From an uncultured Pelagibacteraceae bacterium (GTDB taxonomy: Bacteria > Pseudomonadota > Alphaproteobacteria > Pelagibacterales > Pelagibacteraceae): a stretch of DNA of 64,000 nt. Shown here piece after piece: positions 1-64,000 of this stretch. Each line of letters opens with the position of its first letter. Position 1 is the stretch's first letter. The DNA lies in the NCBI GenBank assembly GCA_902594235.1, contig CACJLJ010000001.1:248001-312000 (forward strand), in the 5' to 3' direction. Made by a program: the position numbers and the translations under genes. The notes below the pieces were generated by a model that ran no database searches, was not told the DNA's origin, and worked only from the letters and a program-made list of their open reading frames with translations.

Positions 1-350
1 TTAGATAAATCTATAAATGCTTCATCAATTGAATACACTTCTATTGCTTCATTAAATCTTTTAAGAGTTCTCATTACTCTTCTAGATAGATCTCCATACA
101 AAGAATAATTTGATGAAAAAACTTCTACTTTATTTTTAACAATAATATCTTTTGCTTTAAAATAGGGTTCACCCATTTTGATTCCCAATGCTTTAGCTTC
201 ATTGGATCTTGAAATTATACAGCCATCATTGTTTGATAAAACTACAACCGGTTTTCTTCTTATTCTTGGATTAAATAATCTTTCACAAGAAACATAAAAA
301 GAATTACAATCAACTAAAGCTAATTTTTTAGTACGTTGAATGGATGACAT
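1..350 (-). CDS. umuC: DNA polymerase V subunit UmuC, N-terminal part (runs off the window)
   Basis: Y-family translesion polymerase, acting with cleaved UmuD on damaged DNA. Only about the first 116 residues lie in the window; the rest continues beyond base 1. The start is the ATG whose complement is at 348-350; translation begins MSSIQRTKKLALVDCNSFY, the palm motif with the metal-binding Asp, followed by SCERLFNPRIRRKPVVVLSN, and near the edge the second catalytic motif SIDEAFID. The gene overlaps the 3' end of umuD by 23 bases, the usual umuDC arrangement, so the two are probably translated from one mRNA. Family membership is clear; completeness cannot be judged here. Confidence 0.93.
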   Translation of the reverse strand, partial: MSSIQRTKKLALVDCNSFYVSCERLFNPRIRRKPVVVLSNNDGCIISRSNEAKALGIKMGEPYFKAKDIIVKNKVEVFSSNYSLYGDLSRRVMRTLKRFNEAIEVYSIDEAFIDLS

Positions 351-753
351 AAGTCACAACCCCCCAAATAAAAACATCTTCTTCTTCGTTAATTAAAATT
401 CTATTTGAAAAATTTTTAGATCCAGATGTTAGAAATTTTTTATCTCTTTCTTGAACTAAAGTTTTAACTACAAGTTCATCATGAACATTTGCAATAACTG
501 TTGAAAAGTTTTTTGGCTTTAAACTTTTATCGACAACTAATAAATCTCCATCATTAATTCCAACATCGACCATCGATTTTCCTTGAACTCTGATAATAAA
601 AGTAGCTGGAACATTTTTGATTAAATGCATGTTCAGATCAATGTCTTCTTCGATATAATCAGTGGCAGGTGATGGAAAACCAGCGCCAGCTTTATGTAGA
701 TAATAAGGGACAGTTAGTTTCATGTTCTTGTTTTGTTCTAATTTATAGCGCAT
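328..753 (-). CDS. umuD: UmuD, self-cleaving SOS mutagenesis protein
   Basis: LexA-like serine protease-fold protein that cleaves itself on RecA filaments and then binds UmuC. It has 141 residues, the normal length. The catalytic dyad is visible as Ser60 (GKSM) and Lys97 (VVKTL), at the same numbers as in E. coli UmuD. The cleavage site is Ala24-Gly25 (KAGAGF), where E. coli has Cys-Gly. This numbering supports the chosen start at 753 over the internal Met11. There is no DNA-binding domain, so this is not LexA. It overlaps umuC downstream. A possible SOS-type site lies upstream at 796-837. The window holds no lexA. Confidence 0.95.
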   Translation of the reverse strand: MRYKLEQNKNMKLTVPYYLHKAGAGFPSPATDYIEEDIDLNMHLIKNVPATFIIRVQGKSMVDVGINDGDLLVVDKSLKPKNFSTVIANVHDELVVKTLVQERDKKFLTSGSKNFSNRILINEEEDVFIWGVVTYVIHSTY

Positions 754-795
754 TTATACAATGCATGCAAGAGGTTGTATTTTGAGTCCGTAATT

Positions 796-837
796 GAATC
801 AAAAGTGAATCAAAACGTGAACATCAAAACTACATTT
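796..837. promoter_or_regulatory. Candidate SOS-type operator upstream of umuD
   Basis: Between umuD (minus) and the GFA gene (plus) there are spaced repeats GAAT (796-799), GAAT (807-810) and GAAC (819-822). The last forms GAAC-N8-TACATTT (819-837). The same GAAC-N8-TACATTT string occurs before recA at 3511-3529. Alphaproteobacterial LexA boxes are typically GTTC-N7-GTTC or its complement; this is a degenerate match. The link to SOS control is an inference from motif sharing by two SOS genes. Confidence 0.35.
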
Positions 838-883
838 TGTATGCTTGTGGATAACTTCAACCAAGGATAGTTTAAAATATCAA

Positions 884-1246
884 ATGAAAAAACTAATTTG
901 TCATTGTGGAGCTGTAGAAGCAGAAATTAATTTAGATGGAGATTTAGCTAAAGTAATAAAATGTAATTGTTCTATTTGTAAAAGAAAAGGTGCAATTATG
1001 TCGATGGTAAAAAATGAAGATTTTAAAATTGTTAAAGGAGAAGAAAAATTAAAACTTTATCAATTTCATTCAAAAGTAGCGAAACATTACTTTTGTTCTG
1101 ACTGTGGGATTTACACACATCACAATCCAAGGATTAATCCAGCAATGACAGGATTTAATGTTGGATGTATTGATGAAATAAATACTTTCGATATGAAAGA
1201 AGTTCCAGTAAATGATGGTCAAAATCATCCATTAGATAAAAAATAA
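884..1246 (+). CDS. GFA/CENP-V family zinc-binding protein
   Basis: Small (120 residues) protein of the glutathione-dependent formaldehyde-activating (GFA) family. Zinc-ligand cysteines are visible in order: CHCG near residue 6, CNCSIC near residue 28, and CSDCG near residue 72. The reading frame is open back to a TTG at 845, but family members begin directly before the first CxCG, so I use the ATG at 884, giving MKKLICHCG. Many family members have no proven formaldehyde activity, so a role in glutathione-linked formaldehyde handling is only possible. Glycerate kinase follows 5 bases downstream. The head-to-head neighbour is umuD. Confidence 0.85.
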   Translation: MKKLICHCGAVEAEINLDGDLAKVIKCNCSICKRKGAIMSMVKNEDFKIVKGEEKLKLYQFHSKVAKHYFCSDCGIYTHHNPRINPAMTGFNVGCIDEINTFDMKEVPVNDGQNHPLDKK

Positions 1247-1251
1247 TTTTC

Positions 1252-2175
1252 ATGCAACAATTCAGCTTATGCTTTGGTAAGGTAAAAAAAGATTGTTTAA
1301 AGTTTATTAAATCTCAAGAAACAAAAGCAGATAAATTTAAAAATAAAGAAAGAATGATAAAGTCTTTCTTAATTCCATTATGTTTTTGGATTAGTAAAAA
1401 AGCTGATAAAAAAAGACCTTATTTTGTAGGTTTAGCTGGAGGTCAAGGAACTGGCAAAACGACAATAAGTTCTTTAATAATGATTATTTTAACTAAATAC
1501 TTTAAATTAAATGTTTTTAGGATTTCAATAGATGACTTTTATAAAACAAGAAAAGAACGAATAAATTTATCAAGAAAAGTTCATCCTATGCTTTTAACAA
1601 GGGGGGTTCCAGGAACACATGACATTAATATGATGTTGAATTTTTTTAGAAAGTCAAAAAGTAAAAATTTCAAAAGATTAAAATTACCGACATTTAATAA
1701 AGCTATTGATGACAGGTTTAACAAAAAGAAATGGTATGACTTAAAGAAAAGACCAGATGTAATTATTTTTGAAGGGTGGTGTGTTGGTGCAAAATCAGAA
1801 AAAAATAATACTTTAAAGAAAACAATTAATTCATTGGAAAAAGCAAAAGATCAAAAACAGATTTGGAGAAAATATGTTAACAACCAATTAAAATCAAAAT
1901 ATAAAGATTTATATTCACAATTAAATTGTTTGGTTTATTTAAAAGCAAAAAATTTTAGCTTGTTACAAAAATGGAGATTAAAACAAGAACGAAAACTTTG
2001 GATTAAAAGTAAAGTGAAATCAAAAATAATGAGCAGAGGTGATGTATTAAATTTTATGCAAACTTATCAGCGAATTACTCAAAATATGTTTAAAAATATG
2101 CCTAAATATGCGTCAGTAATATTTAATTTAAATAGTAACCATCAAATTAAATCTGCTGTATATAAAAACAAATGA
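1252..2175 (+). CDS. D-glycerate 3-kinase-like P-loop kinase
   Basis: Predicted ATP-dependent kinase converting D-glycerate to 3-phosphoglycerate, the entry of glyoxylate- or serine-derived carbon into lower glycolysis. The Walker A loop GGQGTGKTT lies at about residues 63-71, followed by SIDDFY (residues 92-97) and the conserved HPMLLTRGVPGTHD block (111-124) typical of the plant and fungal type glycerate kinase family. The length of 307 residues fits. The stop overlaps the tolC-like start (ATGA), so the two are co-transcribed. The related uridine kinase or PRK families are less likely because of the HPMLLTRGVPGTHD block. The start is the first ATG after the preceding stop. Confidence 0.82.
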   Translation: MQQFSLCFGKVKKDCLKFIKSQETKADKFKNKERMIKSFLIPLCFWISKKADKKRPYFVGLAGGQGTGKTTISSLIMIILTKYFKLNVFRISIDDFYKTRKERINLSRKVHPMLLTRGVPGTHDINMMLNFFRKSKSKNFKRLKLPTFNKAIDDRFNKKKWYDLKKRPDVIIFEGWCVGAKSEKNNTLKKTINSLEKAKDQKQIWRKYVNNQLKSKYKDLYSQLNCLVYLKAKNFSLLQKWRLKQERKLWIKSKVKSKIMSRGDVLNFMQTYQRITQNMFKNMPKYASVIFNLNSNHQIKSAVYKNK

Positions 2176-3467
2176 AAAATTCTTTTTTAATAATTTTAAG
2201 TTATTTAATTCTATTTAATTATGTAAATGCCGAAACTTTTACTGAAGCATTAAAAAAAGCTTATAATAATAATCCAGAGCTAAATGCAGAAAGAGAAGGT
2301 TTAAATATATCTGAACAAGAATTGAATATTTCAAAAAGCTCTTATCTTCCAACTGTAACTTTAAGTGGCAGTCAAAGTGAAGAGGAAACTGATAAATTAA
2401 CTAATCGTGATGGATCTAATGCCTCAATTACAAATGTGGATCCGACTGTAAAAACGGTTACGATAACTCAAACTCTAATCGATTTTGGTAGAGGCGCTGA
2501 TCTAGCAAAAAGCAAAATAGGTATTGATTTGGCTAAAGCAAAACTTTTAAAAAAAGAACAAGATATTTTGTATAAATCAATTCAAGCTTATACAGGATTG
2601 GTAACAGCTAACGAAAAACTCAAAATTAACAGATCTAACGTAAATTTGTTGGATCGCCAAGTTGAGACGGACAGAATTAGGCTTGAACGAGGAAATATAT
2701 CATTGTCAGATGTTGCGCAATCAGAGTCTTCTTTGGCAGGTGCACAAGCAAAATTAATTCAAGCTGAAAATGATTTTTTAACTAGTAAATTAAATTATGA
2801 AAATGTCATTGGAAAATTAAATGATCCAGAATTACTTGATAAAAATTCTATTTCTTTGATAGAATTACCTAAAGAATTAAATTCAGCTATTGAAAAGGCT
2901 AAAAGAAATAATCCAGATTTAATAATAGCTCAATTGGAATATGAACAATCACAAAAAGATACTACCGGTGCTAAAGCAGATTTGGCACCAACTGCTACAT
3001 TATCATTTGATAGATCTCAAACGAATGATTTAAGTTCTACCTTTGACGAAAGAGACAAAGATACTCTTAAAGCAACGGTTACTTGGCCATTTTTTTCTGG
3101 GGGGAAAAATATCGCATCATTAAAAAAAAATAAAAGTTTAGAATTACAAAAAAATTTACTTCTTGAGAATATGATAACAAAAAATCAAACTGATGTTGCA
3201 AGCGCTTGGTCCAATTATCAATCAAATAAAAGTTTGTTAAATTCAGTCCGAGCACAAGTCAATGCAGCTGAAATAGCAAATGAGGGAATAGTAGCTGAAT
3301 ATAATAGTGGATCTGATAGAACTACCCTTGAAGTTATTCAGTCAAATTCTTTACTTTTAAACGCCCAAATTTCTCTTGCTGATTCTGAGAGAAATTACAT
3401 TCTCTCACAATTTAATCTTCTAAAATCTATTGGATTACTTAATAGCGATTATTTAAAAATTAGATAA
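2172..3467 (+). CDS. TolC family outer membrane efflux protein
   Basis: Outer membrane channel for type I secretion or tripartite efflux. The 431 residues carry a Sec signal peptide (residues 1-20, ending VNA before ETFTEAL) and two repeated outer-membrane-efflux halves. Typical sequences are ALKKAYNNNPELNAEREG near the N-terminus of the first half and AIEKAKRNNPDLIIAQLEYEQ starting the second, with long helical coiled segments between. No membrane fusion protein or inner-membrane pump is adjacent. The RND-type protein at 55.7-58.1 kb is of the MMPL type and need not be its partner. The ATGA overlap with glycerate kinase indicates a shared transcript. Confidence 0.9.
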   Translation: MKNSFLIILSYLILFNYVNAETFTEALKKAYNNNPELNAEREGLNISEQELNISKSSYLPTVTLSGSQSEEETDKLTNRDGSNASITNVDPTVKTVTITQTLIDFGRGADLAKSKIGIDLAKAKLLKKEQDILYKSIQAYTGLVTANEKLKINRSNVNLLDRQVETDRIRLERGNISLSDVAQSESSLAGAQAKLIQAENDFLTSKLNYENVIGKLNDPELLDKNSISLIELPKELNSAIEKAKRNNPDLIIAQLEYEQSQKDTTGAKADLAPTATLSFDRSQTNDLSSTFDERDKDTLKATVTWPFFSGGKNIASLKKNKSLELQKNLLLENMITKNQTDVASAWSNYQSNKSLLNSVRAQVNAAEIANEGIVAEYNSGSDRTTLEVIQSNSLLLNAQISLADSERNYILSQFNLLKSIGLLNSDYLKIR

Positions 3468-3510
3468 TTATTAGCTTTTTTGATCAAAAAATAATTTATC
3501 TTGCTAATGA

Positions 3511-3529
3511 GAACAAAATGTGTACATTT
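3511..3529. promoter_or_regulatory. Candidate SOS-type operator upstream of recA
   Basis: GAAC-N8-TACATTT lies 46-64 bases before the recA start. It can also be read as GAAC-N7-GTAC, one mismatch from the alphaproteobacterial LexA direct repeat GAAC-N7-GAAC. The identical GAAC-N8-TACATTT string is present upstream of umuD. LexA binding is not shown by sequence alone. Confidence 0.4.
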
Positions 3530-3574
3530 ATTTTATGATTCGAGTGTTAAAAAAAGCAATAAAAGAGGCAAAAA

Positions 3575-4723
3575 ATGACGAAAAATAACTTAAAAGTAGT
3601 TAAATCTACAAAAGATCAAGAATTGGAAAACAAAGAAAAAAATAAAGCTTTAGAAGCAGCTATTAGCCAAATTACAGATAATTTTGGAAAAGGTTCAGTA
3701 ATGAAGTTGGGTGAAAAAAGAGCTATGGATATTGAGTCAATATCTACAGGTTCTTTAAGTTTGGATTTAGCTTTAGGAATAGGTGGATTACCAAAAGGAA
3801 GAATTATTGAGGTTTACGGACCAGAGTCTTCTGGAAAAACAACATTAGCTTTACAAGTTGTTGCTGAAGCTCAAAAAGCAGGTGGAATTTGCGCATTTGT
3901 TGATGCAGAACATGCTTTAGATCCAGTTTATGCAAAAAAATTAGGAGTAAATACTGAAGAGCTTTTAATTTCACAACCAGATGCAGGTGAGCAAGCTTTA
4001 GAAATTGCTGATACGCTAGTAAAATCAGGCTCTATTTCAGTTATCGTAATCGACTCGGTTGCAGCTTTGACTCCAAAAGCTGAAATTGAAGGAGAGATGG
4101 GTGATCATCATGTGGGTCTTCAATCAAGATTAATGAGTCAGGCTTTAAGAAAATTAACTGGTTCAATTTCAAATACGAACACAATGATGATTTTCATTAA
4201 TCAAATCAGAATGAAAATTGGAGTTATGTTTGGAAGTCCTGAAACAACATCAGGTGGAAATGCACTTAAATTTTATTCATCTGTTAGAATGGACATTAGA
4301 AGAATTGGTGCCATTAAAGATAAAGATGAAATTATTGGAAATACCACAAGAGTAAAAGTAGTTAAGAATAAAGTTGCACCACCATTTAAAGTTGTTGAGT
4401 TTGACTTAATGTATGGAAGAGGAATTAGCAAAATGGGTGAGTTAGTCGACCTAGGTGCTAAAGCTGACATTATTGAAAAATCAGGAGCATGGTATGCCTA
4501 TAAAGGCGAGAAAATTGGACAAGGTAGAGAGAACGCAAAAACTTATCTTGCTCAAAACCCTAAAGTTGCTGCAGAAATAGAAATGGCAATAAGAGAAAAA
4601 GCAGGTGTGATTTCAAAGAAAATTGAGGGAAATCCATTAAGTCCTGAAAAGATTGAAAAAGAGAAGAAAGTAGCTGAAAAAGAACAAGCCAACAAAGAAG
4701 CTGCTCCTCCTAAAAAGAACTAA
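3575..4723 (+). CDS. recA: Recombinase RecA
   Basis: ATP-dependent strand-exchange protein and SOS co-protease. Over 382 residues it shows Walker [10 protein letters not shown] (residues 82-90), the Walker B region with [10 protein letters not shown], the DNA-binding loop 1 block [18 protein letters not shown] and the loop 2 block [19 protein letters not shown]. The N-terminus is about 20 residues longer than in E. coli RecA and is Lys/Glu-rich; the C-terminal tail is also charged. AGAGG at 3564-3568 is a plausible ribosome binding site for the ATG at 3575. It stands alone, with a strong hairpin 26 bases after the stop. Confidence 0.98.
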
Positions 4724-4749
4724 AAATTTAAGGTCATCTTTAAATTATA

Positions 4750-4774
4750 AAAGGCGCTTATTATAAGCGCCTTT
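4750..4774 (+). terminator. Hairpin after recA, probable transcription terminator
   Basis: Perfect 11-bp inverted repeat AAAGGCGCTTA (4750-4760) and TAAGCGCCTTT (4764-4774) with a 3-base loop. It is followed by CCCCCTTTATC rather than a clean U-tract, so termination could be weak, or the hairpin may act as a 3' end stabiliser. It is one of only two strong hairpins I noticed outside the riboswitch. Confidence 0.7.
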
Positions 4775-4825
4775 CCCCCTTTATCGTTATCTAGACATAA
4801 AACAAAAAAGCTGTATTTTAAAAAT

Positions 4826-7492
4826 ATGGCTCAAAAAACACTAAATGAAATAAGAGAAACATTCTTAAAATATTTTGAAAAGAATGATCATAAAATAGTT
4901 GAGTCTAGTAACTTAGTTCCGAATAATGACCCAACATTAATGTTTGCGAATTCAGGAATGGTACAATTCAAAAACGTATTTACAGGTTTAGAAAAAAGAG
5001 ATTATCAAAGAGCAACAACTTCACAAAAATGTGTGAGAGCAGGTGGAAAGCATAATGATTTAGAAAATGTTGGTTACACACCAAGACATCATACTTTTTT
5101 TGAGATGCTAGGAAATTTTTCTTTTGGTGATTATTTTAAAGAAAAAGCAATTTATTATGCATGGGATTTAATTACAAAAGATTTTGGTTTAGATAAAAAT
5201 AAACTCTATGTAACTGTTTTTCACGAAGATGATGAGGCATTCAATTTTTGGAAGAAAATAGCGGGTTTTAACGATGATCGGATTATAAGAATTTCAACAT
5301 CTGACAATTTTTGGTCTATGGGTGAAACAGGACCATGTGGTCCATGTTCAGAAATTTTTTACGATCATGGAGATCATTTAAAAGGTGGTTTACCTGGTTC
5401 TAAAGATGAGGATGGTGATCGATTTATTGAAATTTGGAACCTAGTTTTTATGCAATATGAACAAGTTTCAAAAGATAAAAGAATTAATTTACCAAAGCCT
5501 TCAGTAGATACGGGAATGGGATTAGAAAGAATTGCAGCTTTGCTTCAAGGTACACACGACAATTATGAAACAGATCATTTTCAAAAACTAATTCAATCAA
5601 CTTCAGAGATTGTTAAGAAAAAACCAGATCCAAATAATCTTTCAAGTTTTAGAGTTATCGCAGATCATTTAAGAGCAAGTTCATTCTTAATTGCTGAAGG
5701 AGTTTTACCATCTAATGAAGGTAGAGGTTATGTTCTAAGAAGAATTATGAGAAGGGGAATGAGACATTCACATTTATTAGGATCAAAAAATCCTGTTTTT
5801 TATAATTTATTTAAAACATTAAAAAATGAAATGTCAGGAAACTATCCTGAGCTAAAGAGAGCTGAGTCATTGATTATAGAAACTCTTAAAATGGAGGAGG
5901 AAAAATTTTTAATTCTTTTAGATAGAGGGATAAAAATATTAAATGAGGAGATATCTAAAATAGATAAAGTTCTTCCTGGTGATGTTGCATTTAAATTATA
6001 TGACACTTATGGGTTTCCATTAGATCTTACTGAAGATATTTTAAGAAATAAATCTTTATCAATTGACATAAAAAAATTTCAATCATTGATGCAAGAAAGT
6101 AGAGAGCTTGCAAAAAAAAATTGGAAAGGATCAGGAGATTCTGCAGTAGAAGATATTTGGTTTGGAATCAAAGATAAATTAGGTGCGACAGAATTTTTAG
6201 GATATGAAACAAATCAGGCTGAGGGTGTTGTCTTATCTTTATTAAAAAATAATAAAGAAGTTAAAGATTTAAAATCAAATGAAGAGGGAATAATTATAAC
6301 TAATCAAACCCCTTTTTATGGAGAGTCAGGTGGTCAAGTTGGTGATACTGGAGAAATTATTTCTGGAGATTTTAAATTCGAGGTAACAGATGTTCAAAAA
6401 AAATTAGGGGATCTCTTTGTTCACTATGGAAAAGTAATAAGTGGTTCTATTAAGGTGAATGATAGTGTTGAGATGAAAATAAACGAAACAAGAAGAAATG
6501 ATACAAGAGCTTATCATTCAGCAACACATTTATTGCATGAATCTTTGAGAAGAATTTTGGGTACTCATGTCACTCAAAAGGGTTCTTTAGTTGAGCCAAA
6601 CAGATTAAGATTTGATTTTAGTCATATGAAGCCGATTTCTAATGATGAAATTGATAAAATTGAACAATTAGTAAATTTAATGGTATCAAAAAAAACTGAT
6701 GTAAAAACTCGATTAATGACACCTGACGAAGCAGTTGAAAATGGTGCTTTGGCTTTATTTGGTGAAAAATATGGGGAAGAAGTAAGAGTTCTTTCAATGG
6801 GTGATGATAGAGGAACGTATTTTTCTACTGAACTTTGTGGAGGAACTCATGTGAAAAATACGGGCGATATTGGTCAATTTAAAATCACCAGTCAGTCTTC
6901 CATTGCAGCTGGGATAAGAAGAATAGAAGCTTTAAGAGACAAACAATTAGAGGATTATTTAAAAAATAAAGAAAAATTAATTAACCAATCTTCTGAAAAA
7001 AATGATGAGATAATTAAAAGATTAACTGAACAGATAAAAAATTTGGGAGGCAAACCTTCTTTAGATCAATCAGATCAAAAATTATTGATCAAAAATTTAA
7101 ACAAACAACTAGATACTTTATCAGTTAATTCAATTCTTAATGATAAAACAAAAAATAAAATTCAAGATGATGTAATCAAAGGTATTAAAATAAGATTTCA
7201 AAACATTGAGGATTTGCCACCAAAAGAATTAAGAAAACTAGTAGATAATGGTAAAAAAGATTTAGGCGAAGGAATAGTTGTGGTCTTTGCAAATAAGGAT
7301 GATAAAGTTGGAGTTGCAGTTGGTATCACAGCTAAATTAACTGAAAAGTATGATGCTGTTAAGTTTGTAAAAGTAAGTTCATCAATAATTGGTGGTCAAG
7401 GTGGGGGCGGAAGAAAAGATTTTGCTCAAGCTGGGGGACAAGATCAAACTAAAATTAATGAGGCTTTTGAAAAAATTAAAGAATTAATTTAA
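4826..7492 (+). CDS. alaS: Alanyl-tRNA synthetase
   Basis: Class II synthetase charging tRNA-Ala. Full length at 888 residues: an N-terminal catalytic domain, a middle tRNA-recognition region, then the editing domain with zinc ligands HSATH (His564, His568) and CGGTH (Cys671, His675), then a coiled region and the C-Ala domain ending with the glycine-rich [15 protein letters not shown] block. The start [17 protein letters not shown] matches the family N-terminus. No Shine-Dalgarno sequence is evident. Its stop codon region overlaps the convergent icd stop by 9 bases. Confidence 0.98.
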
Positions 7493-8698
7493 TTTTTTTT
7501 TAAGATTTTTATCAATTATATCTAAGAATTGATTAGTAGTTAAATATTTGCTTGATGGACCTATCAAAATAGCAAGATCTTTTGTCATATATCCATTTTC
7601 GACACATTCAATACAAACTTTTTCTAAAGTATTTGCAAACTTAATTAATTCCTCATTTCCATCTAGCTTTCCTCTATGAGCCAATCCTCTAGTCCAAGCA
7701 AAAATTGAGGCTATAGGATTTGTTGAGGTTTCCTTTCCTTGTTGGTGCATTCTATAGTGTCTCGTGACAGTTCCATGAGCTGCCTCTGCTTCCATTACTT
7801 TTCCATCTGGTGTTAATAAAGTACTAGTCATCAAACCTAAAGAGCCATAACCTTGTGCCATAGTATCTGATTGGACATCACCATCATAATTTTTACAAGC
7901 CCATATATATTTTCCACTCCATTTCATTGCACAAGCTACCATGTCATCTATAAGTCTATGTTCATACGTAATTTTTGCATCATCAAATTTTTTCTTAAAT
8001 TCATTTTTAAATACTTCTTCAAAAATATCTTTGAATCTACCATCATATTTTTTTAAAATTGTATTTTTAGTAGATAAATAGACTGGCCATTTTTTAATTA
8101 ATCCATAACTGAAACAAGATCTTGCAAAGTCCTCAATTGATTTATCCAAATTATACATTGAAAGTGCTACTCCTGGACCTGTAAAATTGAAAACCTCATG
8201 TTTAATTTCTTTTTTACCATCTTCTGAAATCCATTTAATTTCCATTTTTCCTTTTCCAGGAACTTTAAAGTCTGTTGCTCTATATTGATCTCCAAATGCA
8301 TGTCTTCCTATTACTACAGGATCTGACCATGAAGGAACTAGTTTTGGAATGTTTGAGCAAAGTATTGGTTCTCTAAAAACTGTGCCACCTATAATATTTC
8401 TTATAGTTCCATTTGGCGATCTCCACATTTTTTTTAATTTGAATTCCTCTACCCTTGCTTCATCTGGAGTAATGGTTGCACATTTAATACCAACACCAAT
8501 TTTTTTAATAGCATTTGCTGAGTCAACAGTAATTTGATCGTTAGTATTATCGCGACTTTTCATGCCTAAGTCATAGTATTCAATACCTAAATCAAGATAT
8601 GGAAGGATTAATTTATTCTTAATGAATTCCCAGATTATTCTGGTCATTTCATCACCATCTAACTCAACAACAGGGTTTTTTACGTTAATTTTACTCAC
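7484..8698 (-). CDS. icd: Isocitrate dehydrogenase, NADP-type
   Basis: TCA cycle enzyme oxidising isocitrate to 2-oxoglutarate. The 404 residues match the homodimeric type found in alphaproteobacteria and eukaryotes rather than the E. coli type: an N-terminal [16 protein letters not shown], the substrate block [19 protein letters not shown], the Lys/Tyr region and the NADP-binding block [15 protein letters not shown] preference is inferred from that last block and the family. It converges on alaS with a 9-base overlap and is divergent from psd. Confidence 0.97.
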
Positions 8699-8773
8699 TT
8701 TATTTAATTATCTTAATAATTGAATTTCGCGATTTTATATACATATTAATGAAAAATTATCAAATAGAAGAAT

Positions 8774-9421
8774 ATGTTTAGCAAAATTTTTCCTAAAATC
8801 CATGCTGAGGGCTATAAATTTTTAGTTATTGCTGTAATTTTAACAATTATACTTTACACTTTTAGTAATTTCTTAAGTTTAATAAGCTTAGTTTTAACTA
8901 TTTGGGTATATTATTTTTTTAGAGATCCTGAGAGGATTATTATTAATGATGATAATTATCTTATTAGTCCAGCAGATGGAGAAGTAATTAAAGTTGAAGA
9001 TGTTAGTGGACCAACTGAATTAGGATTAGAAAATAAAAAATTTAAGAAGATTAGTATTTTCATGAATGTTTTTGATTGCCATGTAAACAGAACTCCATGC
9101 AGTGGTAAAATTGAGGAAATTTTGTATAAACCAGGAAAGTTTGTTAATGCATCTTTGGATAAAGCAAGCGAAGACAACGAAAGAAATTATTACAAGATAA
9201 AAGATTTACAAAATAATGACATAATTGTTGTACAAATTGCTGGCTTGGTTGCTCGTAGAATTGTATGCGAAGCTAATAAAGATCAAGATTTAAAACAAGG
9301 TGATAGAATTGGCATGATTAGATTTGGGAGTAGAGCGGATATATATTATGAAAATTATGAACCTTTGGTAAAAATAGGTCAAACAGCAATTGCAGGAGAA
9401 ACTTTATTGGCTAAAAAATGA
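8774..9421 (+). CDS. psd: Phosphatidylserine decarboxylase, short (PSD-A) type
   Basis: Membrane enzyme making phosphatidylethanolamine from phosphatidylserine. The 215-residue form has two N-terminal hydrophobic segments (about residues 15-48), the SPADGE motif (65-70, Asp68 in the charge relay), DCHVNRTP with His103, and the self-cleavage site Gly185-Ser186 in RFGSRAD, where Ser becomes the pyruvoyl cofactor. The stop overlaps the pssA start (ATGA), so decarboxylase and the preceding pathway enzyme are co-translated. Confidence 0.96.
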   Translation: MFSKIFPKIHAEGYKFLVIAVILTIILYTFSNFLSLISLVLTIWVYYFFRDPERIIINDDNYLISPADGEVIKVEDVSGPTELGLENKKFKKISIFMNVFDCHVNRTPCSGKIEEILYKPGKFVNASLDKASEDNERNYYKIKDLQNNDIIVVQIAGLVARRIVCEANKDQDLKQGDRIGMIRFGSRADIYYENYEPLVKIGQTAIAGETLLAKK

Positions 9422-10224
9422 TGGAACCACAAAAAAAAAATTTTAAAATTGTATCAGATAAAAGGAGTGCAAGAATGATTTTGCCAAATATGCTTACTCT
9501 TATGGGAGTTTGTATCGGACTAACATCAATTAGATTTGCACTCGATGGTAAATATGAGCTAGCTATAGTTGCAATTATTTTTGCAGCATTAATTGATGGT
9601 TTAGATGGAAGGATAGCAAGATTGATTAAAGGTACGTCTAAAGTTGGAAAAGAGCTGGACTCTCTAACAGATGTAATTAGTTTTGGAGTCGCACCAGCAT
9701 TTGTAATGTTCTTTTGGAAATTAAATACCTTAGGAAAATTTGGATGGCTGTTGTGTTTAATTTATGTAATTTGTGTAGCGTTAAGATTAGCAAGATTCAA
9801 TATAAGCTCAAATCAAGACTCTTCTTGGAGAGACAGTTTTTTTGAGGGTGTACCATCACCTGCAGGAGGAATATTAGTGCTAACTCCTTTAATAATAAGT
9901 TTAAGCGGTTTTAATTCATTTCAATTAAATTACGATATTATTGTACCGATTTTTTTTATAATAACTTCTTTTTTATTAATTAGTAAATTTCCGTCATATT
10001 CATTCAAGAAAATTGTTATACCAAGAAAAACAACAATTTTTTTATTGTTTGGAATAGTATTATTTTTTGGTCTTTTGTTAGTCTATACTTTTAATGTTAT
10101 TGCAATAAGCGCAGTCATATATGTATTACTGTTACCAATTAGTTATTTTCACTATCAAAAAATAAAAAAACAACATGAAAATGACAGAATTCAAGACGAG
10201 GATGATCTTGAAGACGTACTTTAA
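9418..10224 (+). CDS. pssA: CDP-diacylglycerol-serine O-phosphatidyltransferase
   Basis: Makes phosphatidylserine from CDP-diacylglycerol and L-serine, supplying Psd. The CDP-alcohol phosphotransferase signature DG-x2-AR...G-x3-D-x3-D is visible in the block beginning DGLDGRIARL and ending GKELDSLTD. Multiple hydrophobic helices follow, as expected for an integral membrane enzyme; the 268-residue length is normal. Two consecutive ATGs (9418, 9421) are possible starts. The C-terminus is acidic (DRIQDEDDLEDVL). Confidence 0.95.
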   Translation: MMEPQKKNFKIVSDKRSARMILPNMLTLMGVCIGLTSIRFALDGKYELAIVAIIFAALIDGLDGRIARLIKGTSKVGKELDSLTDVISFGVAPAFVMFFWKLNTLGKFGWLLCLIYVICVALRLARFNISSNQDSSWRDSFFEGVPSPAGGILVLTPLIISLSGFNSFQLNYDIIVPIFFIITSFLLISKFPSYSFKKIVIPRKTTIFLLFGIVLFFGLLLVYTFNVIAISAVIYVLLLPISYFHYQKIKKQHENDRIQDEDDLEDVL

Positions 10225-11135
10225 TGAAAAAAAAAGCTATTGTATCATTAGCTGATGCTAATTATTTTCCTTTACTTGAGGAACTTATAAATTCAATAAA
10301 AAGATTTAATGAAAGCCAAGAGATTGCAATTTGTGTTTTAGATGTTGGTCTTACAGAAGATCAAAAAAAAATTTTAAATAATAAAGTAGATGATATTAAA
10401 ATTGCTGAGTGGGACATTCAGGTACCTGAGAGAAAAGTAAAAGGTAAAGAATGGTTAAAAAGTCAAGTTTCAAGGGCGTTTTTACCAAAATATTTTCCTA
10501 ATTATGAAAAATACTTGTGGATAGACTCAGATGCTTGGGTAAACGATTGGAATTGTATAGAAACTTATTTTAAAGCTTGTGAAAATGGAAAGCTAGGTAT
10601 TACACAAACAATTGGACCTGGATATAAAATAACTTCAAAAGTAAATTGGCTGATAGGAAAATTAGCAATTATTAAATCTCAGAATTTTAAACACGCAGTA
10701 AAATCAAAGATTTCATATGAAAAAGCAAGAAAATTAGCGTTTGCACCACATATAAACATTGGAGTTTTTTCATTAGAAAAAAACTCTCCTACTTGGAAAA
10801 TTTGGCAAAATAATCTTAAACAAACTCTTAAGGCTGGTAATATTTTTGGTTCAGAGGGATTAGCAATTAACATGTCTGTTTATATAGACGATGTTGAAAC
10901 AGAATTTTTACCTTTGAATTGTAATTGGATCACTAGCAATTTACTTCCAAAATTTGATGAGAAACAAAATACATTTGTTGAACCATATTTACCAAATTAT
11001 AAAATAGGTATAATGCATCTTGCTGCAGGGATTTGGAAAAATGGTGTAGATATGAGAATAGATAAAAGTATAAAAGTAGAATTAGATACTTTAAGCAATA
11101 AAAAAATAATTAAAAGTTTAAGATTTAGTAATTAG
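10224..11135 (+). CDS. Putative glycosyltransferase, GT-A fold
   Basis: 303 residues with features of a nucleotide-sugar glycosyltransferase resembling GT8-type enzymes: an N-terminal beta-strand AIVSLADANYFPLLEELINSI, and a DxD-type metal site in LWIDSDAW (Asp101, Asp103). Further conserved-looking parts are NIGVFSLEKNSPTWKIW and the C-terminal GIMHLAAGIWKNG with a histidine. Acceptor and sugar are unknown. The start overlaps the pssA stop by one base (TAATG), and rlmE follows directly, so it travels in the phospholipid operon; a role in envelope glycan or glycolipid synthesis is an inference from that position. Confidence 0.65.
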   Translation: MKKKAIVSLADANYFPLLEELINSIKRFNESQEIAICVLDVGLTEDQKKILNNKVDDIKIAEWDIQVPERKVKGKEWLKSQVSRAFLPKYFPNYEKYLWIDSDAWVNDWNCIETYFKACENGKLGITQTIGPGYKITSKVNWLIGKLAIIKSQNFKHAVKSKISYEKARKLAFAPHINIGVFSLEKNSPTWKIWQNNLKQTLKAGNIFGSEGLAINMSVYIDDVETEFLPLNCNWITSNLLPKFDEKQNTFVEPYLPNYKIGIMHLAAGIWKNGVDMRIDKSIKVELDTLSNKKIIKSLRFSN

Positions 11136-11747
11136 TTGAAAAAGAACAAAATTTCAAAAAATTGGTTAAACAAACAAAGAAAAGATACTTATGTTCGTAA
11201 ATCTAAAATTGATGGATATAGAGCAAGATCAGCTTATAAATTAATTGAAATTGATGAGAAATTTAAGATTTTTAAAGATAGAATTTATGTAATAGATATT
11301 GGAGCGGCACCAGGTAGCTGGTCACAATATGCATCTAAAGTTGTAAAGAATGGTAAAATAATTTCTGTCGATTTAAAGAAAATGGAAGAAATAAAAAATA
11401 CAATTCAAATTGAGGGAGATTTTACTAATCAAAATATTCAATATAAAATAAAAAGTTATCTAGATAAAGGATCAGATGTAGTTATGTCTGACATGGCTAT
11501 TAATACTACAGGAATAAAAGAAATTGATTCTATTCAAACAGGAGAATTATGCAAAGAAGCAATGATTTTTTCAAAAGATGTACTTATTGAAAAAGGATTT
11601 TTTATTTCAAAAATTTTTATGGGCAGTTCATTTAATGAAATTGTCGCACTGGGGAAAAAAATTTTCAAAGAAGTAAGGGTTTTTAAACCAAAATCTAGTA
11701 GAAAAGATTCAAAAGAAAGTTTTATTATTTGTAAAAATCTTAGATAG
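11136..11747 (+). CDS. rlmE: 23S rRNA 2'-O-methyltransferase RlmE (FtsJ)
   Basis: SAM-dependent methyltransferase acting on the 2'-OH of a uridine in the 23S rRNA A-loop. The catalytic K-D-K-E tetrad is visible as Lys35 (SAYKL), Asp119 (SDMA), Lys159 (SKIF) and Glu194 (KESF), with the SAM motif DIGAAPGSW at 54-62. The length of 203 residues is typical. The only reasonable start is the TTG at 11136, immediately after the stop of the preceding gene; no ATG occurs before the catalytic Lys35. Confidence 0.93.
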   Translation: MKKNKISKNWLNKQRKDTYVRKSKIDGYRARSAYKLIEIDEKFKIFKDRIYVIDIGAAPGSWSQYASKVVKNGKIISVDLKKMEEIKNTIQIEGDFTNQNIQYKIKSYLDKGSDVVMSDMAINTTGIKEIDSIQTGELCKEAMIFSKDVLIEKGFFISKIFMGSSFNEIVALGKKIFKEVRVFKPKSSRKDSKESFIICKNLR

Positions 11748-11784
11748 TCACTTTTAATTTTAAAGGAATCGTATATAAAAGATT

Positions 11785-12861
11785 ATGGTTCCTATTAAAG
11801 AAGCACTTACCTTTGATGACGTTACACTAGTTCCTAAATATTCAGAAGTTTTACCCTCTGAAGTTGATACAAGCATTAAATTAACTAAAAACTTAAAACT
11901 AAAAATACCTCTTTTATCATCAGCAATGGATACAGTTACAGAAAGCAAAATGGCTATCGCTATAGCAAAGTCAGGTGGATTAGGAATAATCCATAGAAAT
12001 TTAGACATTAGGGATCAGGTTAATGAAATTAAAAAAGTTAAAAGACAAAAATTATTAATAGGGGCTGCTGTTGGTGCTGGACCTAGAGAATTTAAAAGAG
12101 CAAAAGAAATATTGAAAGAAAATTTGGATATGATTGTTGTAGATACTGCTCATGGTCATACAAAAAAAGTTTCTGATATTATTAAATTTATAAAAAAAAC
12201 AAAAAGTAAAAAAACAGTTTTATGTGCGGGAAATATAGCAACACCGGATGCAGCTAAATTTTTAATTAAATTGGGTGTAGATGTTATAAAAGTTGGAATA
12301 GGCCCAGGCTCAATTTGTACGACAAGATTAGTTGCTGGAATAGGAGTACCTCAATTAAGCGCAATATTGAATGTGAGAAATAGTATTAGAAATAAAAATG
12401 TAAAAATAATATCTGATGGAGGAATAAAATATTCAGGAGACCTTGCCAAGGCTTTTGCAGCTGGAGCTGATGCAGTGATGATAGGCTCTTTATTCGCTGG
12501 TACAGACGAGACACCCGGAAAACTCATCAAAAAAAATGGTAAATTATATAAAAGCTTTAGAGGCATGGGTTCAGTTGGTGCAATGAATAAAGGATCAGCT
12601 GATAGATATTTTCAAACAAAACAAAAAAATGTTTCAAAATATGTTCCAGAAGGAGTCGAGGGATTGGTAAAATATAAGGGAAAAGTTAATAAAGTAATTT
12701 TTAAATTAGTTGGTGGATTAAGATCATCCATGGGTTATCTTGGATCTAAACAGATAAAAGTTTTAAGAAATAAACCACAATTTGTTAAAATTACTAAAGC
12801 TGGTTTTTATGAAAGTATGGTTCATAATGTTGACGTGGTAAAAAATGATAGCAAATACTGA
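11785..12861 (+). CDS. guaB: IMP dehydrogenase without CBS domains
   Basis: Oxidises IMP to XMP, the committed step to GMP. The barrel is complete: an N-terminal [10 protein letters not shown], substrate loop [11 protein letters not shown] with catalytic Cys178, DGGIKYSGD, the flap [10 protein letters not shown] with DRYFQ (Arg274, Tyr275) and VPEGVEG. At 358 residues it is about 130 shorter than usual. The chain passes directly from [12 protein letters not shown] (about residue 88) to KLLIGAAVG, precisely where the tandem CBS (Bateman) domain normally sits. GMP reductase is excluded by the Arg-Tyr flap and the guaA neighbour. A TATAAA at 11774-11779 lies 5 bases before the ATG, with no Shine-Dalgarno. 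Confidence 0.93.
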
Positions 12862-13301
12862 TGAAAAAAATATTTAAATACATTTTATTTTTTTATTTAG
12901 CAATAAATATTTTTAGTTTTTCAATAGGGGGAGAAAATTTTTTCAATAAAGGTTTAGAATTATATAAAGAAAAGAAATATGAAGATGCCAGATTTATGTT
13001 TGAGAGAAGCATAGTTTTTAATCCAAAAGACTCAAATTCTTATTTATATCTTGCTAAAATTTATAATATTGAGGAAGATCAAGACAAAGAGGAAAAAAAT
13101 CTTGAAGCAACACTTTTAATTGAACCAAATAACGAGGAAGCAATATTGCTTTCTATGAAAATGGCCCTAAAAAAATCTAATTATTCAAAGGTAAAAGATT
13201 TATCAGATAATTTTGTGAAAGTTTGTAAGAAATTGTGTGAAGAAAACAAAAGTATTTTGGAAAATCTTGCAAACTTAGAGCCAAAAAATAATGACTCTTA
13301 A
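12861..13301 (+). CDS. TPR-repeat protein, probably exported
   Basis: 146 residues: a hydrophobic N-terminal segment ([19 protein letters not shown], residues 4-22) that looks like a signal peptide or anchor, then two or three tetratricopeptide-like helical repeats ([40 protein letters not shown]). A cysteine pair (CKKLC) lies near the C-terminus. It is wedged between guaB (TGATG junction) and guaA (11-base overlap), so it is co-translated with GMP synthesis enzymes, but nothing in it suggests a purine role. Function unknown; possibly a periplasmic scaffold. Confidence 0.75.
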
Positions 13302-14853
13302 TTCAAGTTTATACAAAATCTTAATTATAGATTTTGGTTCACAGTTTACTCAATTAATAGCAAGAAGAATAAGAGAGCTTGGAGTTTTTTCGGAAATAAT
13401 TAGTCACAAAAAAATTAAATCAAAAGATATCAACAAATTTATAAAAGGTATAATTTTATCAGGTGGTCCACTCAATGTTTATGAAATAAATAAATATTCA
13501 TTTGATAAAAAAATAATTCAAAATGAAATTCCTGTTCTTGGTATTTGTTTTGGACATCAGATTCTTTCGAAATTAAACGGTGGAAGAGTAAAAAAATCTA
13601 AGCATCGAGAGTTTGGGTTAGCAAATATTTATAAAAAAAATGAAAGTCTTTTAATTAAAAATTTTTTTAAAAATAAGAAATTTGCAAAAGTTTGGATGAG
13701 TCATGCTGACCAAGTTTCAAAATTACCAAAAAATTTTAGAGTTGTAGCGTCAAGCCAAAATTCAAAATATGCTATCGTTGAAAATAAATATAAAAAATTT
13801 TACGGAGTACAATTTCATCCCGAAGTAACACACACAGAAAAAGGAAAGATTATTATAAGTAATTTTATTTTCTTAATTTGTAAGATAAAAAAAAATTGGT
13901 CAGTAAAAAATCAAAAAATAAAATTAATTAGAGAAGTTAAAAATCAAGTTGGCACAAATAAGGTAATTTGTGCTTTATCAGGTGGTGTAGATAGTAGTGT
14001 GGTTGCGCAATTATTAAATAAAGCTATTGGTAAAAAATTGTATTGTATTTTTGTAAATACAGGTCTTTTAAGAAAAAATGAGGAAAAACAAGTTTTAGCA
14101 ACTTTTAAAAAGAAATTAAAAATAAATTTAATCTATGTCAATGCTGAAAAAGAATTTATTAGAAAATTAAAAAAAATTTCAGACCCAGAAAAAAAAAGAA
14201 AAATTATAGGTAGGCTTTTTATAAATATTTTTGAACGATATGCAAAAAAGATTAAAAATGTAAAATTTTTAGCTCAAGGAACTCTTTATCCAGATTTAAT
14301 TGAAAGTAAGTCAGTTACAGGCAGTGAAACTTCTAAAATTAAATCACATCACAATGTCGGAGGTCTGCCAAAAAAAATGAGACTAAAGTTGATTGAACCC
14401 CTAAAGCTTTTGTTTAAAGATGAGGTAAGGAAATTGGGTTTAGAGCTTAATTTAAATAAAGAAATAATAAATAGACATCCATTTCCAGGTCCAGGTTTAG
14501 CTATTAGAATGCCAGGATTAATCACACATGAAAAGATAAAAATTCTAAAAGAGGCTGATTATTATTTTATTAAAGCATTAAAAGATCATGGTCTTTACAA
14601 TAAAATTTGGCAAGCCTATGCGGCGTTACTTCCTGTAAAAACTGTTGGAGTAATGGGAGATAATCGAACCTATGAATATTTATGTTTATTGCGAGCTATT
14701 ACATCAGAAGATGGTATGACTGCAGATTTTTATGAATTTAAAAAACCATTTATTCAAATGATTTCAAATAAAATTGTAAATAGTATTAGAGGAATAAATA
14801 GAGTAGTTTATGATGTTACATCTAAACCACCAAGTACTATTGAATTAGAATGA
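13291..14853 (+). CDS. guaA: GMP synthase (glutamine-hydrolysing)
   Basis: Amidates XMP to GMP. The N-terminal class I glutaminase has Cys86 (GICFGHQI) and the His/Glu of [10 protein letters not shown]; the ATP pyrophosphatase domain follows with the PP-loop SGGVDSSV near residue 230, and the C-terminal dimerisation domain ends KPPSTIELE. The 520-residue length is standard. The start at 13291 overlaps the TPR gene. The stop overlaps panB by 4 bases (ATGA). Confidence 0.97.
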
Positions 14854-15623
14854 GTAAAATAAGAAAAATTCTTAACAAAAAAAATAAATCTAAAATTGTT
14901 TGTTTAACAGCTTACTCAAAAAATATTTCTGAGGAAATTGATAAATATGTTGACATTACCCTAGTTGGAGACTCCTTAGGTTCAGTCCTATATAATTATT
15001 CATCTACTAGGAAAGTTACTTTATCTGAAATGATAAATCATTCTAAGAGTGTAAGATTGGGAGTAAAAAAAAGTCTTATGGTAGTCGATATGCCATTTAA
15101 AACTTATACTACGAAAAATATAGCGTTAAAAAATGCAAAAAAAATATTAAAAGAAACAAAATGTGATGCTGTTAAGTTAGAAGGAGGAAAAAAAATTATT
15201 AAGCAAGTTGAATTTTTGATTAAGAATAAAATTCCAGTGCTGGGTCATCTAGGTTTACTTCCTCAATCTGTGAAAGGAAAATTTAAATCTAAGGGAAAAA
15301 CTACTCAAGAAATAAAACAACTTATGAGTGATGCTTTGTTGCTTCAAAAGACTGGAGTTTTTGCAATTGTTCTAGAGTGTGTAAAAACACCAATAGCAAA
15401 ACAAATTACAAAAGATTTAAAGATTCCCACAATTGGAATTGGATCTTCTGTTCATTGTGATGGTCAAGTTCTCGTGACAGATGATTTAATTGGTTTAAAT
15501 CATACAAATATAAAATTTGTAAAAAAATTTTCGAATGTAAAGAAATATATCAACTCAGGATTAAAAAAATTTGCTTTTGAAGTTAGATCAAAAAGATATC
15601 CAACAAAAAAACATTCTTATTAG
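14850..15623 (+). CDS. panB: 3-methyl-2-oxobutanoate hydroxymethyltransferase
   Basis: Ketopantoate synthase: transfers a C1 unit from methylene-tetrahydrofolate to 2-oxoisovalerate, the first step to pantothenate. Conserved blocks are TAYS...[23 protein letters not shown] (Lys and Glu of the active site), [10 protein letters not shown] and the catalytic Glu in VLECV, then [14 protein letters not shown]. The 257-residue length is normal. No panC or panD is nearby. It consumes a C1 unit of the type the GcvTHP system produces. It converges on the TerC-type gene with a 4-base stop overlap. Confidence 0.93.
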
Positions 15624-16231
15624 AAATATTTTTTAAATTGCTCATTGATTGATAAAATTTCTAAATCTACTAGACCACCAATTACAAGCTGAATTGCAAC
15701 AAGTAAAATAAAAACTAAACCAATGTAAACTATCCATAAATGTTTTTGTATATAGTTTGCAAGATATGTTGCTAATGCTCCTGTAAGAACAACAGAAAGA
15801 ACAAGTCCAAAGATCATAAAACCAAAATTTCCTTTTGATGCTGCCACTACTCCAATTACGTTATCAAAACTAATCATTATGTCAGCAAATAAAACTTTAA
15901 AAACACTTTCTATGAAAGATGGTTCTTTTGATTTTTTTGTGGGAGATTTAATTTTTTTTATTTCAAAAAGATCTTTCCTCAAATCATTTACTATCCAAAT
16001 TAAAAGTAGACCACCTAATATTTTTACAAAGTAGAATTCAAATAAATAAGTAGCAAAAATTGCAAATATAATTTTAAAAACTAGAGCACCAGAGACACCC
16101 CATAAAATTATTTGCCTTTTATTTTTTGGAATGAAATTAGCTGAAATGACACCAATGATAATCGCATTATCTGCTGTTAAGATAATTGTGATGAATATAA
16201 TTTGAGCTAATATGATTAATTCTTGTAACAA
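15620..16231 (-). CDS. TerC family integral membrane protein (YjbE-like)
   Basis: 203 residues, about seven hydrophobic helices. The two TerC-family acidic membrane motifs are visible: LTADNAIIIG in the first helix and MISFDNVIGVVA after the central hydrophilic loop (KKIKSPTKKSKE). The family includes manganese exporters and proteins linked to metal loading of exported proteins; the substrate here is not determined, though divalent metal export is the best guess. It is divergent from the TRAP operon and overlaps the panB stop by 4 bases. Confidence 0.85.
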   Translation of the reverse strand: MLQELIILAQIIFITIILTADNAIIIGVISANFIPKNKRQIILWGVSGALVFKIIFAIFATYLFEFYFVKILGGLLLIWIVNDLRKDLFEIKKIKSPTKKSKEPSFIESVFKVLFADIMISFDNVIGVVAASKGNFGFMIFGLVLSVVLTGALATYLANYIQKHLWIVYIGLVFILLVAIQLVIGGLVDLEILSINEQFKKYF

Positions 16232-16336
16232 AGTAGCAACATACTATTTAATTTTTTTAAATAATTCAATTAAAAGTAGTATTATTTTTTTATTGATAAT
16301 CATTTTAATACATAATGAAATGGTTTTAAAAAAAAT

Positions 16337-16342
16337 GGAGGA
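16337..16342 (+). promoter_or_regulatory. Strong ribosome binding site of dctP
   Basis: GGAGGA three bases before the ATG at 16346. Most genes in the window have no recognisable Shine-Dalgarno, so this marks the solute-binding protein for high translation. Confidence 0.7.
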
Positions 16343-16345
16343 TAA

Positions 16346-17317
16346 ATGAAGTTTATAAAATATTTATTTACTATTTTAGTTTCAATAGTTTTGTCAATTA
16401 GCGTAGCAAATGCAGAAAAATGGGATATGGCTCTTGCTTATGGAGCGGGTAATTTTCATTCTGCAAATGCAGCCGAATTTGCAAAAAATGTAACTGAAAA
16501 AAGTGGAGGAAAGTTAACAATTGTTACTCATCCTGGAGGTTCATTGTTTAAAGGCGGGGAAATTTTTAGAGCCGTAAGAACTGGACAAGCTCAGATTGGT
16601 GAAAGATTTATGTCAGCTTTAGGTAAGGAAGATCCGTTACTAGAAGTAGACTCTCAACCATTCCTTGCAACATCATATGCTGATGCTATGAAATTATACA
16701 AAGCTTCAAAAGCTGAGATAGTAAAAGGATTAGATGAGAAAGGTTTAGTTTTTTTATACGCTGTACCATGGCCAGCACAAGGCTTGTACAGTAAAAAGGA
16801 AATTAATTCTGTTGATGATCTTAAAGGTTTAAAGTTTAGAGCTTACAATTCGGCAACAATTAGAATTGCTGAATTAACTGGAATGGCACCAACAAAAATA
16901 GAGGCTGCTGAAATAAGTCAGGCATTTTCTACAGGAGCTGTTGAAAGCATGATCACATCCCCAACTACTGGAAAAAATTCTAAAATTTGGGAAAATGGGG
17001 TCAAATACTTTTATGATATAGCAGCATGGTTTCCAAAAAATATGATAATTGTAAATAAAGATGCTTGGAATAAATTAGATAAAGCAACTCAAGATCTGGT
17101 AATGAACCAAGCAGCTTTAGCTGAAAGAAAAGGTTGGCAATTATCAAAACAAGGAAATGTTGGAGATAAGAAAGCTTTAGCTGACGCTGGAATGGTAGTT
17201 GGAAAAGTTAATGCATCTTTACAATCTCATTTTGAAAAAGTTGGAGAGACTATGGCTAAGGAATGGTCTCAAAAAGCAGGATCAAGAGGTGCTGCTGTTT
17301 TATCAGCTTACAAATAA
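16346..17317 (+). CDS. TRAP transporter solute-binding protein, DctP type
   Basis: Periplasmic receptor of a tripartite ATP-independent transporter. 323 residues with a clean signal peptide (residues 1-23, ending SVANA before EKWDM). The DctP-fold region DLKGLKFRAYNSATIRIAE holds the conserved Arg that usually contacts the carboxylate of the ligand, followed by EAAEISQAFSTGAVESM. The ligand is an organic acid or similar, not identifiable from sequence. It has the strongest Shine-Dalgarno seen here and is separated from dctQ by a hairpin, which suggests it is made in excess over the membrane subunits. Confidence 0.93.
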   Translation: MKFIKYLFTILVSIVLSISVANAEKWDMALAYGAGNFHSANAAEFAKNVTEKSGGKLTIVTHPGGSLFKGGEIFRAVRTGQAQIGERFMSALGKEDPLLEVDSQPFLATSYADAMKLYKASKAEIVKGLDEKGLVFLYAVPWPAQGLYSKKEINSVDDLKGLKFRAYNSATIRIAELTGMAPTKIEAAEISQAFSTGAVESMITSPTTGKNSKIWENGVKYFYDIAAWFPKNMIIVNKDAWNKLDKATQDLVMNQAALAERKGWQLSKQGNVGDKKALADAGMVVGKVNASLQSHFEKVGETMAKEWSQKAGSRGAAVLSAYK

Positions 17318-17328
17318 TTAAATCACTA

Positions 17329-17358
17329 TTAAGGCCACTTAAATTAGAGTGGCCTTAA
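17329..17358 (+). terminator. Intercistronic hairpin between dctP and dctQ
   Basis: Perfect 11-bp inverted repeat TTAAGGCCACT (17329-17339) and AGTGGCCTTAA (17348-17358), 8-base loop, only 6 bases before the dctQ ATG. There is no U-tract, so it is more likely an mRNA-stabilising or attenuating hairpin than a full terminator, and it lies where a dctQ ribosome binding site would be. Confidence 0.65.
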
Positions 17359-17364
17359 ATCATT

Positions 17365-17847
17365 ATGTTTCATTTTTTAGATAAAAATTTAAATAAACTT
17401 TATAAACTCTCTGGTTATATCGCTGCAACATTTTTAATTTTTGTAGCAGTTTTTATCTTAATCGGAATTTCATCAAGAATATTTGGTTTTTATATAAGAG
17501 GTTTAGCAGAATACTCAGGATACTGCATGGCTTCAGCATCTTTTTTTGCTTTAGCGTATACATTCGTTGAAGGTGGACACATTAGAATTACTCTTTTTTT
17601 GGAAAAATTATCTGGTTTCAAAAAGAAAATAGTAGAGACATGGTGTTTAATTATAGCTAGTTTTTTTTCTGGTTATTTGGCTTTCTATTTTATCAAAATG
17701 TTAATAATTTCATTTAAATTTCAAGAGAGAAGTGAAGGTGCTGATGAAATTTTAATTTGGATACCACAAACTAGTGTAGCTATTGGATCAACAATATTTT
17801 TTATAAGTGTTTTTCATCAATTAATTTTAAAGATTAGAGAAAATTAA
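17365..17847 (+). CDS. TRAP transporter small membrane subunit, DctQ type
   Basis: 160 residues, four transmembrane segments (about 15-35, 48-68, 90-112, 133-153), matching the four-helix DctQ architecture including the YCMASASFFALAYTFVEGGHIRITLF block between helices 2 and 3. It forms the membrane complex with DctM, whose gene starts on the base after its stop. No Shine-Dalgarno is seen; the upstream hairpin ends 6 bases before the start. Confidence 0.88.
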   Translation: MFHFLDKNLNKLYKLSGYIAATFLIFVAVFILIGISSRIFGFYIRGLAEYSGYCMASASFFALAYTFVEGGHIRITLFLEKLSGFKKKIVETWCLIIASFFSGYLAFYFIKMLIISFKFQERSEGADEILIWIPQTSVAIGSTIFFISVFHQLILKIREN

Positions 17848-19158
17848 ATGGCTGAGATACTTTTAACTATATTTTTTATAAGCGTTTTGCTTTTCTTTTT
17901 AGGCTCAGGTATTTGGGTTGCAGTAAGTATGATTGGTGTATCTGCAATTGGAATGATGTTATTTACCTCTAGGCCAGTTGGCGATGCAATGGCAACTACA
18001 ATTTGGGGCACATCTTCATCATGGACCTTAACGGCTTTGCCACTATTTGTATGGATGGGAGAAATATTGTTTAGAACAAAACTATCTGAAAATTTGTTTA
18101 AAGGTTTATCTCCTTGGATGCAAAAACTACCTGGTGGGTTAATACATGTAAATGTTGTAGGTTGTGCATTGTTTGCGGCTATTTCAGGATCTTCTGCAGC
18201 AACAGTCGCAACAGTAGGCAAAATGTCTATTCCAGAATTAAGAAAGAGAAATTATCCAGAAAAAATTTTATTAGGTAGTTTGGCAGGATCTGGCACTTTA
18301 GGTTTACTAATTCCACCGTCAATTATCTTAATAATCTATGGAGTTGCAGTACAAGAGTCTATTGCAAAATTATTTATTGCAGGAATTATTCCAGGAATAA
18401 TGATTGCTTTAATATTTATGTCATATGTAATTATTTGGTCATTAATTAATAAAAAAGATATGCCAAAAATTTTAGAAGAATACTCATTTTTTGAAAAAGT
18501 AAAAAGGTCCAGACAACTTTTGCCGGTGATACTATTGATTTTGGGTGTTATAGGATCAATATACACTGGAATAGCAACTGCTACAGAAGCAGCTTCTTTA
18601 GGTGTAGTAGGAGCTTTGATTTTGTCATATTTTCAAAAAAGTTTAACCTTAGAAACTTTTAAATCTTCTTTACTAGGTGCAACAAAAACATCTTGCATGA
18701 TTGCATTCATATTAGCTGGCTCAACATTTTTATCATTAGCTATGGGCTTTACTGGCTTACCTAGAAATTTAGCAATCTGGATTCAAAATATGGATCTATC
18801 ACCTTATGTTTTAATTTTTGTATTAATGATTTTTTATATTATTTTAGGAATGTTTCTTGATGGAATATCAGCTGTAGTATTAACAATGGCAATTATAGAA
18901 CCAATGATAAGACAAGCCGGATTTGACATGATTTGGTTTGGAATATTTTTGGTTATTGTAGTTGAGATGGCACAGATTACACCTCCAGTAGGATTTAATC
19001 TATTTGTTCTTCAAGGTATGGCAAATAAAGATATGGGATATATAGCAAAAAGTGCTTTTCCTTTATTTATGTTAATGGTTTTAGCAGTGATACTTGTTGT
19101 AATTTTTCCAGAAATTGCACTATGGATGCCTGAGCAAATGGTAAAAAATATTAATTAA
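17848..19158 (+). CDS. TRAP transporter large membrane subunit, DctM type
   Basis: Sodium-coupled permease subunit, 436 residues, about twelve hydrophobic segments. Typical family stretches include FAAISGSSAATVATVGKM, LGLLIPPSIILIIYGV and the late EMAQITPPVGFNLFVLQG. Together with the upstream genes it completes a TRAP system. The stop overlaps the convergent TPR gene by four bases (TTAA shared by both stop codons). Confidence 0.95.
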   Translation: MAEILLTIFFISVLLFFLGSGIWVAVSMIGVSAIGMMLFTSRPVGDAMATTIWGTSSSWTLTALPLFVWMGEILFRTKLSENLFKGLSPWMQKLPGGLIHVNVVGCALFAAISGSSAATVATVGKMSIPELRKRNYPEKILLGSLAGSGTLGLLIPPSIILIIYGVAVQESIAKLFIAGIIPGIMIALIFMSYVIIWSLINKKDMPKILEEYSFFEKVKRSRQLLPVILLILGVIGSIYTGIATATEAASLGVVGALILSYFQKSLTLETFKSSLLGATKTSCMIAFILAGSTFLSLAMGFTGLPRNLAIWIQNMDLSPYVLIFVLMIFYIILGMFLDGISAVVLTMAIIEPMIRQAGFDMIWFGIFLVIVVEMAQITPPVGFNLFVLQGMANKDMGYIAKSAFPLFMLMVLAVILVVIFPEIALWMPEQMVKNIN

Positions 19159-19646
19159 TATTTAGAAACTTTTTCACCAGCAATTATTGCTTTAAGTTCA
19201 TCATATTCTTCACAATTGCATCCCTTCAAAACTTCTAATCTTTCAATTGCAAGATTATGTCTATTTGTTGCCACATACAGTTCACCTAAATATTCGTTGA
19301 TACCAGTATGCTTTGGATCGATTGCTAATCCTTGAAGATAATATTTTTCCCCATTTTCAAAATCTCCAAGTTTTCTTGATGTAAAACCTAAGTAATTAAG
19401 AGTGTCTGCTTCATTTGGCTTTTCTTTGTTTGATTTAACTAAAAGTTTAAATGCTTTTTCATACTTTGATTGAGCTTTATCATTTTTTCCTTTTTTTTCA
19501 TTTTTTTTTGCAGATTTAATTAATTTAACTGCTTGATCATACTTTGACTTTGAACCCCCATCTCCACCTGAAGATCCTCCAGCAGCAAGCACATTTCCAT
19601 TTAAAAATAATGTTATAAATAATGTAATAATTAATTTTTTTTTCAT
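19155..19646 (-). CDS. Exported TPR-repeat protein
   Basis: 163 residues: a signal peptide (MKKKLIITLFITLFLNGNVLA), a Gly/Ser-rich stretch (GGSSGGDGGSKSK), then Lys-rich helices and TPR repeats (DTLNYLGFTSRKLGDFENGEKYYLQGLAIDPKH; NEYLGELYVATNRHNLAIERLEVLKGC). Two cysteines (CNC) follow the repeats. It lies 1 base downstream of pxpA and is likely co-transcribed with it. A protein-protein interaction role in the periplasm is inferred; the partner is unknown. Confidence 0.8.
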   Translation of the reverse strand: MKKKLIITLFITLFLNGNVLAAGGSSGGDGGSKSKYDQAVKLIKSAKKNEKKGKNDKAQSKYEKAFKLLVKSNKEKPNEADTLNYLGFTSRKLGDFENGEKYYLQGLAIDPKHTGINEYLGELYVATNRHNLAIERLEVLKGCNCEEYDELKAIIAGEKVSKY

Positions 19647-19647
19647 A

Positions 19648-20421
19648 TTAAATAAATTTTTTCATGTCTTTTAATGTTTTAAGCTCTAAACCATTTTCAA
19701 CTAAATTATATTTTATTGATTTAGCAGTTGCTAAAGAACTTAGATTATCGCCATGTATACATACAGAGTCTATTTCACAAGGTATTTGTTTTCCACTGTG
19801 ACAATTAAGCGACTGAGTTTTTACCATTTTTAAAACATGTTTTTGGGCTTGTTTTGGATCTGTAATTAAAGCATTTGGTTTTTTTCTAGATACTAAATTC
19901 CCATCGTCCTCATAGTTTCTATCAGCAAATATTTCGCAAGCAATTTTCATATCTAGTTTTTTTGCTGCTTCTTCCATTTTAGATCCAGTTGGAACTAAAT
20001 ATATTAAATCTTTACTTATTCCTTTTATTGTTTTTGCTAAAGTTGTGGCCAATTCTATATCTTCACACGCCATATTATTTAAAGCTCCATGTGGTTTCAT
20101 GTGAGATACATTCTCCCCATGTTTTAATGCTATTTTTTGAAGAATTTCATACTGATCGATAATAAGCTTTGTTATTTCAGAAGAACTTAGATTCATTCTT
20201 TCTCTTCCAAAATTTTCTGGATCATTAAAAGATGGATGAGCTCCAATACTTACGCCATTTTTTTTTGAAATTTTTATAACTTGACTCATGGTTTCCTCAT
20301 CTCCAGCATGATAGCCACACGCTACATTTGCTGAATTTACAATTTCTAATAAATCTGGGTCATGTTTATTTGAATGATGTTTTGATTTTTCACCTAAATC
20401 ACAATTTATATTAATTTCCAT
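19648..20421 (-). CDS. pxpA: 5-oxoprolinase subunit PxpA (LamB/YcsF family)
   Basis: Subunit of the ATP-dependent prokaryotic 5-oxoprolinase that opens 5-oxo-L-proline to glutamate. Family blocks: ININCDLGE at the N-terminus, ANVACGYHAGDEETM, GAHPSFNDPENFGRE, HMKPHGALNN, CEIFADRNYEDDGNLVSR and CIHGDN. The frame is open to 20445, but the family begins right before the INCDLGE strand, so I choose the ATG whose complement ends at 20421 (257 residues). It is divergent from pxpB-pxpC with only 27 bases between starts, so both directions share a tiny promoter region. Confidence 0.92.
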   Translation of the reverse strand: MEININCDLGEKSKHHSNKHDPDLLEIVNSANVACGYHAGDEETMSQVIKISKKNGVSIGAHPSFNDPENFGRERMNLSSSEITKLIIDQYEILQKIALKHGENVSHMKPHGALNNMACEDIELATTLAKTIKGISKDLIYLVPTGSKMEEAAKKLDMKIACEIFADRNYEDDGNLVSRKKPNALITDPKQAQKHVLKMVKTQSLNCHSGKQIPCEIDSVCIHGDNLSSLATAKSIKYNLVENGLELKTLKDMKKFI

Positions 20422-20448
20422 AGTCATAATTTCTAAGTATAACATGAC

Positions 20449-21123
20449 ATGATTAAAAATATATTAAATCTTGGTGACGCAGCTTTATATTGTGATTTTG
20501 GAAAAGATGTAAATCAAGAAACAAATATTCAAGTAATCAGATATTTTAAAAGTATTCAAAATGAAAATATAGAGGGTATAAATAATATTACCCCATCATA
20601 TAATAAACTTATAATCTCATTTGATTTAAAAAAAACAAATTTTAAAGATTTAAAAAATATTATTGAAAATTTATCCATTACTAACGTCAAAGATTTAGAA
20701 AATAAAAAAATTGAAATTCCAGTATGCACTCATGAAAATTTTTCTTTGGATATAAAAAGATTAGAACAGATTTTAAAAAAAAAACGTGAAAATATTTATG
20801 AAAATTTTTTTAATAAAGAATTTTTTTGTTATATGACTGGATTTATAGCAGGTATGCCATTTCTTGGAGATTTAGATGAAACTATGAGAGCAAAACGTCT
20901 TGAAACACCTAGAGTAAAAGTTCCAAAAGGGTCTGTTGGTTTAACTGAACAATTTGCAAATATCTATACTTTTGAGAGTCCTGGGGGATGGAATATTATA
21001 GGAAACACTCCTATAAATATTTTTGACAGCACTAAAGAAAAAGATCCAAATTTAATCTATCCAGGAGACATAATCACTTTTAAAGAAATTACAAAAGATC
21101 AATATCACAATTATCATGAATAA
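20449..21123 (+). CDS. pxpB: 5-oxoprolinase subunit PxpB (KipI-like)
   Basis: 224 residues. It begins NILNLGDAALYCDFGKDVN, the typical allophanate-hydrolase subunit 1 N-terminus, and contains GFIAGMPFLGDL, LETPRVKVPKGSVGL and the SPGGWNIIGNTP motif. It works with PxpC and PxpA. A TATAAC sequence at 20438-20443 lies 5 bases before the ATG with no Shine-Dalgarno, suggesting a leaderless message. It overlaps pxpC by 8 bases. Confidence 0.92.
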   Translation: MIKNILNLGDAALYCDFGKDVNQETNIQVIRYFKSIQNENIEGINNITPSYNKLIISFDLKKTNFKDLKNIIENLSITNVKDLENKKIEIPVCTHENFSLDIKRLEQILKKKRENIYENFFNKEFFCYMTGFIAGMPFLGDLDETMRAKRLETPRVKVPKGSVGLTEQFANIYTFESPGGWNIIGNTPINIFDSTKEKDPNLIYPGDIITFKEITKDQYHNYHE

Positions 21124-22060
21124 GAATTATTTTGAGATTATAAGAGCAGGAATAAATACAACTTTTCAAGATCAAGGAAGAAAAAACCTTTATCACATAG
21201 GCATACCCTTTAGTGGTGCTATGGATAACAGAAATTATTTATTAGCAAATAAACTAGTTGGAAATGAATTAGATCATCCAGTTATAGAATTTGCTTACCA
21301 GGGCCCTTTACTAAAATACAGCGGAAATAATATCAATATTGCAATTACTGGTGATATAAATTTTATGATTAAAAGAAATAATATCAATATAGATGGTAAA
21401 TGTTATCAAACATTTAATATTCAAAATGGTGATGAGATAGATATCATTTCAACAAACAAATCTGTTTATGGATATTTAGCTTTAGGTGGTGAAATAGATC
21501 TAAAATATCAATGGTCCAGCTGTTCAATTAATACTAAAGCTAACATAGGTGCAAATAATGGAAAAAAATTAGAAATGAGTCAAAAAATAAATATTTCAAA
21601 AATTGATAAAGATCTAAATAATAATAAATTAGATTACATAAATACAAAAATAGAAAATATACGAATAATCAAAGGGACTAATTTTGATTTCTTTTCTCAA
21701 GAGGGAAAAAAAATTTTTTTTGAAAAAGAGTTTATTGTATCTAAGTTATCTGACCGTATGGGTATGAGATTAGAGGGACCTAAAATTGAAAATATAGTCG
21801 ATACAAACATTAAATCTGAAGGATTGATAAAAGGTGTAATTCAGGTTCCAGCTGATGGTAATCCAATTATCATGTTATCTGATCATGGAACCATAGGTGG
21901 ATATCCTAAAATTGGAGTAGTCATTAGTGCAGACTACGATAAATTAGTACAACTTACTCCAGGATCAAAAATAAAATTCAAAGAAGTCGAATTATCTGAT
22001 GCAGAGACATTATTTAAATTGTATGAATTGGAAACTCAAAATTTAATTTCTAGAATTTAA
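21116..22060 (+). CDS. pxpC: 5-oxoprolinase subunit PxpC (KipA-like)
   Basis: 314 residues of the allophanate-hydrolase subunit 2 family (cyclophilin-like fold). Typical stretches: IRAGINTTFQDQGRKNLYHIGIP, SGAMDNRNYLLANKLVGN, YLALGGEID, and late SDRMGMRLEGP, GVIQVPADGNPIIMLSDHGTIGGYPKIG. It is translationally coupled to pxpB (8-base overlap) and to the following permease (1-base overlap). Confidence 0.93.
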   Translation: MNKNYFEIIRAGINTTFQDQGRKNLYHIGIPFSGAMDNRNYLLANKLVGNELDHPVIEFAYQGPLLKYSGNNINIAITGDINFMIKRNNINIDGKCYQTFNIQNGDEIDIISTNKSVYGYLALGGEIDLKYQWSSCSINTKANIGANNGKKLEMSQKINISKIDKDLNNNKLDYINTKIENIRIIKGTNFDFFSQEGKKIFFEKEFIVSKLSDRMGMRLEGPKIENIVDTNIKSEGLIKGVIQVPADGNPIIMLSDHGTIGGYPKIGVVISADYDKLVQLTPGSKIKFKEVELSDAETLFKLYELETQNLISRI

Positions 22061-22938
22061 TGAATTTAATAAAAAATTTACCTGGTCCTTTCTTAGTCTT
22101 TTTAGGAGCAGTAAGTTTAAGTTTTGGTGGACTGATTGTTAAATCTTTTGAAGGCGCAACTTTATGGCAGATATTATTTTGGCGATCATTTTTTTTCTCC
22201 ATTACAGTTTTGGTTTTTTTAATAATTACTTACAAAAAAAAATTATTTAATTCATTTTACTTATCTGGACTTCCAGGATTTATTGCAGGAGTAATTTTGT
22301 CTTTAGGTTTTTGTGGGTATGTAGTAGCCATGTATAGTACTACTGTAGCAAATACTAATTTTATAATTTCACTACAAATTTTATTTTTAGCAGTTTTTGG
22401 ATATTTTTTTTTAAAAGAAAAAATTTCTCCTATAACACTATTTTCAATAATTTTAGCAATGGCTGGTGTTTTAATCATGGTTGGAAATTCCTTAACTCCT
22501 GGAGAGTTAACTGGAAATTTGGCAGCTTTTTCTATGCCCATTACATTTGCAATATTAATTATTGTTGTAAGAAAATATCCTTCAATTGACATGGTGCCCG
22601 CACAATTTGTAGCGGGTATATGTTGCTGCATTATTGGATACATCCTCTCGAATAAAATTATGATTTCTTATCATGATATTTTTTTAGGTTTCTTAGCTGG
22701 TTTTTTCCAAATTGGATTTGGATTTATTTTTATTACCATTGGTGCAAGAACTACGCCGTCTGCAATGGTTGGTGTTATAATGCTATCCGAATCTGTTTTG
22801 GGACCTTTATGGGCATTTTTATTTGTTAGCGAAAGACCTTCAATTTTTAGTTTAATTGGAGGAGCCACAATACTTTTAGCTGTTTTAATACAGTTTTATA
22901 CACTTATGAAAAAAAGTGAAAAAACTATTTCTCATTGA
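22060..22938 (+). CDS. DMT superfamily (EamA) permease
   Basis: 292 residues with about ten hydrophobic helices in two EamA repeats; the repeat signature appears as TTVANTNFIISLQILFLAVFGYFFLKE in the first half and ARTTPSAMVGVIMLSESVLGPLWAFLFVSE in the second. The start overlaps the pxpC stop (TAATG), so it belongs to the 5-oxoprolinase operon; transport of 5-oxoproline or a gamma-glutamyl compound is a reasonable but untested guess. The direction of transport is not predictable. The glycine riboswitch lies just downstream. Confidence 0.85.
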   Translation: MNLIKNLPGPFLVFLGAVSLSFGGLIVKSFEGATLWQILFWRSFFFSITVLVFLIITYKKKLFNSFYLSGLPGFIAGVILSLGFCGYVVAMYSTTVANTNFIISLQILFLAVFGYFFLKEKISPITLFSIILAMAGVLIMVGNSLTPGELTGNLAAFSMPITFAILIIVVRKYPSIDMVPAQFVAGICCCIIGYILSNKIMISYHDIFLGFLAGFFQIGFGFIFITIGARTTPSAMVGVIMLSESVLGPLWAFLFVSERPSIFSLIGGATILLAVLIQFYTLMKKSEKTISH

Positions 22939-22968
22939 CATATCCAACTACTTGTAAGATTATACCTT

Positions 22969-23128
22969 TACGGGAGAGACTACAAAAGATAGTAGCGCCG
23001 AAGGAGCAACCACCCAGGAATCTCTCAGGCAAAAAGGACCGTAGCATATTAACTCTGGAAAGAGATTAAATTCTCGCCGAAGGAGCAAAACTCTCAGGCA
23101 AATATACAGATGGGTACTTAGAGTTAAT
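22969..23128 (+). ncRNA. Tandem glycine riboswitch (gcvT element)
   Basis: Two successive glycine aptamers. Aptamer I spans 22969-23043: its P1 pairs TACGG (22969-22973) with CCGTA (23039-23043) and its core contains GCGCCGAAGGAGCAA (22995-23009) and CTCTCAGGC (23022-23030). Aptamer II spans 23048-23128: core CGCCGAAGGAGCAA (23075-23088) and CTCTCAGGCA (23091-23100). ATTAACTCT (23048-23056) pairs perfectly with AGAGTTAAT (23120-23128), the bases directly before the gcvT ATG at 23129. There is no terminator between aptamer and gene, so control is probably translational. SAR11 glycine riboswitches are already known in the literature. Confidence 0.95.
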
Positions 23129-24235
23129 ATGGAAACAAAAAAAACATCGCTGTACCAATTACACAAAGATAGTAATGCAAAGTTTGTTGAATTTGCAGGA
23201 TATGAAATGCCAATTCAATATTCCGAGGGCATTGTAGAAGAGCATAAATTCACAAGAAATCACTCTGGTATTTTTGATGTTTCACATATGGGTCAATTAT
23301 TCATTTATGGTGGCGAGGATTTAATTAAAGATTTAGAAAAAATCTTTCCATTAGATTTGAAAAATTTAAAATTAAATCATTCAAAATACAGTTTCTTAAT
23401 GGATAAAGATGCTGGTATACATGACGATTTAATAATTACAAAAATTGATGAGGGTTTTTTAATTATTCTTAATGCAGCATGTAAAGACAATGATTTTAAG
23501 ATTTTAAAGGAATTGTTAAACGAAAAGCACAAAATGGTTTTGGATGTAAATAGATCCTTAATAGCAATTCAGGGACCAAAATCGTCACTAATACTAAATG
23601 AAATTGTTGATGGAGTAAAAAATCTAAATTTTATGTCAGGAAATTGGTTCTTATTTGAAAATCAGAAAGTATACATTACTCGATCCGGGTATACAGGTGA
23701 AGATGGTTTTGAGATATCGATCCCGAATAATTTTGCAGATAAATTAACTAGAGTATTAATCAATAAAGGTTCTAAGTTAGTAGGATTAGGAGCAAGAGAC
23801 ACTCTAAGGTTAGAAGCTGGTTTATGTTTATACGGCCATGACCTTGATAAAGATAAAACTCCAGTAGAAGCAAATTTAAAGTGGGCAATCTCAAAAGAAA
23901 GAATATCTAAAGGAGACTTTATAGGCTCTGATATAATTATTAAACAATTAACTGATGGTGTAAGCAAGATTAGAGTTGGAATAAAACCTGAAGGAAGAAT
24001 AATAGCAAGAGAAAAAACAAAAATATTCAATCAATCAGATGTTCTTATTGGAGAAATCACTAGTGGTACATTTGGACCAAGTGTTAATGGACCTGTGGCA
24101 ATGGGTTATGTGGAAAATGAATTTTCAAAAAAAAATACTAAAGTATTTTTAGAGGTAAGAGGTAAAAAACATGCAGCAAGTATTTGTAGTCTACCATTTT
24201 ATAAAAAAAGTTATGTGAAAGGAGCTAACCAATGA
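23129..24235 (+). CDS. gcvT: Glycine cleavage system T protein (aminomethyltransferase)
   Basis: Transfers the methylene group from aminomethyl-lipoyl GcvH to tetrahydrofolate, releasing ammonia. 368 residues: an N-terminal [25 protein letters not shown], then [12 protein letters not shown], the folate-domain blocks AIQGPKS and [33 protein letters not shown], and a C-terminal barrel [21 protein letters not shown]. First gene after the riboswitch; overlaps gcvH by 4 bases. Confidence 0.97.
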
Positions 24236-24612
24236 GTGAAGTAAAATATTCAAAAGAACATGAATGGATAAAATTAGAGGGCGATGTTGCAACAATTGGT
24301 ATAACAAAGCATGCAACGGAGATGTTAGGAGATATAGTGTTTGCAGAGTTGCCTGAAAAAGGCTCTAGTGTAGAAAAAGATGGAACAGCTGGAGTTGTAG
24401 AGTCGACGAAAGCAGCTAGTGATGTATACACTCCTGTTAGTGGTGAAATAGTTGATACAAATCAAGCCATAGTAGATGATCCATCAAAAATTAATCAAGA
24501 TCCTGAGAATTCAGCATGGTTTTTTAAACTTAAAATAAAAGATCCATCTGAAATGGACACATTAATGAATAAAGATGATTACGATAAATTTGCCAAGGAG
24601 ACGTCAGCATAA
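24232..24612 (+). CDS. gcvH: Glycine cleavage system H protein
   Basis: Lipoyl carrier protein shuttling the aminomethyl intermediate between GcvP, GcvT and the dihydrolipoyl dehydrogenase. 126 residues; the lipoylated lysine is Lys60 in [12 protein letters not shown], and the [18 protein letters not shown]-terminus is typical. Its end overlaps the gcvP start by one base (TAATG). AGGAG is present before gcvP inside its coding end (AAGGAGACG). Confidence 0.97.
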
Positions 24613-27482
24613 TGTTACCGAATTCTGAAAAAGATTTTTTAAAAAGACACATTGGACCCTCTAAAGAAGACCAATTAAAAATGTTAAAAGAATTAAATTA
24701 TCAGTCACTAGATGACTTAATTGACAGCACGGTTCCAGAAAAAATAAAGTTTAAAGGTGAACTAAATATCGGTGAGTCGAATTCTGAATATGAGGCGCTA
24801 AGAAAATTAAGATCAATTTCAAAGAAAAATCAAGTTTACTCAAATTTTATTGGTATGGGTTATTATGGAACTTATACACCATACGTAATTTTAAGAAATA
24901 TATTAGAAAATCCAGGCTGGTATACTTCGTATACACCTTATCAGCCTGAGGTAGCTCAAGGAAGACTTGAGATGTTATTGAACTTTCAACAAATGATTGT
25001 TGACTTTACGGGAATGGATATTGCCAATGCCTCTCTGTTAGATGAAGGCACAGCAGCAGCAGAGGCCATGGGATTAAGTCACAGATTAAATAAAAAAGAT
25101 AGTAATTTAGTTTTTGTTTCTGAGGACTGTCATCCTCAAACAATAAATGTAATTCAAACAAGAGCAGAACCAATGGGGTTAAAAGTTTTAGTTGGTAAAG
25201 AAAATGAAGTTTTAGACCAGTTAAAGGAAGATTTAGTTTGCGGGATTTTACAATACCCTGGAACTTTAGGAGATATTAAGGATCCAAGTGAAGCAATTAG
25301 TAAAATTCACAAAAAGAATGGTAAGGCTGTATTGGCTTGTGATTTGTTAGCATTGGCAAAACTTAAAACACCAAGAGAGCTTGGTGCTGACATTGCAGTT
25401 GGAAGCTCCCAAAGATTTGGTATTCCAATGGGATATGGAGGTCCACACGCAGCTTTTTTTGCAACAAAGGATGAGTACAAAAGATCAATGCCTGGAAGGA
25501 TTGTCGGTGTATCAGTTGATAGACATGGAAATAAGGCTTATAGATTATCCTTACAAACCAGGGAGCAACATATCAGAAGAGATAAAGCGACAAGTAATAT
25601 TTGTACTGCTCAGGCTTTATTAGCAATTGTTTCAGCAGCATATGCTATTTATCATGGTCCAGAAGGAATAAGGAATATTTCTGAAAGAGTTTCTCAATTA
25701 GCAAAAAGTTTTGCTGATAAAATAAAACAATCTGGATATGAACTTTACTCTAATTATTTTTTTGATACTGTTACAATTATTACAAAAGAAAAAACTGATC
25801 AAATTTATAAAAATGCTTTAAATCAAAAAGTAAATATAAGAAAAGTAAATTCCGAAATGCTTGCAGTTTCTTTTGATGAGAGAAAAAATGTTTATAGAGT
25901 AAATCAACTATTAAAAATTTTTAATGCAGCAGAATCAATCAAAAAAGAGGATCCTTCAGTAAGTTTACCCAATTTACCAAAGAATTTATTTAGAACTTCA
26001 AAATATTTAGAACACCCAGTTTTCAATTCATATCATTCAGAAACTGAAATGCTTAGATATCTAAAAAGATTAGAGGATAAGGATATAGCATTAAATAGAA
26101 CTATGATAGCACTTGGCTCATGCACAATGAAGTTAAATGCTGCTGCAGAAATGATACCAATTTCTTGGAAAGAATTTGCAGAGCCTCATCCGTTTGTTCC
26201 AATTGAACAAATGGAAGGATTTAGAGACTTATTTACTGATCTAAAAAATTGGTTGCGATCAATAACTGGTTTTTCAGGTGTTTCTTTACAACCTAACGCA
26301 GGTGCTCAAGGTGAATATGCAGGTTTAATGGTTATCAGAAAGTATCACTTAGATAGAGGTGAGGCTAATCGTAATATATGTTTAATTCCAAGTTCAGCAC
26401 ATGGCACTAATCCAGCAAGTGCACAAATGGTTGGAATGAAAGTGGTTGTCATAAATTGTGATAAAGAGGGAAATGTTGATTTTGATGACTTAAAGAAAAA
26501 AGCAGAGCAACATTCTGAAAACCTTGGGGCATTAATGGTAACTTATCCATCTACGCATGGAGTTTTTGAAGAAAAAATAAGTGATATTTGTGAGTTAGTT
26601 CATAAACATGGTGGCCAAGTCTACATGGATGGAGCAAATTTAAACGCCTTAGTTGGAGTTGCAAAACCTGGAAATTTTGGTCCGGACGTTTGTCATATTA
26701 ATTTACATAAAACATTCTGTATTCCTCATGGCGGGGGAGGACCTGGAATGGGACCTATTGCTTGTAAAAAACATTTACAAGTTTATCTGCCTAATCATCC
26801 AGTAATAAAAGATTGTGGACCAACGACTGGAATTGGAGCCGTATCAGCAGCTCCTTGGGGTAGCTCAAGTATTCTTTCAATTTCTTGGATGTATATTAAA
26901 ATGATGGGATCAGCAGGATTAAAGCTTGCTACTCAAGTTGCAATATTAAACGCGAATTATATTGCTCATAGACTAAAAGATCACTTCCCAATTTTGTATA
27001 AAGGTTCAAATGGTAATGTTGCACACGAATGTATTATAGATATTAGAAATATTAAATCAGAAACAGGAGTAACAGAAGAAGATATCGCAAAAAGATTAAT
27101 TGATTTTGGATTTCATGCACCGACTATGTCATGGCCTGTAGCTGGCACTATGATGATAGAGCCAACTGAAAGTGAAGGTTTATCGGAGCTCGATAGATTT
27201 TGTGATACTTTAATTAAGATTAAACAAGAGATAGATAAGATTAAATCTGGTGAATTTGATAAAGTTGATAATCCAATAAAAAATGCTCCTCATACAGACT
27301 CTGAGCTTGCATCTGATAATTGGGAACACAAATACACTAGACAAGAAGCAGCTTATCCAGCTAAATTTTTAAAAGCTAATAAATTTTGGCCACCAGTTGC
27401 AAGAGTAGACAACGTATATGGTGATAAAAATATTTTTTGTACATGCCCAAGTATGGATGAATTCAAAGAGGATGCAGCATAG
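24612..27482 (+). CDS. gcvP: Glycine dehydrogenase (decarboxylating), single-chain GcvP
   Basis: PLP enzyme that decarboxylates glycine. 956 residues, the full-length fused form rather than split GcvPA/GcvPB. The PLP lysine is Lys700 in NLHKTFCIPHGGGGPG. Other blocks: an N-terminal RHIGPSKEDQLKML, the inner GMGYYGTYTPYVILRNILENPGWYT and the C-terminal PVARVDNVYGDKNIFCTCP. It completes the gcvTHP set; the L protein is not in this window. The next gene starts only 6 bases after its stop. Confidence 0.98.
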   Translation: MLPNSEKDFLKRHIGPSKEDQLKMLKELNYQSLDDLIDSTVPEKIKFKGELNIGESNSEYEALRKLRSISKKNQVYSNFIGMGYYGTYTPYVILRNILENPGWYTSYTPYQPEVAQGRLEMLLNFQQMIVDFTGMDIANASLLDEGTAAAEAMGLSHRLNKKDSNLVFVSEDCHPQTINVIQTRAEPMGLKVLVGKENEVLDQLKEDLVCGILQYPGTLGDIKDPSEAISKIHKKNGKAVLACDLLALAKLKTPRELGADIAVGSSQRFGIPMGYGGPHAAFFATKDEYKRSMPGRIVGVSVDRHGNKAYRLSLQTREQHIRRDKATSNICTAQALLAIVSAAYAIYHGPEGIRNISERVSQLAKSFADKIKQSGYELYSNYFFDTVTIITKEKTDQIYKNALNQKVNIRKVNSEMLAVSFDERKNVYRVNQLLKIFNAAESIKKEDPSVSLPNLPKNLFRTSKYLEHPVFNSYHSETEMLRYLKRLEDKDIALNRTMIALGSCTMKLNAAAEMIPISWKEFAEPHPFVPIEQMEGFRDLFTDLKNWLRSITGFSGVSLQPNAGAQGEYAGLMVIRKYHLDRGEANRNICLIPSSAHGTNPASAQMVGMKVVVINCDKEGNVDFDDLKKKAEQHSENLGALMVTYPSTHGVFEEKISDICELVHKHGGQVYMDGANLNALVGVAKPGNFGPDVCHINLHKTFCIPHGGGGPGMGPIACKKHLQVYLPNHPVIKDCGPTTGIGAVSAAPWGSSSILSISWMYIKMMGSAGLKLATQVAILNANYIAHRLKDHFPILYKGSNGNVAHECIIDIRNIKSETGVTEEDIAKRLIDFGFHAPTMSWPVAGTMMIEPTESEGLSELDRFCDTLIKIKQEIDKIKSGEFDKVDNPIKNAPHTDSELASDNWEHKYTRQEAAYPAKFLKANKFWPPVARVDNVYGDKNIFCTCPSMDEFKEDAA

Positions 27483-27488
27483 CAATTA

Positions 27489-28727
27489 ATGAAAATTGCT
27501 GTTGTTGGTTCAGGAATCTCAGGTTTAAGCGCTGCATATTATCTATCAAAAAAACATCATGTTGATTTATTTGAAAAAGGAAATCATTTTGGAGGTCATT
27601 CACACACAATAGATCTAAACATTGGTACTAAAAAAGTTGCCGTAGATATTGGATTTATTGTTTTTAATTTTAGAACATATCCAAATTTAGTTAAATTTTT
27701 TAATGAAAATAAAATTGAATTAGAAAAAAGCGATATGTCTTTCTCTGTTTCATTAAGAAATACAATGTTTGAGTATTGTGGCAAAGGATTAAATGGCATA
27801 TTTGCAAACAGATCTAATTTATTTAATCCTAAATTCTTAAGAATGTTTTATGATATAATTCAATTTTACAAAAAGTGTGATACTTTTGATAAGTTTAATG
27901 AAAATGTAACACTTGGTAATTTTTTAGAGAAAGAAAAACTCTCAAAAGAATTTATAAATTACCACTTAATTCCTATGGTTTCTGCTATTTGGTCTATGCC
28001 TCCTTACGAAGCAAATCAAATGCCATTAAATTTTTTTTTAAAATTTTTTCAAAATCACGGATTATTTAAATTAAGAAATAGACCTCAATGGTACACAATT
28101 AAAAACAGAAGTAGATCTTATGTGCAAAATATTCTTTCAAAGATAAGTGGAGAACACTTTAAAAATTATGCTGTTAACAAAATCAAAAGTAAATCCTCAG
28201 GTATAGATTTATTTTATGGTGGAGAAAGCGAGTTTTTTAATTATGATAAAGTTGTTATAGCAACTCATGCTGATGAAGCACTGTCCTTAATTGATAATCC
28301 AACTAATGAGGAAAGAGAAATTTTATCAAAGTTTAGTTATAGAGAAAATGTTGCCTATATTCACACAGACAAGAAAGCAATGCCTAAAAATAAAAAAACA
28401 TGGAGTTCATGGAATTCATCTTTGAAAAAAGATGAGATTGAAAAAAGTTCAATTACATACTGGTTAAATTTATTACAAAATTTAAAATGTGATGAGAATA
28501 TATTTCTTACTTTAAATCCCTATTATGAAATAGATCAATCAAAGATATTAAAAAAAGTAAGATTTACCCATCCATACTTTGATCAGTTAGCACTAGATCA
28601 TCAGAGCAAACTTGATAATTTACAAAATAAAAGAAATATTCTTTTTTGTGGTAGTTATTTTGGTTACGGTTTTCATGAAGATGGAATAAAATCATCTATT
28701 GAAATGCTAAAAAACCTTAATGATTAG
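27489..28727 (+). CDS. FAD-dependent amine-oxidase-fold oxidoreductase of a lipid-modification cluster
   Basis: 412 residues. The dinucleotide-binding motif VGSGISGLSAAYYL is at residues 6-19, then FEKGNHFGGHSHTID, DIGFIVFN, and a C-terminal FAD block FCGSYFGYGFHEDGI. This subgroup of flavin amine oxidases is often linked to DUF1365 and CFA-family genes. In Rhodobacter sphaeroides a fatty-acid desaturase of this kind (UfaD) takes part in furan fatty acid synthesis; equivalence here is inferred from domain order, not proven. It starts 6 bases after gcvP and overlaps the DUF1365 gene by 8 bases. Confidence 0.82.
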   Translation: MKIAVVGSGISGLSAAYYLSKKHHVDLFEKGNHFGGHSHTIDLNIGTKKVAVDIGFIVFNFRTYPNLVKFFNENKIELEKSDMSFSVSLRNTMFEYCGKGLNGIFANRSNLFNPKFLRMFYDIIQFYKKCDTFDKFNENVTLGNFLEKEKLSKEFINYHLIPMVSAIWSMPPYEANQMPLNFFLKFFQNHGLFKLRNRPQWYTIKNRSRSYVQNILSKISGEHFKNYAVNKIKSKSSGIDLFYGGESEFFNYDKVVIATHADEALSLIDNPTNEEREILSKFSYRENVAYIHTDKKAMPKNKKTWSSWNSSLKKDEIEKSSITYWLNLLQNLKCDENIFLTLNPYYEIDQSKILKKVRFTHPYFDQLALDHQSKLDNLQNKRNILFCGSYFGYGFHEDGIKSSIEMLKNLND

Positions 28728-29478
28728 TTCAATTTATAACGGTACAGTTGTTCACAAAAGATTCAAACCAAGGATACATTTTTTTAGATATAAAGTATTT
28801 TCACTTTTAATTGATTTATCAGAGTTAAGTACTTTAGATAAAAAAATTAATTTCTTTTCTTACAATAGATTTAACCTTATTAGTTTTTTTGATAAAGATC
28901 ACGGTGAGAGAGATGGAACATCTCTTATTGAGTGGGTAAAAAAAAATTTAAGAGAAAACAATATAGATGCTGAAGAAATTAAGATTAAACTTTTATGCTA
29001 TCCAAGAATTTTAGGGTATGTATTTAATCCTTTAAGTATTTTTTATATTTATAATAATAATGAAAAGTTAATTTCAATATTATATGAGGTTAAAAATACA
29101 TTTGGAGAACAGCATACTTATGTTTTTAAAATTGAAAATGATAATCTTTTACAACATAATTGTGAAAAAAAATTTCATGTTTCACCATTTATTGAAATGA
29201 ACTGTAATTATTTTTTTAGAATATTAAAACCTTCAGAAAAAATATCAGTCATAATTGATCAATATCAATCAAATGAGAAAATACTATTTGCTTCTCAAGA
29301 TGGTAAAAGAGCAGATCTCACAAGTGCAGAATTAATGAAATCGTATTTAAAACATCCATTAATGACCTTTAAAATTATTTTAGCGATACATTTTGAAGCG
29401 TTTAAATTATGGGCTAAAGGAATAAAATTTATTAAAAAAAAATTAAAAATTAGAAATAATATAACTTTTGAGAATTAA
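28720..29478 (+). CDS. DUF1365 family protein
   Basis: 252 residues, matching DUF1365: an N-terminal IYNGTVVHKRFKPRIHFFRYKVFSLLIDL, FDKDHGERDGTSLIEWV, YPRILGYVFNPLSIFYIY, YEVKNTFGEQHTYVF and KKFHVSPFIEM. The catalytic role is not established; the family almost always sits with the FAD oxidoreductase and CFA-type methyltransferase, which implies a shared lipid substrate. Overlaps both neighbours (8 bases and 1 base), so all three are co-translated. Confidence 0.85.
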   Translation: MISSIYNGTVVHKRFKPRIHFFRYKVFSLLIDLSELSTLDKKINFFSYNRFNLISFFDKDHGERDGTSLIEWVKKNLRENNIDAEEIKIKLLCYPRILGYVFNPLSIFYIYNNNEKLISILYEVKNTFGEQHTYVFKIENDNLLQHNCEKKFHVSPFIEMNCNYFFRILKPSEKISVIIDQYQSNEKILFASQDGKRADLTSAELMKSYLKHPLMTFKIILAIHFEAFKLWAKGIKFIKKKLKIRNNITFEN

Positions 29479-30656
29479 TGAACTTATACAGCATCTCAGA
29501 TAAGATTGTTTTTGGGATTTTAAAAGATATTAACACTGGTTATTTAGAAATAAAAAAAATAGATGGTGAATTGATAAGATTTGGAGATCCAGAACATTCT
29601 TTAAAGGCGCATATAAGAATAAAGAAACCTAACTTTACTTTTAATTTAATTAAAGGTGGGAGTATTGGTTTTGCTGAGTCATATATGAGAGATGAATTTG
29701 AAACAAATAATTTATCAAATTTAATCGAAATTACTGCTAGAAATATAAAGATAATTTATAAGTTTTCAGGATTATTAGATTTACCAATAATAAATTTTTT
29801 TAAACATGCTTTAATAAAAAATACAAAAAGTAGAAGTAAAGAAAACATTGCAAAACATTACGACTTGGGAAATGAATTTTTTTCACTTTGGTTAGATAAA
29901 ACTCTCACATACTCAAGTGCAATTTTTGAAGAAAAAAATCAAAATTTATCTGACGCCCAAAACAATAAATATCAAAAATTAATTAATTTAATCAAACCTA
30001 AGAACGGAGATAAAGTTTTGGAGATCGGATGTGGTTGGGGAGGGTTTGCTGAATATTTAGGAAAAAAATACGATGTAAAGTTAGATTGCATAACTATTTC
30101 TAAAAAACAGTACGAATATGCAAAAGAAAGAATTTATAAATGTGGTTTAAATGAAAAAGTAAATATTCAAATAAAAGATTACAGAGATTTAAAAGATAAA
30201 TATAACTCCATTGCCTCAATTGAAATGATAGAAGCAGTTGGACAAAATTATTTACAAAATTATTTTAAAACTATTAAAGAAAATTTAGCCCACAGTGGTA
30301 CTGCTGCTATTCAAGCGATTACAATAGACGATAGTTTATTTGATAGATATAAAAAAAAACAAGACTTTATTCAAAAATACATTTTTCCAGGAGGATTCCT
30401 TCCAAGTAAAAACAGTATAAATAAATATGTATCAGATAACGATTTGAGCATAAAATCATATGATTCTTATGCAGATCATTACTCTAGCACATTAACTTTA
30501 TGGAGAAATGAATTTAATAAAAAATGGGATAAAATTAAAAATCATGGTTTCGATTTAACTTTTAAAAGAATGTGGGAATTTTATTTATGTTACTGTGAAG
30601 CTGGCTTTAAATCTAAAAATATCGACCTAATACAATTTTCAATTCAAAATAAATAA
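29478..30656 (+). CDS. CFA-synthase family SAM-dependent methyltransferase, non-canonical active site
   Basis: 392 residues with the CFA architecture: an N-terminal lipid-binding part, HYDLGNEFFSLWLDKTLTYSSA, and the SAM motif LEIGCGWGGFAEYL (181-194). Against E. coli Cfa, the bicarbonate ligands Cys139 and His266 correspond here to Ser147 (TYSSA) and Gln279 (AIQAI), while Glu252, Ile281 and Tyr335 are kept. This argues against true cyclopropanation and for methyl transfer to an unsaturated acyl chain, as in the branched and furan fatty acid pathways. The residue equivalences are aligned by eye. Operon with DUF1365 (1-base overlap). Confidence 0.82.
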   Translation: MNLYSISDKIVFGILKDINTGYLEIKKIDGELIRFGDPEHSLKAHIRIKKPNFTFNLIKGGSIGFAESYMRDEFETNNLSNLIEITARNIKIIYKFSGLLDLPIINFFKHALIKNTKSRSKENIAKHYDLGNEFFSLWLDKTLTYSSAIFEEKNQNLSDAQNNKYQKLINLIKPKNGDKVLEIGCGWGGFAEYLGKKYDVKLDCITISKKQYEYAKERIYKCGLNEKVNIQIKDYRDLKDKYNSIASIEMIEAVGQNYLQNYFKTIKENLAHSGTAAIQAITIDDSLFDRYKKKQDFIQKYIFPGGFLPSKNSINKYVSDNDLSIKSYDSYADHYSSTLTLWRNEFNKKWDKIKNHGFDLTFKRMWEFYLCYCEAGFKSKNIDLIQFSIQNK

Positions 30657-30669
30657 CAAAAGGAAATAA

Positions 30670-31218
30670 ATGCGTGACATAAAGTTTATACAATCAATTT
30701 TATTGATAATTTTGCTATTCTTAATTACAAGTTGTTCTAAAAATATCTCTATGAAACCAGAAGATTTTAAAAATAAACAACCTAGATTAATTATTGAGGA
30801 ATATTTGTCAGGAAATGTAAAGGCATGGGGTGTGCTCCAAAATAGATCTGGTAAAGTTATAAGACAGTTTTCCGCCGACCTAAATGGAAAATGGGATGGA
30901 AAACAACTTATTCTTGACGAAAAATTTAATTGGGATGATGGCGAAATTCAAACCAGACAATGGCAAATAAATAAAATTGATGAAAATAATTATGAAGGCA
31001 CTGCAGGTGATGTTGTTGGAAAAGCAAAAGGCTATTCCTATGGACCAGCATTTAAGTTTGAGTATGTTCTTTTAGTTCCAGTTAAAGGAAAAGAAATGAA
31101 AATTACATTTGATGATTGGATATTCAAACAAGATGAACGTGTTGCTATCAATAAAGCAACCATGACTAAATTTGGTTTTAAAGTTGCTGAATTGACAGTT
31201 GTCTTTGTTAAAGACTAG
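30670..31218 (+). CDS. DUF3833 family lipoprotein
   Basis: 182 residues. Lipobox LITSC puts the lipidated cysteine at residue 22 after a hydrophobic signal (FIQSILLIILLFLI). The body matches DUF3833: GNVKAWGVLQNRSGKVIRQF, LDEKFNWDDGE, GTAGDVVGKAKGYSYGPAFKF. Calycin-like lipid-binding folds have been suggested for such beta-rich proteins, but this is inference. AAAGGAAAT precedes the start. It closes the plus-strand run that begins at gcvT and converges on the SDR gene with an 11-base overlap. Confidence 0.82.
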   Translation: MRDIKFIQSILLIILLFLITSCSKNISMKPEDFKNKQPRLIIEEYLSGNVKAWGVLQNRSGKVIRQFSADLNGKWDGKQLILDEKFNWDDGEIQTRQWQINKIDENNYEGTAGDVVGKAKGYSYGPAFKFEYVLLVPVKGKEMKITFDDWIFKQDERVAINKATMTKFGFKVAELTVVFVKD

Positions 31219-31975
31219 TCTTTTTTTGATATTTGGTCATCTTACCCACTAAAGCAAAATAAATTTTACTTGGTAAAAAACTAAGTATTTTAAGTATGAT
31301 AGTAAGAGATTTTGGAAAATGAATTTCAAAAACGCTCTTATTTATCAAACCGTCATATATTTTTTCAGCTGCATAGTCTGTAGTTTTTAAAAAAGGCATC
31401 TTAAAATCATTTTTATCAGTCATTGGAGTTTTAATAAATCCTGGTGATACAAGGCAAACTCGCACATTTGATCTTTTAAAATCAAAATATAAACTTTCTG
31501 CTAAATTATTTAACGCTGATTTTGACGGTCCATAACCAGTTGAATTTGGTAAACCTCTATATCCAGCAATAGATGAAACAATTGTGATGATACCTTCTTT
31601 CTTATTTTTAAAATATTCTTCTACAGCCTTGATACTGTTTAATGTTCCAAAAAAATTTACTTTAAATACATCTTCTATTTGTTCAACATCAATATCTTTT
31701 TCTTTTTTTGGATTCCATGTTCCTGTAGAAAAAAAACATACATCAACACTTTGAAATTTATTTCTTATTTGTTCAAAAACTTCTTTACATCTTTTTTTGT
31801 CAGTTACATCTAATGGAAATCCATGGATATTTTCATTATTATCTGAAATCTCTTTAAGTAGATTTTCTCTTCTTGCTGAAATTGCAACATTCCATCCTTT
31901 ACTAGCAAATTTTACTGCTAAAGCCTTGCCAATACCCGTGCTTCCACCCGTTATCCAAATAGTTTTTTTATTCAT
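31208..31975 (-). CDS. Short-chain dehydrogenase/reductase
   Basis: 255 residues of the classical SDR fold: cofactor motif GGSTGIGKA near residues 10-18, SSIAGYRG with the catalytic Ser, and YGPSKSA with Tyr and Lys. The substrate is unknown. A C-terminal hydrophobic stretch (LTIILKILSFLPSKIYFALVG) may associate with membrane. As I recall, the singlet-oxygen-induced gene group of Rhodobacter also contains an SDR beside the FAD oxidoreductase and CFA-type genes, so this gene probably belongs functionally to the preceding cluster although it is on the other strand. Confidence 0.85.
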   Translation of the reverse strand: MNKKTIWITGGSTGIGKALAVKFASKGWNVAISARRENLLKEISDNNENIHGFPLDVTDKKRCKEVFEQIRNKFQSVDVCFFSTGTWNPKKEKDIDVEQIEDVFKVNFFGTLNSIKAVEEYFKNKKEGIITIVSSIAGYRGLPNSTGYGPSKSALNNLAESLYFDFKRSNVRVCLVSPGFIKTPMTDKNDFKMPFLKTTDYAAEKIYDGLINKSVFEIHFPKSLTIILKILSFLPSKIYFALVGKMTKYQKKTSL

Positions 31976-31987
31976 TTTATAGTGATG

Positions 31988-31993
31988 TATAAT
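31988..31993 (+). promoter_or_regulatory. Possible -10 box for a leaderless tspO transcript
   Basis: TATAAT ends 6 bases before the ATG at 32000, so transcription would begin at or next to the start codon. No clear -35 element is seen. In DNA this AT-rich such a hexamer may occur by chance. Confidence 0.3.
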
Positions 31994-31999
31994 ACTAAA

Positions 32000-32467
32000 A
32001 TGTTAAAAAATAAATTTATATCGTTTTTTCTATTCTTCATTATTACTTATTCAGCATCATTTATTGGGGGAATGGCGACAATTAGTTTTAAAGAACCTTG
32101 GTATTCACAGCTTATAAAATCAAATTTCAATCCACCTGATTGGGTTTTTGCTCCTGTCTGGACTACTTTGTATTTGATGATGACATTAGCCATCTGGTTT
32201 TTTTGGCATTCAAAGAACCGAGACATGAATACAGTTTATATTTATTTTATTCATATAATATTTAATACAACTTGGAGTATTGTCTTTTTTGCTTTTCATC
32301 AAATATTTTTAGCATTAGTCGTTTTGATGATTCTGATTTCTTTAATAATCATTCTTATAATAAGGTTTAAACGTGTCAATTTTATAAGTTATTATTTAAT
32401 GATTCCCTATTTACTTTGGTGTTGCTATGCACTATTTCTGAATTTTAACTTATTTATATTAAATTAA
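32000..32467 (+). CDS. TspO/MBR family tryptophan-rich sensory protein
   Basis: Five-helix membrane protein that binds tetrapyrroles such as protoporphyrin; homologues are linked to light or oxygen signalling and oxidative stress. 155 residues from the chosen ATG at 32000. Typical stretches: FIGGMATISFKEPWYSQL, FNPPDWVFAPVWTTLYLMMTLAIWFFW, and HIIFNTTWSIVFFAFH. In-frame alternatives are the GTG at 31982 and ATG at 31985. It starts just behind the divergent SDR gene and is followed directly by the FOXRED1-like gene (start right after the stop). Confidence 0.88.
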   Translation: MLKNKFISFFLFFIITYSASFIGGMATISFKEPWYSQLIKSNFNPPDWVFAPVWTTLYLMMTLAIWFFWHSKNRDMNTVYIYFIHIIFNTTWSIVFFAFHQIFLALVVLMILISLIIILIIRFKRVNFISYYLMIPYLLWCCYALFLNFNLFILN

Positions 32468-33571
32468 ATGGATGATGTTGTAATTGTTGGTGGTGGTATA
32501 ATCGGAGCTGCAACAGCTTATTTTTTGTCTAAAGAGGGCAGAAAAGTTAAAGTAATTGAAAGAGATCCAACATATAAATCTGCATCTTTTCCACTTTCAC
32601 TTGGTGGTTTTAGAAGACAATTTTTTCAAAAGGAAAATATTTTACTTGGAAAATTTGCAAGAGAATTTATTTTTCAAATACCTGAATTGCTTAAAACTGA
32701 AAAAAATCCTAAACCAACAGCAAGTATGGTTACAAATGGATATTTATTGATGTTTGGTCCAGAACATGCAGAAGAACAATACAAAGCTTTGGAAAATCAT
32801 AAAGCATGTGAAGCCGGAACAAAAAATATTAAAGGATCCGAACTTACAAAATTTTTTCCATATATAAATAGTGATGGGATTGAAACTGCAACATTTACTG
32901 ATAATAAAAGCGAGGGCTGGATTGATCCTTTTATGTTTCATAGTGCCTTAAAAAGTAAAGCTGCAGAACTTGGTGCTGAATTTGTTAAGGGAGAAGTAAA
33001 ATCTCTTTCAGAAATAAAAGCAAAAACAATTATTTCAGCTGCAGGATGTTGGACTAAAGAACTTTTAGAAGATATACCTGTTGAGCCTCAAAAACATACT
33101 GTGTTTAGAGTAAAGTGTCCAAAACATATTCCTGAAATGCCTTTGACAGGTGATTTAACTACCGGCGTTTATTGGAGACCGGAAGGAAAAGAATATTTAG
33201 CTGGATCACCAAAATCTGTTTTTGATGCTGATGACCTTGAACCTGCATGGGATGATTTTGAGGAACTTGTTTGGCCTGCATTGGCACAAAGAATACCTGC
33301 AATGGAAGAACTTAAATTGACAGGAGGATGGGCTGGTTATTATGATTGTAATAGATTAGATAATAATGCGGTAGTAGGTAAACATCCAAAATTTGATAAT
33401 GTATATTTAGCCACAGGTTTTACCGGTCGAGGATTGATGCAGGCTCCAGGTATAGGAAGAGCTTTAACAGAATTAATTACAACTGGCGCTTATCAGTCCA
33501 TAGATATTTCGAATATGGCTGTAGAAAGAGTTCTGGGTAAAAAAGCTAGACCTGAACCTTACGTGCTTTGA
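32468..33571 (+). CDS. FAD-dependent oxidoreductase of the DAO family, FOXRED1-like
   Basis: 367 residues: VVIVGGGIIGAATAYFL (FAD Rossmann motif, residues 4-20), GGFRRQF, an ISAAGCW block and the C-terminal FAD-contact region NVYLATGFTGRGLMQAPGIGRALTELI. The stretch GWAGYYDCNRLDNNAVVGKHP resembles FOXRED1-type proteins more than sarcosine oxidase or glycine oxidase. The amine or amino acid substrate is unknown. Given the creatinase and gcv genes in this window, sarcosine or another N-methyl amino acid is conceivable but unsupported. It is coupled to the next gene through TGATG. Confidence 0.8.
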   Translation: MDDVVIVGGGIIGAATAYFLSKEGRKVKVIERDPTYKSASFPLSLGGFRRQFFQKENILLGKFAREFIFQIPELLKTEKNPKPTASMVTNGYLLMFGPEHAEEQYKALENHKACEAGTKNIKGSELTKFFPYINSDGIETATFTDNKSEGWIDPFMFHSALKSKAAELGAEFVKGEVKSLSEIKAKTIISAAGCWTKELLEDIPVEPQKHTVFRVKCPKHIPEMPLTGDLTTGVYWRPEGKEYLAGSPKSVFDADDLEPAWDDFEELVWPALAQRIPAMEELKLTGGWAGYYDCNRLDNNAVVGKHPKFDNVYLATGFTGRGLMQAPGIGRALTELITTGAYQSIDISNMAVERVLGKKARPEPYVL

Positions 33572-34266
33572 TGGGACAAGTTTTAAATTTTTTTCCGTTA
33601 ACAATCTTTAAATCAAAAATTAATCTCACCAATGAAAAAAAAAAGAAAATGATTGAAGAAATTTTTACTATGGAAAAAAAAAGTAAAAATATAGATTATA
33701 AGAATCAATCAAGCGCATGGACAGGAGATACTCAAGGTTTTGAATATATTCACAATAATCCTATATTTGATGATTTTTTTTTAGAAGTAAAAAAAGCAAT
33801 TATAGAATATTTGAATGTTCTTGAAATTGATCATAACCAATTAGAAATATTTATTCAAAGATCTTGGGCTACAATTTCAAGGGAAAAAGAAAATATTGCT
33901 TTGCACAAACATTTACAATCTCACTTATCTTTTGCGTATTATCTTAAAAAAAGTGAAGGAGATGCAAATTTACTTTTTGTAGACGAAACTAAACATAATG
34001 AGTTTTTACCTGGTTTATTTTTATCACCAAGTTCTAACAAAAAAGAAATCATCAAGAAAAGAAATATAGCAAATAGTGGCGCCATAGTGTTTGAGGCTAA
34101 AGAGGATGAAATAGTAATTTTTCCCTCAAAAACATCACATCAGACTCAACCAAATGTAAAAAATAACGATAGGATATCGTTATCAGCAGATATTTTTATA
34201 GCTGCGAAAAATTCTGAGAATATGGAGCATTTAGTTACCCCTTTTAAAAATTGGAAAACACTTTAA
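33571..34266 (+). CDS. Putative 2OG-Fe(II) oxygenase family protein
   Basis: 231 residues from the ATG that overlaps the previous stop (an in-frame TTG at 33568 is an alternative). The C-terminal half looks like a double-stranded beta-helix: HKHLQSHLSFAYYLKKSEGDANLLF with candidate iron histidines, then IVIFPSKTSHQTQPN with the distal His, and RISLSADIF with the Arg that would bind 2-oxoglutarate. These resemble the uncharacterised TIGR02466-type oxygenases. The first metal pair is not a clean HxD, so activity is uncertain. Substrate unknown. Confidence 0.6.
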   Translation: MGQVLNFFPLTIFKSKINLTNEKKKKMIEEIFTMEKKSKNIDYKNQSSAWTGDTQGFEYIHNNPIFDDFFLEVKKAIIEYLNVLEIDHNQLEIFIQRSWATISREKENIALHKHLQSHLSFAYYLKKSEGDANLLFVDETKHNEFLPGLFLSPSSNKKEIIKKRNIANSGAIVFEAKEDEIVIFPSKTSHQTQPNVKNNDRISLSADIFIAAKNSENMEHLVTPFKNWKTL

Positions 34267-34284
34267 TTCAATTGGTAAATCAAG

Positions 34285-35733
34285 CTAAGTTCCACAAAAA
34301 GTTTTATAATTTTTATTTGATAATGAGGGCATTTGATATTCATCAATATTTTTTTTTTCATTATAAGGATTTTTTAGTATTTCTAAAAATTGAATAGTTG
34401 GTTTCAAATTTCCTTGATTAGCTTCGTTTAAGGCTTCCTCAACTTTATGATTCCTTGGTATCACAAGTGGATTCACTCTTCTCATTAATTTTATAAATTT
34501 TTCAGGGGTATTATTTTTTATTTTTAATCTATCTTGCCATCTTTTTTTCCAATTTTGAAAATCATTATCTTCAAAGCCTTTATCTTTTTGGTTTTCTAAA
34601 TTCATTAAATGACAAAAAGTATTTGTGTAATCCTTTTTTTTTTGATGCATCCAAGTAAGCAGATCTAAAATTAAAGATTTATCTTTATCATCTACACCAA
34701 AAAGACCCAACTTATCTCTCATCATATTAAGCCACTTTTCTTCATATTTTTTTTCAAAAGTATCAATTATTTCTGTAGCTTGTTCTATTGCTTTCTTTTG
34801 ATCATGATCAATTAATGGAATTAAACATTCTGCAAATCTGGTTAAGTTCCATTTGCCAATAACAGGTTGATTGCAATAAGCATATCTTCCCATTTGATCA
34901 ATTGAACTAAATACAGTTTTTGGGTCATAAACATCCATAAAGGCACATGGACCATAATCAATAGTCTCTCCGGATATACTCATATTATCTGTATTCATCA
35001 CACCATGTATAAAACCAACTCTCATCCAATTTATTATGAGATCAATTTGATTGTCTAAGACAATCTCTAGAAGATCTATTGGTTTTTTTTTTGAATTTTT
35101 AATATTTGGGTAGTGTCTTTCAATAACATAATTTAACATCATTTCCAGCTCATCTATTTTTTGTCTAGCAGCAATATATTGAAAAGTTCCAACTCTAATA
35201 TGACTTAATGCAACCCTTGTAAGTACAGCGCCATTCAATGATGTTTCTCTAATTACCTCTTCACCTGTTCTAACAACTGCTAAACTTCTTGTAGTTGGTA
35301 TACCTAAATTATGCATTGCTTCGCTAATAATATATTCTCTTAACATTGGACCTAATGCAGCCCTTCCATCACCATTTCTTGAAAAAGCAGTTTTACCGGA
35401 GCCTTTAAACTGAATATCGTATCTATCTTTATTTTTTGATAAATGCTCTCCAATCAAAACTGCTCTTCCATCACCCAACATAGTAAAGTGACCAAATTGA
35501 TGACCGGCATAAGCTTGGGCAATACTATCACTTCCCTCAGGAAGTGAATTACCTGAAAATAATTCTGAAATTTTTTTATTATCTAAACTTGAAAAATCTA
35601 AATTAAGCTCTTTAGCAAGATCATTGTTAAGTATTACTAGCTCAGGTTTTCTTACAGGAACAGGGTTTATATTTTCTTTAAATGAATTTGGTAATTTAGA
35701 ATAAGTATTATCAAAGCACCATCCTATGGTCAT
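34285..35733 (-). CDS. selO: Protein adenylyltransferase SelO (YdiU/UPF0061)
   Basis: Pseudokinase-fold enzyme that transfers AMP to Ser/Thr/Tyr of target proteins, linked to redox stress. 482 residues with the family blocks AQAYAGHQFGHFTMLGDGRAVLIGE, RYDIQFKGSGKTAFSRNGDGRAALGPMLREY, IPTTRSLAVVRTGE, and the catalytic-loop-like FIHGVMNTDNMSISGETIDYGPCAFMD. It ends FCGT, so it has a plain cysteine near the C-terminus and no sign of selenocysteine. It starts only 5 bases downstream of the formate dehydrogenase alpha gene, likely within its transcript. Confidence 0.93.
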   Translation of the reverse strand: MTIGWCFDNTYSKLPNSFKENINPVPVRKPELVILNNDLAKELNLDFSSLDNKKISELFSGNSLPEGSDSIAQAYAGHQFGHFTMLGDGRAVLIGEHLSKNKDRYDIQFKGSGKTAFSRNGDGRAALGPMLREYIISEAMHNLGIPTTRSLAVVRTGEEVIRETSLNGAVLTRVALSHIRVGTFQYIAARQKIDELEMMLNYVIERHYPNIKNSKKKPIDLLEIVLDNQIDLIINWMRVGFIHGVMNTDNMSISGETIDYGPCAFMDVYDPKTVFSSIDQMGRYAYCNQPVIGKWNLTRFAECLIPLIDHDQKKAIEQATEIIDTFEKKYEEKWLNMMRDKLGLFGVDDKDKSLILDLLTWMHQKKKDYTNTFCHLMNLENQKDKGFEDNDFQNWKKRWQDRLKIKNNTPEKFIKLMRRVNPLVIPRNHKVEEALNEANQGNLKPTIQFLEILKNPYNEKKNIDEYQMPSLSNKNYKTFCGT

Positions 35734-35738
35734 TAGAT

Positions 35739-38507
35739 TTAACTTACTTCTGCTTGATTTTCTTTTGGCTTCACTTCAGTCTTAAATTGATTTGAAATTT
35801 TTTGCACTTGTACGGAAGAAACTTTGTATTCCGCACACATTGTTTCTTCATCTTTTCCGTGACCAGTTACCATATTTACCATATGTTCGGGAAAATGGAA
35901 TGTCGTGAATACAATACCCTCTTTAACTTTATCTGTGACCTCTACTTTAAGAGCAACTTCGCCTCTACCAGAATATAATCTCCCAATATCTCCTGTATTT
36001 AAATCTCTATCAGCTGCGTCTTTAGGATGAATTAATAAGACATCTTCATCAACTATATTAATATTATTTGTTCTTCTGGTCATTGTGGCAGCATTATAAT
36101 GTTGTAAAACTCGACTAGTAGTTAATATTAATGGATAGTCTTTCTGATTATTTTTAATCTCAGTAGATTCTTTCCAATCAAAGCTTTTTAATCGACCTTT
36201 TCCTAATTTAAATTCTTCAGTATGTAAAATTTGAGTATCTGTTCCATCTTCTTTTACAGGCCACTGTAGGCCAAATTTTCCCAATCTTTCTCTAGTAATA
36301 CCTTTGAAAAAAGGAACTATATCAGCAATTTCCGCAAGCACCTGATCAGCATCATAATCAGGTTGATCGAATCCAAGTTTTTGCATCATGTCAGTTACTA
36401 TCACCCCATCAGGTTTTGTTCCTGGCAATGGTGGAACGGCTCTATTGACTCTTTGTACTCTTCTTTCAGTATTTGTAAAAGTTCCATCTTTTTCTAAGAA
36501 TGTGGTCCCTGGTAAAACTACCGTTGCAAGTTTTGCTGTTTCACTCATAAATATTTCTTGTACCACTAACAATTCAAGTGAATTCATCGCTTCAACCACA
36601 TGAGCACTATTAGGATCTGTTTGAACAATGTCCTCTCCAATGATCCATATTCCCTTTATATCTTTTTTAATTGCTGCATCAAACATTTGAGGTATTTTTA
36701 ATCCTGCTTTTGTTGGATGAGTAACACCATATTTTTCGGAGTAGAATTTTTGATTTTTTTCATCGGATACTTCAAAATAACCAGCACCCTGATGTGGTTG
36801 ACAACCCATATCTGCAGCACCTTGAACATTGTTTTGACCTCTTAAAGGATTTACTCCAACTCCTTTTCTACCAATATTTCCTGTAATCATAGCCAAGTCA
36901 GCAATCAACATTACAGTTTTTGAACCTTGTTCATGCTCAGTCACTCCTAAGCCATGAAACTCCATTGAATTTTTAGCTGTTGCATAAGCGATAGCGGCTT
37001 CTTTTACTAATTGTTTATCTACTCCAGCAACCTTTGCCAAATGATCAACATCTTGTCTTTCAATTTCTTTTAAAAAATTATCAAATCCTTCTGTTCTATC
37101 TCTTACAAAATCAGCATTATATAATTTTGATTTAATTATAAAATGTAACATCATGTTAAGCACAGCAACATTTGTTCCAGGCCTTAATTTAATATGATAA
37201 TCAGCTAATTTTGCTAATTCAGTTGTAATTGGATCTAAAACAATAAGTTTTTTACCTTTCATAACTTGTTGTTTAATTTTTGCTCCCGTTACAGGGTGTG
37301 CATTTGTTGGATTTGCTCCAATTACCAAAAATAGATCCGCATGATAAATATCTTCAGTAGAGTTTGTAGCAGCACCAGTTCCAAATGTTTGTTGCATTCC
37401 CCATGCAGTCGGTGAGTGACAAATTCTTGCACAACAGTCAACACTATTAGTTCCTACTGCCGCTCTTATCATTTTTTGAAAAACATAATTTTCTTCATTT
37501 GTACATCTTGCAGATGATATTCCTGCAAATGCATCTGGACCATGATCTTTTATTATTCTTTGCATTTCTTTTTTAATAAAATCATAAGCTTCATCCCAGC
37601 TTGCTTCCTCAAATTTACCATTTCTTTTAATCAAAGGAGTTTTTAATCTATCTGGGTGATCATAAAAACCAAACGCATATCTTCCTTTAATACAAGTATG
37701 CCCAGCATTCACTTCTGTCTGTTTTGGAGTATCAATTGCTACAACTTTATCATTTTTGATTGATGCCTCTAAATTACAACCAACACCACAATAAGAACAG
37801 GTAGTTCTTACTTTTTTATCTACAGCTGCTGATTTTGATTGAAAAACATCTGAAATTGCATCAGTTGGACATGTGTGTGCACAGGCTCCACAAGATACAC
37901 ATGATGAGTCACCAAACATCATGTCATTATCAGTTGTAATTCTCGACTCAAAACCTCTTCCAGACATTGTAAGGACAAATGAACCTTGAATTTCATCACA
38001 AGCCCTTACACATCTTCCACAATTAATACAGTTATCTAAATTCATTCTCATATAATCATGAGAGGTATCTCGAGGGATTCCTTTATGCTGTTTTGGACTA
38101 TTATATCTGTGATCAGTAATACCTAAGTCGTTAGCAACAGTTTGAAGTTCACAATTATTGTTTACTTCACAAGTATTACACTCCATTGGATGATCTGTTA
38201 AAACTAATTCAACAATATTTTTTCTCAAACTTTGTAGATTTTCATTTGTAGTAAAAATGTGTTGATTTTCAGCTACTGGAGTATGGCATGAAGCCACTAC
38301 TTTTGTTGGTCCATCTTTTTCTAATGCAACCTCAACAGAACAAACTCTGCATGCACCGTATGGAGCAAGATTAGGATCATCACAAAGTGTTGGAACTTTT
38401 TTTTCTCCAACATAACTTTTTACAAATTTTAAAATAGATGTATGGTTCGCACCAATTTCGTATGGTTTACCGTCTATATATGCAATTTTTCTTTTTTCTG
38501 AACTCAT
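35739..38507 (-). CDS. NAD-dependent formate dehydrogenase, catalytic alpha subunit
   Basis: Molybdopterin enzyme oxidising formate to CO2. 922 residues: an N-terminal [2Fe-2S] domain (cysteines in CDDPNLAPYGACRVC), His-Cys3 cluster motif HPMECNTCEVNNNC, two ferredoxin motifs (CINCGRCVRAC; CVSCGACAHTC), a [4Fe-4S] site CSYCGVGC, then the Mo-bisPGD domain with the metal-ligand Cys363 in RICHSPTAWG in place of selenocysteine. There is no twin-Arg signal, so it is cytoplasmic. It overlaps the NuoE/F-like subunit gene by one base. The domain order is that of the FdsA / Fdh1A class. Confidence 0.96.
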   Translation of the reverse strand: MSSEKRKIAYIDGKPYEIGANHTSILKFVKSYVGEKKVPTLCDDPNLAPYGACRVCSVEVALEKDGPTKVVASCHTPVAENQHIFTTNENLQSLRKNIVELVLTDHPMECNTCEVNNNCELQTVANDLGITDHRYNSPKQHKGIPRDTSHDYMRMNLDNCINCGRCVRACDEIQGSFVLTMSGRGFESRITTDNDMMFGDSSCVSCGACAHTCPTDAISDVFQSKSAAVDKKVRTTCSYCGVGCNLEASIKNDKVVAIDTPKQTEVNAGHTCIKGRYAFGFYDHPDRLKTPLIKRNGKFEEASWDEAYDFIKKEMQRIIKDHGPDAFAGISSARCTNEENYVFQKMIRAAVGTNSVDCCARICHSPTAWGMQQTFGTGAATNSTEDIYHADLFLVIGANPTNAHPVTGAKIKQQVMKGKKLIVLDPITTELAKLADYHIKLRPGTNVAVLNMMLHFIIKSKLYNADFVRDRTEGFDNFLKEIERQDVDHLAKVAGVDKQLVKEAAIAYATAKNSMEFHGLGVTEHEQGSKTVMLIADLAMITGNIGRKGVGVNPLRGQNNVQGAADMGCQPHQGAGYFEVSDEKNQKFYSEKYGVTHPTKAGLKIPQMFDAAIKKDIKGIWIIGEDIVQTDPNSAHVVEAMNSLELLVVQEIFMSETAKLATVVLPGTTFLEKDGTFTNTERRVQRVNRAVPPLPGTKPDGVIVTDMMQKLGFDQPDYDADQVLAEIADIVPFFKGITRERLGKFGLQWPVKEDGTDTQILHTEEFKLGKGRLKSFDWKESTEIKNNQKDYPLILTTSRVLQHYNAATMTRRTNNINIVDEDVLLIHPKDAADRDLNTGDIGRLYSGRGEVALKVEVTDKVKEGIVFTTFHFPEHMVNMVTGHGKDEETMCAEYKVSSVQVQKISNQFKTEVKPKENQAEVS

Positions 38508-40162
38508 TAATTATCTTTTACCATATCACTTTTCATTTCATCACCAAAATACTTTAAAATATTCATAATGGGAGTTGGTATGGCACCACAAAGGGCACAT
38601 AAACAGCCTTTTTGCATAGTTACCAATAATTCATTTAATAATTTCAATGGAATTTTGGCAGTCTTTTGTTTAGCCTGATCAAACATTTCTTTTCCTCTAT
38701 AAGATCCAAGTCTTCCAGGAAAACATTTGCCACATGATTCTTCTGCTGAGAATTCAAATAAGTGATGAATATATTTGGTCATTGGAAAATCTTTTGGAAT
38801 ACTTACAACACTTGCATGTCCCAACATAAATCCCTTTGCAGTAAATTCTTGAAAATCTAAATTTAAGTTATTAATTTCTGTTAGAGGAACTACTCCACCT
38901 AAAGGACCGCCAATTTGAAATGCTTTTATTTCTTCTTTGTATCCACCACCAATTTCATTAAATATTTTTTTCATTGGAGTGCCCATGTCTATTTCATAAA
39001 CACCAGGATTATTAAAAAAACTGTCCAAACAAACTAATTTAGTACCTGCTGATTTCTTATTTCCAATTGATGAAAATTTATTTGCTCCATTGATTAATAT
39101 TCCAGATGCAGCAGCTAAAGTCTCAACATTGTTAACAACTGTAGGTTTTTTATAAAGTCCTTCAGTGACAGGGAATGGTGGTCTTACATCTACCTCAGCT
39201 CTTCTTCCTTCAATTGATGCAATTAGTGCAGTTTCTTCTCCACAAATATATGCACCTTGTCCAATACAAATCCCCAAATCAAATGAAAAATTCGTTCCTA
39301 AAATATTTTCTCCTAAGAGTCCCAACTTTTTAAGTTCATTTATACTTCCATTTATTGCTTCAATAGATTTAGGATATTCTCCTCTAATATATAAAACACC
39401 TTCATTACTTCCTATTACGAAACCACATATTACCATTCCAAAAATAACTTTTAAAGGTTGATCCTCCAACAAATATCTATCTGAGAAGGCACCTGAGTCA
39501 CCTTCATCAGCATTACAGATAACATATTTTTTATCTCCTTTAGCTTTGCTACAAAAATCCCATTTCATTCCTGTAGGAAAACCAGCACCACCTCTTCCAG
39601 TTAAATTTGAGTCTAGTAATGATTTTATAATTTCTTTTTTATCTATTTTAAGAAATTTGCTCAATTGATCTTTGAATTGATCAGTAGATGAAAGTTTATC
39701 ATCCATTAAGAAACTTGTTGTTGCGTAACTTTTTGAAAAAAATTTTTCCTGTTTTATGTCTTCACCTTTTAAAATTTGATCTATTTTTTCAATATCTTTT
39801 CCAGCATAATTTTCTCCATCATAGTGAAATGCATGGTTCTCATAACAATGTCCTAAACAGAACATTTCTCCAACCTTATCATCACCTAATTTTTCTTTTA
39901 GTTTATCTTTTAATTTTTCTTGAGTTCCTGCACACATACAAGCACTTCCATTACAAACAAAAGCTTTTTTTTCTCTATGTGAAGGTCTTAAAAATTCATA
40001 GAAACTTTCAGCACCATGAATAGTTGATACCCCTAAATTATATTCTTTTGCAATTTCTTTAATATCTTTTGGTGAGTCATTAAGTACATTTTCAGACATT
40101 TTTTTAAATAAGTTATTTTTCAAACCAATTCTTCCAGATAAATTACTTATATTTTTGGACAC
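38507..40162 (-). CDS. Formate dehydrogenase diaphorase subunit, NuoE-NuoF fusion
   Basis: NADH-forming part of the cytoplasmic formate dehydrogenase. 551 residues: residues about 1-150 are NuoE-like with [2Fe-2S] cysteines (CNGSACMC and CLGHC); the rest is NuoF-like with the FMN/NAD region GRGGAGFPTGMKWDF and GAYICGEETALIASIEG. The [4Fe-4S] motif reads ESCGKCFPGR (Cys477, Cys480, Gly483), where the third cysteine of the usual CxxCxxC is glycine; downstream CLCALC (520, 522, 525) has extra cysteines. The fused layout matches Fdh1B of methylotrophs rather than separate FdsG and FdsB. Confidence 0.94.
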   Translation of the reverse strand: MSKNISNLSGRIGLKNNLFKKMSENVLNDSPKDIKEIAKEYNLGVSTIHGAESFYEFLRPSHREKKAFVCNGSACMCAGTQEKLKDKLKEKLGDDKVGEMFCLGHCYENHAFHYDGENYAGKDIEKIDQILKGEDIKQEKFFSKSYATTSFLMDDKLSSTDQFKDQLSKFLKIDKKEIIKSLLDSNLTGRGGAGFPTGMKWDFCSKAKGDKKYVICNADEGDSGAFSDRYLLEDQPLKVIFGMVICGFVIGSNEGVLYIRGEYPKSIEAINGSINELKKLGLLGENILGTNFSFDLGICIGQGAYICGEETALIASIEGRRAEVDVRPPFPVTEGLYKKPTVVNNVETLAAASGILINGANKFSSIGNKKSAGTKLVCLDSFFNNPGVYEIDMGTPMKKIFNEIGGGYKEEIKAFQIGGPLGGVVPLTEINNLNLDFQEFTAKGFMLGHASVVSIPKDFPMTKYIHHLFEFSAEESCGKCFPGRLGSYRGKEMFDQAKQKTAKIPLKLLNELLVTMQKGCLCALCGAIPTPIMNILKYFGDEMKSDMVKDN

Positions 40163-40177
40163 CGCAAAATTCCTTTT

Positions 40178-41017
40178 TTAATTCACCATAACTTTTTGTT
40201 TATTTGTGTAAATATTAAAACTATCATCTTTTACGAAACCTACCAAGGTCATGTCAAATCTATTCGCAAGATCTATTGCTAGGCTAGTTGGCGCACCTAC
40301 ACCAATCATTATTCCTATATTGGTCATTAAAACTTTTTGAACTAATTCAAAATTTAGGCGTCCAGAGCATGTGATAAATTGGTCATTTGGCTTTAGGTAG
40401 TTGTTGATTAATGAATCACCGATCATTTTATCTAATGCATTATGTCTTCCCACATCTTCTCTTAAAGAAATTAAACTACCATCTGATGAGAATAATCCAC
40501 TAGCGTGAATACCACCAGTTTTTGCAAATTCAGATTGATTTTTTTTGAGTATCGAAGGTGAATTGATTATAATTTTTTTAGATAATTTTGGATTTGATTT
40601 AGGAGTTTTATCTTTTTTAATAATTTCTAAAGAATCAAGAGAAGACTTTCCACATACACCGCAGGATGAGTTTGTAAGAAAATCTCTTTTTATTTTCGAA
40701 ATATTTACATTTTGTGAGTTATTCAAAGTAACAAGAATTTTATTTTGAATATTGTATTGGCCCACTTTATCACCAAAACTCTCTATACTTTTAATATCTT
40801 TTATGTCTTGAATAATTTGCTCATTAAACAGAAATCCTCTAACTAAATCCTTATCATGTCCTGGGGTTCGCATAGTTATAGATAAACTTTTTAATATCCA
40901 TTTTTCATTCTCTTTAAACTTTAAAGAAACTTCTAACGGTTCTTCGATAGATATTAAATCTTCTATATTATCTAGTTTTCCATTTGTAAATTTTGTAACT
41001 TTATATTTAGAATTCAT
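40178..41017 (-). CDS. fdhD: Formate dehydrogenase accessory sulfurtransferase FdhD
   Basis: Moves sulfur onto the molybdenum cofactor of formate dehydrogenase. 279 residues; the functional cysteine loop SSCGVCG has Cys119 and Cys122. Other typical parts are MRTPGHDKDLVRGFL and TGGIHASGLF...REDVGRHNALDKMIG. It lies 15 bases upstream of the diaphorase gene and 4 bases downstream of the HPP gene, all in one minus-strand operon. Confidence 0.95.
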   Translation of the reverse strand: MNSKYKVTKFTNGKLDNIEDLISIEEPLEVSLKFKENEKWILKSLSITMRTPGHDKDLVRGFLFNEQIIQDIKDIKSIESFGDKVGQYNIQNKILVTLNNSQNVNISKIKRDFLTNSSCGVCGKSSLDSLEIIKKDKTPKSNPKLSKKIIINSPSILKKNQSEFAKTGGIHASGLFSSDGSLISLREDVGRHNALDKMIGDSLINNYLKPNDQFITCSGRLNFELVQKVLMTNIGIMIGVGAPTSLAIDLANRFDMTLVGFVKDDSFNIYTNKQKVMVN

Positions 41018-41021
41018 TTTA

Positions 41022-41498
41022 TTATTTTAGAGGATAGTTTTTTTTTAATATAAATTTGTTAACAATAATGGCTAAAAAAATTATTATAAAACATCCGGAG
41101 ATGATAGGAAAAAGTAAATAGTCATATGATACGCTACCTATTATAACCATTATCGGATTACCCCCAGCTGGAGGATGTACCACATTTAGCAATATCATAA
41201 AAAAAATTCCTACACCCACTGCAATAGCAATATTGATATATATTGGAAGTGGAATTAAATTTACAAAAATAACTCCAACTAAAGCTGTTACTAAGTGTCC
41301 AAAAAAAACATTTCGTGGTTGAGCAAACGGGCTTTCTGGAAAGCCAAACAATAAAACCATTGATGATCCAAATGATCCAGCCAAGAATAAGCCTAAAGCA
41401 CTTTTGTAAGTAAGAACAGTTAATAAACCGATAGTGAAAGCTGAAAAGAAACCGGCTATTAAAGCTTTTTTAAAAATTTCTTTATTAAATTTAATCAT
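41022..41498 (-). CDS. HPP family integral membrane protein
   Basis: 158 residues, four hydrophobic helices and the family signature VVHPPAGGNPIMVIIG. HPP proteins have been linked to nitrite transport in plastids and cyanobacteria, but most are uncharacterised. It is embedded between fdhD and the U-type scaffold gene (8-base overlap), an unexpected position. A transported substrate related to formate dehydrogenase, for example formate or an oxyanion, is conceivable only from context. Confidence 0.82.
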   Translation of the reverse strand: MIKFNKEIFKKALIAGFFSAFTIGLLTVLTYKSALGLFLAGSFGSSMVLLFGFPESPFAQPRNVFFGHLVTALVGVIFVNLIPLPIYINIAIAVGVGIFFMILLNVVHPPAGGNPIMVIIGSVSYDYLLFPIISGCFIIIFLAIIVNKFILKKNYPLK

Positions 41499-41889
41499 TA
41501 AGTGCTTTATTAACAGTTCTCAATGGAAGTAATAGACATTCTTTTCTTGATATATTTTTTTTATCAAAAAGTTCTTTAAAACTTATCCATTTTTTTTCTA
41601 AATTTATTTTAGTATTTTCAAAAATATTTTCACAAGTATTTATAAAATCTTTTACCTCATTTAAATTTTTATTTTTAATATTTTGCGAAAGAAGACTTAC
41701 AGATGCTTGACAATAAATACATGACTTACACTGATAACCCATGTCTATAACTTTATCATTTTTGATAATAAGACTAATTTCCATCTCATCACCACAAATT
41801 GGATTTTTATTTTTTGATTTATGAGTATGTTTATCGAGAATTTTATTGTTCTCAGTATTTGAAGCTATTTCTAAAATCCGTAAATCCAT
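41491..41889 (-). CDS. U-type Fe-S cluster assembly scaffold protein (IscU/SufU-like)
   Basis: 132 residues with the three scaffold cysteines and the Asp of the U fold: NPICGDEME (Cys32, Asp34), CKSCIYCQASVSLL (Cys57 aligned with the second ligand, plus Cys54 and Cys60) and RKECLLLPL (Cys118). It is the first gene of the formate dehydrogenase operon, whose two enzyme subunits need many clusters, so a dedicated assembly role is likely. The general housekeeping scaffold may be elsewhere. It is divergent from mobA. Confidence 0.82.
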   Translation of the reverse strand: MDLRILEIASNTENNKILDKHTHKSKNKNPICGDEMEISLIIKNDKVIDMGYQCKSCIYCQASVSLLSQNIKNKNLNEVKDFINTCENIFENTKINLEKKWISFKELFDKKNISRKECLLLPLRTVNKALND

Positions 41890-41932
41890 ATTATCTCTTT
41901 AAATCAAATTTTAATGTTTTATATTTTGTTTT

Positions 41933-42550
41933 ATGGATCATAACAATATTTTAGCAGTAGTACTAGCAGGAGGTAAGTCCAGAAGATTTGGAAGAGATAA
42001 ATCACAAGTTAAATTAGGTGATAAAATACTCATTGATTACATTTTAACTGAAATAATTGATCTTTATAAAGATATTTTGATTGTGACAAATGAACCAATC
42101 AAATTTTTAAATTCAAATAAAATTTCTCTAACCAGTGACATTCAAAAAGGTCTTGGACCACTAGGAGGAATATTTAGTGCAATGAAATGGGCAAAGGATA
42201 ATAAAAAAAATTACGAATGGATATCAACATTTCCAATCGATACTCCTTTTTTTAAAAAAGAACATTTAAGTAAATTTTATAAAGAGATAAATTTAGATAA
42301 AAGTAATTTATTTTTTATGAAGTCAAAAAATACAAGACACAATATTTTTGGATTATGGTCGTTAAAATTACTTGAAAAATTAGAACTTGCGTTAGAAAAA
42401 GGTGATAGAAAAGTAGAGCATTGGGCTAATGAAATAGGTGTAAAAACAATTGATTTTGAATATGAAAATAATAAAGATCCCTTTTTTAACATTAATACTG
42501 AGGAAGAATTAGAAACTGCTAAAAAATTATTAAAAAATGATAAGTTATAA
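41933..42550 (+). CDS. mobA: Molybdenum cofactor guanylyltransferase
   Basis: Attaches GMP to molybdopterin, giving the guanine dinucleotide cofactor needed by formate dehydrogenase. 205 residues; nucleotide-binding signature LAGGKSRRFGRDK (12-24), then DIQKGLGPLGGIFSAMKWA and FPIDTPFF with a metal-binding Asp. Divergent from the fdh operon and overlapping moeA by 14 bases. TATATT at 41920-41925 lies 7 bases before the ATG; no Shine-Dalgarno is visible. Confidence 0.93.
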   Translation: MDHNNILAVVLAGGKSRRFGRDKSQVKLGDKILIDYILTEIIDLYKDILIVTNEPIKFLNSNKISLTSDIQKGLGPLGGIFSAMKWAKDNKKNYEWISTFPIDTPFFKKEHLSKFYKEINLDKSNLFFMKSKNTRHNIFGLWSLKLLEKLELALEKGDRKVEHWANEIGVKTIDFEYENNKDPFFNINTEEELETAKKLLKNDKL

Positions 42551-43790
42551 TAAATCAAAAAATATCTTAAAAGATTCTATAATTAAGTTAGATGAGGAAT
42601 TTGTAAATACTGACAAATGTCTAAATCGAGTAACGTCAAAAAATATCTATGTTCAATCATATTATCCGGCTGGAGATAATGCAGCTTTTGATGGTTATGC
42701 AATAAAATCTAATGATACAAATAGATTAAATAAAAAGATTTATAAAAAATTTAGAATTATTGGTTCAATTGCAGCAGGAAGCAAACCCTTAAAAAAAAAA
42801 ATTCAAAAGTTTCAAACTGTTGAGATCATGACTGGTGCATTAGTACCAAAATCTTTTGATACAATAATTCCAATTGAAAAAATTGATTTTTACCCAAATA
42901 AAAAAAAACCAAAATATATTTTATTGAAAAAGAAAATTTTAAGATTTGAGCATATAAGATTTAAAGGGTCTGATTATAAAAAGGATGACCTATTAATATC
43001 AAAAGGAACAATTTTACAATCTAATCATATATTAGCGTTAAAAACATTTGGAATTAAAAAAATTAAAGTTAAAAAAAAACCTCAAATTTTATTTTTTTCA
43101 ACTGGTAACGAAATTACAAATAAGAAAAAGATTTCTGATTGGGAAGTAAGAAATTCTAATCGTTATTACATACAGTCATTAAATCAGAATTTTTTATTCA
43201 ATTTTAAAGATGGTGGAATCTTAAGAGATAACCAAAGTAATAAATTTAAATCTAACATAAATAAAATGCTAAATTCAAAAATTGATTTAATAATTACCTC
43301 TGGCGCTGTTTCTGCCGGAAAATTTGATTTTGTTCCTAATACAATTAAGAATTTTAAATTATCAAATTATTTTAAAAGTGTCAAAATTAGGCCAGGCAAA
43401 CCTATTATGTTTGCAAAAATAAAAGGAAAGCCCAAAGTAGTTTTTGGTTTGCCGGGAAATCCAATTTCTTCAGCTGCATGTTTTCGATTCTTTGTTTATC
43501 CGTATCTAAGAAGTTTGCTTGGTATGAAAGAGGAGCTCCCTTTTAAAGCAATTTTAAAAAATGAATTTGTAAAAAAAAAAGATTTTACTCGTTTTGTTAA
43601 AAGTAAATTGATTACAACTAAAAATGGTAAATTAGAGGTCAAAATTTTAAAAGGTCAGGAATCATTTAGAATTAAATCGTTTATTCACTCTAATATTTGG
43701 GTAATGCTTCCCTCAGGTAAATCAAAATTTAAAAAAGGTGAAATCGTAGATTGTTTTTTTCCAAATCATTCAAATAAAATTTTATTCTAA
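42537..43790 (+). CDS. moeA: Molybdopterin molybdenumtransferase
   Basis: Inserts molybdenum into molybdopterin-AMP. 417 residues: PAGDNAAFDGYAIKS, AGSKPLKKKIQKFQTVEIMTGALVPKSFDTIIPIE, FSTGNEI, IITSGAVSAGKFDFVP and RPGKPIMFAKIKGKPKVVFGLPGNPISS with the C-terminal barrel. Very lysine-rich, like other genes here. Coupled to mobA by overlap. With FdhD and MobA it supplies the cofactor for the neighbouring dehydrogenase; moaA-E are not in this window. Confidence 0.95.
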   Translation: MISYNKSKNILKDSIIKLDEEFVNTDKCLNRVTSKNIYVQSYYPAGDNAAFDGYAIKSNDTNRLNKKIYKKFRIIGSIAAGSKPLKKKIQKFQTVEIMTGALVPKSFDTIIPIEKIDFYPNKKKPKYILLKKKILRFEHIRFKGSDYKKDDLLISKGTILQSNHILALKTFGIKKIKVKKKPQILFFSTGNEITNKKKISDWEVRNSNRYYIQSLNQNFLFNFKDGGILRDNQSNKFKSNINKMLNSKIDLIITSGAVSAGKFDFVPNTIKNFKLSNYFKSVKIRPGKPIMFAKIKGKPKVVFGLPGNPISSAACFRFFVYPYLRSLLGMKEELPFKAILKNEFVKKKDFTRFVKSKLITTKNGKLEVKILKGQESFRIKSFIHSNIWVMLPSGKSKFKKGEIVDCFFPNHSNKILF

Positions 43791-43841
43791 AACATCTCAT
43801 TTTTGTTGTAGTTGAAATAAATAACAATTATTAATTCAATA

Positions 43842-44747
43842 ATGATTGAACTGAAAAATGAAAAAATAGCCGTGCCAGTTGTTTTGTTTGCTGGTATTCT
43901 TTGGTCATTTGGTCCTCTAGTAGTTAGATATATGCAAGATCCACATGTTGTTCCTTGGCAATATATTTTTGGTAGAGGTTTGACAATTTTTATTATCTTA
44001 AATCTTTATTTATACTTTGAAGAGGGAGTTAATTTTTATAAAAATTATAAAAAAATTGGTAAATCTGGACTTATTGGTGGAATTGGCCTTGGAGTGGCAA
44101 TGATTTCATTCATCTATTCAATTACTAATACTTCTGCAGCAATTACACTTTTATGCTTAGCTGCAATGCCTTTTTTTACTGCCTTGTTAGCATTTTTGTT
44201 TTTAAAAGAAAGAATTTCATTAAATGTTTGGATATCAATTATCATTGCTTCAATTGGAATAATAATTATGGCAGTTGGTAATACTGAAAAAAATTCTTTA
44301 ATAGGGTTTATTTTTGGTATCACATCATCAATTGGTTTTTCCGTTTTTTCAGTAACTCTTCGATGGAGAAAAGAAACTCCAAAATTTACAACTGTGGCAA
44401 TAGCAGGTTTATTTTGTTTTATTATAGCTACAATTATGATTTTAGCGAAAGGCCAAACATTTTTTGCATCGAGCTATAATAGTGCAATGTTTTCGCTACA
44501 TGGCACATTGGTATGTTTAGGTCTTATTTTATATTCAATTGGATCAAAAGCAATTCCTGCAGCTGAACTTACTTTATTATCATTAACAGAAGTTATAGGT
44601 GGTATTTTTTGGGTTTGGTTACCACTTTTTGGTATTAATGAAGTTCCATCAACTAATACAATAGTTGGAGGATTTTTTCTTTTTATCTCATTAATTTATT
44701 ATAGTCTTATAATGCGGTGGAATAAAAGATACATTGCTCTCAATTAA
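43842..44747 (+). CDS. DMT superfamily (EamA) permease next to creatinase
   Basis: 301 residues, about ten transmembrane helices in two EamA repeats (TNTSAAITLLCLAAMPFFTALLAFLFLKE; IPAAELTLLSLTEVIGGIFWVWLPLFG). It starts a three-gene run: creatinase begins 11 bases after its stop and the amidinotransferase follows immediately. It is therefore the best local candidate to move creatine, guanidinoacetate, or a product such as urea; this is inference from position only. Preceded by a 51-base AT-rich gap after moeA. Confidence 0.85.
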   Translation: MIELKNEKIAVPVVLFAGILWSFGPLVVRYMQDPHVVPWQYIFGRGLTIFIILNLYLYFEEGVNFYKNYKKIGKSGLIGGIGLGVAMISFIYSITNTSAAITLLCLAAMPFFTALLAFLFLKERISLNVWISIIIASIGIIIMAVGNTEKNSLIGFIFGITSSIGFSVFSVTLRWRKETPKFTTVAIAGLFCFIIATIMILAKGQTFFASSYNSAMFSLHGTLVCLGLILYSIGSKAIPAAELTLLSLTEVIGGIFWVWLPLFGINEVPSTNTIVGGFFLFISLIYYSLIMRWNKRYIALN

Positions 44748-44758
44748 ATCTATAATTT

Positions 44759-45976
44759 ATGGAACGACCTGATTTTTTTACATTAAAAAATGGTGAAAAA
44801 GCAAAACTCCCATTCTCAAAAAAGGAATATGAGCAAAGGTTGAGTAAGCTTAGATTTTTAATGGATAAGTTAAATCTTGATATGATAATTTTAACTTCAA
44901 TGCATAATATTGCTTATTATACTGGTTTTATTTATTGCTCATTTGGTAGACCCTATGGGTGTGTAATTACTGACAAAAAAATATCTACTATTTCTGCAAA
45001 TATAGACTCTAGCCAACCTTGGAGGAGATCGCATTGTGAGAATGTAATTTATACTGATTGGAAAAAAGATAACTTTTTAAAAGCTATTGTATCGATTATT
45101 GGAAGAGATGATCCTCCCAAAAACATAGGAATAGAAAATGACCATGTAACATTAGATGTTAATGAAAAAATTCAATCTATTTTTTCATTTTCTGTTTTAA
45201 AAGATGTTTCTAAAGACCTTATGAAGCTTAGAATGATAAAATCAAATGAAGAAATAGAAATAATTAAAAATGGTGCAAGAATTGCTGACATAGGGGGAGA
45301 AGAAATTGTAAAAAATATAAAAGAGGGTGCAACTGAATTAGAAATTGCAATAACTGGAAGGGATAAAATGGAAAGAGAAATTGCAAAAACTTATCCAGAT
45401 GCTGAATATATGGATACCTGGGTATGGTTTCAATCTGGAATTAATACAGATGGTGCACATAATCCAAAAACAAATCGTAAATTATTAAATGGTGATATTT
45501 TATCTTTAAATACTTTTCCAATGATCTCAGGATATTATACTGCTCTTGAAAGAACATTATTTTTAAATTCTGTAGATGATGAGTCTCTAAAGGTCTGGGA
45601 AGCAAATATTAAAGTTCATAAAAGAGGTTTGGAATTAATTAAACCAGGGGTTAAATGTTCAGATATTTGTAACGAGTTAAATGAATTATTTGCTGAACTA
45701 GGATACTTACAATATCGAACTTTTGGATATGGACATTCTTTTGGGGTGCTTTCACATTTTTATGGAAGAGAGTCAGGTTTAGAGCTTAGAGAAGATATTG
45801 ATACTGTTTTGGAGGAGAATATGGTTATTTCAATGGAACCCATGATCTTAATCCCAGACGGAAAACCGGGTTCAGGAGGTTATAGAGAACACGATATCTT
45901 AATTATAAAAAAAGATGGTACCGAAAATATTACTAAGTTTCCATTTGGACCAGAACACAATATTATTAAAGAGTAA
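44759..45976 (+). CDS. Creatinase (creatine amidinohydrolase)
   Basis: Predicted to hydrolyse creatine to sarcosine and urea. 405 residues, the length of Pseudomonas creatinase (about 403). It has the pita-bread fold of M24 proteins but not their metal ligands. Stretches matching creatinase as I recall it: YYTGFIYCSFGRPYG, ISANIDSSQPWRR, DTWVWFQSGINTDGAHNP with the catalytic His (His234; His232 in P. putida), GYYTALERTLFL (Glu264), TFGYGHSFGVLSH and SMEPMILIPDGKPGSGGYREHDIL. An Xaa-Pro dipeptidase is less likely for that reason. Related guanidino hydrolase activity, such as on guanidinoacetate, remains possible. One base separates it from the amidinotransferase. Confidence 0.88.
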   Translation: MERPDFFTLKNGEKAKLPFSKKEYEQRLSKLRFLMDKLNLDMIILTSMHNIAYYTGFIYCSFGRPYGCVITDKKISTISANIDSSQPWRRSHCENVIYTDWKKDNFLKAIVSIIGRDDPPKNIGIENDHVTLDVNEKIQSIFSFSVLKDVSKDLMKLRMIKSNEEIEIIKNGARIADIGGEEIVKNIKEGATELEIAITGRDKMEREIAKTYPDAEYMDTWVWFQSGINTDGAHNPKTNRKLLNGDILSLNTFPMISGYYTALERTLFLNSVDDESLKVWEANIKVHKRGLELIKPGVKCSDICNELNELFAELGYLQYRTFGYGHSFGVLSHFYGRESGLELREDIDTVLEENMVISMEPMILIPDGKPGSGGYREHDILIIKKDGTENITKFPFGPEHNIIKE

Positions 45977-45977
45977 A

Positions 45978-47099
45978 ATGAATAATAAAAAAGTCATTGT
46001 AAACAGTTGGAACGAATGGGACCCTCTTAAACATGTAATAGTAGGTAGGGCTGATGGAACCTGTATACCTGCCCCTGAGCCTGCTCTTGATGCAAAAGTT
46101 CCAGAAGACTCTGATATGAGAGGGCAATTCGGTCCAAGAACTAAAGATACTGTTGATAAAGCTAATCAACTTTTAGACGATTTTGCCAACATACTAAAAA
46201 AAAGAGGAATAAAAGTTGATAGACCAACACCAATTCAGTTTAATCAAAAAACATCTACACCAGATTGGGAGGCAGAAACTATGTTTGGCTGTATGCCGCC
46301 TAGAGATGTCTTGCTTACAGTGGGAAATGAAATTTTGGAGGCAACTATGAGTTATAGGTGTCGTTGGTTTGAATATTTGTGTTATAGACCACTTTTAAAA
46401 GATTATTACAATAATGATCCTAATATGAGACATGAGTCTGCGCCAAAACCTAGACTTACAGATGCAGATTATAGAAAAGATTACTTATCAGACAAAATCG
46501 GTATCCAAAAAAGACTTAAATGGACTGAAGATAAATTTTTTGTAACTACAGAAGAAGAGCCATTATTTGATGCTGCTGATGTGTTAAGATTTGGAAAAGA
46601 TTTAGTAGTTCAGCATGGTTTTACAACAAATTTAAAAGGTATTGATTGGTTAAAAAGACATTATAAAGATCACAGGGTTCATGCTGTAAATTTTCCTGGC
46701 GACCCTTACCCAATTCATATTGACGCAACTTTTACACCAATAAAAGAAGGGCTGATCATAAATAATCCTCAAAGAAGGCTACCAATTAAACAAAGAAAAT
46801 TATTTGAAAATAATGGATGGGAAATAATTGATGCAGCTCAACCAGCGCACAATGAACCACCGCCACTTTGTTATTCATCTGTTTGGCTTTCAATGAATGT
46901 TTTAGTTTTAGATCCAAAAACAGTTTGTGTAGAAAAAAGTGAAATTTATCAAGCAGAACAATTAGATAAATTGGGAATGGAAGTAATCCCTGTTAGATTA
47001 AGAGATGCGTATGCTTTTGGCGGAGGACTTCATTGTTGTACAGCAGATGTTTATAGGGAAGGAGAATTAAAAGATTATTTTCCTAAACAAAAAAATTAG
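45978..47099 (+). CDS. Glycine amidinotransferase (AGAT) family
   Basis: Amidinotransferase predicted to exchange the amidino group between arginine and glycine, giving guanidinoacetate and ornithine, or the reverse. 373 residues; it resembles vertebrate AGAT: FDAADVLRFGKDLVVQ (Asp198), PIHIDATF (His247), a WLSMNVLVLD block and GGGLHCCTADV (Cys353). The Asp-His spacing of 49 residues equals that of human AGAT (254 and 303), and the catalytic Cys follows at a similar distance. The frame is open to 45915, but the ATG at 45978 just after the creatinase stop gives the natural N-terminus MNNKKVIVNSWNEWDPL. Acceptor specificity is not certain. Confidence 0.88.
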   Translation: MNNKKVIVNSWNEWDPLKHVIVGRADGTCIPAPEPALDAKVPEDSDMRGQFGPRTKDTVDKANQLLDDFANILKKRGIKVDRPTPIQFNQKTSTPDWEAETMFGCMPPRDVLLTVGNEILEATMSYRCRWFEYLCYRPLLKDYYNNDPNMRHESAPKPRLTDADYRKDYLSDKIGIQKRLKWTEDKFFVTTEEEPLFDAADVLRFGKDLVVQHGFTTNLKGIDWLKRHYKDHRVHAVNFPGDPYPIHIDATFTPIKEGLIINNPQRRLPIKQRKLFENNGWEIIDAAQPAHNEPPPLCYSSVWLSMNVLVLDPKTVCVEKSEIYQAEQLDKLGMEVIPVRLRDAYAFGGGLHCCTADVYREGELKDYFPKQKN

Positions 47100-47323
47100 C
47101 TAGGATTTTTTTTTAAAAATTCTATGTATTTCAAAACTTCATAATATTTTTCATCAGGAATATCTTTGTAACTTGAATTAAATTTATTTTTAATACAAAT
47201 TGCAACATGTGCGTATGGATTTCGTCCTTTAGGATGATTTGGGTGCTCAGGCAGCTGTCCATCTAGATAATCACCTGCTTCCAGAATAATTTGCCAAAGT
47301 TTACTTGCATTTTCTTTATTCAT
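47096..47323 (-). CDS. Small conserved-looking hypothetical protein
   Basis: 75 residues, hydrophilic, no signal or membrane segment. It contains a proline/histidine-rich turn GQLPEHPNHPKGRNPYAHV between an N-terminal helix (NASKLWQIILEAGDYL) and a C-terminal helix (DEKYYEVLKYIEFLKKN). I do not recognise the family. The reading frame is protein-like and its stop overlaps the amidinotransferase stop by 4 bases, in the same manner as other real convergent pairs here, which favours a genuine gene. Confidence 0.65.
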   Translation of the reverse strand: MNKENASKLWQIILEAGDYLDGQLPEHPNHPKGRNPYAHVAICIKNKFNSSYKDIPDEKYYEVLKYIEFLKKNPS

Positions 47324-47364
47324 TTTAATAGAAATAATATATTATTATTTTAAGATAGTATTTT

Positions 47365-47811
47365 ATGTCAATAGTTTTAAAAATTGGTATTTCAGAAAAA
47401 AATAATAATAAAATTAAAGAAGTTAATTCAGTAGAAGTTTTAGCCAACAAAGGTATAGTTGGTGACAGGCACTTTAAAGATTTCAATGATCCTTATTGTC
47501 AATTATCTTTAATCGAGTCTGAAAATATTGATGATTATAACTTAAAGTATGGATTAAATATTTATCACGTTGATTTTAGAAGAAACATAATTACTAAAGG
47601 AATAAAACTTAACAACTTGGTAGGCAAAAAATTTCAAATAGGGAAAGTTATTGTAAAGGGTATTGATTTGTGTAGACCATGTAGGCATTTAACAGAGATG
47701 CTTAACCAAAATAATATTTTAAAAGAATTTCTTAGAAAAGGAGGATTAAGATGTCAGATTTTATCTTCAGAAAATATTTCTGTAGGTAACGAAATTAAAA
47801 TTTTAGATTAG
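47365..47811 (+). CDS. MOSC domain protein
   Basis: 148 residues of the MOSC (molybdenum cofactor sulfurase C-terminal) family: ANKGIVGDRHF, QLSLIESENIDDY, DFRRNIITKGIKLNNLVGKKFQIG and the cysteine motif LCRPCRHL (Cys103, Cys106), where one Cys is expected to carry or ligate molybdenum. Stand-alone MOSC proteins may reduce N-hydroxylated compounds or carry Moco. The mobA/moeA/formate dehydrogenase locus only a few kb away shows that Moco is made. Three bases separate it from the convergent coiled-coil gene. Confidence 0.85.
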   Translation: MSIVLKIGISEKNNNKIKEVNSVEVLANKGIVGDRHFKDFNDPYCQLSLIESENIDDYNLKYGLNIYHVDFRRNIITKGIKLNNLVGKKFQIGKVIVKGIDLCRPCRHLTEMLNQNNILKEFLRKGGLRCQILSSENISVGNEIKILD

Positions 47812-47814
47812 TTT

Positions 47815-48549
47815 TTAATTTTCCTTTGATTTATCAATTTCAAATTTTTCTAGCCCAGTTTTAGTATTATTTCTATTATTTTCAATATTTTCAAATTTTG
47901 CTCTTTTTTCCATTTCTTTTTGTATCAATCTTTGCTCTCTTCTAATTTCTTCCTGTTCTCGAAGTTTTTGCTCTCTATCAAATTTTTCTTCCCATTCTTT
48001 AATTTTCATATTTTCAAGTTCTTTTTCCTTATCCTCTTCTTCTTTTAAAATTTTTAACTCTCTATTTTTTCGTCGCTGTTCCTTTAATTCTTTTTGTTTT
48101 TGCTCATCTTCTCTCACTTTTAAATCAATATCTTTCCTATTTTGATCTTCCTCTTTAATTTTTAATTGTTTCTCTTTTTCTCTTAATTCTTTTGTGACTA
48201 TAATCAGTTCTTCGTCTTTTTTTATCAATCTGTCATTTTCAATTTTTATTTTTTCCTCTTTCATTTTAATCTCTTTTTCCTTTACTCTTAATTCCTCTTC
48301 ATTTGCTTTTATTTTATTGCTCTCTTTAATTAGTCTTTCTTCCCAAATTTTTAGTTCTTTTCTTTCTTTCAAAAAAGAGTTTCTTTCCTCGAGTTTTTGT
48401 AATTTAATTGCCTTGATTTTATTTTGTTCTTTATTTTTTTTGTAATTTGACAGTGCGCTACTGATAGAACTTGTTGTAAAAGATGCTATTTTAGCAAATC
48501 CATTACTTTGTTTTTTTTTCTTACTTTTTTTTTTCTTTTTTATGGGCAT
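47815..48549 (-). CDS. Lys/Glu-rich coiled-coil protein, function unknown
   Basis: 244 residues, extremely rich in Lys and Glu. A basic N-terminus (PIKKKKKSKKKKQSNGFAK) is followed by an almost continuous predicted helix from about residue 45 to 230 with heptad-like runs such as LKIWEERLIKESNKIKANEE and LREKEKQLKIKEE. No signal peptide, membrane segment or cysteine. It may be a structural or nucleic-acid-associated rod, but low complexity makes similarity searches unreliable. The antisense 83-residue frame inside it is a shadow of its composition. A 122-base AT-rich gap lies upstream, before the end of the MFS gene. Confidence 0.7.
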   Translation of the reverse strand: MPIKKKKKSKKKKQSNGFAKIASFTTSSISSALSNYKKNKEQNKIKAIKLQKLEERNSFLKERKELKIWEERLIKESNKIKANEEELRVKEKEIKMKEEKIKIENDRLIKKDEELIIVTKELREKEKQLKIKEEDQNRKDIDLKVREDEQKQKELKEQRRKNRELKILKEEEDKEKELENMKIKEWEEKFDREQKLREQEEIRREQRLIQKEMEKRAKFENIENNRNNTKTGLEKFEIDKSKEN

Positions 48550-48671
48550 TATTTTTAAAAATTTATTTCACAGGAGAATTGAAAAATATTCAATAAAAAA
48601 TTAATTATTTTTAATCAATATTTGTTTAAATTGGGTACAACCTGAAAGTGATAATTTATTGAGATAAAATC

Positions 48672-50012
48672 TTATCTTTGATCTTGTTGATCCTCTTTTT
48701 TATACTTTACTCCCTTTCTCTCCAAGATTTCTTTCACTTTGTCTGAATATGGTTCTTCAATATGCTCAGTAGTTGGATTAAGTTCAATACCAGCAGGAGT
48801 AATAGTTTGAGGCATTGCGACAAATTGAGAGTCTGGATTGTCAACAGTTTGTCTTACTTTCATTCTATAAATTCCAAAGAAACCAATAATTGAATGGAAA
48901 AAAAATAAAAATATAAAAAAACCGTTTGAACCAACTAAATCCATAAATATAGAACATAAAAACGGCCCACTCATTGCCCCTAATCCAAATGCAAATTGAA
49001 GACCTGCTCCTGCAGCAACAAATTTATCTTTAGATATATAGTCATTTGTGTGAGCTAGAATTAGTGAAAACATAGGCAAGCTACAGAACGAAAATAAAAT
49101 AAAAAAAATGTAAAACCAGGTTTTACTAGTTGCAAGACTTCCTGGTAAGTACATTTGTTTAGATACAAATATAGCTATAATTGCAAATATAGCTGCACCA
49201 AATGTGCTAATTACAATTACTTTTCTTCTGTCATAAATATCAGATATTTTTCCAATTGGAAATTGTGCTAAAGCACCTGAAATTGCTAAAAGAAATGTGA
49301 CAATTGAAATTTCTAATATAGTGAAATTCATTGATGATGCATAAACTGCCAATAATGTAAATAAAGCAGACTGTATAGTGCCATAAAAAAGTGAGCTTAC
49401 CATTCCAAAAGGAGAAGCATTATAAAGCTCTTGTAGTTTCATAGCTTTAATACTTTTAAAAGTTGGTGGTTTTTTTTTAGTTAATAGAATTGGTATTAAT
49501 GCAGCTGATGTTATTACAGAAATTAATATAAATGGCTGAAAATCTTTTGGAGTGCTAAAATTAAGTAAAAACATCCCAATACCTAGGGAACCGTACAATA
49601 CTACCATGTATATAGATAATACACTTCCTCTGTTTTTGTTACTTGATCTATCATTTAACCAGCTCTCCGCAACTGTGTAAATACAAACCATACTAATTCC
49701 TGTTAAAACTCTTAATAAAAACCAAACTATTGGATTGACTAAAATTGAGTGAATTAAAATAACTAAAGATGCAAGTGATGCAAAAGCAGCAAAAACTCTT
49801 ATATGTCCTACTCTTGAAATTATAGATGGGATAGTTGCAGCACCAATAAAATAACCAACAAAGTATCCCGACATCATAAAACCTGTTGATGTAAGACTAA
49901 ATTCTTCTTGTACAGCTCGAACACCCAAGAGTGAGCCTTGAAAGCCATAAGCCATCATTATACACCCCATTCCCAAAAATAATGCCCAAGAATTCTTAAA
50001 AACTTTGCTCAT
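48672..50012 (-). CDS. Major facilitator superfamily transporter
   Basis: 446 residues with twelve hydrophobic segments over about residues 5-390 and a hydrophilic C-terminal tail (residues about 400-446). The MFS loop signature between helices 2 and 3 appears as PSIISRVGHIRVFA, and the inter-domain repeat as GKISDIYDRRKVIV. It resembles the YcaD/MFS-type permeases with unknown substrate. It stands between the DMT permease (57-base gap upstream) and the coiled-coil gene. Confidence 0.87.
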   Translation of the reverse strand: MSKVFKNSWALFLGMGCIMMAYGFQGSLLGVRAVQEEFSLTSTGFMMSGYFVGYFIGAATIPSIISRVGHIRVFAAFASLASLVILIHSILVNPIVWFLLRVLTGISMVCIYTVAESWLNDRSSNKNRGSVLSIYMVVLYGSLGIGMFLLNFSTPKDFQPFILISVITSAALIPILLTKKKPPTFKSIKAMKLQELYNASPFGMVSSLFYGTIQSALFTLLAVYASSMNFTILEISIVTFLLAISGALAQFPIGKISDIYDRRKVIVISTFGAAIFAIIAIFVSKQMYLPGSLATSKTWFYIFFILFSFCSLPMFSLILAHTNDYISKDKFVAAGAGLQFAFGLGAMSGPFLCSIFMDLVGSNGFFIFLFFFHSIIGFFGIYRMKVRQTVDNPDSQFVAMPQTITPAGIELNPTTEHIEEPYSDKVKEILERKGVKYKKEDQQDQR

Positions 50013-50069
50013 AAAACAGCTGTTACTATTCGCGATGTATTATTAAATCAAGTCTTAATTGTGACAAGC

Positions 50070-50930
50070 CTAAGTTTTTTTAAGTTTAAAAAATGAATGT
50101 ATAGCGATTGTCAGTATTATTACAATGCCACCTTGAAGAGTCTCGATACTAGGTTGTTCTTTTATTATTAGCCAAACCCAAATAGGGCCTATTATAGTTT
50201 CTAGTAAAAAGAATAAATTAACTTCTGCAGCAGGAATAAATCTTGGGGCTATAGTTACTAAAACAAAAGGTATTGCAACACAAAGAATACACATTAAAGG
50301 TATTATTAATAAGTCTTTATCTTTAAGAACAAAACTTTCAATAAAAAAAAGTGCAAATGTTGCAACAAATAATTTACCAACAACAGCGGCAGGTACTAAA
50401 TTTTTTGTTTTAGCAGATCTAATTGTAACTGCTCCAACCGCTAAACCTAAAGCAGTAATAAATCCTAAGATATCCCCATAAAAATTTCCAAGTTTTAGTG
50501 AGTCATAGAAAATATAAATTATAGCTAAAAAAGTAACTATTATAGAAATCAATGTTTTTTTATCAGGTGGTTCTCTCAAAAAAATTGCCCCAAGAATTGC
50601 TGATAGCATAGGTGCAGTTGCGATCATAACTAGGGTATTTGCAACATTTGTATTTTGAATTGAGAGTACAAAAGTAATATTTGTTAAACTAAAAGTTACA
50701 ACATAAATTATACCATGGTAACCACTGTTAAAAAGAATTTTAAAAAAACTTAGTTTATAGATTATTAACATTCCTAAAAAAACAGTAAAAAAAGGAATTA
50801 TTCCTCTATAAAAAACTAACCCCCATGTATCGACATTCGAAAGTCTTATAAATAAAGAGTCGGGCGTTATGAACATTACAGCAATAAAAGCCATTAAAGA
50901 GCCTTTCTGTTGATCTGTAAGATTTTTCAT
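50070..50930 (-). CDS. DMT superfamily (EamA) permease next to glutathione genes
   Basis: 286 residues from the ATG that forms an ATGA overlap with the gshB stop (start complement 50928-50930); an earlier in-frame start at 50948 exists but would create a longer overlap. Ten hydrophobic helices; EamA repeat sequences NTNVANTLVMIATAPMLSAILGAIFLRE and IPAAEVNLFFLLETIIGPIWVWLIIKEQ. Its translational coupling to gshB suggests transport of glutathione, a precursor or another thiol; direction and substrate are guesses. Confidence 0.85.
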   Translation of the reverse strand: MKNLTDQQKGSLMAFIAVMFITPDSLFIRLSNVDTWGLVFYRGIIPFFTVFLGMLIIYKLSFFKILFNSGYHGIIYVVTFSLTNITFVLSIQNTNVANTLVMIATAPMLSAILGAIFLREPPDKKTLISIIVTFLAIIYIFYDSLKLGNFYGDILGFITALGLAVGAVTIRSAKTKNLVPAAVVGKLFVATFALFFIESFVLKDKDLLIIPLMCILCVAIPFVLVTIAPRFIPAAEVNLFFLLETIIGPIWVWLIIKEQPSIETLQGGIVIILTIAIHSFFKLKKT

Positions 50931-51853
50931 GCTTTTAATTTTTTCCAAAAACTTTTTGCGAGATTAATTTTTGAAAGATCATATAAAGTTTTTAATCCGG
51001 TAGGTGATGTCACATTAATATCACCATTTAGTTTTTCATCAATAAAATCTATTCCAGCTAAAAAAATATCTTCTTTTTTAAGTTCACTAGCTATTTTTCG
51101 AGATATCATTTTTTCTTTTATTGTCAGATCAATTGTAGTGGCTTTACCACCTTTACTTAAATTACTTAAAAAAGAATTTTTTTTTGGAATTCTTGATATT
51201 GCACCAACTATTTTTCCATCAATAATGAAAACTCTTTTATCTCCTTTGCTAATTTTAGGTAAAAATTTTTGACACATGATATAACCATGTTTATTGATAA
51301 ATTTTGTTATCATCTTAAGATTAAAATTTGATACTAGGCGAATATCATTTCCTCCATAACCATGTACTGGTTTTAATATAGTTTTTTTATTTGATTTTAT
51401 AAAATTTTTAATTTCTTTTATATTTTGAGTAAAAATTGTACGAGGCATAAATTTTTGATACTTAGAAGAATAAATTTTTTCAGAAATATTTCTAATTGAT
51501 GTCGGATTATTTATAATTTTTACTTTATTTTTAATTGTGTCTAGAATGTAAGTTGTTGAAATATATTCTAGATTAAATGGAGGATTTTGTCTTATTAGAA
51601 TAAACTTACATTTTGATAAATTTAATTTTTTTTTTTTTAAAATTTTATAAAATTTTTTATCATTATAACCAAATCTAAGAAAAAAACCCTTTGCTATAAC
51701 TTTTGAATTAATTATTGATAGATTTTTTGGTTCATAATAAAAGATCTTATATTTTTTCTTTTGGATTTCGTTGGCTAAAAAAATACTAGTATCAGTTAAG
51801 TGATTTAGAGTAGATGGATGATTACCTTGAATTGCAACAATTTTATTTATCAT
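50927..51853 (-). CDS. gshB: Glutathione synthetase
   Basis: ATP-grasp enzyme joining gamma-glutamylcysteine and glycine. 308 residues from the ATG at 51853 (a GTG at 51862 is an in-frame alternative). Visible parts: an N-terminal KIVAIQGNHPSTLNHLTDTS, RQNPPFNLEYISTTYIL, NNPTSIRNISEKIYSSKY, the ATP-grasp KPVHGYGGNDIRLV, and late DIFLAGIDFIDEKLNGDINVTSPTGLKTL. It overlaps both gshA (11 bases) and the DMT permease (4 bases), so the three are one translation unit. It uses glycine, tying thiol synthesis to glycine supply. Confidence 0.93.
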   Translation of the reverse strand: MINKIVAIQGNHPSTLNHLTDTSIFLANEIQKKKYKIFYYEPKNLSIINSKVIAKGFFLRFGYNDKKFYKILKKKKLNLSKCKFILIRQNPPFNLEYISTTYILDTIKNKVKIINNPTSIRNISEKIYSSKYQKFMPRTIFTQNIKEIKNFIKSNKKTILKPVHGYGGNDIRLVSNFNLKMITKFINKHGYIMCQKFLPKISKGDKRVFIIDGKIVGAISRIPKKNSFLSNLSKGGKATTIDLTIKEKMISRKIASELKKEDIFLAGIDFIDEKLNGDINVTSPTGLKTLYDLSKINLAKSFWKKLKA

Positions 51854-53138
51854 ATAATTCACTTAAATCTTCATTTTTTGAAAATTTACTAATCATATGA
51901 TCTGCATTTGTTGTTCTATTATCGATTACTTTTTGTAAATGATTCAAAAATAAACTTTCATTTTTATTACTTTTGTTAACGATATCTCTTTTTTCTAAAC
52001 CTTTTTTAGACAAATCTTGCAAAGTTGATGCCCAGTAAAGAAGATCTTTACCCATTAATTGTGTATTAAAACCTTTTTGTGGAGCTTCTAAATAAGCATT
52101 AATTATTTTATTTTTATCCCATTTTGAAACTAAATCGTAAACCTCGTCTAAATTACCATATAATAATCCAATATAAAAAGCAGGCCCAGCGCACAAACAA
52201 TCCCATCCACATGTATCCATTGATCTAATTTCTATATACTTTTTCAATCTGTTTTCTGTAAATACCGTGCTAAGATGGGTTGATAGATCTATTTCAAATG
52301 GCGGCCTATTATCTACCTCATTTATTCTTCTATTCATAAAATCACTGAATTTATAATTCTTACCTGAAATATAATTGTCCTTATCTTGAATAAATAATAA
52401 AGGAAAATCTAAAATAAAGTCTGTGTATTTTTCAAAATTTAGTTTTTCAAAAAATATTTTTGGTAATCCTCCACGAGAAGTATTTTGCCAAACTTTTGAT
52501 CTATAGGATAAATAATTACTTTTTTTCTTTTCAACTATTGAAGAGTTTGCAAATAAAGCAATTGAAATTGGGACGATAGAATTTACAATCTTGAATTTTT
52601 TTACAAAATCCTCTTCAGAATTGTAATCAATGTTTAATTGAGTTCCACAGGTTCGATACATCATATCAAGACTTAACTCCCCTCCTAATGGCATATCTTT
52701 TGTCATAAGTTTGTATCTTTGTTTAGGATTATTTGGAATTTCATTCAGTTTTGATATTGGATCAAAACCTGCGCTAACAATGCTCAAATTTAACTTTTTT
52801 GTTACTTGTTTAAGTTCAAATAAATAATCATAGGACTCTGCACACGCTTCATGAATATTGTTAAGTTTTTCACCAGATAGTTCAATTTGGTTGCCTGGTT
52901 CAAGAGTAATATTCTTTCCATTCTTATTTAACCCAATAATATTATCTTTCTCAAAAATTGGATTCCACCCAAATTCTAATAAAGCTGAAAACATCTCTTT
53001 TATCTTAGAATAATCTATCCTTTTATTATTTTGATTGTTAAATAAAAATTTTTCATGCTCAATTCCAATTTTAAAATTCTTTTGATCTTTAATTCCAGAT
53101 TTGAAATACTCAATAATTTGTTCCTTAGAATCTATCAT
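51843..53138 (-). CDS. gshA: Glutamate-cysteine ligase, GCS2 (alphaproteobacterial/plant) type
   Basis: First step of glutathione synthesis. 431 residues of the plant-like GCS2 family: FKIGIEHEKFLF, LEPGNQIELSGE, MPLGGELSLDMMYRTCGTQLNIDYNS, and the late RSMDTCGWDCLCAGPAFYIGLLYG. The E. coli-type GshA has a different sequence pattern. Upstream of gshB and overlapping it; an HD-domain gene lies 30 bases further upstream. Confidence 0.93.
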   Translation of the reverse strand: MIDSKEQIIEYFKSGIKDQKNFKIGIEHEKFLFNNQNNKRIDYSKIKEMFSALLEFGWNPIFEKDNIIGLNKNGKNITLEPGNQIELSGEKLNNIHEACAESYDYLFELKQVTKKLNLSIVSAGFDPISKLNEIPNNPKQRYKLMTKDMPLGGELSLDMMYRTCGTQLNIDYNSEEDFVKKFKIVNSIVPISIALFANSSIVEKKKSNYLSYRSKVWQNTSRGGLPKIFFEKLNFEKYTDFILDFPLLFIQDKDNYISGKNYKFSDFMNRRINEVDNRPPFEIDLSTHLSTVFTENRLKKYIEIRSMDTCGWDCLCAGPAFYIGLLYGNLDEVYDLVSKWDKNKIINAYLEAPQKGFNTQLMGKDLLYWASTLQDLSKKGLEKRDIVNKSNKNESLFLNHLQKVIDNRTTNADHMISKFSKNEDLSELYDK

Positions 53139-53168
53139 TTAAACTTAAATAATACTTTTTTATTTTTT

Positions 53169-53726
53169 TTAAAGAAGAGAATATGGTTTTCTTGAAAAAA
53201 TTCTTTTTACCATTGGAGCAAAGTCATCTAAAGTCATACTTTTATACTCAGGATCAAACGAAGCTTGATCCCATTTTTCACAAAAATTAATTGCATCATT
53301 GTAATATTCATGACCTTTATATTTATCTCTTAGATCCTTATTTTTTCCTAAATGATGTGCGTAATAATACATTTGAAATTCACCGTGTTTTTGAATTATC
53401 CAATGAGTTTTTTTACTAACATATGGCTTGATAACTGCAGCTGCATATTCTGAATGGTTAAGGGGCGCTAATTCATCACCAATATCGTGTAATAGGGCTG
53501 CAACTACCATTTCTTCATCAGCTTTATCTTTATAAGCTCTAGTAGCTGTTTGAAGAGAATGTTCCAGTCTTGTAATTTTGTAACCTTCAAGGGTTTGATT
53601 TAGTCCCTTCATAAATTTGAGAATTCTCTCTGCTGTGCCTTTAATATAATCTTGCTCATATTCGTCTAATAGTAAATATTCTTCTTTAGTACCATTTTTC
53701 ATTTCGGTAAAGTTTACAATTTTCAT
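53169..53726 (-). CDS. HD-domain protein of uncertain function
   Basis: 185 residues. Metal-binding HD residues appear as His56 (RLEHSLQ), His80-Asp81 (LLHDIGD), further histidines at 91, 108 and 114, and Asp153 (KWDQASF). The LEHSLQTATRA and AALLHDIGD blocks recall the PhnZ/TmpB-like diiron oxygenases, but the Tyr and Glu that mark PhnZ (10 and 7 residues before the first His) are Leu46 and Tyr49 here, so a phosphonate oxygenase call is not supported. It could be a phosphohydrolase or another HD oxygenase. It abuts the purF stop by one base. Confidence 0.78.
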   Translation of the reverse strand: MKIVNFTEMKNGTKEEYLLLDEYEQDYIKGTAERILKFMKGLNQTLEGYKITRLEHSLQTATRAYKDKADEEMVVAALLHDIGDELAPLNHSEYAAAVIKPYVSKKTHWIIQKHGEFQMYYYAHHLGKNKDLRDKYKGHEYYNDAINFCEKWDQASFDPEYKSMTLDDFAPMVKRIFSRKPYSLL

Positions 53727-55208
53727 TTAATTATTTGATGCTGTATTCAACAATGAAAGTTGAGTTATTTTATTATCACCAAGATCATCAATCGGTTTGA
53801 CCGGATAATCTCCAGTAAAGTAGTGATCAGTAAGTTGAGGATAATTTTCATTTCTCGTTTCAAAGCCTATGGCTCTATACATTCCATTTACTGACAAAAA
53901 TTTTAAAGATTTGGCTCCAATATATTTACAGATTTCATCATTTGTTTTATTAGCCGCAAGTAATTCTTTTTTAGTTGGAGTATCAACCCCATAAAAATCT
54001 GGAAATTTTATTTCAGGACAGGCAATTTTTACATGTACTTCTTTGGCTCCCGAGTCGTATAACATTTTAACTATTTTGTGAGAAGTGGTTCCTCTTACCA
54101 AAGAGTCATCAACTAAAATTATTTTTTTATTTTTGATTGCTGATTGATTAGCGTTGAGTTTTAATTTAACCCCTAAGCTTCTTATTTTTTGACTAGGTTC
54201 AATAAATGTTCTTCCAACATAATGATTTCTTACTATTCCTAGCTCAAAATTTTTTCTTAAATATTGAGCAAAACCTAATGCAGCTGCATTCCCAGAGTCA
54301 GGGACTGGCACAATAATATCTGCCTCTGTATTATTTTCTTTAGCTAACTCTACACCTAGGTTTTTTCTGTGTTCATAAGCAGTTTTATTATCTAAAATAC
54401 TATCTGGTCTTGCAAAATAAATATATTCAAATACACAGGGCCTCTTTTTTCTTGGTGGAAAAGGTTTTATACTTTTAATTTCATCATTCTCAATCAAAAC
54501 TATTTCTCCATTGTCAACTTCTCTTAAAAATTTAGCACCTATAATATCTAGTGCACAAGTTTCTGAAGCTAAGACATAGCTATTTTTCAATTTTCCAATC
54601 ACTAATGGTCTTATTCCAAATGGATCTCTCACACCGACTAAACAATTTTGAGTTAGCATGACTAAAGCGTATCCACCTTGTATTTGAAAAATTGCATCAA
54701 CAATTTTATCAATTGTTTTAATTCTTTTTGATTTAGCAATTAATTGTACAATTGTTTCAGTATCAGACGTTGTGTAAAAAATCGCACCTTCTTCAACTAA
54801 TTTTTTTCTTAACGAAATAGAATTTGTGAGATTTCCATTGTGAGCAACACCGATACCTCCTGCATTTGTATCTGCAAAAAAAGGCTGAATATTTCTTAAA
54901 GTGTTTTCACCTGTTGTACTATATCGATTGTGACCAATTGCATGATTTCCAGGTAATTTATTTAATACTTTTTCTTTGTTAAAATTATCTCCTACTAGAC
55001 CAAATCTTTTTTCTGAGTAATACTGTTTTCCATCAAAAGTTACAATTCCACAGCCCTCTTGCCCTCTATGTTGAAGAGCATGGAGACCTAAAGCAGTTAA
55101 AGCCGAAGCATCTTTAGCGTTACTTATTCCAAAGACTCCACATTCTTCTTTAAGTTTTGAATTAAAGTTCTTCAATTTTTTCTTTTGAGTCCTGGTATTT
55201 TTTTTCAT
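53727..55208 (-). CDS. purF: Amidophosphoribosyltransferase
   Basis: First committed enzyme of purine synthesis, making phosphoribosylamine from PRPP and glutamine. 493 residues; a short propeptide precedes the Ntn nucleophile Cys23 in EECGVFGIS. PRPP loop IILVDDSLVRGTTSHKIV is present. The start at 55208 overlaps the end of cvpA by 47 bases; a TTG at Leu12 (55175) would shorten this but is less likely. Paired with cvpA as in many bacteria. Confidence 0.96.
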   Translation of the reverse strand: MKKNTRTQKKKLKNFNSKLKEECGVFGISNAKDASALTALGLHALQHRGQEGCGIVTFDGKQYYSEKRFGLVGDNFNKEKVLNKLPGNHAIGHNRYSTTGENTLRNIQPFFADTNAGGIGVAHNGNLTNSISLRKKLVEEGAIFYTTSDTETIVQLIAKSKRIKTIDKIVDAIFQIQGGYALVMLTQNCLVGVRDPFGIRPLVIGKLKNSYVLASETCALDIIGAKFLREVDNGEIVLIENDEIKSIKPFPPRKKRPCVFEYIYFARPDSILDNKTAYEHRKNLGVELAKENNTEADIIVPVPDSGNAAALGFAQYLRKNFELGIVRNHYVGRTFIEPSQKIRSLGVKLKLNANQSAIKNKKIILVDDSLVRGTTSHKIVKMLYDSGAKEVHVKIACPEIKFPDFYGVDTPTKKELLAANKTNDEICKYIGAKSLKFLSVNGMYRAIGFETRNENYPQLTDHYFTGDYPVKPIDDLGDNKITQLSLLNTASNN

Positions 55209-55707
55209 TAGGAAATTCTTTCAGTAAATAATTACTACCTTTTTCTAAGTATGGAAAGATGAATGATTTATCAGCGTTTATTGGCCATTTATCGTAATTA
55301 TAGACAATATGTATCCCCGAAAAAATACAAACAGCGATGATATAAGATCTCAAAAATCCAAAAAAGAATCCAAAAATAGTGTCTAAACTACCTAACCCTG
55401 TATATTTTATTGCTCTGCTAATACCTTTGTTTATAAGTAAAACTAGAAAAATTACAAATACAAAAATTATAATTCCAAGGCCAACATCTAAAATGTATTC
55501 ATTATCAATTACACCTTTTGCAAAAGGTTTTATTTTTGGAAAAATTATTAATGTTATTATGTAAGCCAATAACCATTTTGCCATAGCAAGAATGCTAAGC
55601 ACAAAACCTTTTTTATAACACTTTATTAAAGATAGAATTGTAATAATTATATAAATTAAGTCTATAAATGAAATTATTTCATTTATATCTTTTACAAATT
55701 CAATCAT
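55162..55707 (-). CDS. CvpA family membrane protein
   Basis: 181 residues: four hydrophobic helices (about 15-35, 40-58, 72-92, 110-130) and a charged C-terminal tail. Typical of CvpA/colicin V production proteins: IDLIYIIITILSLIKCYKKGFVLSI and the GLGSLDTIFGFFFGFLRSYIIAV block. The family neighbours purF in many genomes; its molecular role is poorly known (envelope and septal functions have been reported). Its 3' end overlaps purF by 47 bases. Confidence 0.85.
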   Translation of the reverse strand: MIEFVKDINEIISFIDLIYIIITILSLIKCYKKGFVLSILAMAKWLLAYIITLIIFPKIKPFAKGVIDNEYILDVGLGIIIFVFVIFLVLLINKGISRAIKYTGLGSLDTIFGFFFGFLRSYIIAVCIFSGIHIVYNYDKWPINADKSFIFPYLEKGSNYLLKEFPNEKKYQDSKEKIEEL

Positions 55708-55713
55708 CTACAT

Positions 55714-58104
55714 TTATTTGCTAAACGGTTTAATCAGAAGAATTAAAGATGGAAGCAGCGTTAGCACTGATATCATTGCTAACAACATGGCAATACCTGT
55801 AAAAATTCCAAAATAAATTGTTGGTATGAATTTTGATAGAACTAAAATTGAAAAACCGAAAACAATTGTAATTGATGTATTTAATATTGCTTTACCAACA
55901 GTTGAATGACAAATTTTGATAGTATTCTTATAGTCATTATTTTTATAAAATTCTTCTTTAAATCTGTATATGTAATGGATACTATTATCTACTGCAATTC
56001 CAATTGTTATTGCTGCAATAGTAATTGTCATCATGTCTAACGGTATACCTAATAATCCAATAATTCCTAAAATAAAAAAAGCAGCAATAAAATTTGGCAC
56101 AACACCTATCAAAGATAATTTAATATTTTTAAATAGAATTACAAACATTGCAAATATTCCAATCATCACTAATCCTAATGTTAAAATTTGAGACTTAAAC
56201 AAACTTTGAAGAAGATTGTTAAATAAAATTAAAACACCCGCAAGTTTAAACTCTTTTTCATCTAGTCCTATCTTATTTTTTAGATCATGATTTATTTTCT
56301 TAATTAGATCATTTCTTCTAAGATTTTCTTGTGAATCTATTATTCTTAAATTAATTCGAGCTTCATTTTCTTTGATGGATATATAAGGATCTATTATTTC
56401 TTTTTTTATGCTTTCAGGAATTTTTGAGTATAGCACACCCATCTCTAATGTTCCTAAAGGTTTATTGTTATTTAAAAGTGTTGCAACGTCAATAATAGAT
56501 GAAAAAGACAAAACTTTTCCTACTTCCGGTAAACCATCCAGATAATTATGAACTGAAGAAATTTTATCAATTTTATCTTTTGTAAACCAATATTTTTCGT
56601 CATCATCATTAATATTTTCATCTCCCCAATCTTCAAATTCGTCTTCCTCCTCAGTTATCAGTTTTTTGTTTTTTGGAAATTTTATTATAACCTCAAGAGG
56701 TGTTGTTCCCCCTAACTTTTCATCTATTAGTTTCATTCCTTTATAAATTTCTGTTTTTTTACTAAAATAGTTGATAAAACTATTTTCTACTTCAAGGCGG
56801 CTTATTCCTATCACACTTAAAAGTATTATTATTCCCGTTGTGATAAAAATCGATTTTTGATTTTTTTGCGCGATATTAGAAAAAAATAGGGTTATTTTAG
56901 ATTTTTTAAATTCTTTTAAAGATATATTTTCTTTTGGTACAAAATTTATCAAGGTAGGAAGTAATGTAAAAGTTATAATTAAGGATGTGATTAATCCCAT
57001 AGTCATCATCCATCCAAAATCAATTATTGGTTTTATCTCACTGAAAATCAGAGATAAAAAAGCAATAATAGTTGTTAAGACAGTATATAATATTGGCCAA
57101 AACATTTTACTCGTTGTTAAAACAATTAAATCAAAGATATTTTTATTAGGAAAATCCTCTCTGAGTTGTAAAAACCTTGTACTCATATGTATATTCATGG
57201 CCATTGTTAAAATGAGCATAAGGGCAATAAAATTTGAAGAAATAACTGTAACTTTCCATCCTAATAAACCAAGTAAACCAGTCATTATTATAACAGAAAA
57301 GAAACAACTACTAATAGGTACTAAAATCCAAATTAATTTTTTAAACACATACCATAAAGTTAAAATTATAAATAAAAGCACACCCAAACCAAATACAATA
57401 ATATCACTTTTTATAAATGTCATCATGTCATCGGCAATCATCGGTATTCCACCTAAGTGAATTTTTCCTATGTCATCGTAACTTTTAATTACATCCCTTA
57501 TCTCAACAATATTTTTATGATTTTGTTTTTTTATTTGGTCCTTAAAGTTTTCTATTTCTTTTTTAGACTTATTTCTAAAATCTTTTAATTGCTCGTTCTT
57601 TTTTAAGTAAATTATTATACCACTTGTTTTACCATCTTCACTTATAACAAAATTTCTAAAGACTGGACTGCTTAATATTTCCTTGAAGCCTCTATTCTTG
57701 TCAACACTTTCATCTTTGAGAGTTTTGAAATTTTCAAGCCGATCTTGTAAAGGCTCCTCAGAACTATTAAGCAAAGGAATATCTAATAGCGTGATCACGC
57801 TATGAACCCAATCTAAACTTTGAATTTTATATTTAAGACTTAAAAGATTATTAATCGAAGTTTTGGACACCATTCCTTCATTTGGGGTATAAGTAAGAAT
57901 TAAAAAATCTTTTGAGCCATACCTTTTTGATATTTCTTGCAGATATTTTAAGTCTGGATCACCTTCAATAAGTAATGTTTCTGATGAAGCATCTAATCTA
58001 AAATCTTTAGAAAAATATCCAAAGCTCAATAAAGAAATTATCAAGAATATAAATATTGACTTTGGATTTTTTAAAATTAAATTTTGATATAATTGGGCAA
58101 TCAT
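55714..58104 (-). CDS. RND superfamily exporter, MMPL/HAE3 type
   Basis: 796 residues in two halves, each with one helix, a large periplasmic domain and a five-helix bundle (second bundle includes AITIGIAVDNSIHYIYRFKEEF). That fits single-chain RND exporters of the MMPL/HpnN/HAE3 type that move hydrophobic molecules such as lipids. The second periplasmic domain contains an unusually acidic loop (about residues 481-505, rich in Glu and Asp). Substrate unknown. It lies between dnaB and cvpA with gaps of 21 and 6 bases, so it is part of the long minus-strand run. Confidence 0.88.
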   Translation of the reverse strand: MIAQLYQNLILKNPKSIFIFLIISLLSFGYFSKDFRLDASSETLLIEGDPDLKYLQEISKRYGSKDFLILTYTPNEGMVSKTSINNLLSLKYKIQSLDWVHSVITLLDIPLLNSSEEPLQDRLENFKTLKDESVDKNRGFKEILSSPVFRNFVISEDGKTSGIIIYLKKNEQLKDFRNKSKKEIENFKDQIKKQNHKNIVEIRDVIKSYDDIGKIHLGGIPMIADDMMTFIKSDIIVFGLGVLLFIILTLWYVFKKLIWILVPISSCFFSVIIMTGLLGLLGWKVTVISSNFIALMLILTMAMNIHMSTRFLQLREDFPNKNIFDLIVLTTSKMFWPILYTVLTTIIAFLSLIFSEIKPIIDFGWMMTMGLITSLIITFTLLPTLINFVPKENISLKEFKKSKITLFFSNIAQKNQKSIFITTGIIILLSVIGISRLEVENSFINYFSKKTEIYKGMKLIDEKLGGTTPLEVIIKFPKNKKLITEEEDEFEDWGDENINDDDEKYWFTKDKIDKISSVHNYLDGLPEVGKVLSFSSIIDVATLLNNNKPLGTLEMGVLYSKIPESIKKEIIDPYISIKENEARINLRIIDSQENLRRNDLIKKINHDLKNKIGLDEKEFKLAGVLILFNNLLQSLFKSQILTLGLVMIGIFAMFVILFKNIKLSLIGVVPNFIAAFFILGIIGLLGIPLDMMTITIAAITIGIAVDNSIHYIYRFKEEFYKNNDYKNTIKICHSTVGKAILNTSITIVFGFSILVLSKFIPTIYFGIFTGIAMLLAMISVLTLLPSLILLIKPFSK

Positions 58105-58125
58105 TAATTCCTTTTATATTGGAAT

Positions 58126-59544
58126 TTATGTATTTTGAGTATCCTTAAATTTAGTAAACATTGCCTCAAACTCAAGCATTACATTTCCAGTTGGACCATG
58201 TCGCTGTTTACCAATAATTATTTCTGCTAAATTTGAAATCTCATTCATTTTGGCTTGCCATTCTGCATATTCTACTGTGGCTGGCCTTGGTTCTTGTCTT
58301 TCTAGATAGTAAGCTTCTCTATACACAAACATCACAACATCAGCATCTTGCTCAATTGATCCTGACTCCCTAAGATCTGCTAATTGTGGTTTTTTTTGAT
58401 CTCTTTGTTCTACAGCTCTTGATAGTTGCGATAATGCGACTACAGGCACTGAAAGTTCTTTAGCTATCGCTTTTAATCCTTGTGTAATCTCTGAAATTTC
58501 TTGCACTCTACCATCTTTATTGTTTATTGAACCTCTCATTAATTGTATGTAGTCTACTACAATCATATCTAAACCGAACAATCTTTTAATTCTTCTGGCT
58601 CGATTGCTCATAGCGGCTATACTTATGGCTGGAGTCTCATCAATATATAGTGGAAGCTCAGAAATATTTTTTGATGTCTCAATAAATTTTTCAAATTGTT
58701 CATCTGAAATTCTTCCACGTCTTATATCATTTGATTTAATTCTTGATTGTTCTGCCAAAATTCTAGTCGACAATTGTTCAGATGACATTTCTAATGAAAA
58801 AAAAGCTATAGAAGATTTTTTTCCGCTTTCTTGAATTTTTTGTGCTGCATTAAATGCTATATTTGTTGCCAGTGCAGTTTTACCCATTGAAGGTCTTCCT
58901 GCTATGATTATTAAATCAGACTGATGTAGGCCACCAAGTCTATCATCTAAATCTCTTAGTCCGGTTGGTACACCTACAATTCCTTCTTCATTTTTATAAG
59001 CGGCAGAAGCCATATCAATAGTTTGCTTCATCGCTTCATCAAATTTAATTAGTGATGAATTGAACGAACCATTTTCAGCTAAATCAAATAATAATCTCTC
59101 AGAATTCTCGATGATATTTTGACCGTTGGTGTTAATATCATTTAATTTAGCTGAGTCGATTGTTTGTTCTGAAATTTTGATTAACTCTCTTCTAACAAAC
59201 ATATCGTAAATAATTCTAGAGTATTCTGTAGCTTGTCTTGTAGAGGTAGAAAACTTAGTTATTTTTACTAAGTATTCGGGAATATTTAAATCATCTTTTT
59301 CATTAATAAAATAATTTTTTAATGTTATTGGATTAGCTAGCATCCCCTTATAGATAAGGTTTTCGATTGCGTTAAAAATTTTTTGATGCATAGGATCATA
59401 AAAATTATTACTTGAGATAATTGTATTTATATCATCAAAGATTTCATTAGTTACTAGGATTGAGCCAATTACAGATTGTTCTGCCTCAATATTATTTGGA
59501 AGTTCTTTAAACTTATCTTTAACAACACTTAAATTATTTTCCAT
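58126..59544 (-). CDS. dnaB: Replicative DNA helicase DnaB
   Basis: Hexameric helicase at the replication fork. 472 residues: an N-terminal PNNIEAEQSVIGSIL, the linker region, RecA-fold with Walker A AGRPSMGKTA (215-224), FFSLEMSSEQLSTR, Walker B DMIVVDYIQLM, and QRHGPTGNVMLEF near the end. No intein. Follows rpsF-rpsR-rplI in the classical order, with a 67-base gap after rplI that shows no strong hairpin. Confidence 0.98.
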   Translation of the reverse strand: MENNLSVVKDKFKELPNNIEAEQSVIGSILVTNEIFDDINTIISSNNFYDPMHQKIFNAIENLIYKGMLANPITLKNYFINEKDDLNIPEYLVKITKFSTSTRQATEYSRIIYDMFVRRELIKISEQTIDSAKLNDINTNGQNIIENSERLLFDLAENGSFNSSLIKFDEAMKQTIDMASAAYKNEEGIVGVPTGLRDLDDRLGGLHQSDLIIIAGRPSMGKTALATNIAFNAAQKIQESGKKSSIAFFSLEMSSEQLSTRILAEQSRIKSNDIRRGRISDEQFEKFIETSKNISELPLYIDETPAISIAAMSNRARRIKRLFGLDMIVVDYIQLMRGSINNKDGRVQEISEITQGLKAIAKELSVPVVALSQLSRAVEQRDQKKPQLADLRESGSIEQDADVVMFVYREAYYLERQEPRPATVEYAEWQAKMNEISNLAEIIIGKQRHGPTGNVMLEFEAMFTKFKDTQNT

Positions 59545-59611
59545 GTCTAAAATTTACATGAAATTAGATCTAAAAAAATTTAAAAATTTGGCTGGGGAAA
59601 AAATTGTATAA

Positions 59612-60070
59612 TTATTGAATATTTTCTGCTGTCTCTACATTTACACTTATTTCTGCATCAACTTCTGAGTGAAGAAATATTTTTACCCTAAATTTTCCAA
59701 GAGATTTAATTTCTTTGATTGGTTGTATCATTGAGGGTTTAATTTCAAGCTTATCTTTTTGCTCAATTAATTTTGATATTTCCGTAGGTTTAACAGATCC
59801 ATAGAGTTCATTATTTTCAGTGCTTAATTTCTTAACTGTATAAGTTTTTTTATTAATTTTTTCAAAAATTTCTTTTGCAAATTTCTTTTTCTCATTATCT
59901 TTTTTTGTGAGCTCAGATCTAATTTTTTCTACCTGAGAAATATTAGCTTTCGAAGCATACAAGGCTTTGCTATTCGCAATCAGGAAATTTCTCGCAAAAC
60001 CTCTTTTAACATCTATTATGTCCCCAATTGAACCTATCTTTTTTAAATTCTCTAAAAGTATTACTTTCAT
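59612..60070 (-). CDS. rplI: 50S ribosomal protein L9
   Basis: 152 residues. Starts MKVILLENLKKIGSIGDIIDVKRGFARNFLIANSKA, the standard L9 N-terminal domain; a long connecting helix (SQVEKIRSELTKKDNEKKKFAKEIFEKI) and the C-terminal rRNA-binding domain follow. Third gene of the rpsF-rpsR-rplI operon, 1 base after rpsR. Confidence 0.97.
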   Translation of the reverse strand: MKVILLENLKKIGSIGDIIDVKRGFARNFLIANSKALYASKANISQVEKIRSELTKKDNEKKKFAKEIFEKINKKTYTVKKLSTENNELYGSVKPTEISKLIEQKDKLEIKPSMIQPIKEIKSLGKFRVKIFLHSEVDAEISVNVETAENIQ

Positions 60071-60071
60071 T

Positions 60072-60344
60072 TTATAATAATGCTAAATTTCTAGCTCTTT
60101 TAATTGATAAGGAAAGCTCTCTTTGTTTTTTTTGACTTACATTTGTTATTCTTGATGGCAATATTTTGCCATTTTCTGAAATATACTTTTTTAAAAGTTT
60201 TATGTTTTTATAATCTATTTCTGGTGCACCTTTAATTGATAATGGGCAACTTTTCTTAAATCTATTTTTGTTGTTTTGAAAAATACTAAGTTTTGAAAAA
60301 TTACTTTGCTTATTTTTCTTATTTCCACTTTGTCTTTTAGGCAT
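60072..60344 (-). CDS. rpsR: 30S ribosomal protein S18
   Basis: 90 residues. The core [48 protein letters not shown] is typical S18; the basic N-terminal part ([14 protein letters not shown]) is longer than in E. coli. It binds S6 on the 30S platform, encoded directly upstream (2-base gap). Confidence 0.97.
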
Positions 60345-60346
60345 AT

Positions 60347-60700
60347 TTAATTTTTTTGTGGTTCTTTTTGATCTTTACTCTCTTTTTTGCTGAAATAATT
60401 AGTTTCTAGATCAAATTTTTTTACTTTAATAGTCAAATATCGTAAAAGTTTTTTATCGATAGACTCATTTTTTTCTAATTCATCGATTACTTTTCCATCA
60501 CCTTTAAATTTAAAATGAATATAACTACCTTTTCTATTTTTTTTTATCAAATATGAAAGATTAAGAAGTCCCCAGTTTTCTGTTTTTACAATTTCGCCGT
60601 TATTTTTTTCGACTATCTTTGAATATTTATCAGTCAATTGCTTGATTTCACTTGGTGAAGTGTCTTGTCTTGCTATAATTGTGTGCTCGTATAAATTCAT
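60347..60700 (-). CDS. rpsF: 30S ribosomal protein S6
   Basis: 117 residues. [22 protein letters not shown] and [25 protein letters not shown] are the typical S6 strands; the C-terminus is a short Lys/Glu tail. First gene of the S6-S18-L9 operon, divergent from fabD; the 87-base gap between them (60701-60787) must hold both promoters. Confidence 0.97.
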
Positions 60701-60787
60701 TTAAGTTATTTAATAAAAAATGAGGATATACTATTATAAATCTTCTATGGCAATAGCAAAATCAATTAAAATTATAGGTTTTTTTAT

Positions 60788-61714
60788 ATGTTTTCAGTAA
60801 TTTTTCCTGGCCAAGGTTCACAATTAGTAGGAATGGGTAAAGAGTTTTTTGAAAAATATAATATAGTTAAAGAACTATTCAATGAAGCTGACGACGTTCT
60901 TGGATTTTCAATATCTAAGATTATTTTAGAAGGTCCTAAAGATGAACTAGATCTTACAATTAATACTCAACCAGCAATTTTTTTGATTAGTTACTCAATA
61001 TTTAATGTTATTAAAAAAGAGTTTAATATTGATTTAAATAAAGCCAAATATTTTGCTGGGCATTCTTTAGGAGAATATTCTGCATTGTCTGCTGCAGGAT
61101 ATTTAGATTTTTCGACTACAATTAAACTTTTAAGAATAAGAGGGGATGCAATGCAAAGTGCAGTTCCAAAAGGAAAAGGTGGGATGTTAGCTGTGTTAGG
61201 CTCAACGATTGAAAAAATTGAGAACATTTTAAAACAGAATCAAAAGAATTTCACAGCCGAAATTGCCAATGATAATTCCGAGGGTCAAATAGTATTAAGT
61301 GGAAATAATGAAGATCTAAAAAAATTGATTGAAATTTTAAAATTAAATAAGATTAAGAATATTAAATTGCCAGTCAGTGCACCATTTCATTGTAAATTAA
61401 TGAATAATGCAACTTTAATAATGAAAAAAGAAATTGATAAAGTAAATTTTAAAAATGCTGATAACAAATTGATCTCAAATGTAACAGCTATAGAAGTACA
61501 AAATAATCAAGATCTTAAACAGTTATTAATTGATCAAATAGAGAGTCGAGTAAGGTGGAGAGAAAGTGTAATTAAGATGATCGATGAAGGTGTAAATCAT
61601 TTTATTGAAATAGGACCAGGAAAAGTGTTATCAGGCTTAATTAAAAGAATTAACAAAGATGTAAAAATTAATTCAATTAATAACGAGAGTGATATAAAAG
61701 ATTTAAACATATGA
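60788..61714 (+). CDS. fabD: Malonyl-CoA-ACP transacylase
   Basis: Loads malonate onto ACP for fatty acid synthesis. 308 residues: N-terminal FPGQGSQLVGMGKEF, active-site Ser93 in GHSLGEYSAL, and the catalytic His in VSAPFHCKLM around residue 201. It overlaps the fabG start by four bases (ATGA). No Shine-Dalgarno is visible; the upstream sequence is T-rich. Confidence 0.97.
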   Translation: MFSVIFPGQGSQLVGMGKEFFEKYNIVKELFNEADDVLGFSISKIILEGPKDELDLTINTQPAIFLISYSIFNVIKKEFNIDLNKAKYFAGHSLGEYSALSAAGYLDFSTTIKLLRIRGDAMQSAVPKGKGGMLAVLGSTIEKIENILKQNQKNFTAEIANDNSEGQIVLSGNNEDLKKLIEILKLNKIKNIKLPVSAPFHCKLMNNATLIMKKEIDKVNFKNADNKLISNVTAIEVQNNQDLKQLLIDQIESRVRWRESVIKMIDEGVNHFIEIGPGKVLSGLIKRINKDVKINSINNESDIKDLNI

Positions 61715-62448
61715 GTAGTTTAAAAAATAAAAATATTATAGTCACAGGAGCAACTGGTGGAATTGGTAATTCAATCGTTAAACGATTAAATGATTGTGGT
61801 GCAAATGTATTAGCAACAGGAACTAAAATTGAAAAATTAGATCAACTGATCAAAAATATAAGCAACATAAAAACATTACAATTTGATATTTCAAAAAGTG
61901 ATAAAATTGAAGAATTTATAGATAATGCTACAAAAGAATTGGGTGGTAACTTAGATTGCATAGTGAATAATGCAGGCGTAACCCAAGATAATTTAGCTAT
62001 AAGAATGAGTTTTGATGAATGGAAAAAAGTTATTGATGTCAATTTAACTTCAACTTTTTTATTAAGTAAGTTTGCAATAAAAAAAATGCTTAAAAATAAA
62101 TCAGGAAAAATTATAAATATTACCTCAATAGTTGGTCATACTGGAAACTTGGGACAAGCAAATTACACAGCATCAAAAGCTGGAATTGTTGCAATGTCAA
62201 AAAGTTTAGCAATTGAATATGCAAAAAAGAATATAAATGTTAATTGTATCTCTCCTGGTTTCATTAAAACAAATATGACAGATAAATTAGATGAAAAATT
62301 TAAAGAGATAATAATCTCTAAAATACCATCCTCAAGGTTAGGTGAGCCAGAAGATATTGCAAATGCTGTTATTTTTTTGGCCTCTAATCAGTCAGATTAT
62401 ATAAATGGCGAAACATTGCATGTTAATGGCGGTATGTATATGGGTTGA
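61711..62448 (+). CDS. fabG: 3-oxoacyl-ACP reductase
   Basis: NADPH-dependent SDR of fatty acid elongation. 245 residues: cofactor motif TGATGGIGNS (12-21), NNAG (87-90), and the Ser139-Tyr152-Lys156 triad in NITSIVGHTGNLGQANYTASKAG. It ends with the usual LHVNGGMYMG. Followed after a 49-base gap by acpP. Confidence 0.96.
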   Translation: MSSLKNKNIIVTGATGGIGNSIVKRLNDCGANVLATGTKIEKLDQLIKNISNIKTLQFDISKSDKIEEFIDNATKELGGNLDCIVNNAGVTQDNLAIRMSFDEWKKVIDVNLTSTFLLSKFAIKKMLKNKSGKIINITSIVGHTGNLGQANYTASKAGIVAMSKSLAIEYAKKNINVNCISPGFIKTNMTDKLDEKFKEIIISKIPSSRLGEPEDIANAVIFLASNQSDYINGETLHVNGGMYMG

Positions 62449-62497
62449 CAAACCAGGTTTTTAAACTAATAAGAATTTAAAACAATAAAGGATCAAT

Positions 62498-62737
62498 ATG
62501 TCAGAAGATGTTTCAAGCAAAGTAAAAAAAATAGTAGCAGATCATCTAGGTATCGATGAAGCTAAAGTAACTGAAGAATCAAGTTTTATAGATGATTTGG
62601 GTGCTGATAGTTTAGATACTGTAGAATTAGTAATGGCTTTTGAAGAAGAATTTGGTTCAGAGATATCTGATAGTGAAGCTGAGAAAATTTTAACAGTTGG
62701 AGATGCTGTGAAGTTTATTGAAGGAAAAGCAAATTAA
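62498..62737 (+). CDS. acpP: Acyl carrier protein
   Basis: 79 residues, acidic. The phosphopantetheine attachment site is Ser38 in [20 protein letters not shown] at 62487-62492 is a clear ribosome binding site, one of few in the window, fitting its need for abundant expression. Followed 8 bases later by gmk; the fabF and mltG genes that often stand here are absent. Confidence 0.98.
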
Positions 62738-62745
62738 TTTTCTTG

Positions 62746-63378
62746 ATGCCCACAAATAGTGATGGGGTTATGATTATATTGTCCTCTCCATCAGGAGCAG
62801 GAAAAACTTCTTTGGTAAGACTACTTTCAGAAAAAAAAAATTTTGAAATCTCAATTTCTCACACTACAAGAAAACCCAGACCTTCCGAAATACAAGACAA
62901 AGATTATTATTTTGTAAATGAAAAAGAGTTTAAAAATCTAATTCAAGAGGAAGAATTTTTAGAGTATGCAAAAGTTTTTAATAATTTTTACGGAACAACA
63001 AAAACACCAGTTATTGATAAATTAAGTAAAGGAAAAAACGTTCTATTTGATATCGACTGGCAAGGAGCTGATCAAATAAAGAATAAAAAATTAAATTATA
63101 AACTTATAACTTTTTTTATTTTACCACCGAGTAAAAAAGTTTTATTTGAGAGGTTATCAAACAGGGATATGAAAGATAAGCTTATTGTAGCTGAGAGAAT
63201 GAAACAATTTAGTCACGATGTACTTCACTGGATAAATTATGATTATGTTGTAATAAATGATGATTTAGAAAAATGTCACTCTAAAATTTACGACTTTATA
63301 TTAGCTGAAATAAATAATACTCCAAAAAATTATAACTCAGAATTTATCAAGAAGCATGTAGAAGAATTAACTTCTTAA
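62746..63378 (+). CDS. gmk: Guanylate kinase
   Basis: Phosphorylates GMP to GDP, the next step after guaA in this window. 210 residues from the ATG at 62746 (a TTG directly before it and an ATG at 62770 are also in frame). P-loop [11 protein letters not shown], then [21 protein letters not shown] and [14 protein letters not shown], followed by the lid and core domain [11 protein letters not shown]. It converges on rsmA with a 12-base overlap. Confidence 0.96.
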
Positions 63379-64000
63379 TTTTTCATATTCCTTAGTCAAT
63401 TTATAATAGGTTTCAAAATTAAGATTTTGAGGTCTCAAATTTAGATTTATTTTCAATTTTTCTGATATTGCTAAATTACCAGAAAATATTTGATTATAAG
63501 GTTTTTTTATCATTTTTCTTCTTTGGTTAAAAAAGACTCTTGTTATTTTTTCTAAATTTTTAGGATTGTTAAATTGTAAAAAATTCTTTTTTGGAGAAAA
63601 AAGCAATAAAGTGCTATCAACTTTTGGCTTAGGGGAAAAGCTACCTGGTTTTATATCAATAATTTTTTTTATATTTAACTTCCAATTAGCTAAAATTGAG
63701 AGTCTTCCATATTTTGAGGTATTAAATTTAGAAATAATTCTATCAGCAACTTCTTTTTGAAACATTAATATTAAATCACTAAACCAGAAATTATTATCCT
63801 GAATACCCAAGATCCACTTACATAAAATTTCAGTTGATATATTGTATGGTAAATTTCCAAACACTATAAGTTTATCTTTTGATATTAGACACTCGTTTAT
63901 TTTCAAAACATCGTTATTAATAAGAATAATATTATTTTGAAAGTCATTCTTTAGTAGCGACGCAAGTTTATTATCTTTTTCAACCACAAAAAATTTTTTA
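63367..64000 (-). CDS. rsmA: 16S rRNA dimethyladenosine transferase, 5'-truncated by window end
   Basis: Dimethylates two adenines near the 3' end of 16S rRNA. The frame is open to the window edge; about 211 residues are visible and the N-terminal SAM-binding motif lies beyond base 64000. Visible: [17 protein letters not shown], then [14 protein letters not shown] with the NLPY catalytic motif, QKEVADRI, the [14 protein letters not shown] block and the C-terminal domain with [12 protein letters not shown]. The Met at 63987 is not the true start. Confidence 0.95.

Follow-up and report, generated by a model that had tools for sequence, protein, structure and literature searches.

A SAR11 operon that joins a permease, a creatinase and an AGAT-type amidinotransferase: a possible module for guanidino-acid salvage

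Why should a marine bacterium carry an enzyme of the family that forms the creatine precursor directly beside an enzyme that degrades creatine? The question is raised by a stretch of 64,000 nucleotides from an uncultured member of the Pelagibacteraceae (SAR11), hereafter the window. Three tandem open reading frames on its forward strand, separated by gaps of 11 bases and then 1 base, encode a permease (DMT1), a creatinase and an AGAT-type amidinotransferase (Table 1). The 1-base gap and the AGAT length of 373 residues follow from taking ATG 45978 as the start, which was preferred to the mechanical ORF start at 45915, a position that falls within the creatinase gene. With this start, the coordinates agree with the tandem order and both gaps given in a first-pass annotation, and the EamA match confirms that the first gene is a DMT permease. 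No riboswitch, glycine riboswitch included, was found in the 13 AGAT or creatinase loci searched, and the promoter and terminator scan gave a signal no higher than that of shuffles. Elsewhere in the window, Rfam riboswitch matches were limited to 773-862 and 22961-23051. On the strand opposite to the operon, the ORF at 48672-50012 looks by eye like an MFS transporter.

Table 1. Positions of the operon genes and of context features in the window.
Feature	Position	Strand	Evidence and remarks
DMT1, EamA/DMT-superfamily permease, 301 aa	43842-44747	+	Pfam EamA, E 3.4e-18
Creatinase (creatine amidinohydrolase), 405 aa	44759-45976	+	phmmer 1chm, E 4e-156, full length
AGAT-type amidinotransferase, 373 aa	45978-47099	+	phmmer 1jdw, E 1.1e-88
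Glycine riboswitch ahead of gcvT	22961-23051	+	Rfam RF00504, 63.5 bits; context only
gcvT	23129-24235	+	NCBIfam gcvT, over cut-off; GCV_T match at genome C1:271150 = window 23150; context only
gcvP	24612-27482	+	NCBIfam gcvP, over cut-off; short gene between gcvT and gcvP; context only
Molybdopterin oxidoreductase and Nuo51-type subunit	35739-40162	-	PF00384, PF01512; fdhD adjoins; context only
SelO	34285-35733		

The middle gene is, judging from its sequence, a creatinase rather than a peptidase. Its product matched the solved creatinases along the whole length (1chm, residues 4-404), as the first-pass annotation had claimed, the 1chm match scoring 523 bits and the top prolidase 96 bits (E 2.6e-26). 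His232, Arg64, Glu262, Arg335 and Glu358 of 1chm (numbered as chain index + 1), which we take to be the creatinase active site, align with His234, Arg64, Glu264, Arg337 and Glu360, and the catalytic His is thus in place. Prolidase-type M24 metallopeptidases presumably hold their metals with two Asp residues; in the window protein these are Asn and Ala, the same as in the aligned creatinases. An M24 peptidase is ruled out by this replacement and by the far weaker prolidase score, and the protein, which might have grouped with the peptidases, appears creatinase-like by both similarity and residues. A DMSP lyase (DddP) was also discarded (23.9 bits, cut-off 600).

The third gene product matched human AGAT (1jdw) over residues 7-368. 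For the human enzyme, we assume a triad of Asp254-His303-Cys407 and arginine binding by Asp170, Asp305, Arg322, Ser354 and Ser355. All eight compared residues are kept: Asp198, His247 and Cys353, correctly numbered from the outset, align with the triad, while Asp110, Asp249, Arg266, Ser300 and Ser301 correspond to the arginine binders. The 300-flap, in contrast, reads Asp-Pro-Tyr-Pro-Ile, and its Tyr244/Ile246 departs from Asn300/Met302 in human AGAT, Phe/Ser in CyrA and His/Met in AmtA (reference flaps from the available part of PMC4887976). For this reason, glycine is not assured as the acceptor. The flap was identical in 52 of 52 SAR11 AGATs and in 75 of 75 SAR116/roseobacter-type AGATs; the latter come from the best 80 of 592 relatives in a contig search, five of which gave no AGAT row owing to ORF picking in GC-rich DNA.

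In the window's genus, AGAT was found in 50 of the 51 sampled genomes and creatinase in 23 of them, and 27 of the 50 AGAT-bearing genomes are without creatinase; every genus genome whose state is listed is at least 94% complete. The neighbourhood of the two enzymes, initially regarded as unusual, proved to be common within SAR11, and the gene order recurs in relatives: creatinase and AGAT are adjacent on the same strand in 25 of 26 sampled SAR11-family genomes with both, each gene standing at a contig end in the 26th. Of the 52 SAR11 AGAT genes examined, 41 have a member of the DMT1 cluster no more than two genes away. Gene order was laid out for 61 loci, picked for holding AGAT or creatinase and representing a part of such genomes; the slot behind DMT1 held AGAT alone in 26, both enzymes in 15 and creatinase alone in two, plus one at a contig end. 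On a tree that combines the 52 SAR11 AGATs with 30 taken from the 75 close non-SAR11 ones and with four others, the creatinase state switches at least 6 times among the 41 DMT1-linked AGATs and 7 times among all 52, counts that are rough because many branches are weak (35 of 81 open). This suggests that permease and AGAT are a stable core in the genus, with creatinase as an optional cassette. Among the SAR11-family genomes with creatinase, 13 of 39 are without AGAT, several of these 13 being incomplete; absences outside the genus are weak evidence since many family genomes there are 55 to 90% complete.

In other SAR11 genera, the same three states (AGAT alone, creatinase alone, both) are found at a second slot, next to an EutA-like gene. 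The genus itself has 47 EutA matches, and the count was made on the 29 that lie outside it, among them two truncated by a contig start and two distant copies in genome G042. Within 1.5 kb, creatinase alone was found in 8, AGAT alone in 7, both in 2 and neither in 12; these 12 include two matches located at a contig end and two distant ones. The neighbour count covered 41 of 64 AGAT places and all 39 creatinase places. The EutA-like gene is usually the first of an EutD/PotABCD-type uptake cluster; in 12 loci read, an EutD-like gene was present in 11 and PotA in 10. The EutA- and EutD-like genes score under the NCBIfam cut-offs, and therefore no ectoine use is claimed. The new observations are the AGAT and permease core with variable creatinase in the genus, the swapping of the enzymes at EutA in other SAR11 genera, and the AGAT neighbourhoods of SAR116 and roseobacters.

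Beyond SAR11, AGAT lies beside creatinase, ureohydrolase or PotD in 8 of 80 SAR116/roseobacter loci (the best 80 of 592 relatives), the other 72 having none of these neighbours. Within the same 80, a creatinase of at least 50% identity stands no more than 5 kb away, divergent or convergent, in five, and a ureohydrolase directly adjoins AGAT in four; one locus (L221) holds ureohydrolase, AGAT, creatinase, PotA and PotD all together. In the class sample, one of four non-SAR11 genomes with close AGAT and creatinase has them as neighbours. No phage-borne copy of either enzyme was confirmed in viral contigs: AGAT relatives in 15 phage records were all below 30% identity, and of 22 records with creatinase relatives the best (54%) was an 8.3-kb contig of faecal origin that carries no annotation, with at most 30% for the remaining 14 among the matches listed.

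The reading that we favour, to which we give an even chance, is that the operon serves to scavenge guanidino acids dissolved in seawater, with AGAT and permease as its core and creatinase as an optional part. The idea of a guanidino-compound module is supported by the gene identities and residues. The salvage model proposed at first pass is favoured by gene context, as the two enzymes swap in transporter-linked slots, which points to the use of imported guanidino acids; it stands unproved. The link to import is indirect, because 12 of the 29 EutA loci have neither enzyme and the substrates of that cluster may be polyamines or solutes resembling ectoine. The divergent flap, the lack of a glycine riboswitch in the 13 loci, the 72 non-SAR11 loci without a related neighbour and the single neighbouring pair among four genomes of the class sample also count against salvage. 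Guanidino acids would be imported possibly by the DMT permease here and by the PotABCD-type ABC importer in relatives. Creatinase would split creatine into sarcosine and urea, and sarcosine would be oxidised by FAD/GcvT-type dehydrogenases together with the glycine cleavage system. The AGAT family catalyses a reversible reaction, and here the amidino group would pass from guanidinoacetate, or from a compound much like it, to ornithine, yielding glycine and arginine. This route would keep the nitrogen and avoid loss as urea, which the genome is seemingly unable to split, and creatinase would widen the substrate range. Retention of the active-site residues in both enzymes supports salvage; the substrates, the direction of AGAT and the role of the permease are inferred.

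The genomic surroundings were inspected with regard to these products. The gcv and formate dehydrogenase genes noted at first pass were found again: gcvT and gcvP stand behind a glycine riboswitch and could be a downstream sink for glycine or sarcosine, while the molybdopterin oxidoreductase genes with fdhD are, by domain matches, consistent with formate dehydrogenase. The window's genome has eight GCV_T-domain genes; five were scanned, one being an 813-aa FAD-GCV_T fusion and none reaching the sarcosine oxidase cut-off. No urease was noted in the window, and a search for urease alpha gave no match in the genome as a whole. Two agmatinase-type ureohydrolases are present, neither at the NCBIfam arginase cut-off, and the one in the Pot cluster has 3-guanidinopropionase and guanidinobutyrase as its nearest solved structures. 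Creatinine use through creatininase was rejected, as PF02633 gave no match in any of 197 family genomes; it did match in 6 of 14 control genomes. According to the available part of PMC8437039, SAR11 requires glycine and two strains are without urease.

A bolder proposal, which we hold only tentatively, is that the AGAT of SAR11 and its marine relatives is a catabolic, urea-free amidino salvage enzyme interchangeable with creatinase, converting guanidinoacetate (or creatine) and ornithine into glycine (or sarcosine) and arginine. For salvage in general, a relative, AmtA, counts both ways: it works in both directions, and makes arginine from ornithine only with canavanine as donor, not with guanidinoacetate (PMC4887976, part available).

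Alternatively, AGAT could run forward, arginine and glycine giving guanidinoacetate or another guanidino acid that either leaves through the DMT permease or stays in the cell as a solute, with creatinase separate and sharing the operon. DMT permeases are often exporters, which would fit synthesis and counts against salvage; DMT1 is coupled more steadily to AGAT than either is to creatinase, and the threonine-aldolase-like gene downstream of 19 of 52 SAR11 AGATs, which as a possible source of glycine also counts for salvage, could supply the glycine acceptor. We nevertheless consider forward synthesis unlikely: it would presumably drain both nitrogen and glycine from cells poor in them, the two enzymes swap in two slot types of which one is at an importer-type cluster, and in the 8 SAR116/roseobacter loci described above AGAT stands next to ureohydrolase, creatinase or PotD. 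Guanido kinase (PF00217) was found in 0 of 197 family genomes, but the control genomes were without a match as well.

Similarly doubtful is a partner other than glycine (e.g. sarcosine, beta-alanine, GABA, taurine or lysine), leading to a different guanidino compound. The flap, invariant in the clade and unlike all three in the available part of PMC4887976, speaks for it, as do the closest structures of the Pot-cluster ureohydrolase; the eight conserved residues and the recurrent creatinase pairing, which points to creatine-like acids, speak against it.

The first-pass annotation also offered an arginase substitute, in which AGAT and a creatinase accepting guanidinoacetate would form a glycine-catalysed cycle from arginine to ornithine and urea; in a variant, a ureohydrolase takes the second step. 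The sub-cut-off arginase scores and the ureohydrolase adjoining AGAT in four of the best 80 relatives would suit such a cycle, but it is very unlikely and is set aside as main reading because more than half of the AGAT-bearing genus genomes are without creatinase. The two agmatinase-type ureohydrolases weaken it too, as do the creatinase genomes without AGAT, some of which are incomplete; urea would be a dead end without urease, and creatinase action on guanidinoacetate was not found stated in the available parts of the literature surveyed. A chance neighbourhood, to which dense SAR11 genomes (where genes 1 base apart may belong to different pathways) and the 72 unaccompanied loci lend something, deserves hardly any credence given that the adjacency recurs across SAR11, SAR116 and roseobacters, as tandems in either order and also as divergent and convergent pairs, and that close AGAT and creatinase co-occur in the class sample of 385 genomes (Fisher p 1.4e-6; 6e-4 without SAR11; genomes not independent).

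The salvage module can be compared with known systems. In the creatine utilisation loci of Pseudomonas, Arthrobacter and Corynebacterium, creatine is converted to sarcosine plus urea and sarcosine to glycine, as it would be with the operon, and creatinase or creatininase is usually accompanied by a CreT-type transporter (PMC8864220, part available); here a DMT permease and AGAT are found instead, and creatininase, an optional part, is absent from all 197 family genomes. Human AGAT and CyrA serve creatine or toxin synthesis, whereas the window AGAT shares an operon with an enzyme that degrades creatine. Both creatinase and the use of creatine were described for SAR11 as early as 2013: a Red Sea study lists gene cluster SAR2086 as 'Core SG1a' and reads it as a route from creatine to glycine, the word 'amidinotransferase' not occurring in the available main text (PMC3686209). 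With 23 of 51 genomes, creatinase is not core in the present genus. SAR11 polyamine (PotABCD) metabolism shares the ABC cluster type, an agmatinase-type ureohydrolase and the lack of urease; 'creatin' and 'guanidin' are absent from the available main text (PMC8437039), while AGAT or creatinase heads the homologous Pot cluster in other SAR11 genera. Our literature search found no paper linking SAR11 creatinase to AGAT. The enzyme types themselves are known, whereas their pairing is not an established one and salvage is a purpose that the data suggest.

SAR11 are abundant cells whose demand for glycine is unusual. Should the two enzymes give them access to dissolved creatine and guanidinoacetate, this would add a route to glycine, arginine and nitrogen that is absent from the available parts of the SAR11 metabolism literature examined, and we know of no earlier catabolic role for the AGAT family. 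The presence or absence of creatinase would then serve as a niche marker open to testing, and the swap of the two enzymes poses a question well suited to assay. If the bolder proposal is true, the ocean's guanidino acids would be an overlooked source of glycine and arginine.

The tandem order of permease, creatinase and AGAT-type amidinotransferase described in the first-pass annotation was confirmed, as were the claimed whole-length creatinase match and the conserved AGAT residues Asp198, His247 and Cys353. The source genome is of SAR11 type (1.19 Mb, 12 contigs). mobA and moeA lie upstream of the operon, and fdhD with formate-dehydrogenase-like subunits lies on the opposite strand. The 75-aa ORF directly after AGAT gave no match in a Pfam search at E 1e-6; its cluster has 32 members in the 61 loci examined.

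Features of the window and of related loci (L-numbers) in other contigs and genomes
Feature	Position	Strand	Remark
EamA/DMT permease	43842-44747	+	first of three tandem genes
Creatinase	44759-45976	+	11-base gap after permease
AGAT-type amidinotransferase	45978-47099	+	1-base gap after creatinase
75-aa ORF	47099-47323	-	directly after AGAT
SAR11_0636 sRNA (RF01827)	773-862		119.9 bits
EutA/EutD/PotABCD-type cluster	L135:974-5257 and L132:4728-13999		window genome's own
AGAT-headed run	L180:9783-18357		genome G413
Operon divergent to AGAT/creatinase	L095:10705-16063		other SAR11 genera

The window creatinase aligned over nearly its full length with three solved creatinases (E 4e-156 to 1.7e-147), while prolidases matched from 2.6e-26 only. 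It retains, as His234, Arg64, Glu264, Arg337 and Glu360, the active-site residues of Pseudomonas creatinase. Where prolidases have two metal-binding Asp residues it has Asn and Ala, as do the aligned creatinases.

Human AGAT was aligned with the window AGAT across 362 residues, and five arginine-site residues are also retained. The acceptor flap, Asp-Pro-Tyr-Pro-Ile, is invariant in 52/52 SAR11 proteins and in 75/75 close SAR116/roseobacter-type proteins. Its two variable places hold Tyr/Ile, in contrast to Asn/Met in the human enzyme, Phe/Ser in CyrA and His/Met in AmtA (available text of PMC4887976). Since the flap is unlike all three, the enzyme is named AGAT-like on its sequence, the acceptor forming no part of the assignment. 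This leaves room for an enzyme using another acceptor, a reading that we consider unlikely.

In the family sample (197 genomes), AGAT was detected in 61 and creatinase in 39. In the window's genus the figures were 50 and 23 of 51 genomes, and all 23 creatinase-bearing genomes carry AGAT too. Where both enzymes occur in the family (26 genomes), they are adjacent on the same strand in 25, the 26th having each at a contig end. The gene order recurs in relatives. In loci lacking creatinase, DMT1 (the window's permease and its cluster) abuts AGAT with similarly short spacing. On the AGAT tree, DMT1 adjacency changes once over all 52 SAR11 proteins, and creatinase adjacency at least six times among the 41 DMT1-linked AGATs and seven times over all 52, counts that are rough because many branches are weak. 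Judged by its distribution, creatinase behaves as a cassette-like element of a permease-AGAT pairing that is itself stable. In 19 of 52 cases the gene after AGAT is threonine-aldolase-like (closest solved structures: aldolase 1v72 and L-threonine aldolases), whether creatinase is present or not. Three loci (L067, L074 and L098, in genomes G083, G149 and G088) have, in another neighbourhood, an AGAT with 74-76% identity to that of the window; in G083 and G088 this gene is the genome's second AGAT. L067 and L098 share, by eye, a GMC-type oxidoreductase and a TauD-like dioxygenase, plus another EamA permease.

In SAR11 genera other than the window's, AGAT or creatinase heads a cluster that encodes a EutA-like protein and an M24 protein resembling EutD/DoeA (each scoring under its NCBIfam cut-off), together with an ABC transporter of PotABCD type. 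Twelve such loci were mapped; the EutD-like gene is present in 11 and PotA in 10, the others ending or breaking off earlier. Within 1.5 kb of the 29 EutA matches outside the genus, creatinase alone was found at eight, AGAT alone at seven, both at two and neither at 12 (two of these at contig starts and two distant copies). In the 61 loci whose gene order was compared, DMT1 is followed by AGAT alone in 26, by both enzymes in 15 and by creatinase alone in two, plus one at a contig end. Because either enzyme can take the other's place in both kinds of slot linked to a transporter, they probably act on the same substrate class in the same direction, and since creatinase is a catabolic hydrolase, the gene order argues for catabolic use of AGAT too. 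Forward synthesis by AGAT, weighed against this pattern, appears improbable. The conserved linkage and the substitution support the earlier reading of a guanidino-compound module. The operon of the L095 type (equivalents in L092, L094, L097, L101, L107, L108 and L111) encodes a luciferase-like monooxygenase, PF06684, an alpha/beta hydrolase, an aldehyde dehydrogenase and a periplasmic binding protein, and looks like a ring-opening catabolic operon.

In the class sample (385 genomes), AGAT was found at E 1e-30 or better in 12 and at 61% identity or more in eight. Co-occurrence of these eight with creatinase gave a Fisher p of 1.4e-6 (6e-4 without SAR11), the genomes not being independent. Creatinase is present in four of the five non-SAR11 genomes with a close AGAT, versus 45/385 overall, and neighbours AGAT in one only (G630, divergent). 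A named-genome scan returned at least 592 AGAT relatives, of which the best 80, from SAR116, marine roseobacters and unclassified Alphaproteobacteria, were analysed. Among these 80, creatinase with 50% identity or more is found no further than 5 kb from AGAT in five, a ureohydrolase adjoins it in four and PotD-type genes lie within 5 kb in three, eight loci in all; none of the three was found at the other 72. The association is therefore recurrent but not general. Creatinase is divergent in two SAR116 loci and convergent in Tateyamaria and Shimia; at L221 it is likewise convergent and separates AGAT from PotA-PotD, and a ureohydrolase flanks AGAT on the far side. L185, from a genome without an AGAT match, holds M24, EutA-like, PotABCD-type and creatinase genes in one run. 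The AGAT at L180 has 61% identity and is apparently the one whose flap differs (Asp-Leu-Ile-Pro-Thr); it stands first in a run that comprises EutA-like, PALP, ornithine-cyclodeaminase-family, M20, M24 and proline-racemase-family genes. In L195, L205 and L218 an MTTB-type methyltransferase (PF06253 in L195) immediately follows AGAT.

The available text of a 2013 study lists SAR11 creatinase as 'Core SG1a' and interprets it as creatine-to-glycine use (PMC3686209); in that of its cited pathway source, a 2011 paper, the word creatine is absent (PMC3160333). Creatine use has been proposed for AEGEAN169 (PMC11366302), and Roseobacter denitrificans is described as a user of creatine nitrogen (PMC8864220). 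A bacterial AGAT-creatinase link was not named in titles or abstracts among the matches listed for SAR11/Pelagibacter, creatine and guanidinoacetate, in a collection with few subscription papers.

The remark that the window holds no urease extends to its genome, where urease alpha gave no match (4/61 genus genomes match). Creatininase was found neither there nor in any of the 197 family genomes. Two ureohydrolases score above the agmatinase and below the arginase cut-off, and eight genes carry a GCV_T domain, including the window's gcvT behind a glycine riboswitch. The genome's own Pot cluster also contains an aldehyde dehydrogenase and a ureohydrolase nearest 3-guanidinopropionase; guanidino acids may be among the substrates of this cluster. 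Salvage of guanidino acids, with AGAT giving glycine and arginine, is the likeliest reading and is given about an even chance, forward synthesis and the use of another acceptor both being less probable. Two SAR11 strains are reported to require glycine and to lack urease, and agmatine-derived urea has been speculated to be inhibitory (Noell et al., PMC8437039, available text). By keeping the amidino group on ornithine, salvage through AGAT would avoid that urea.
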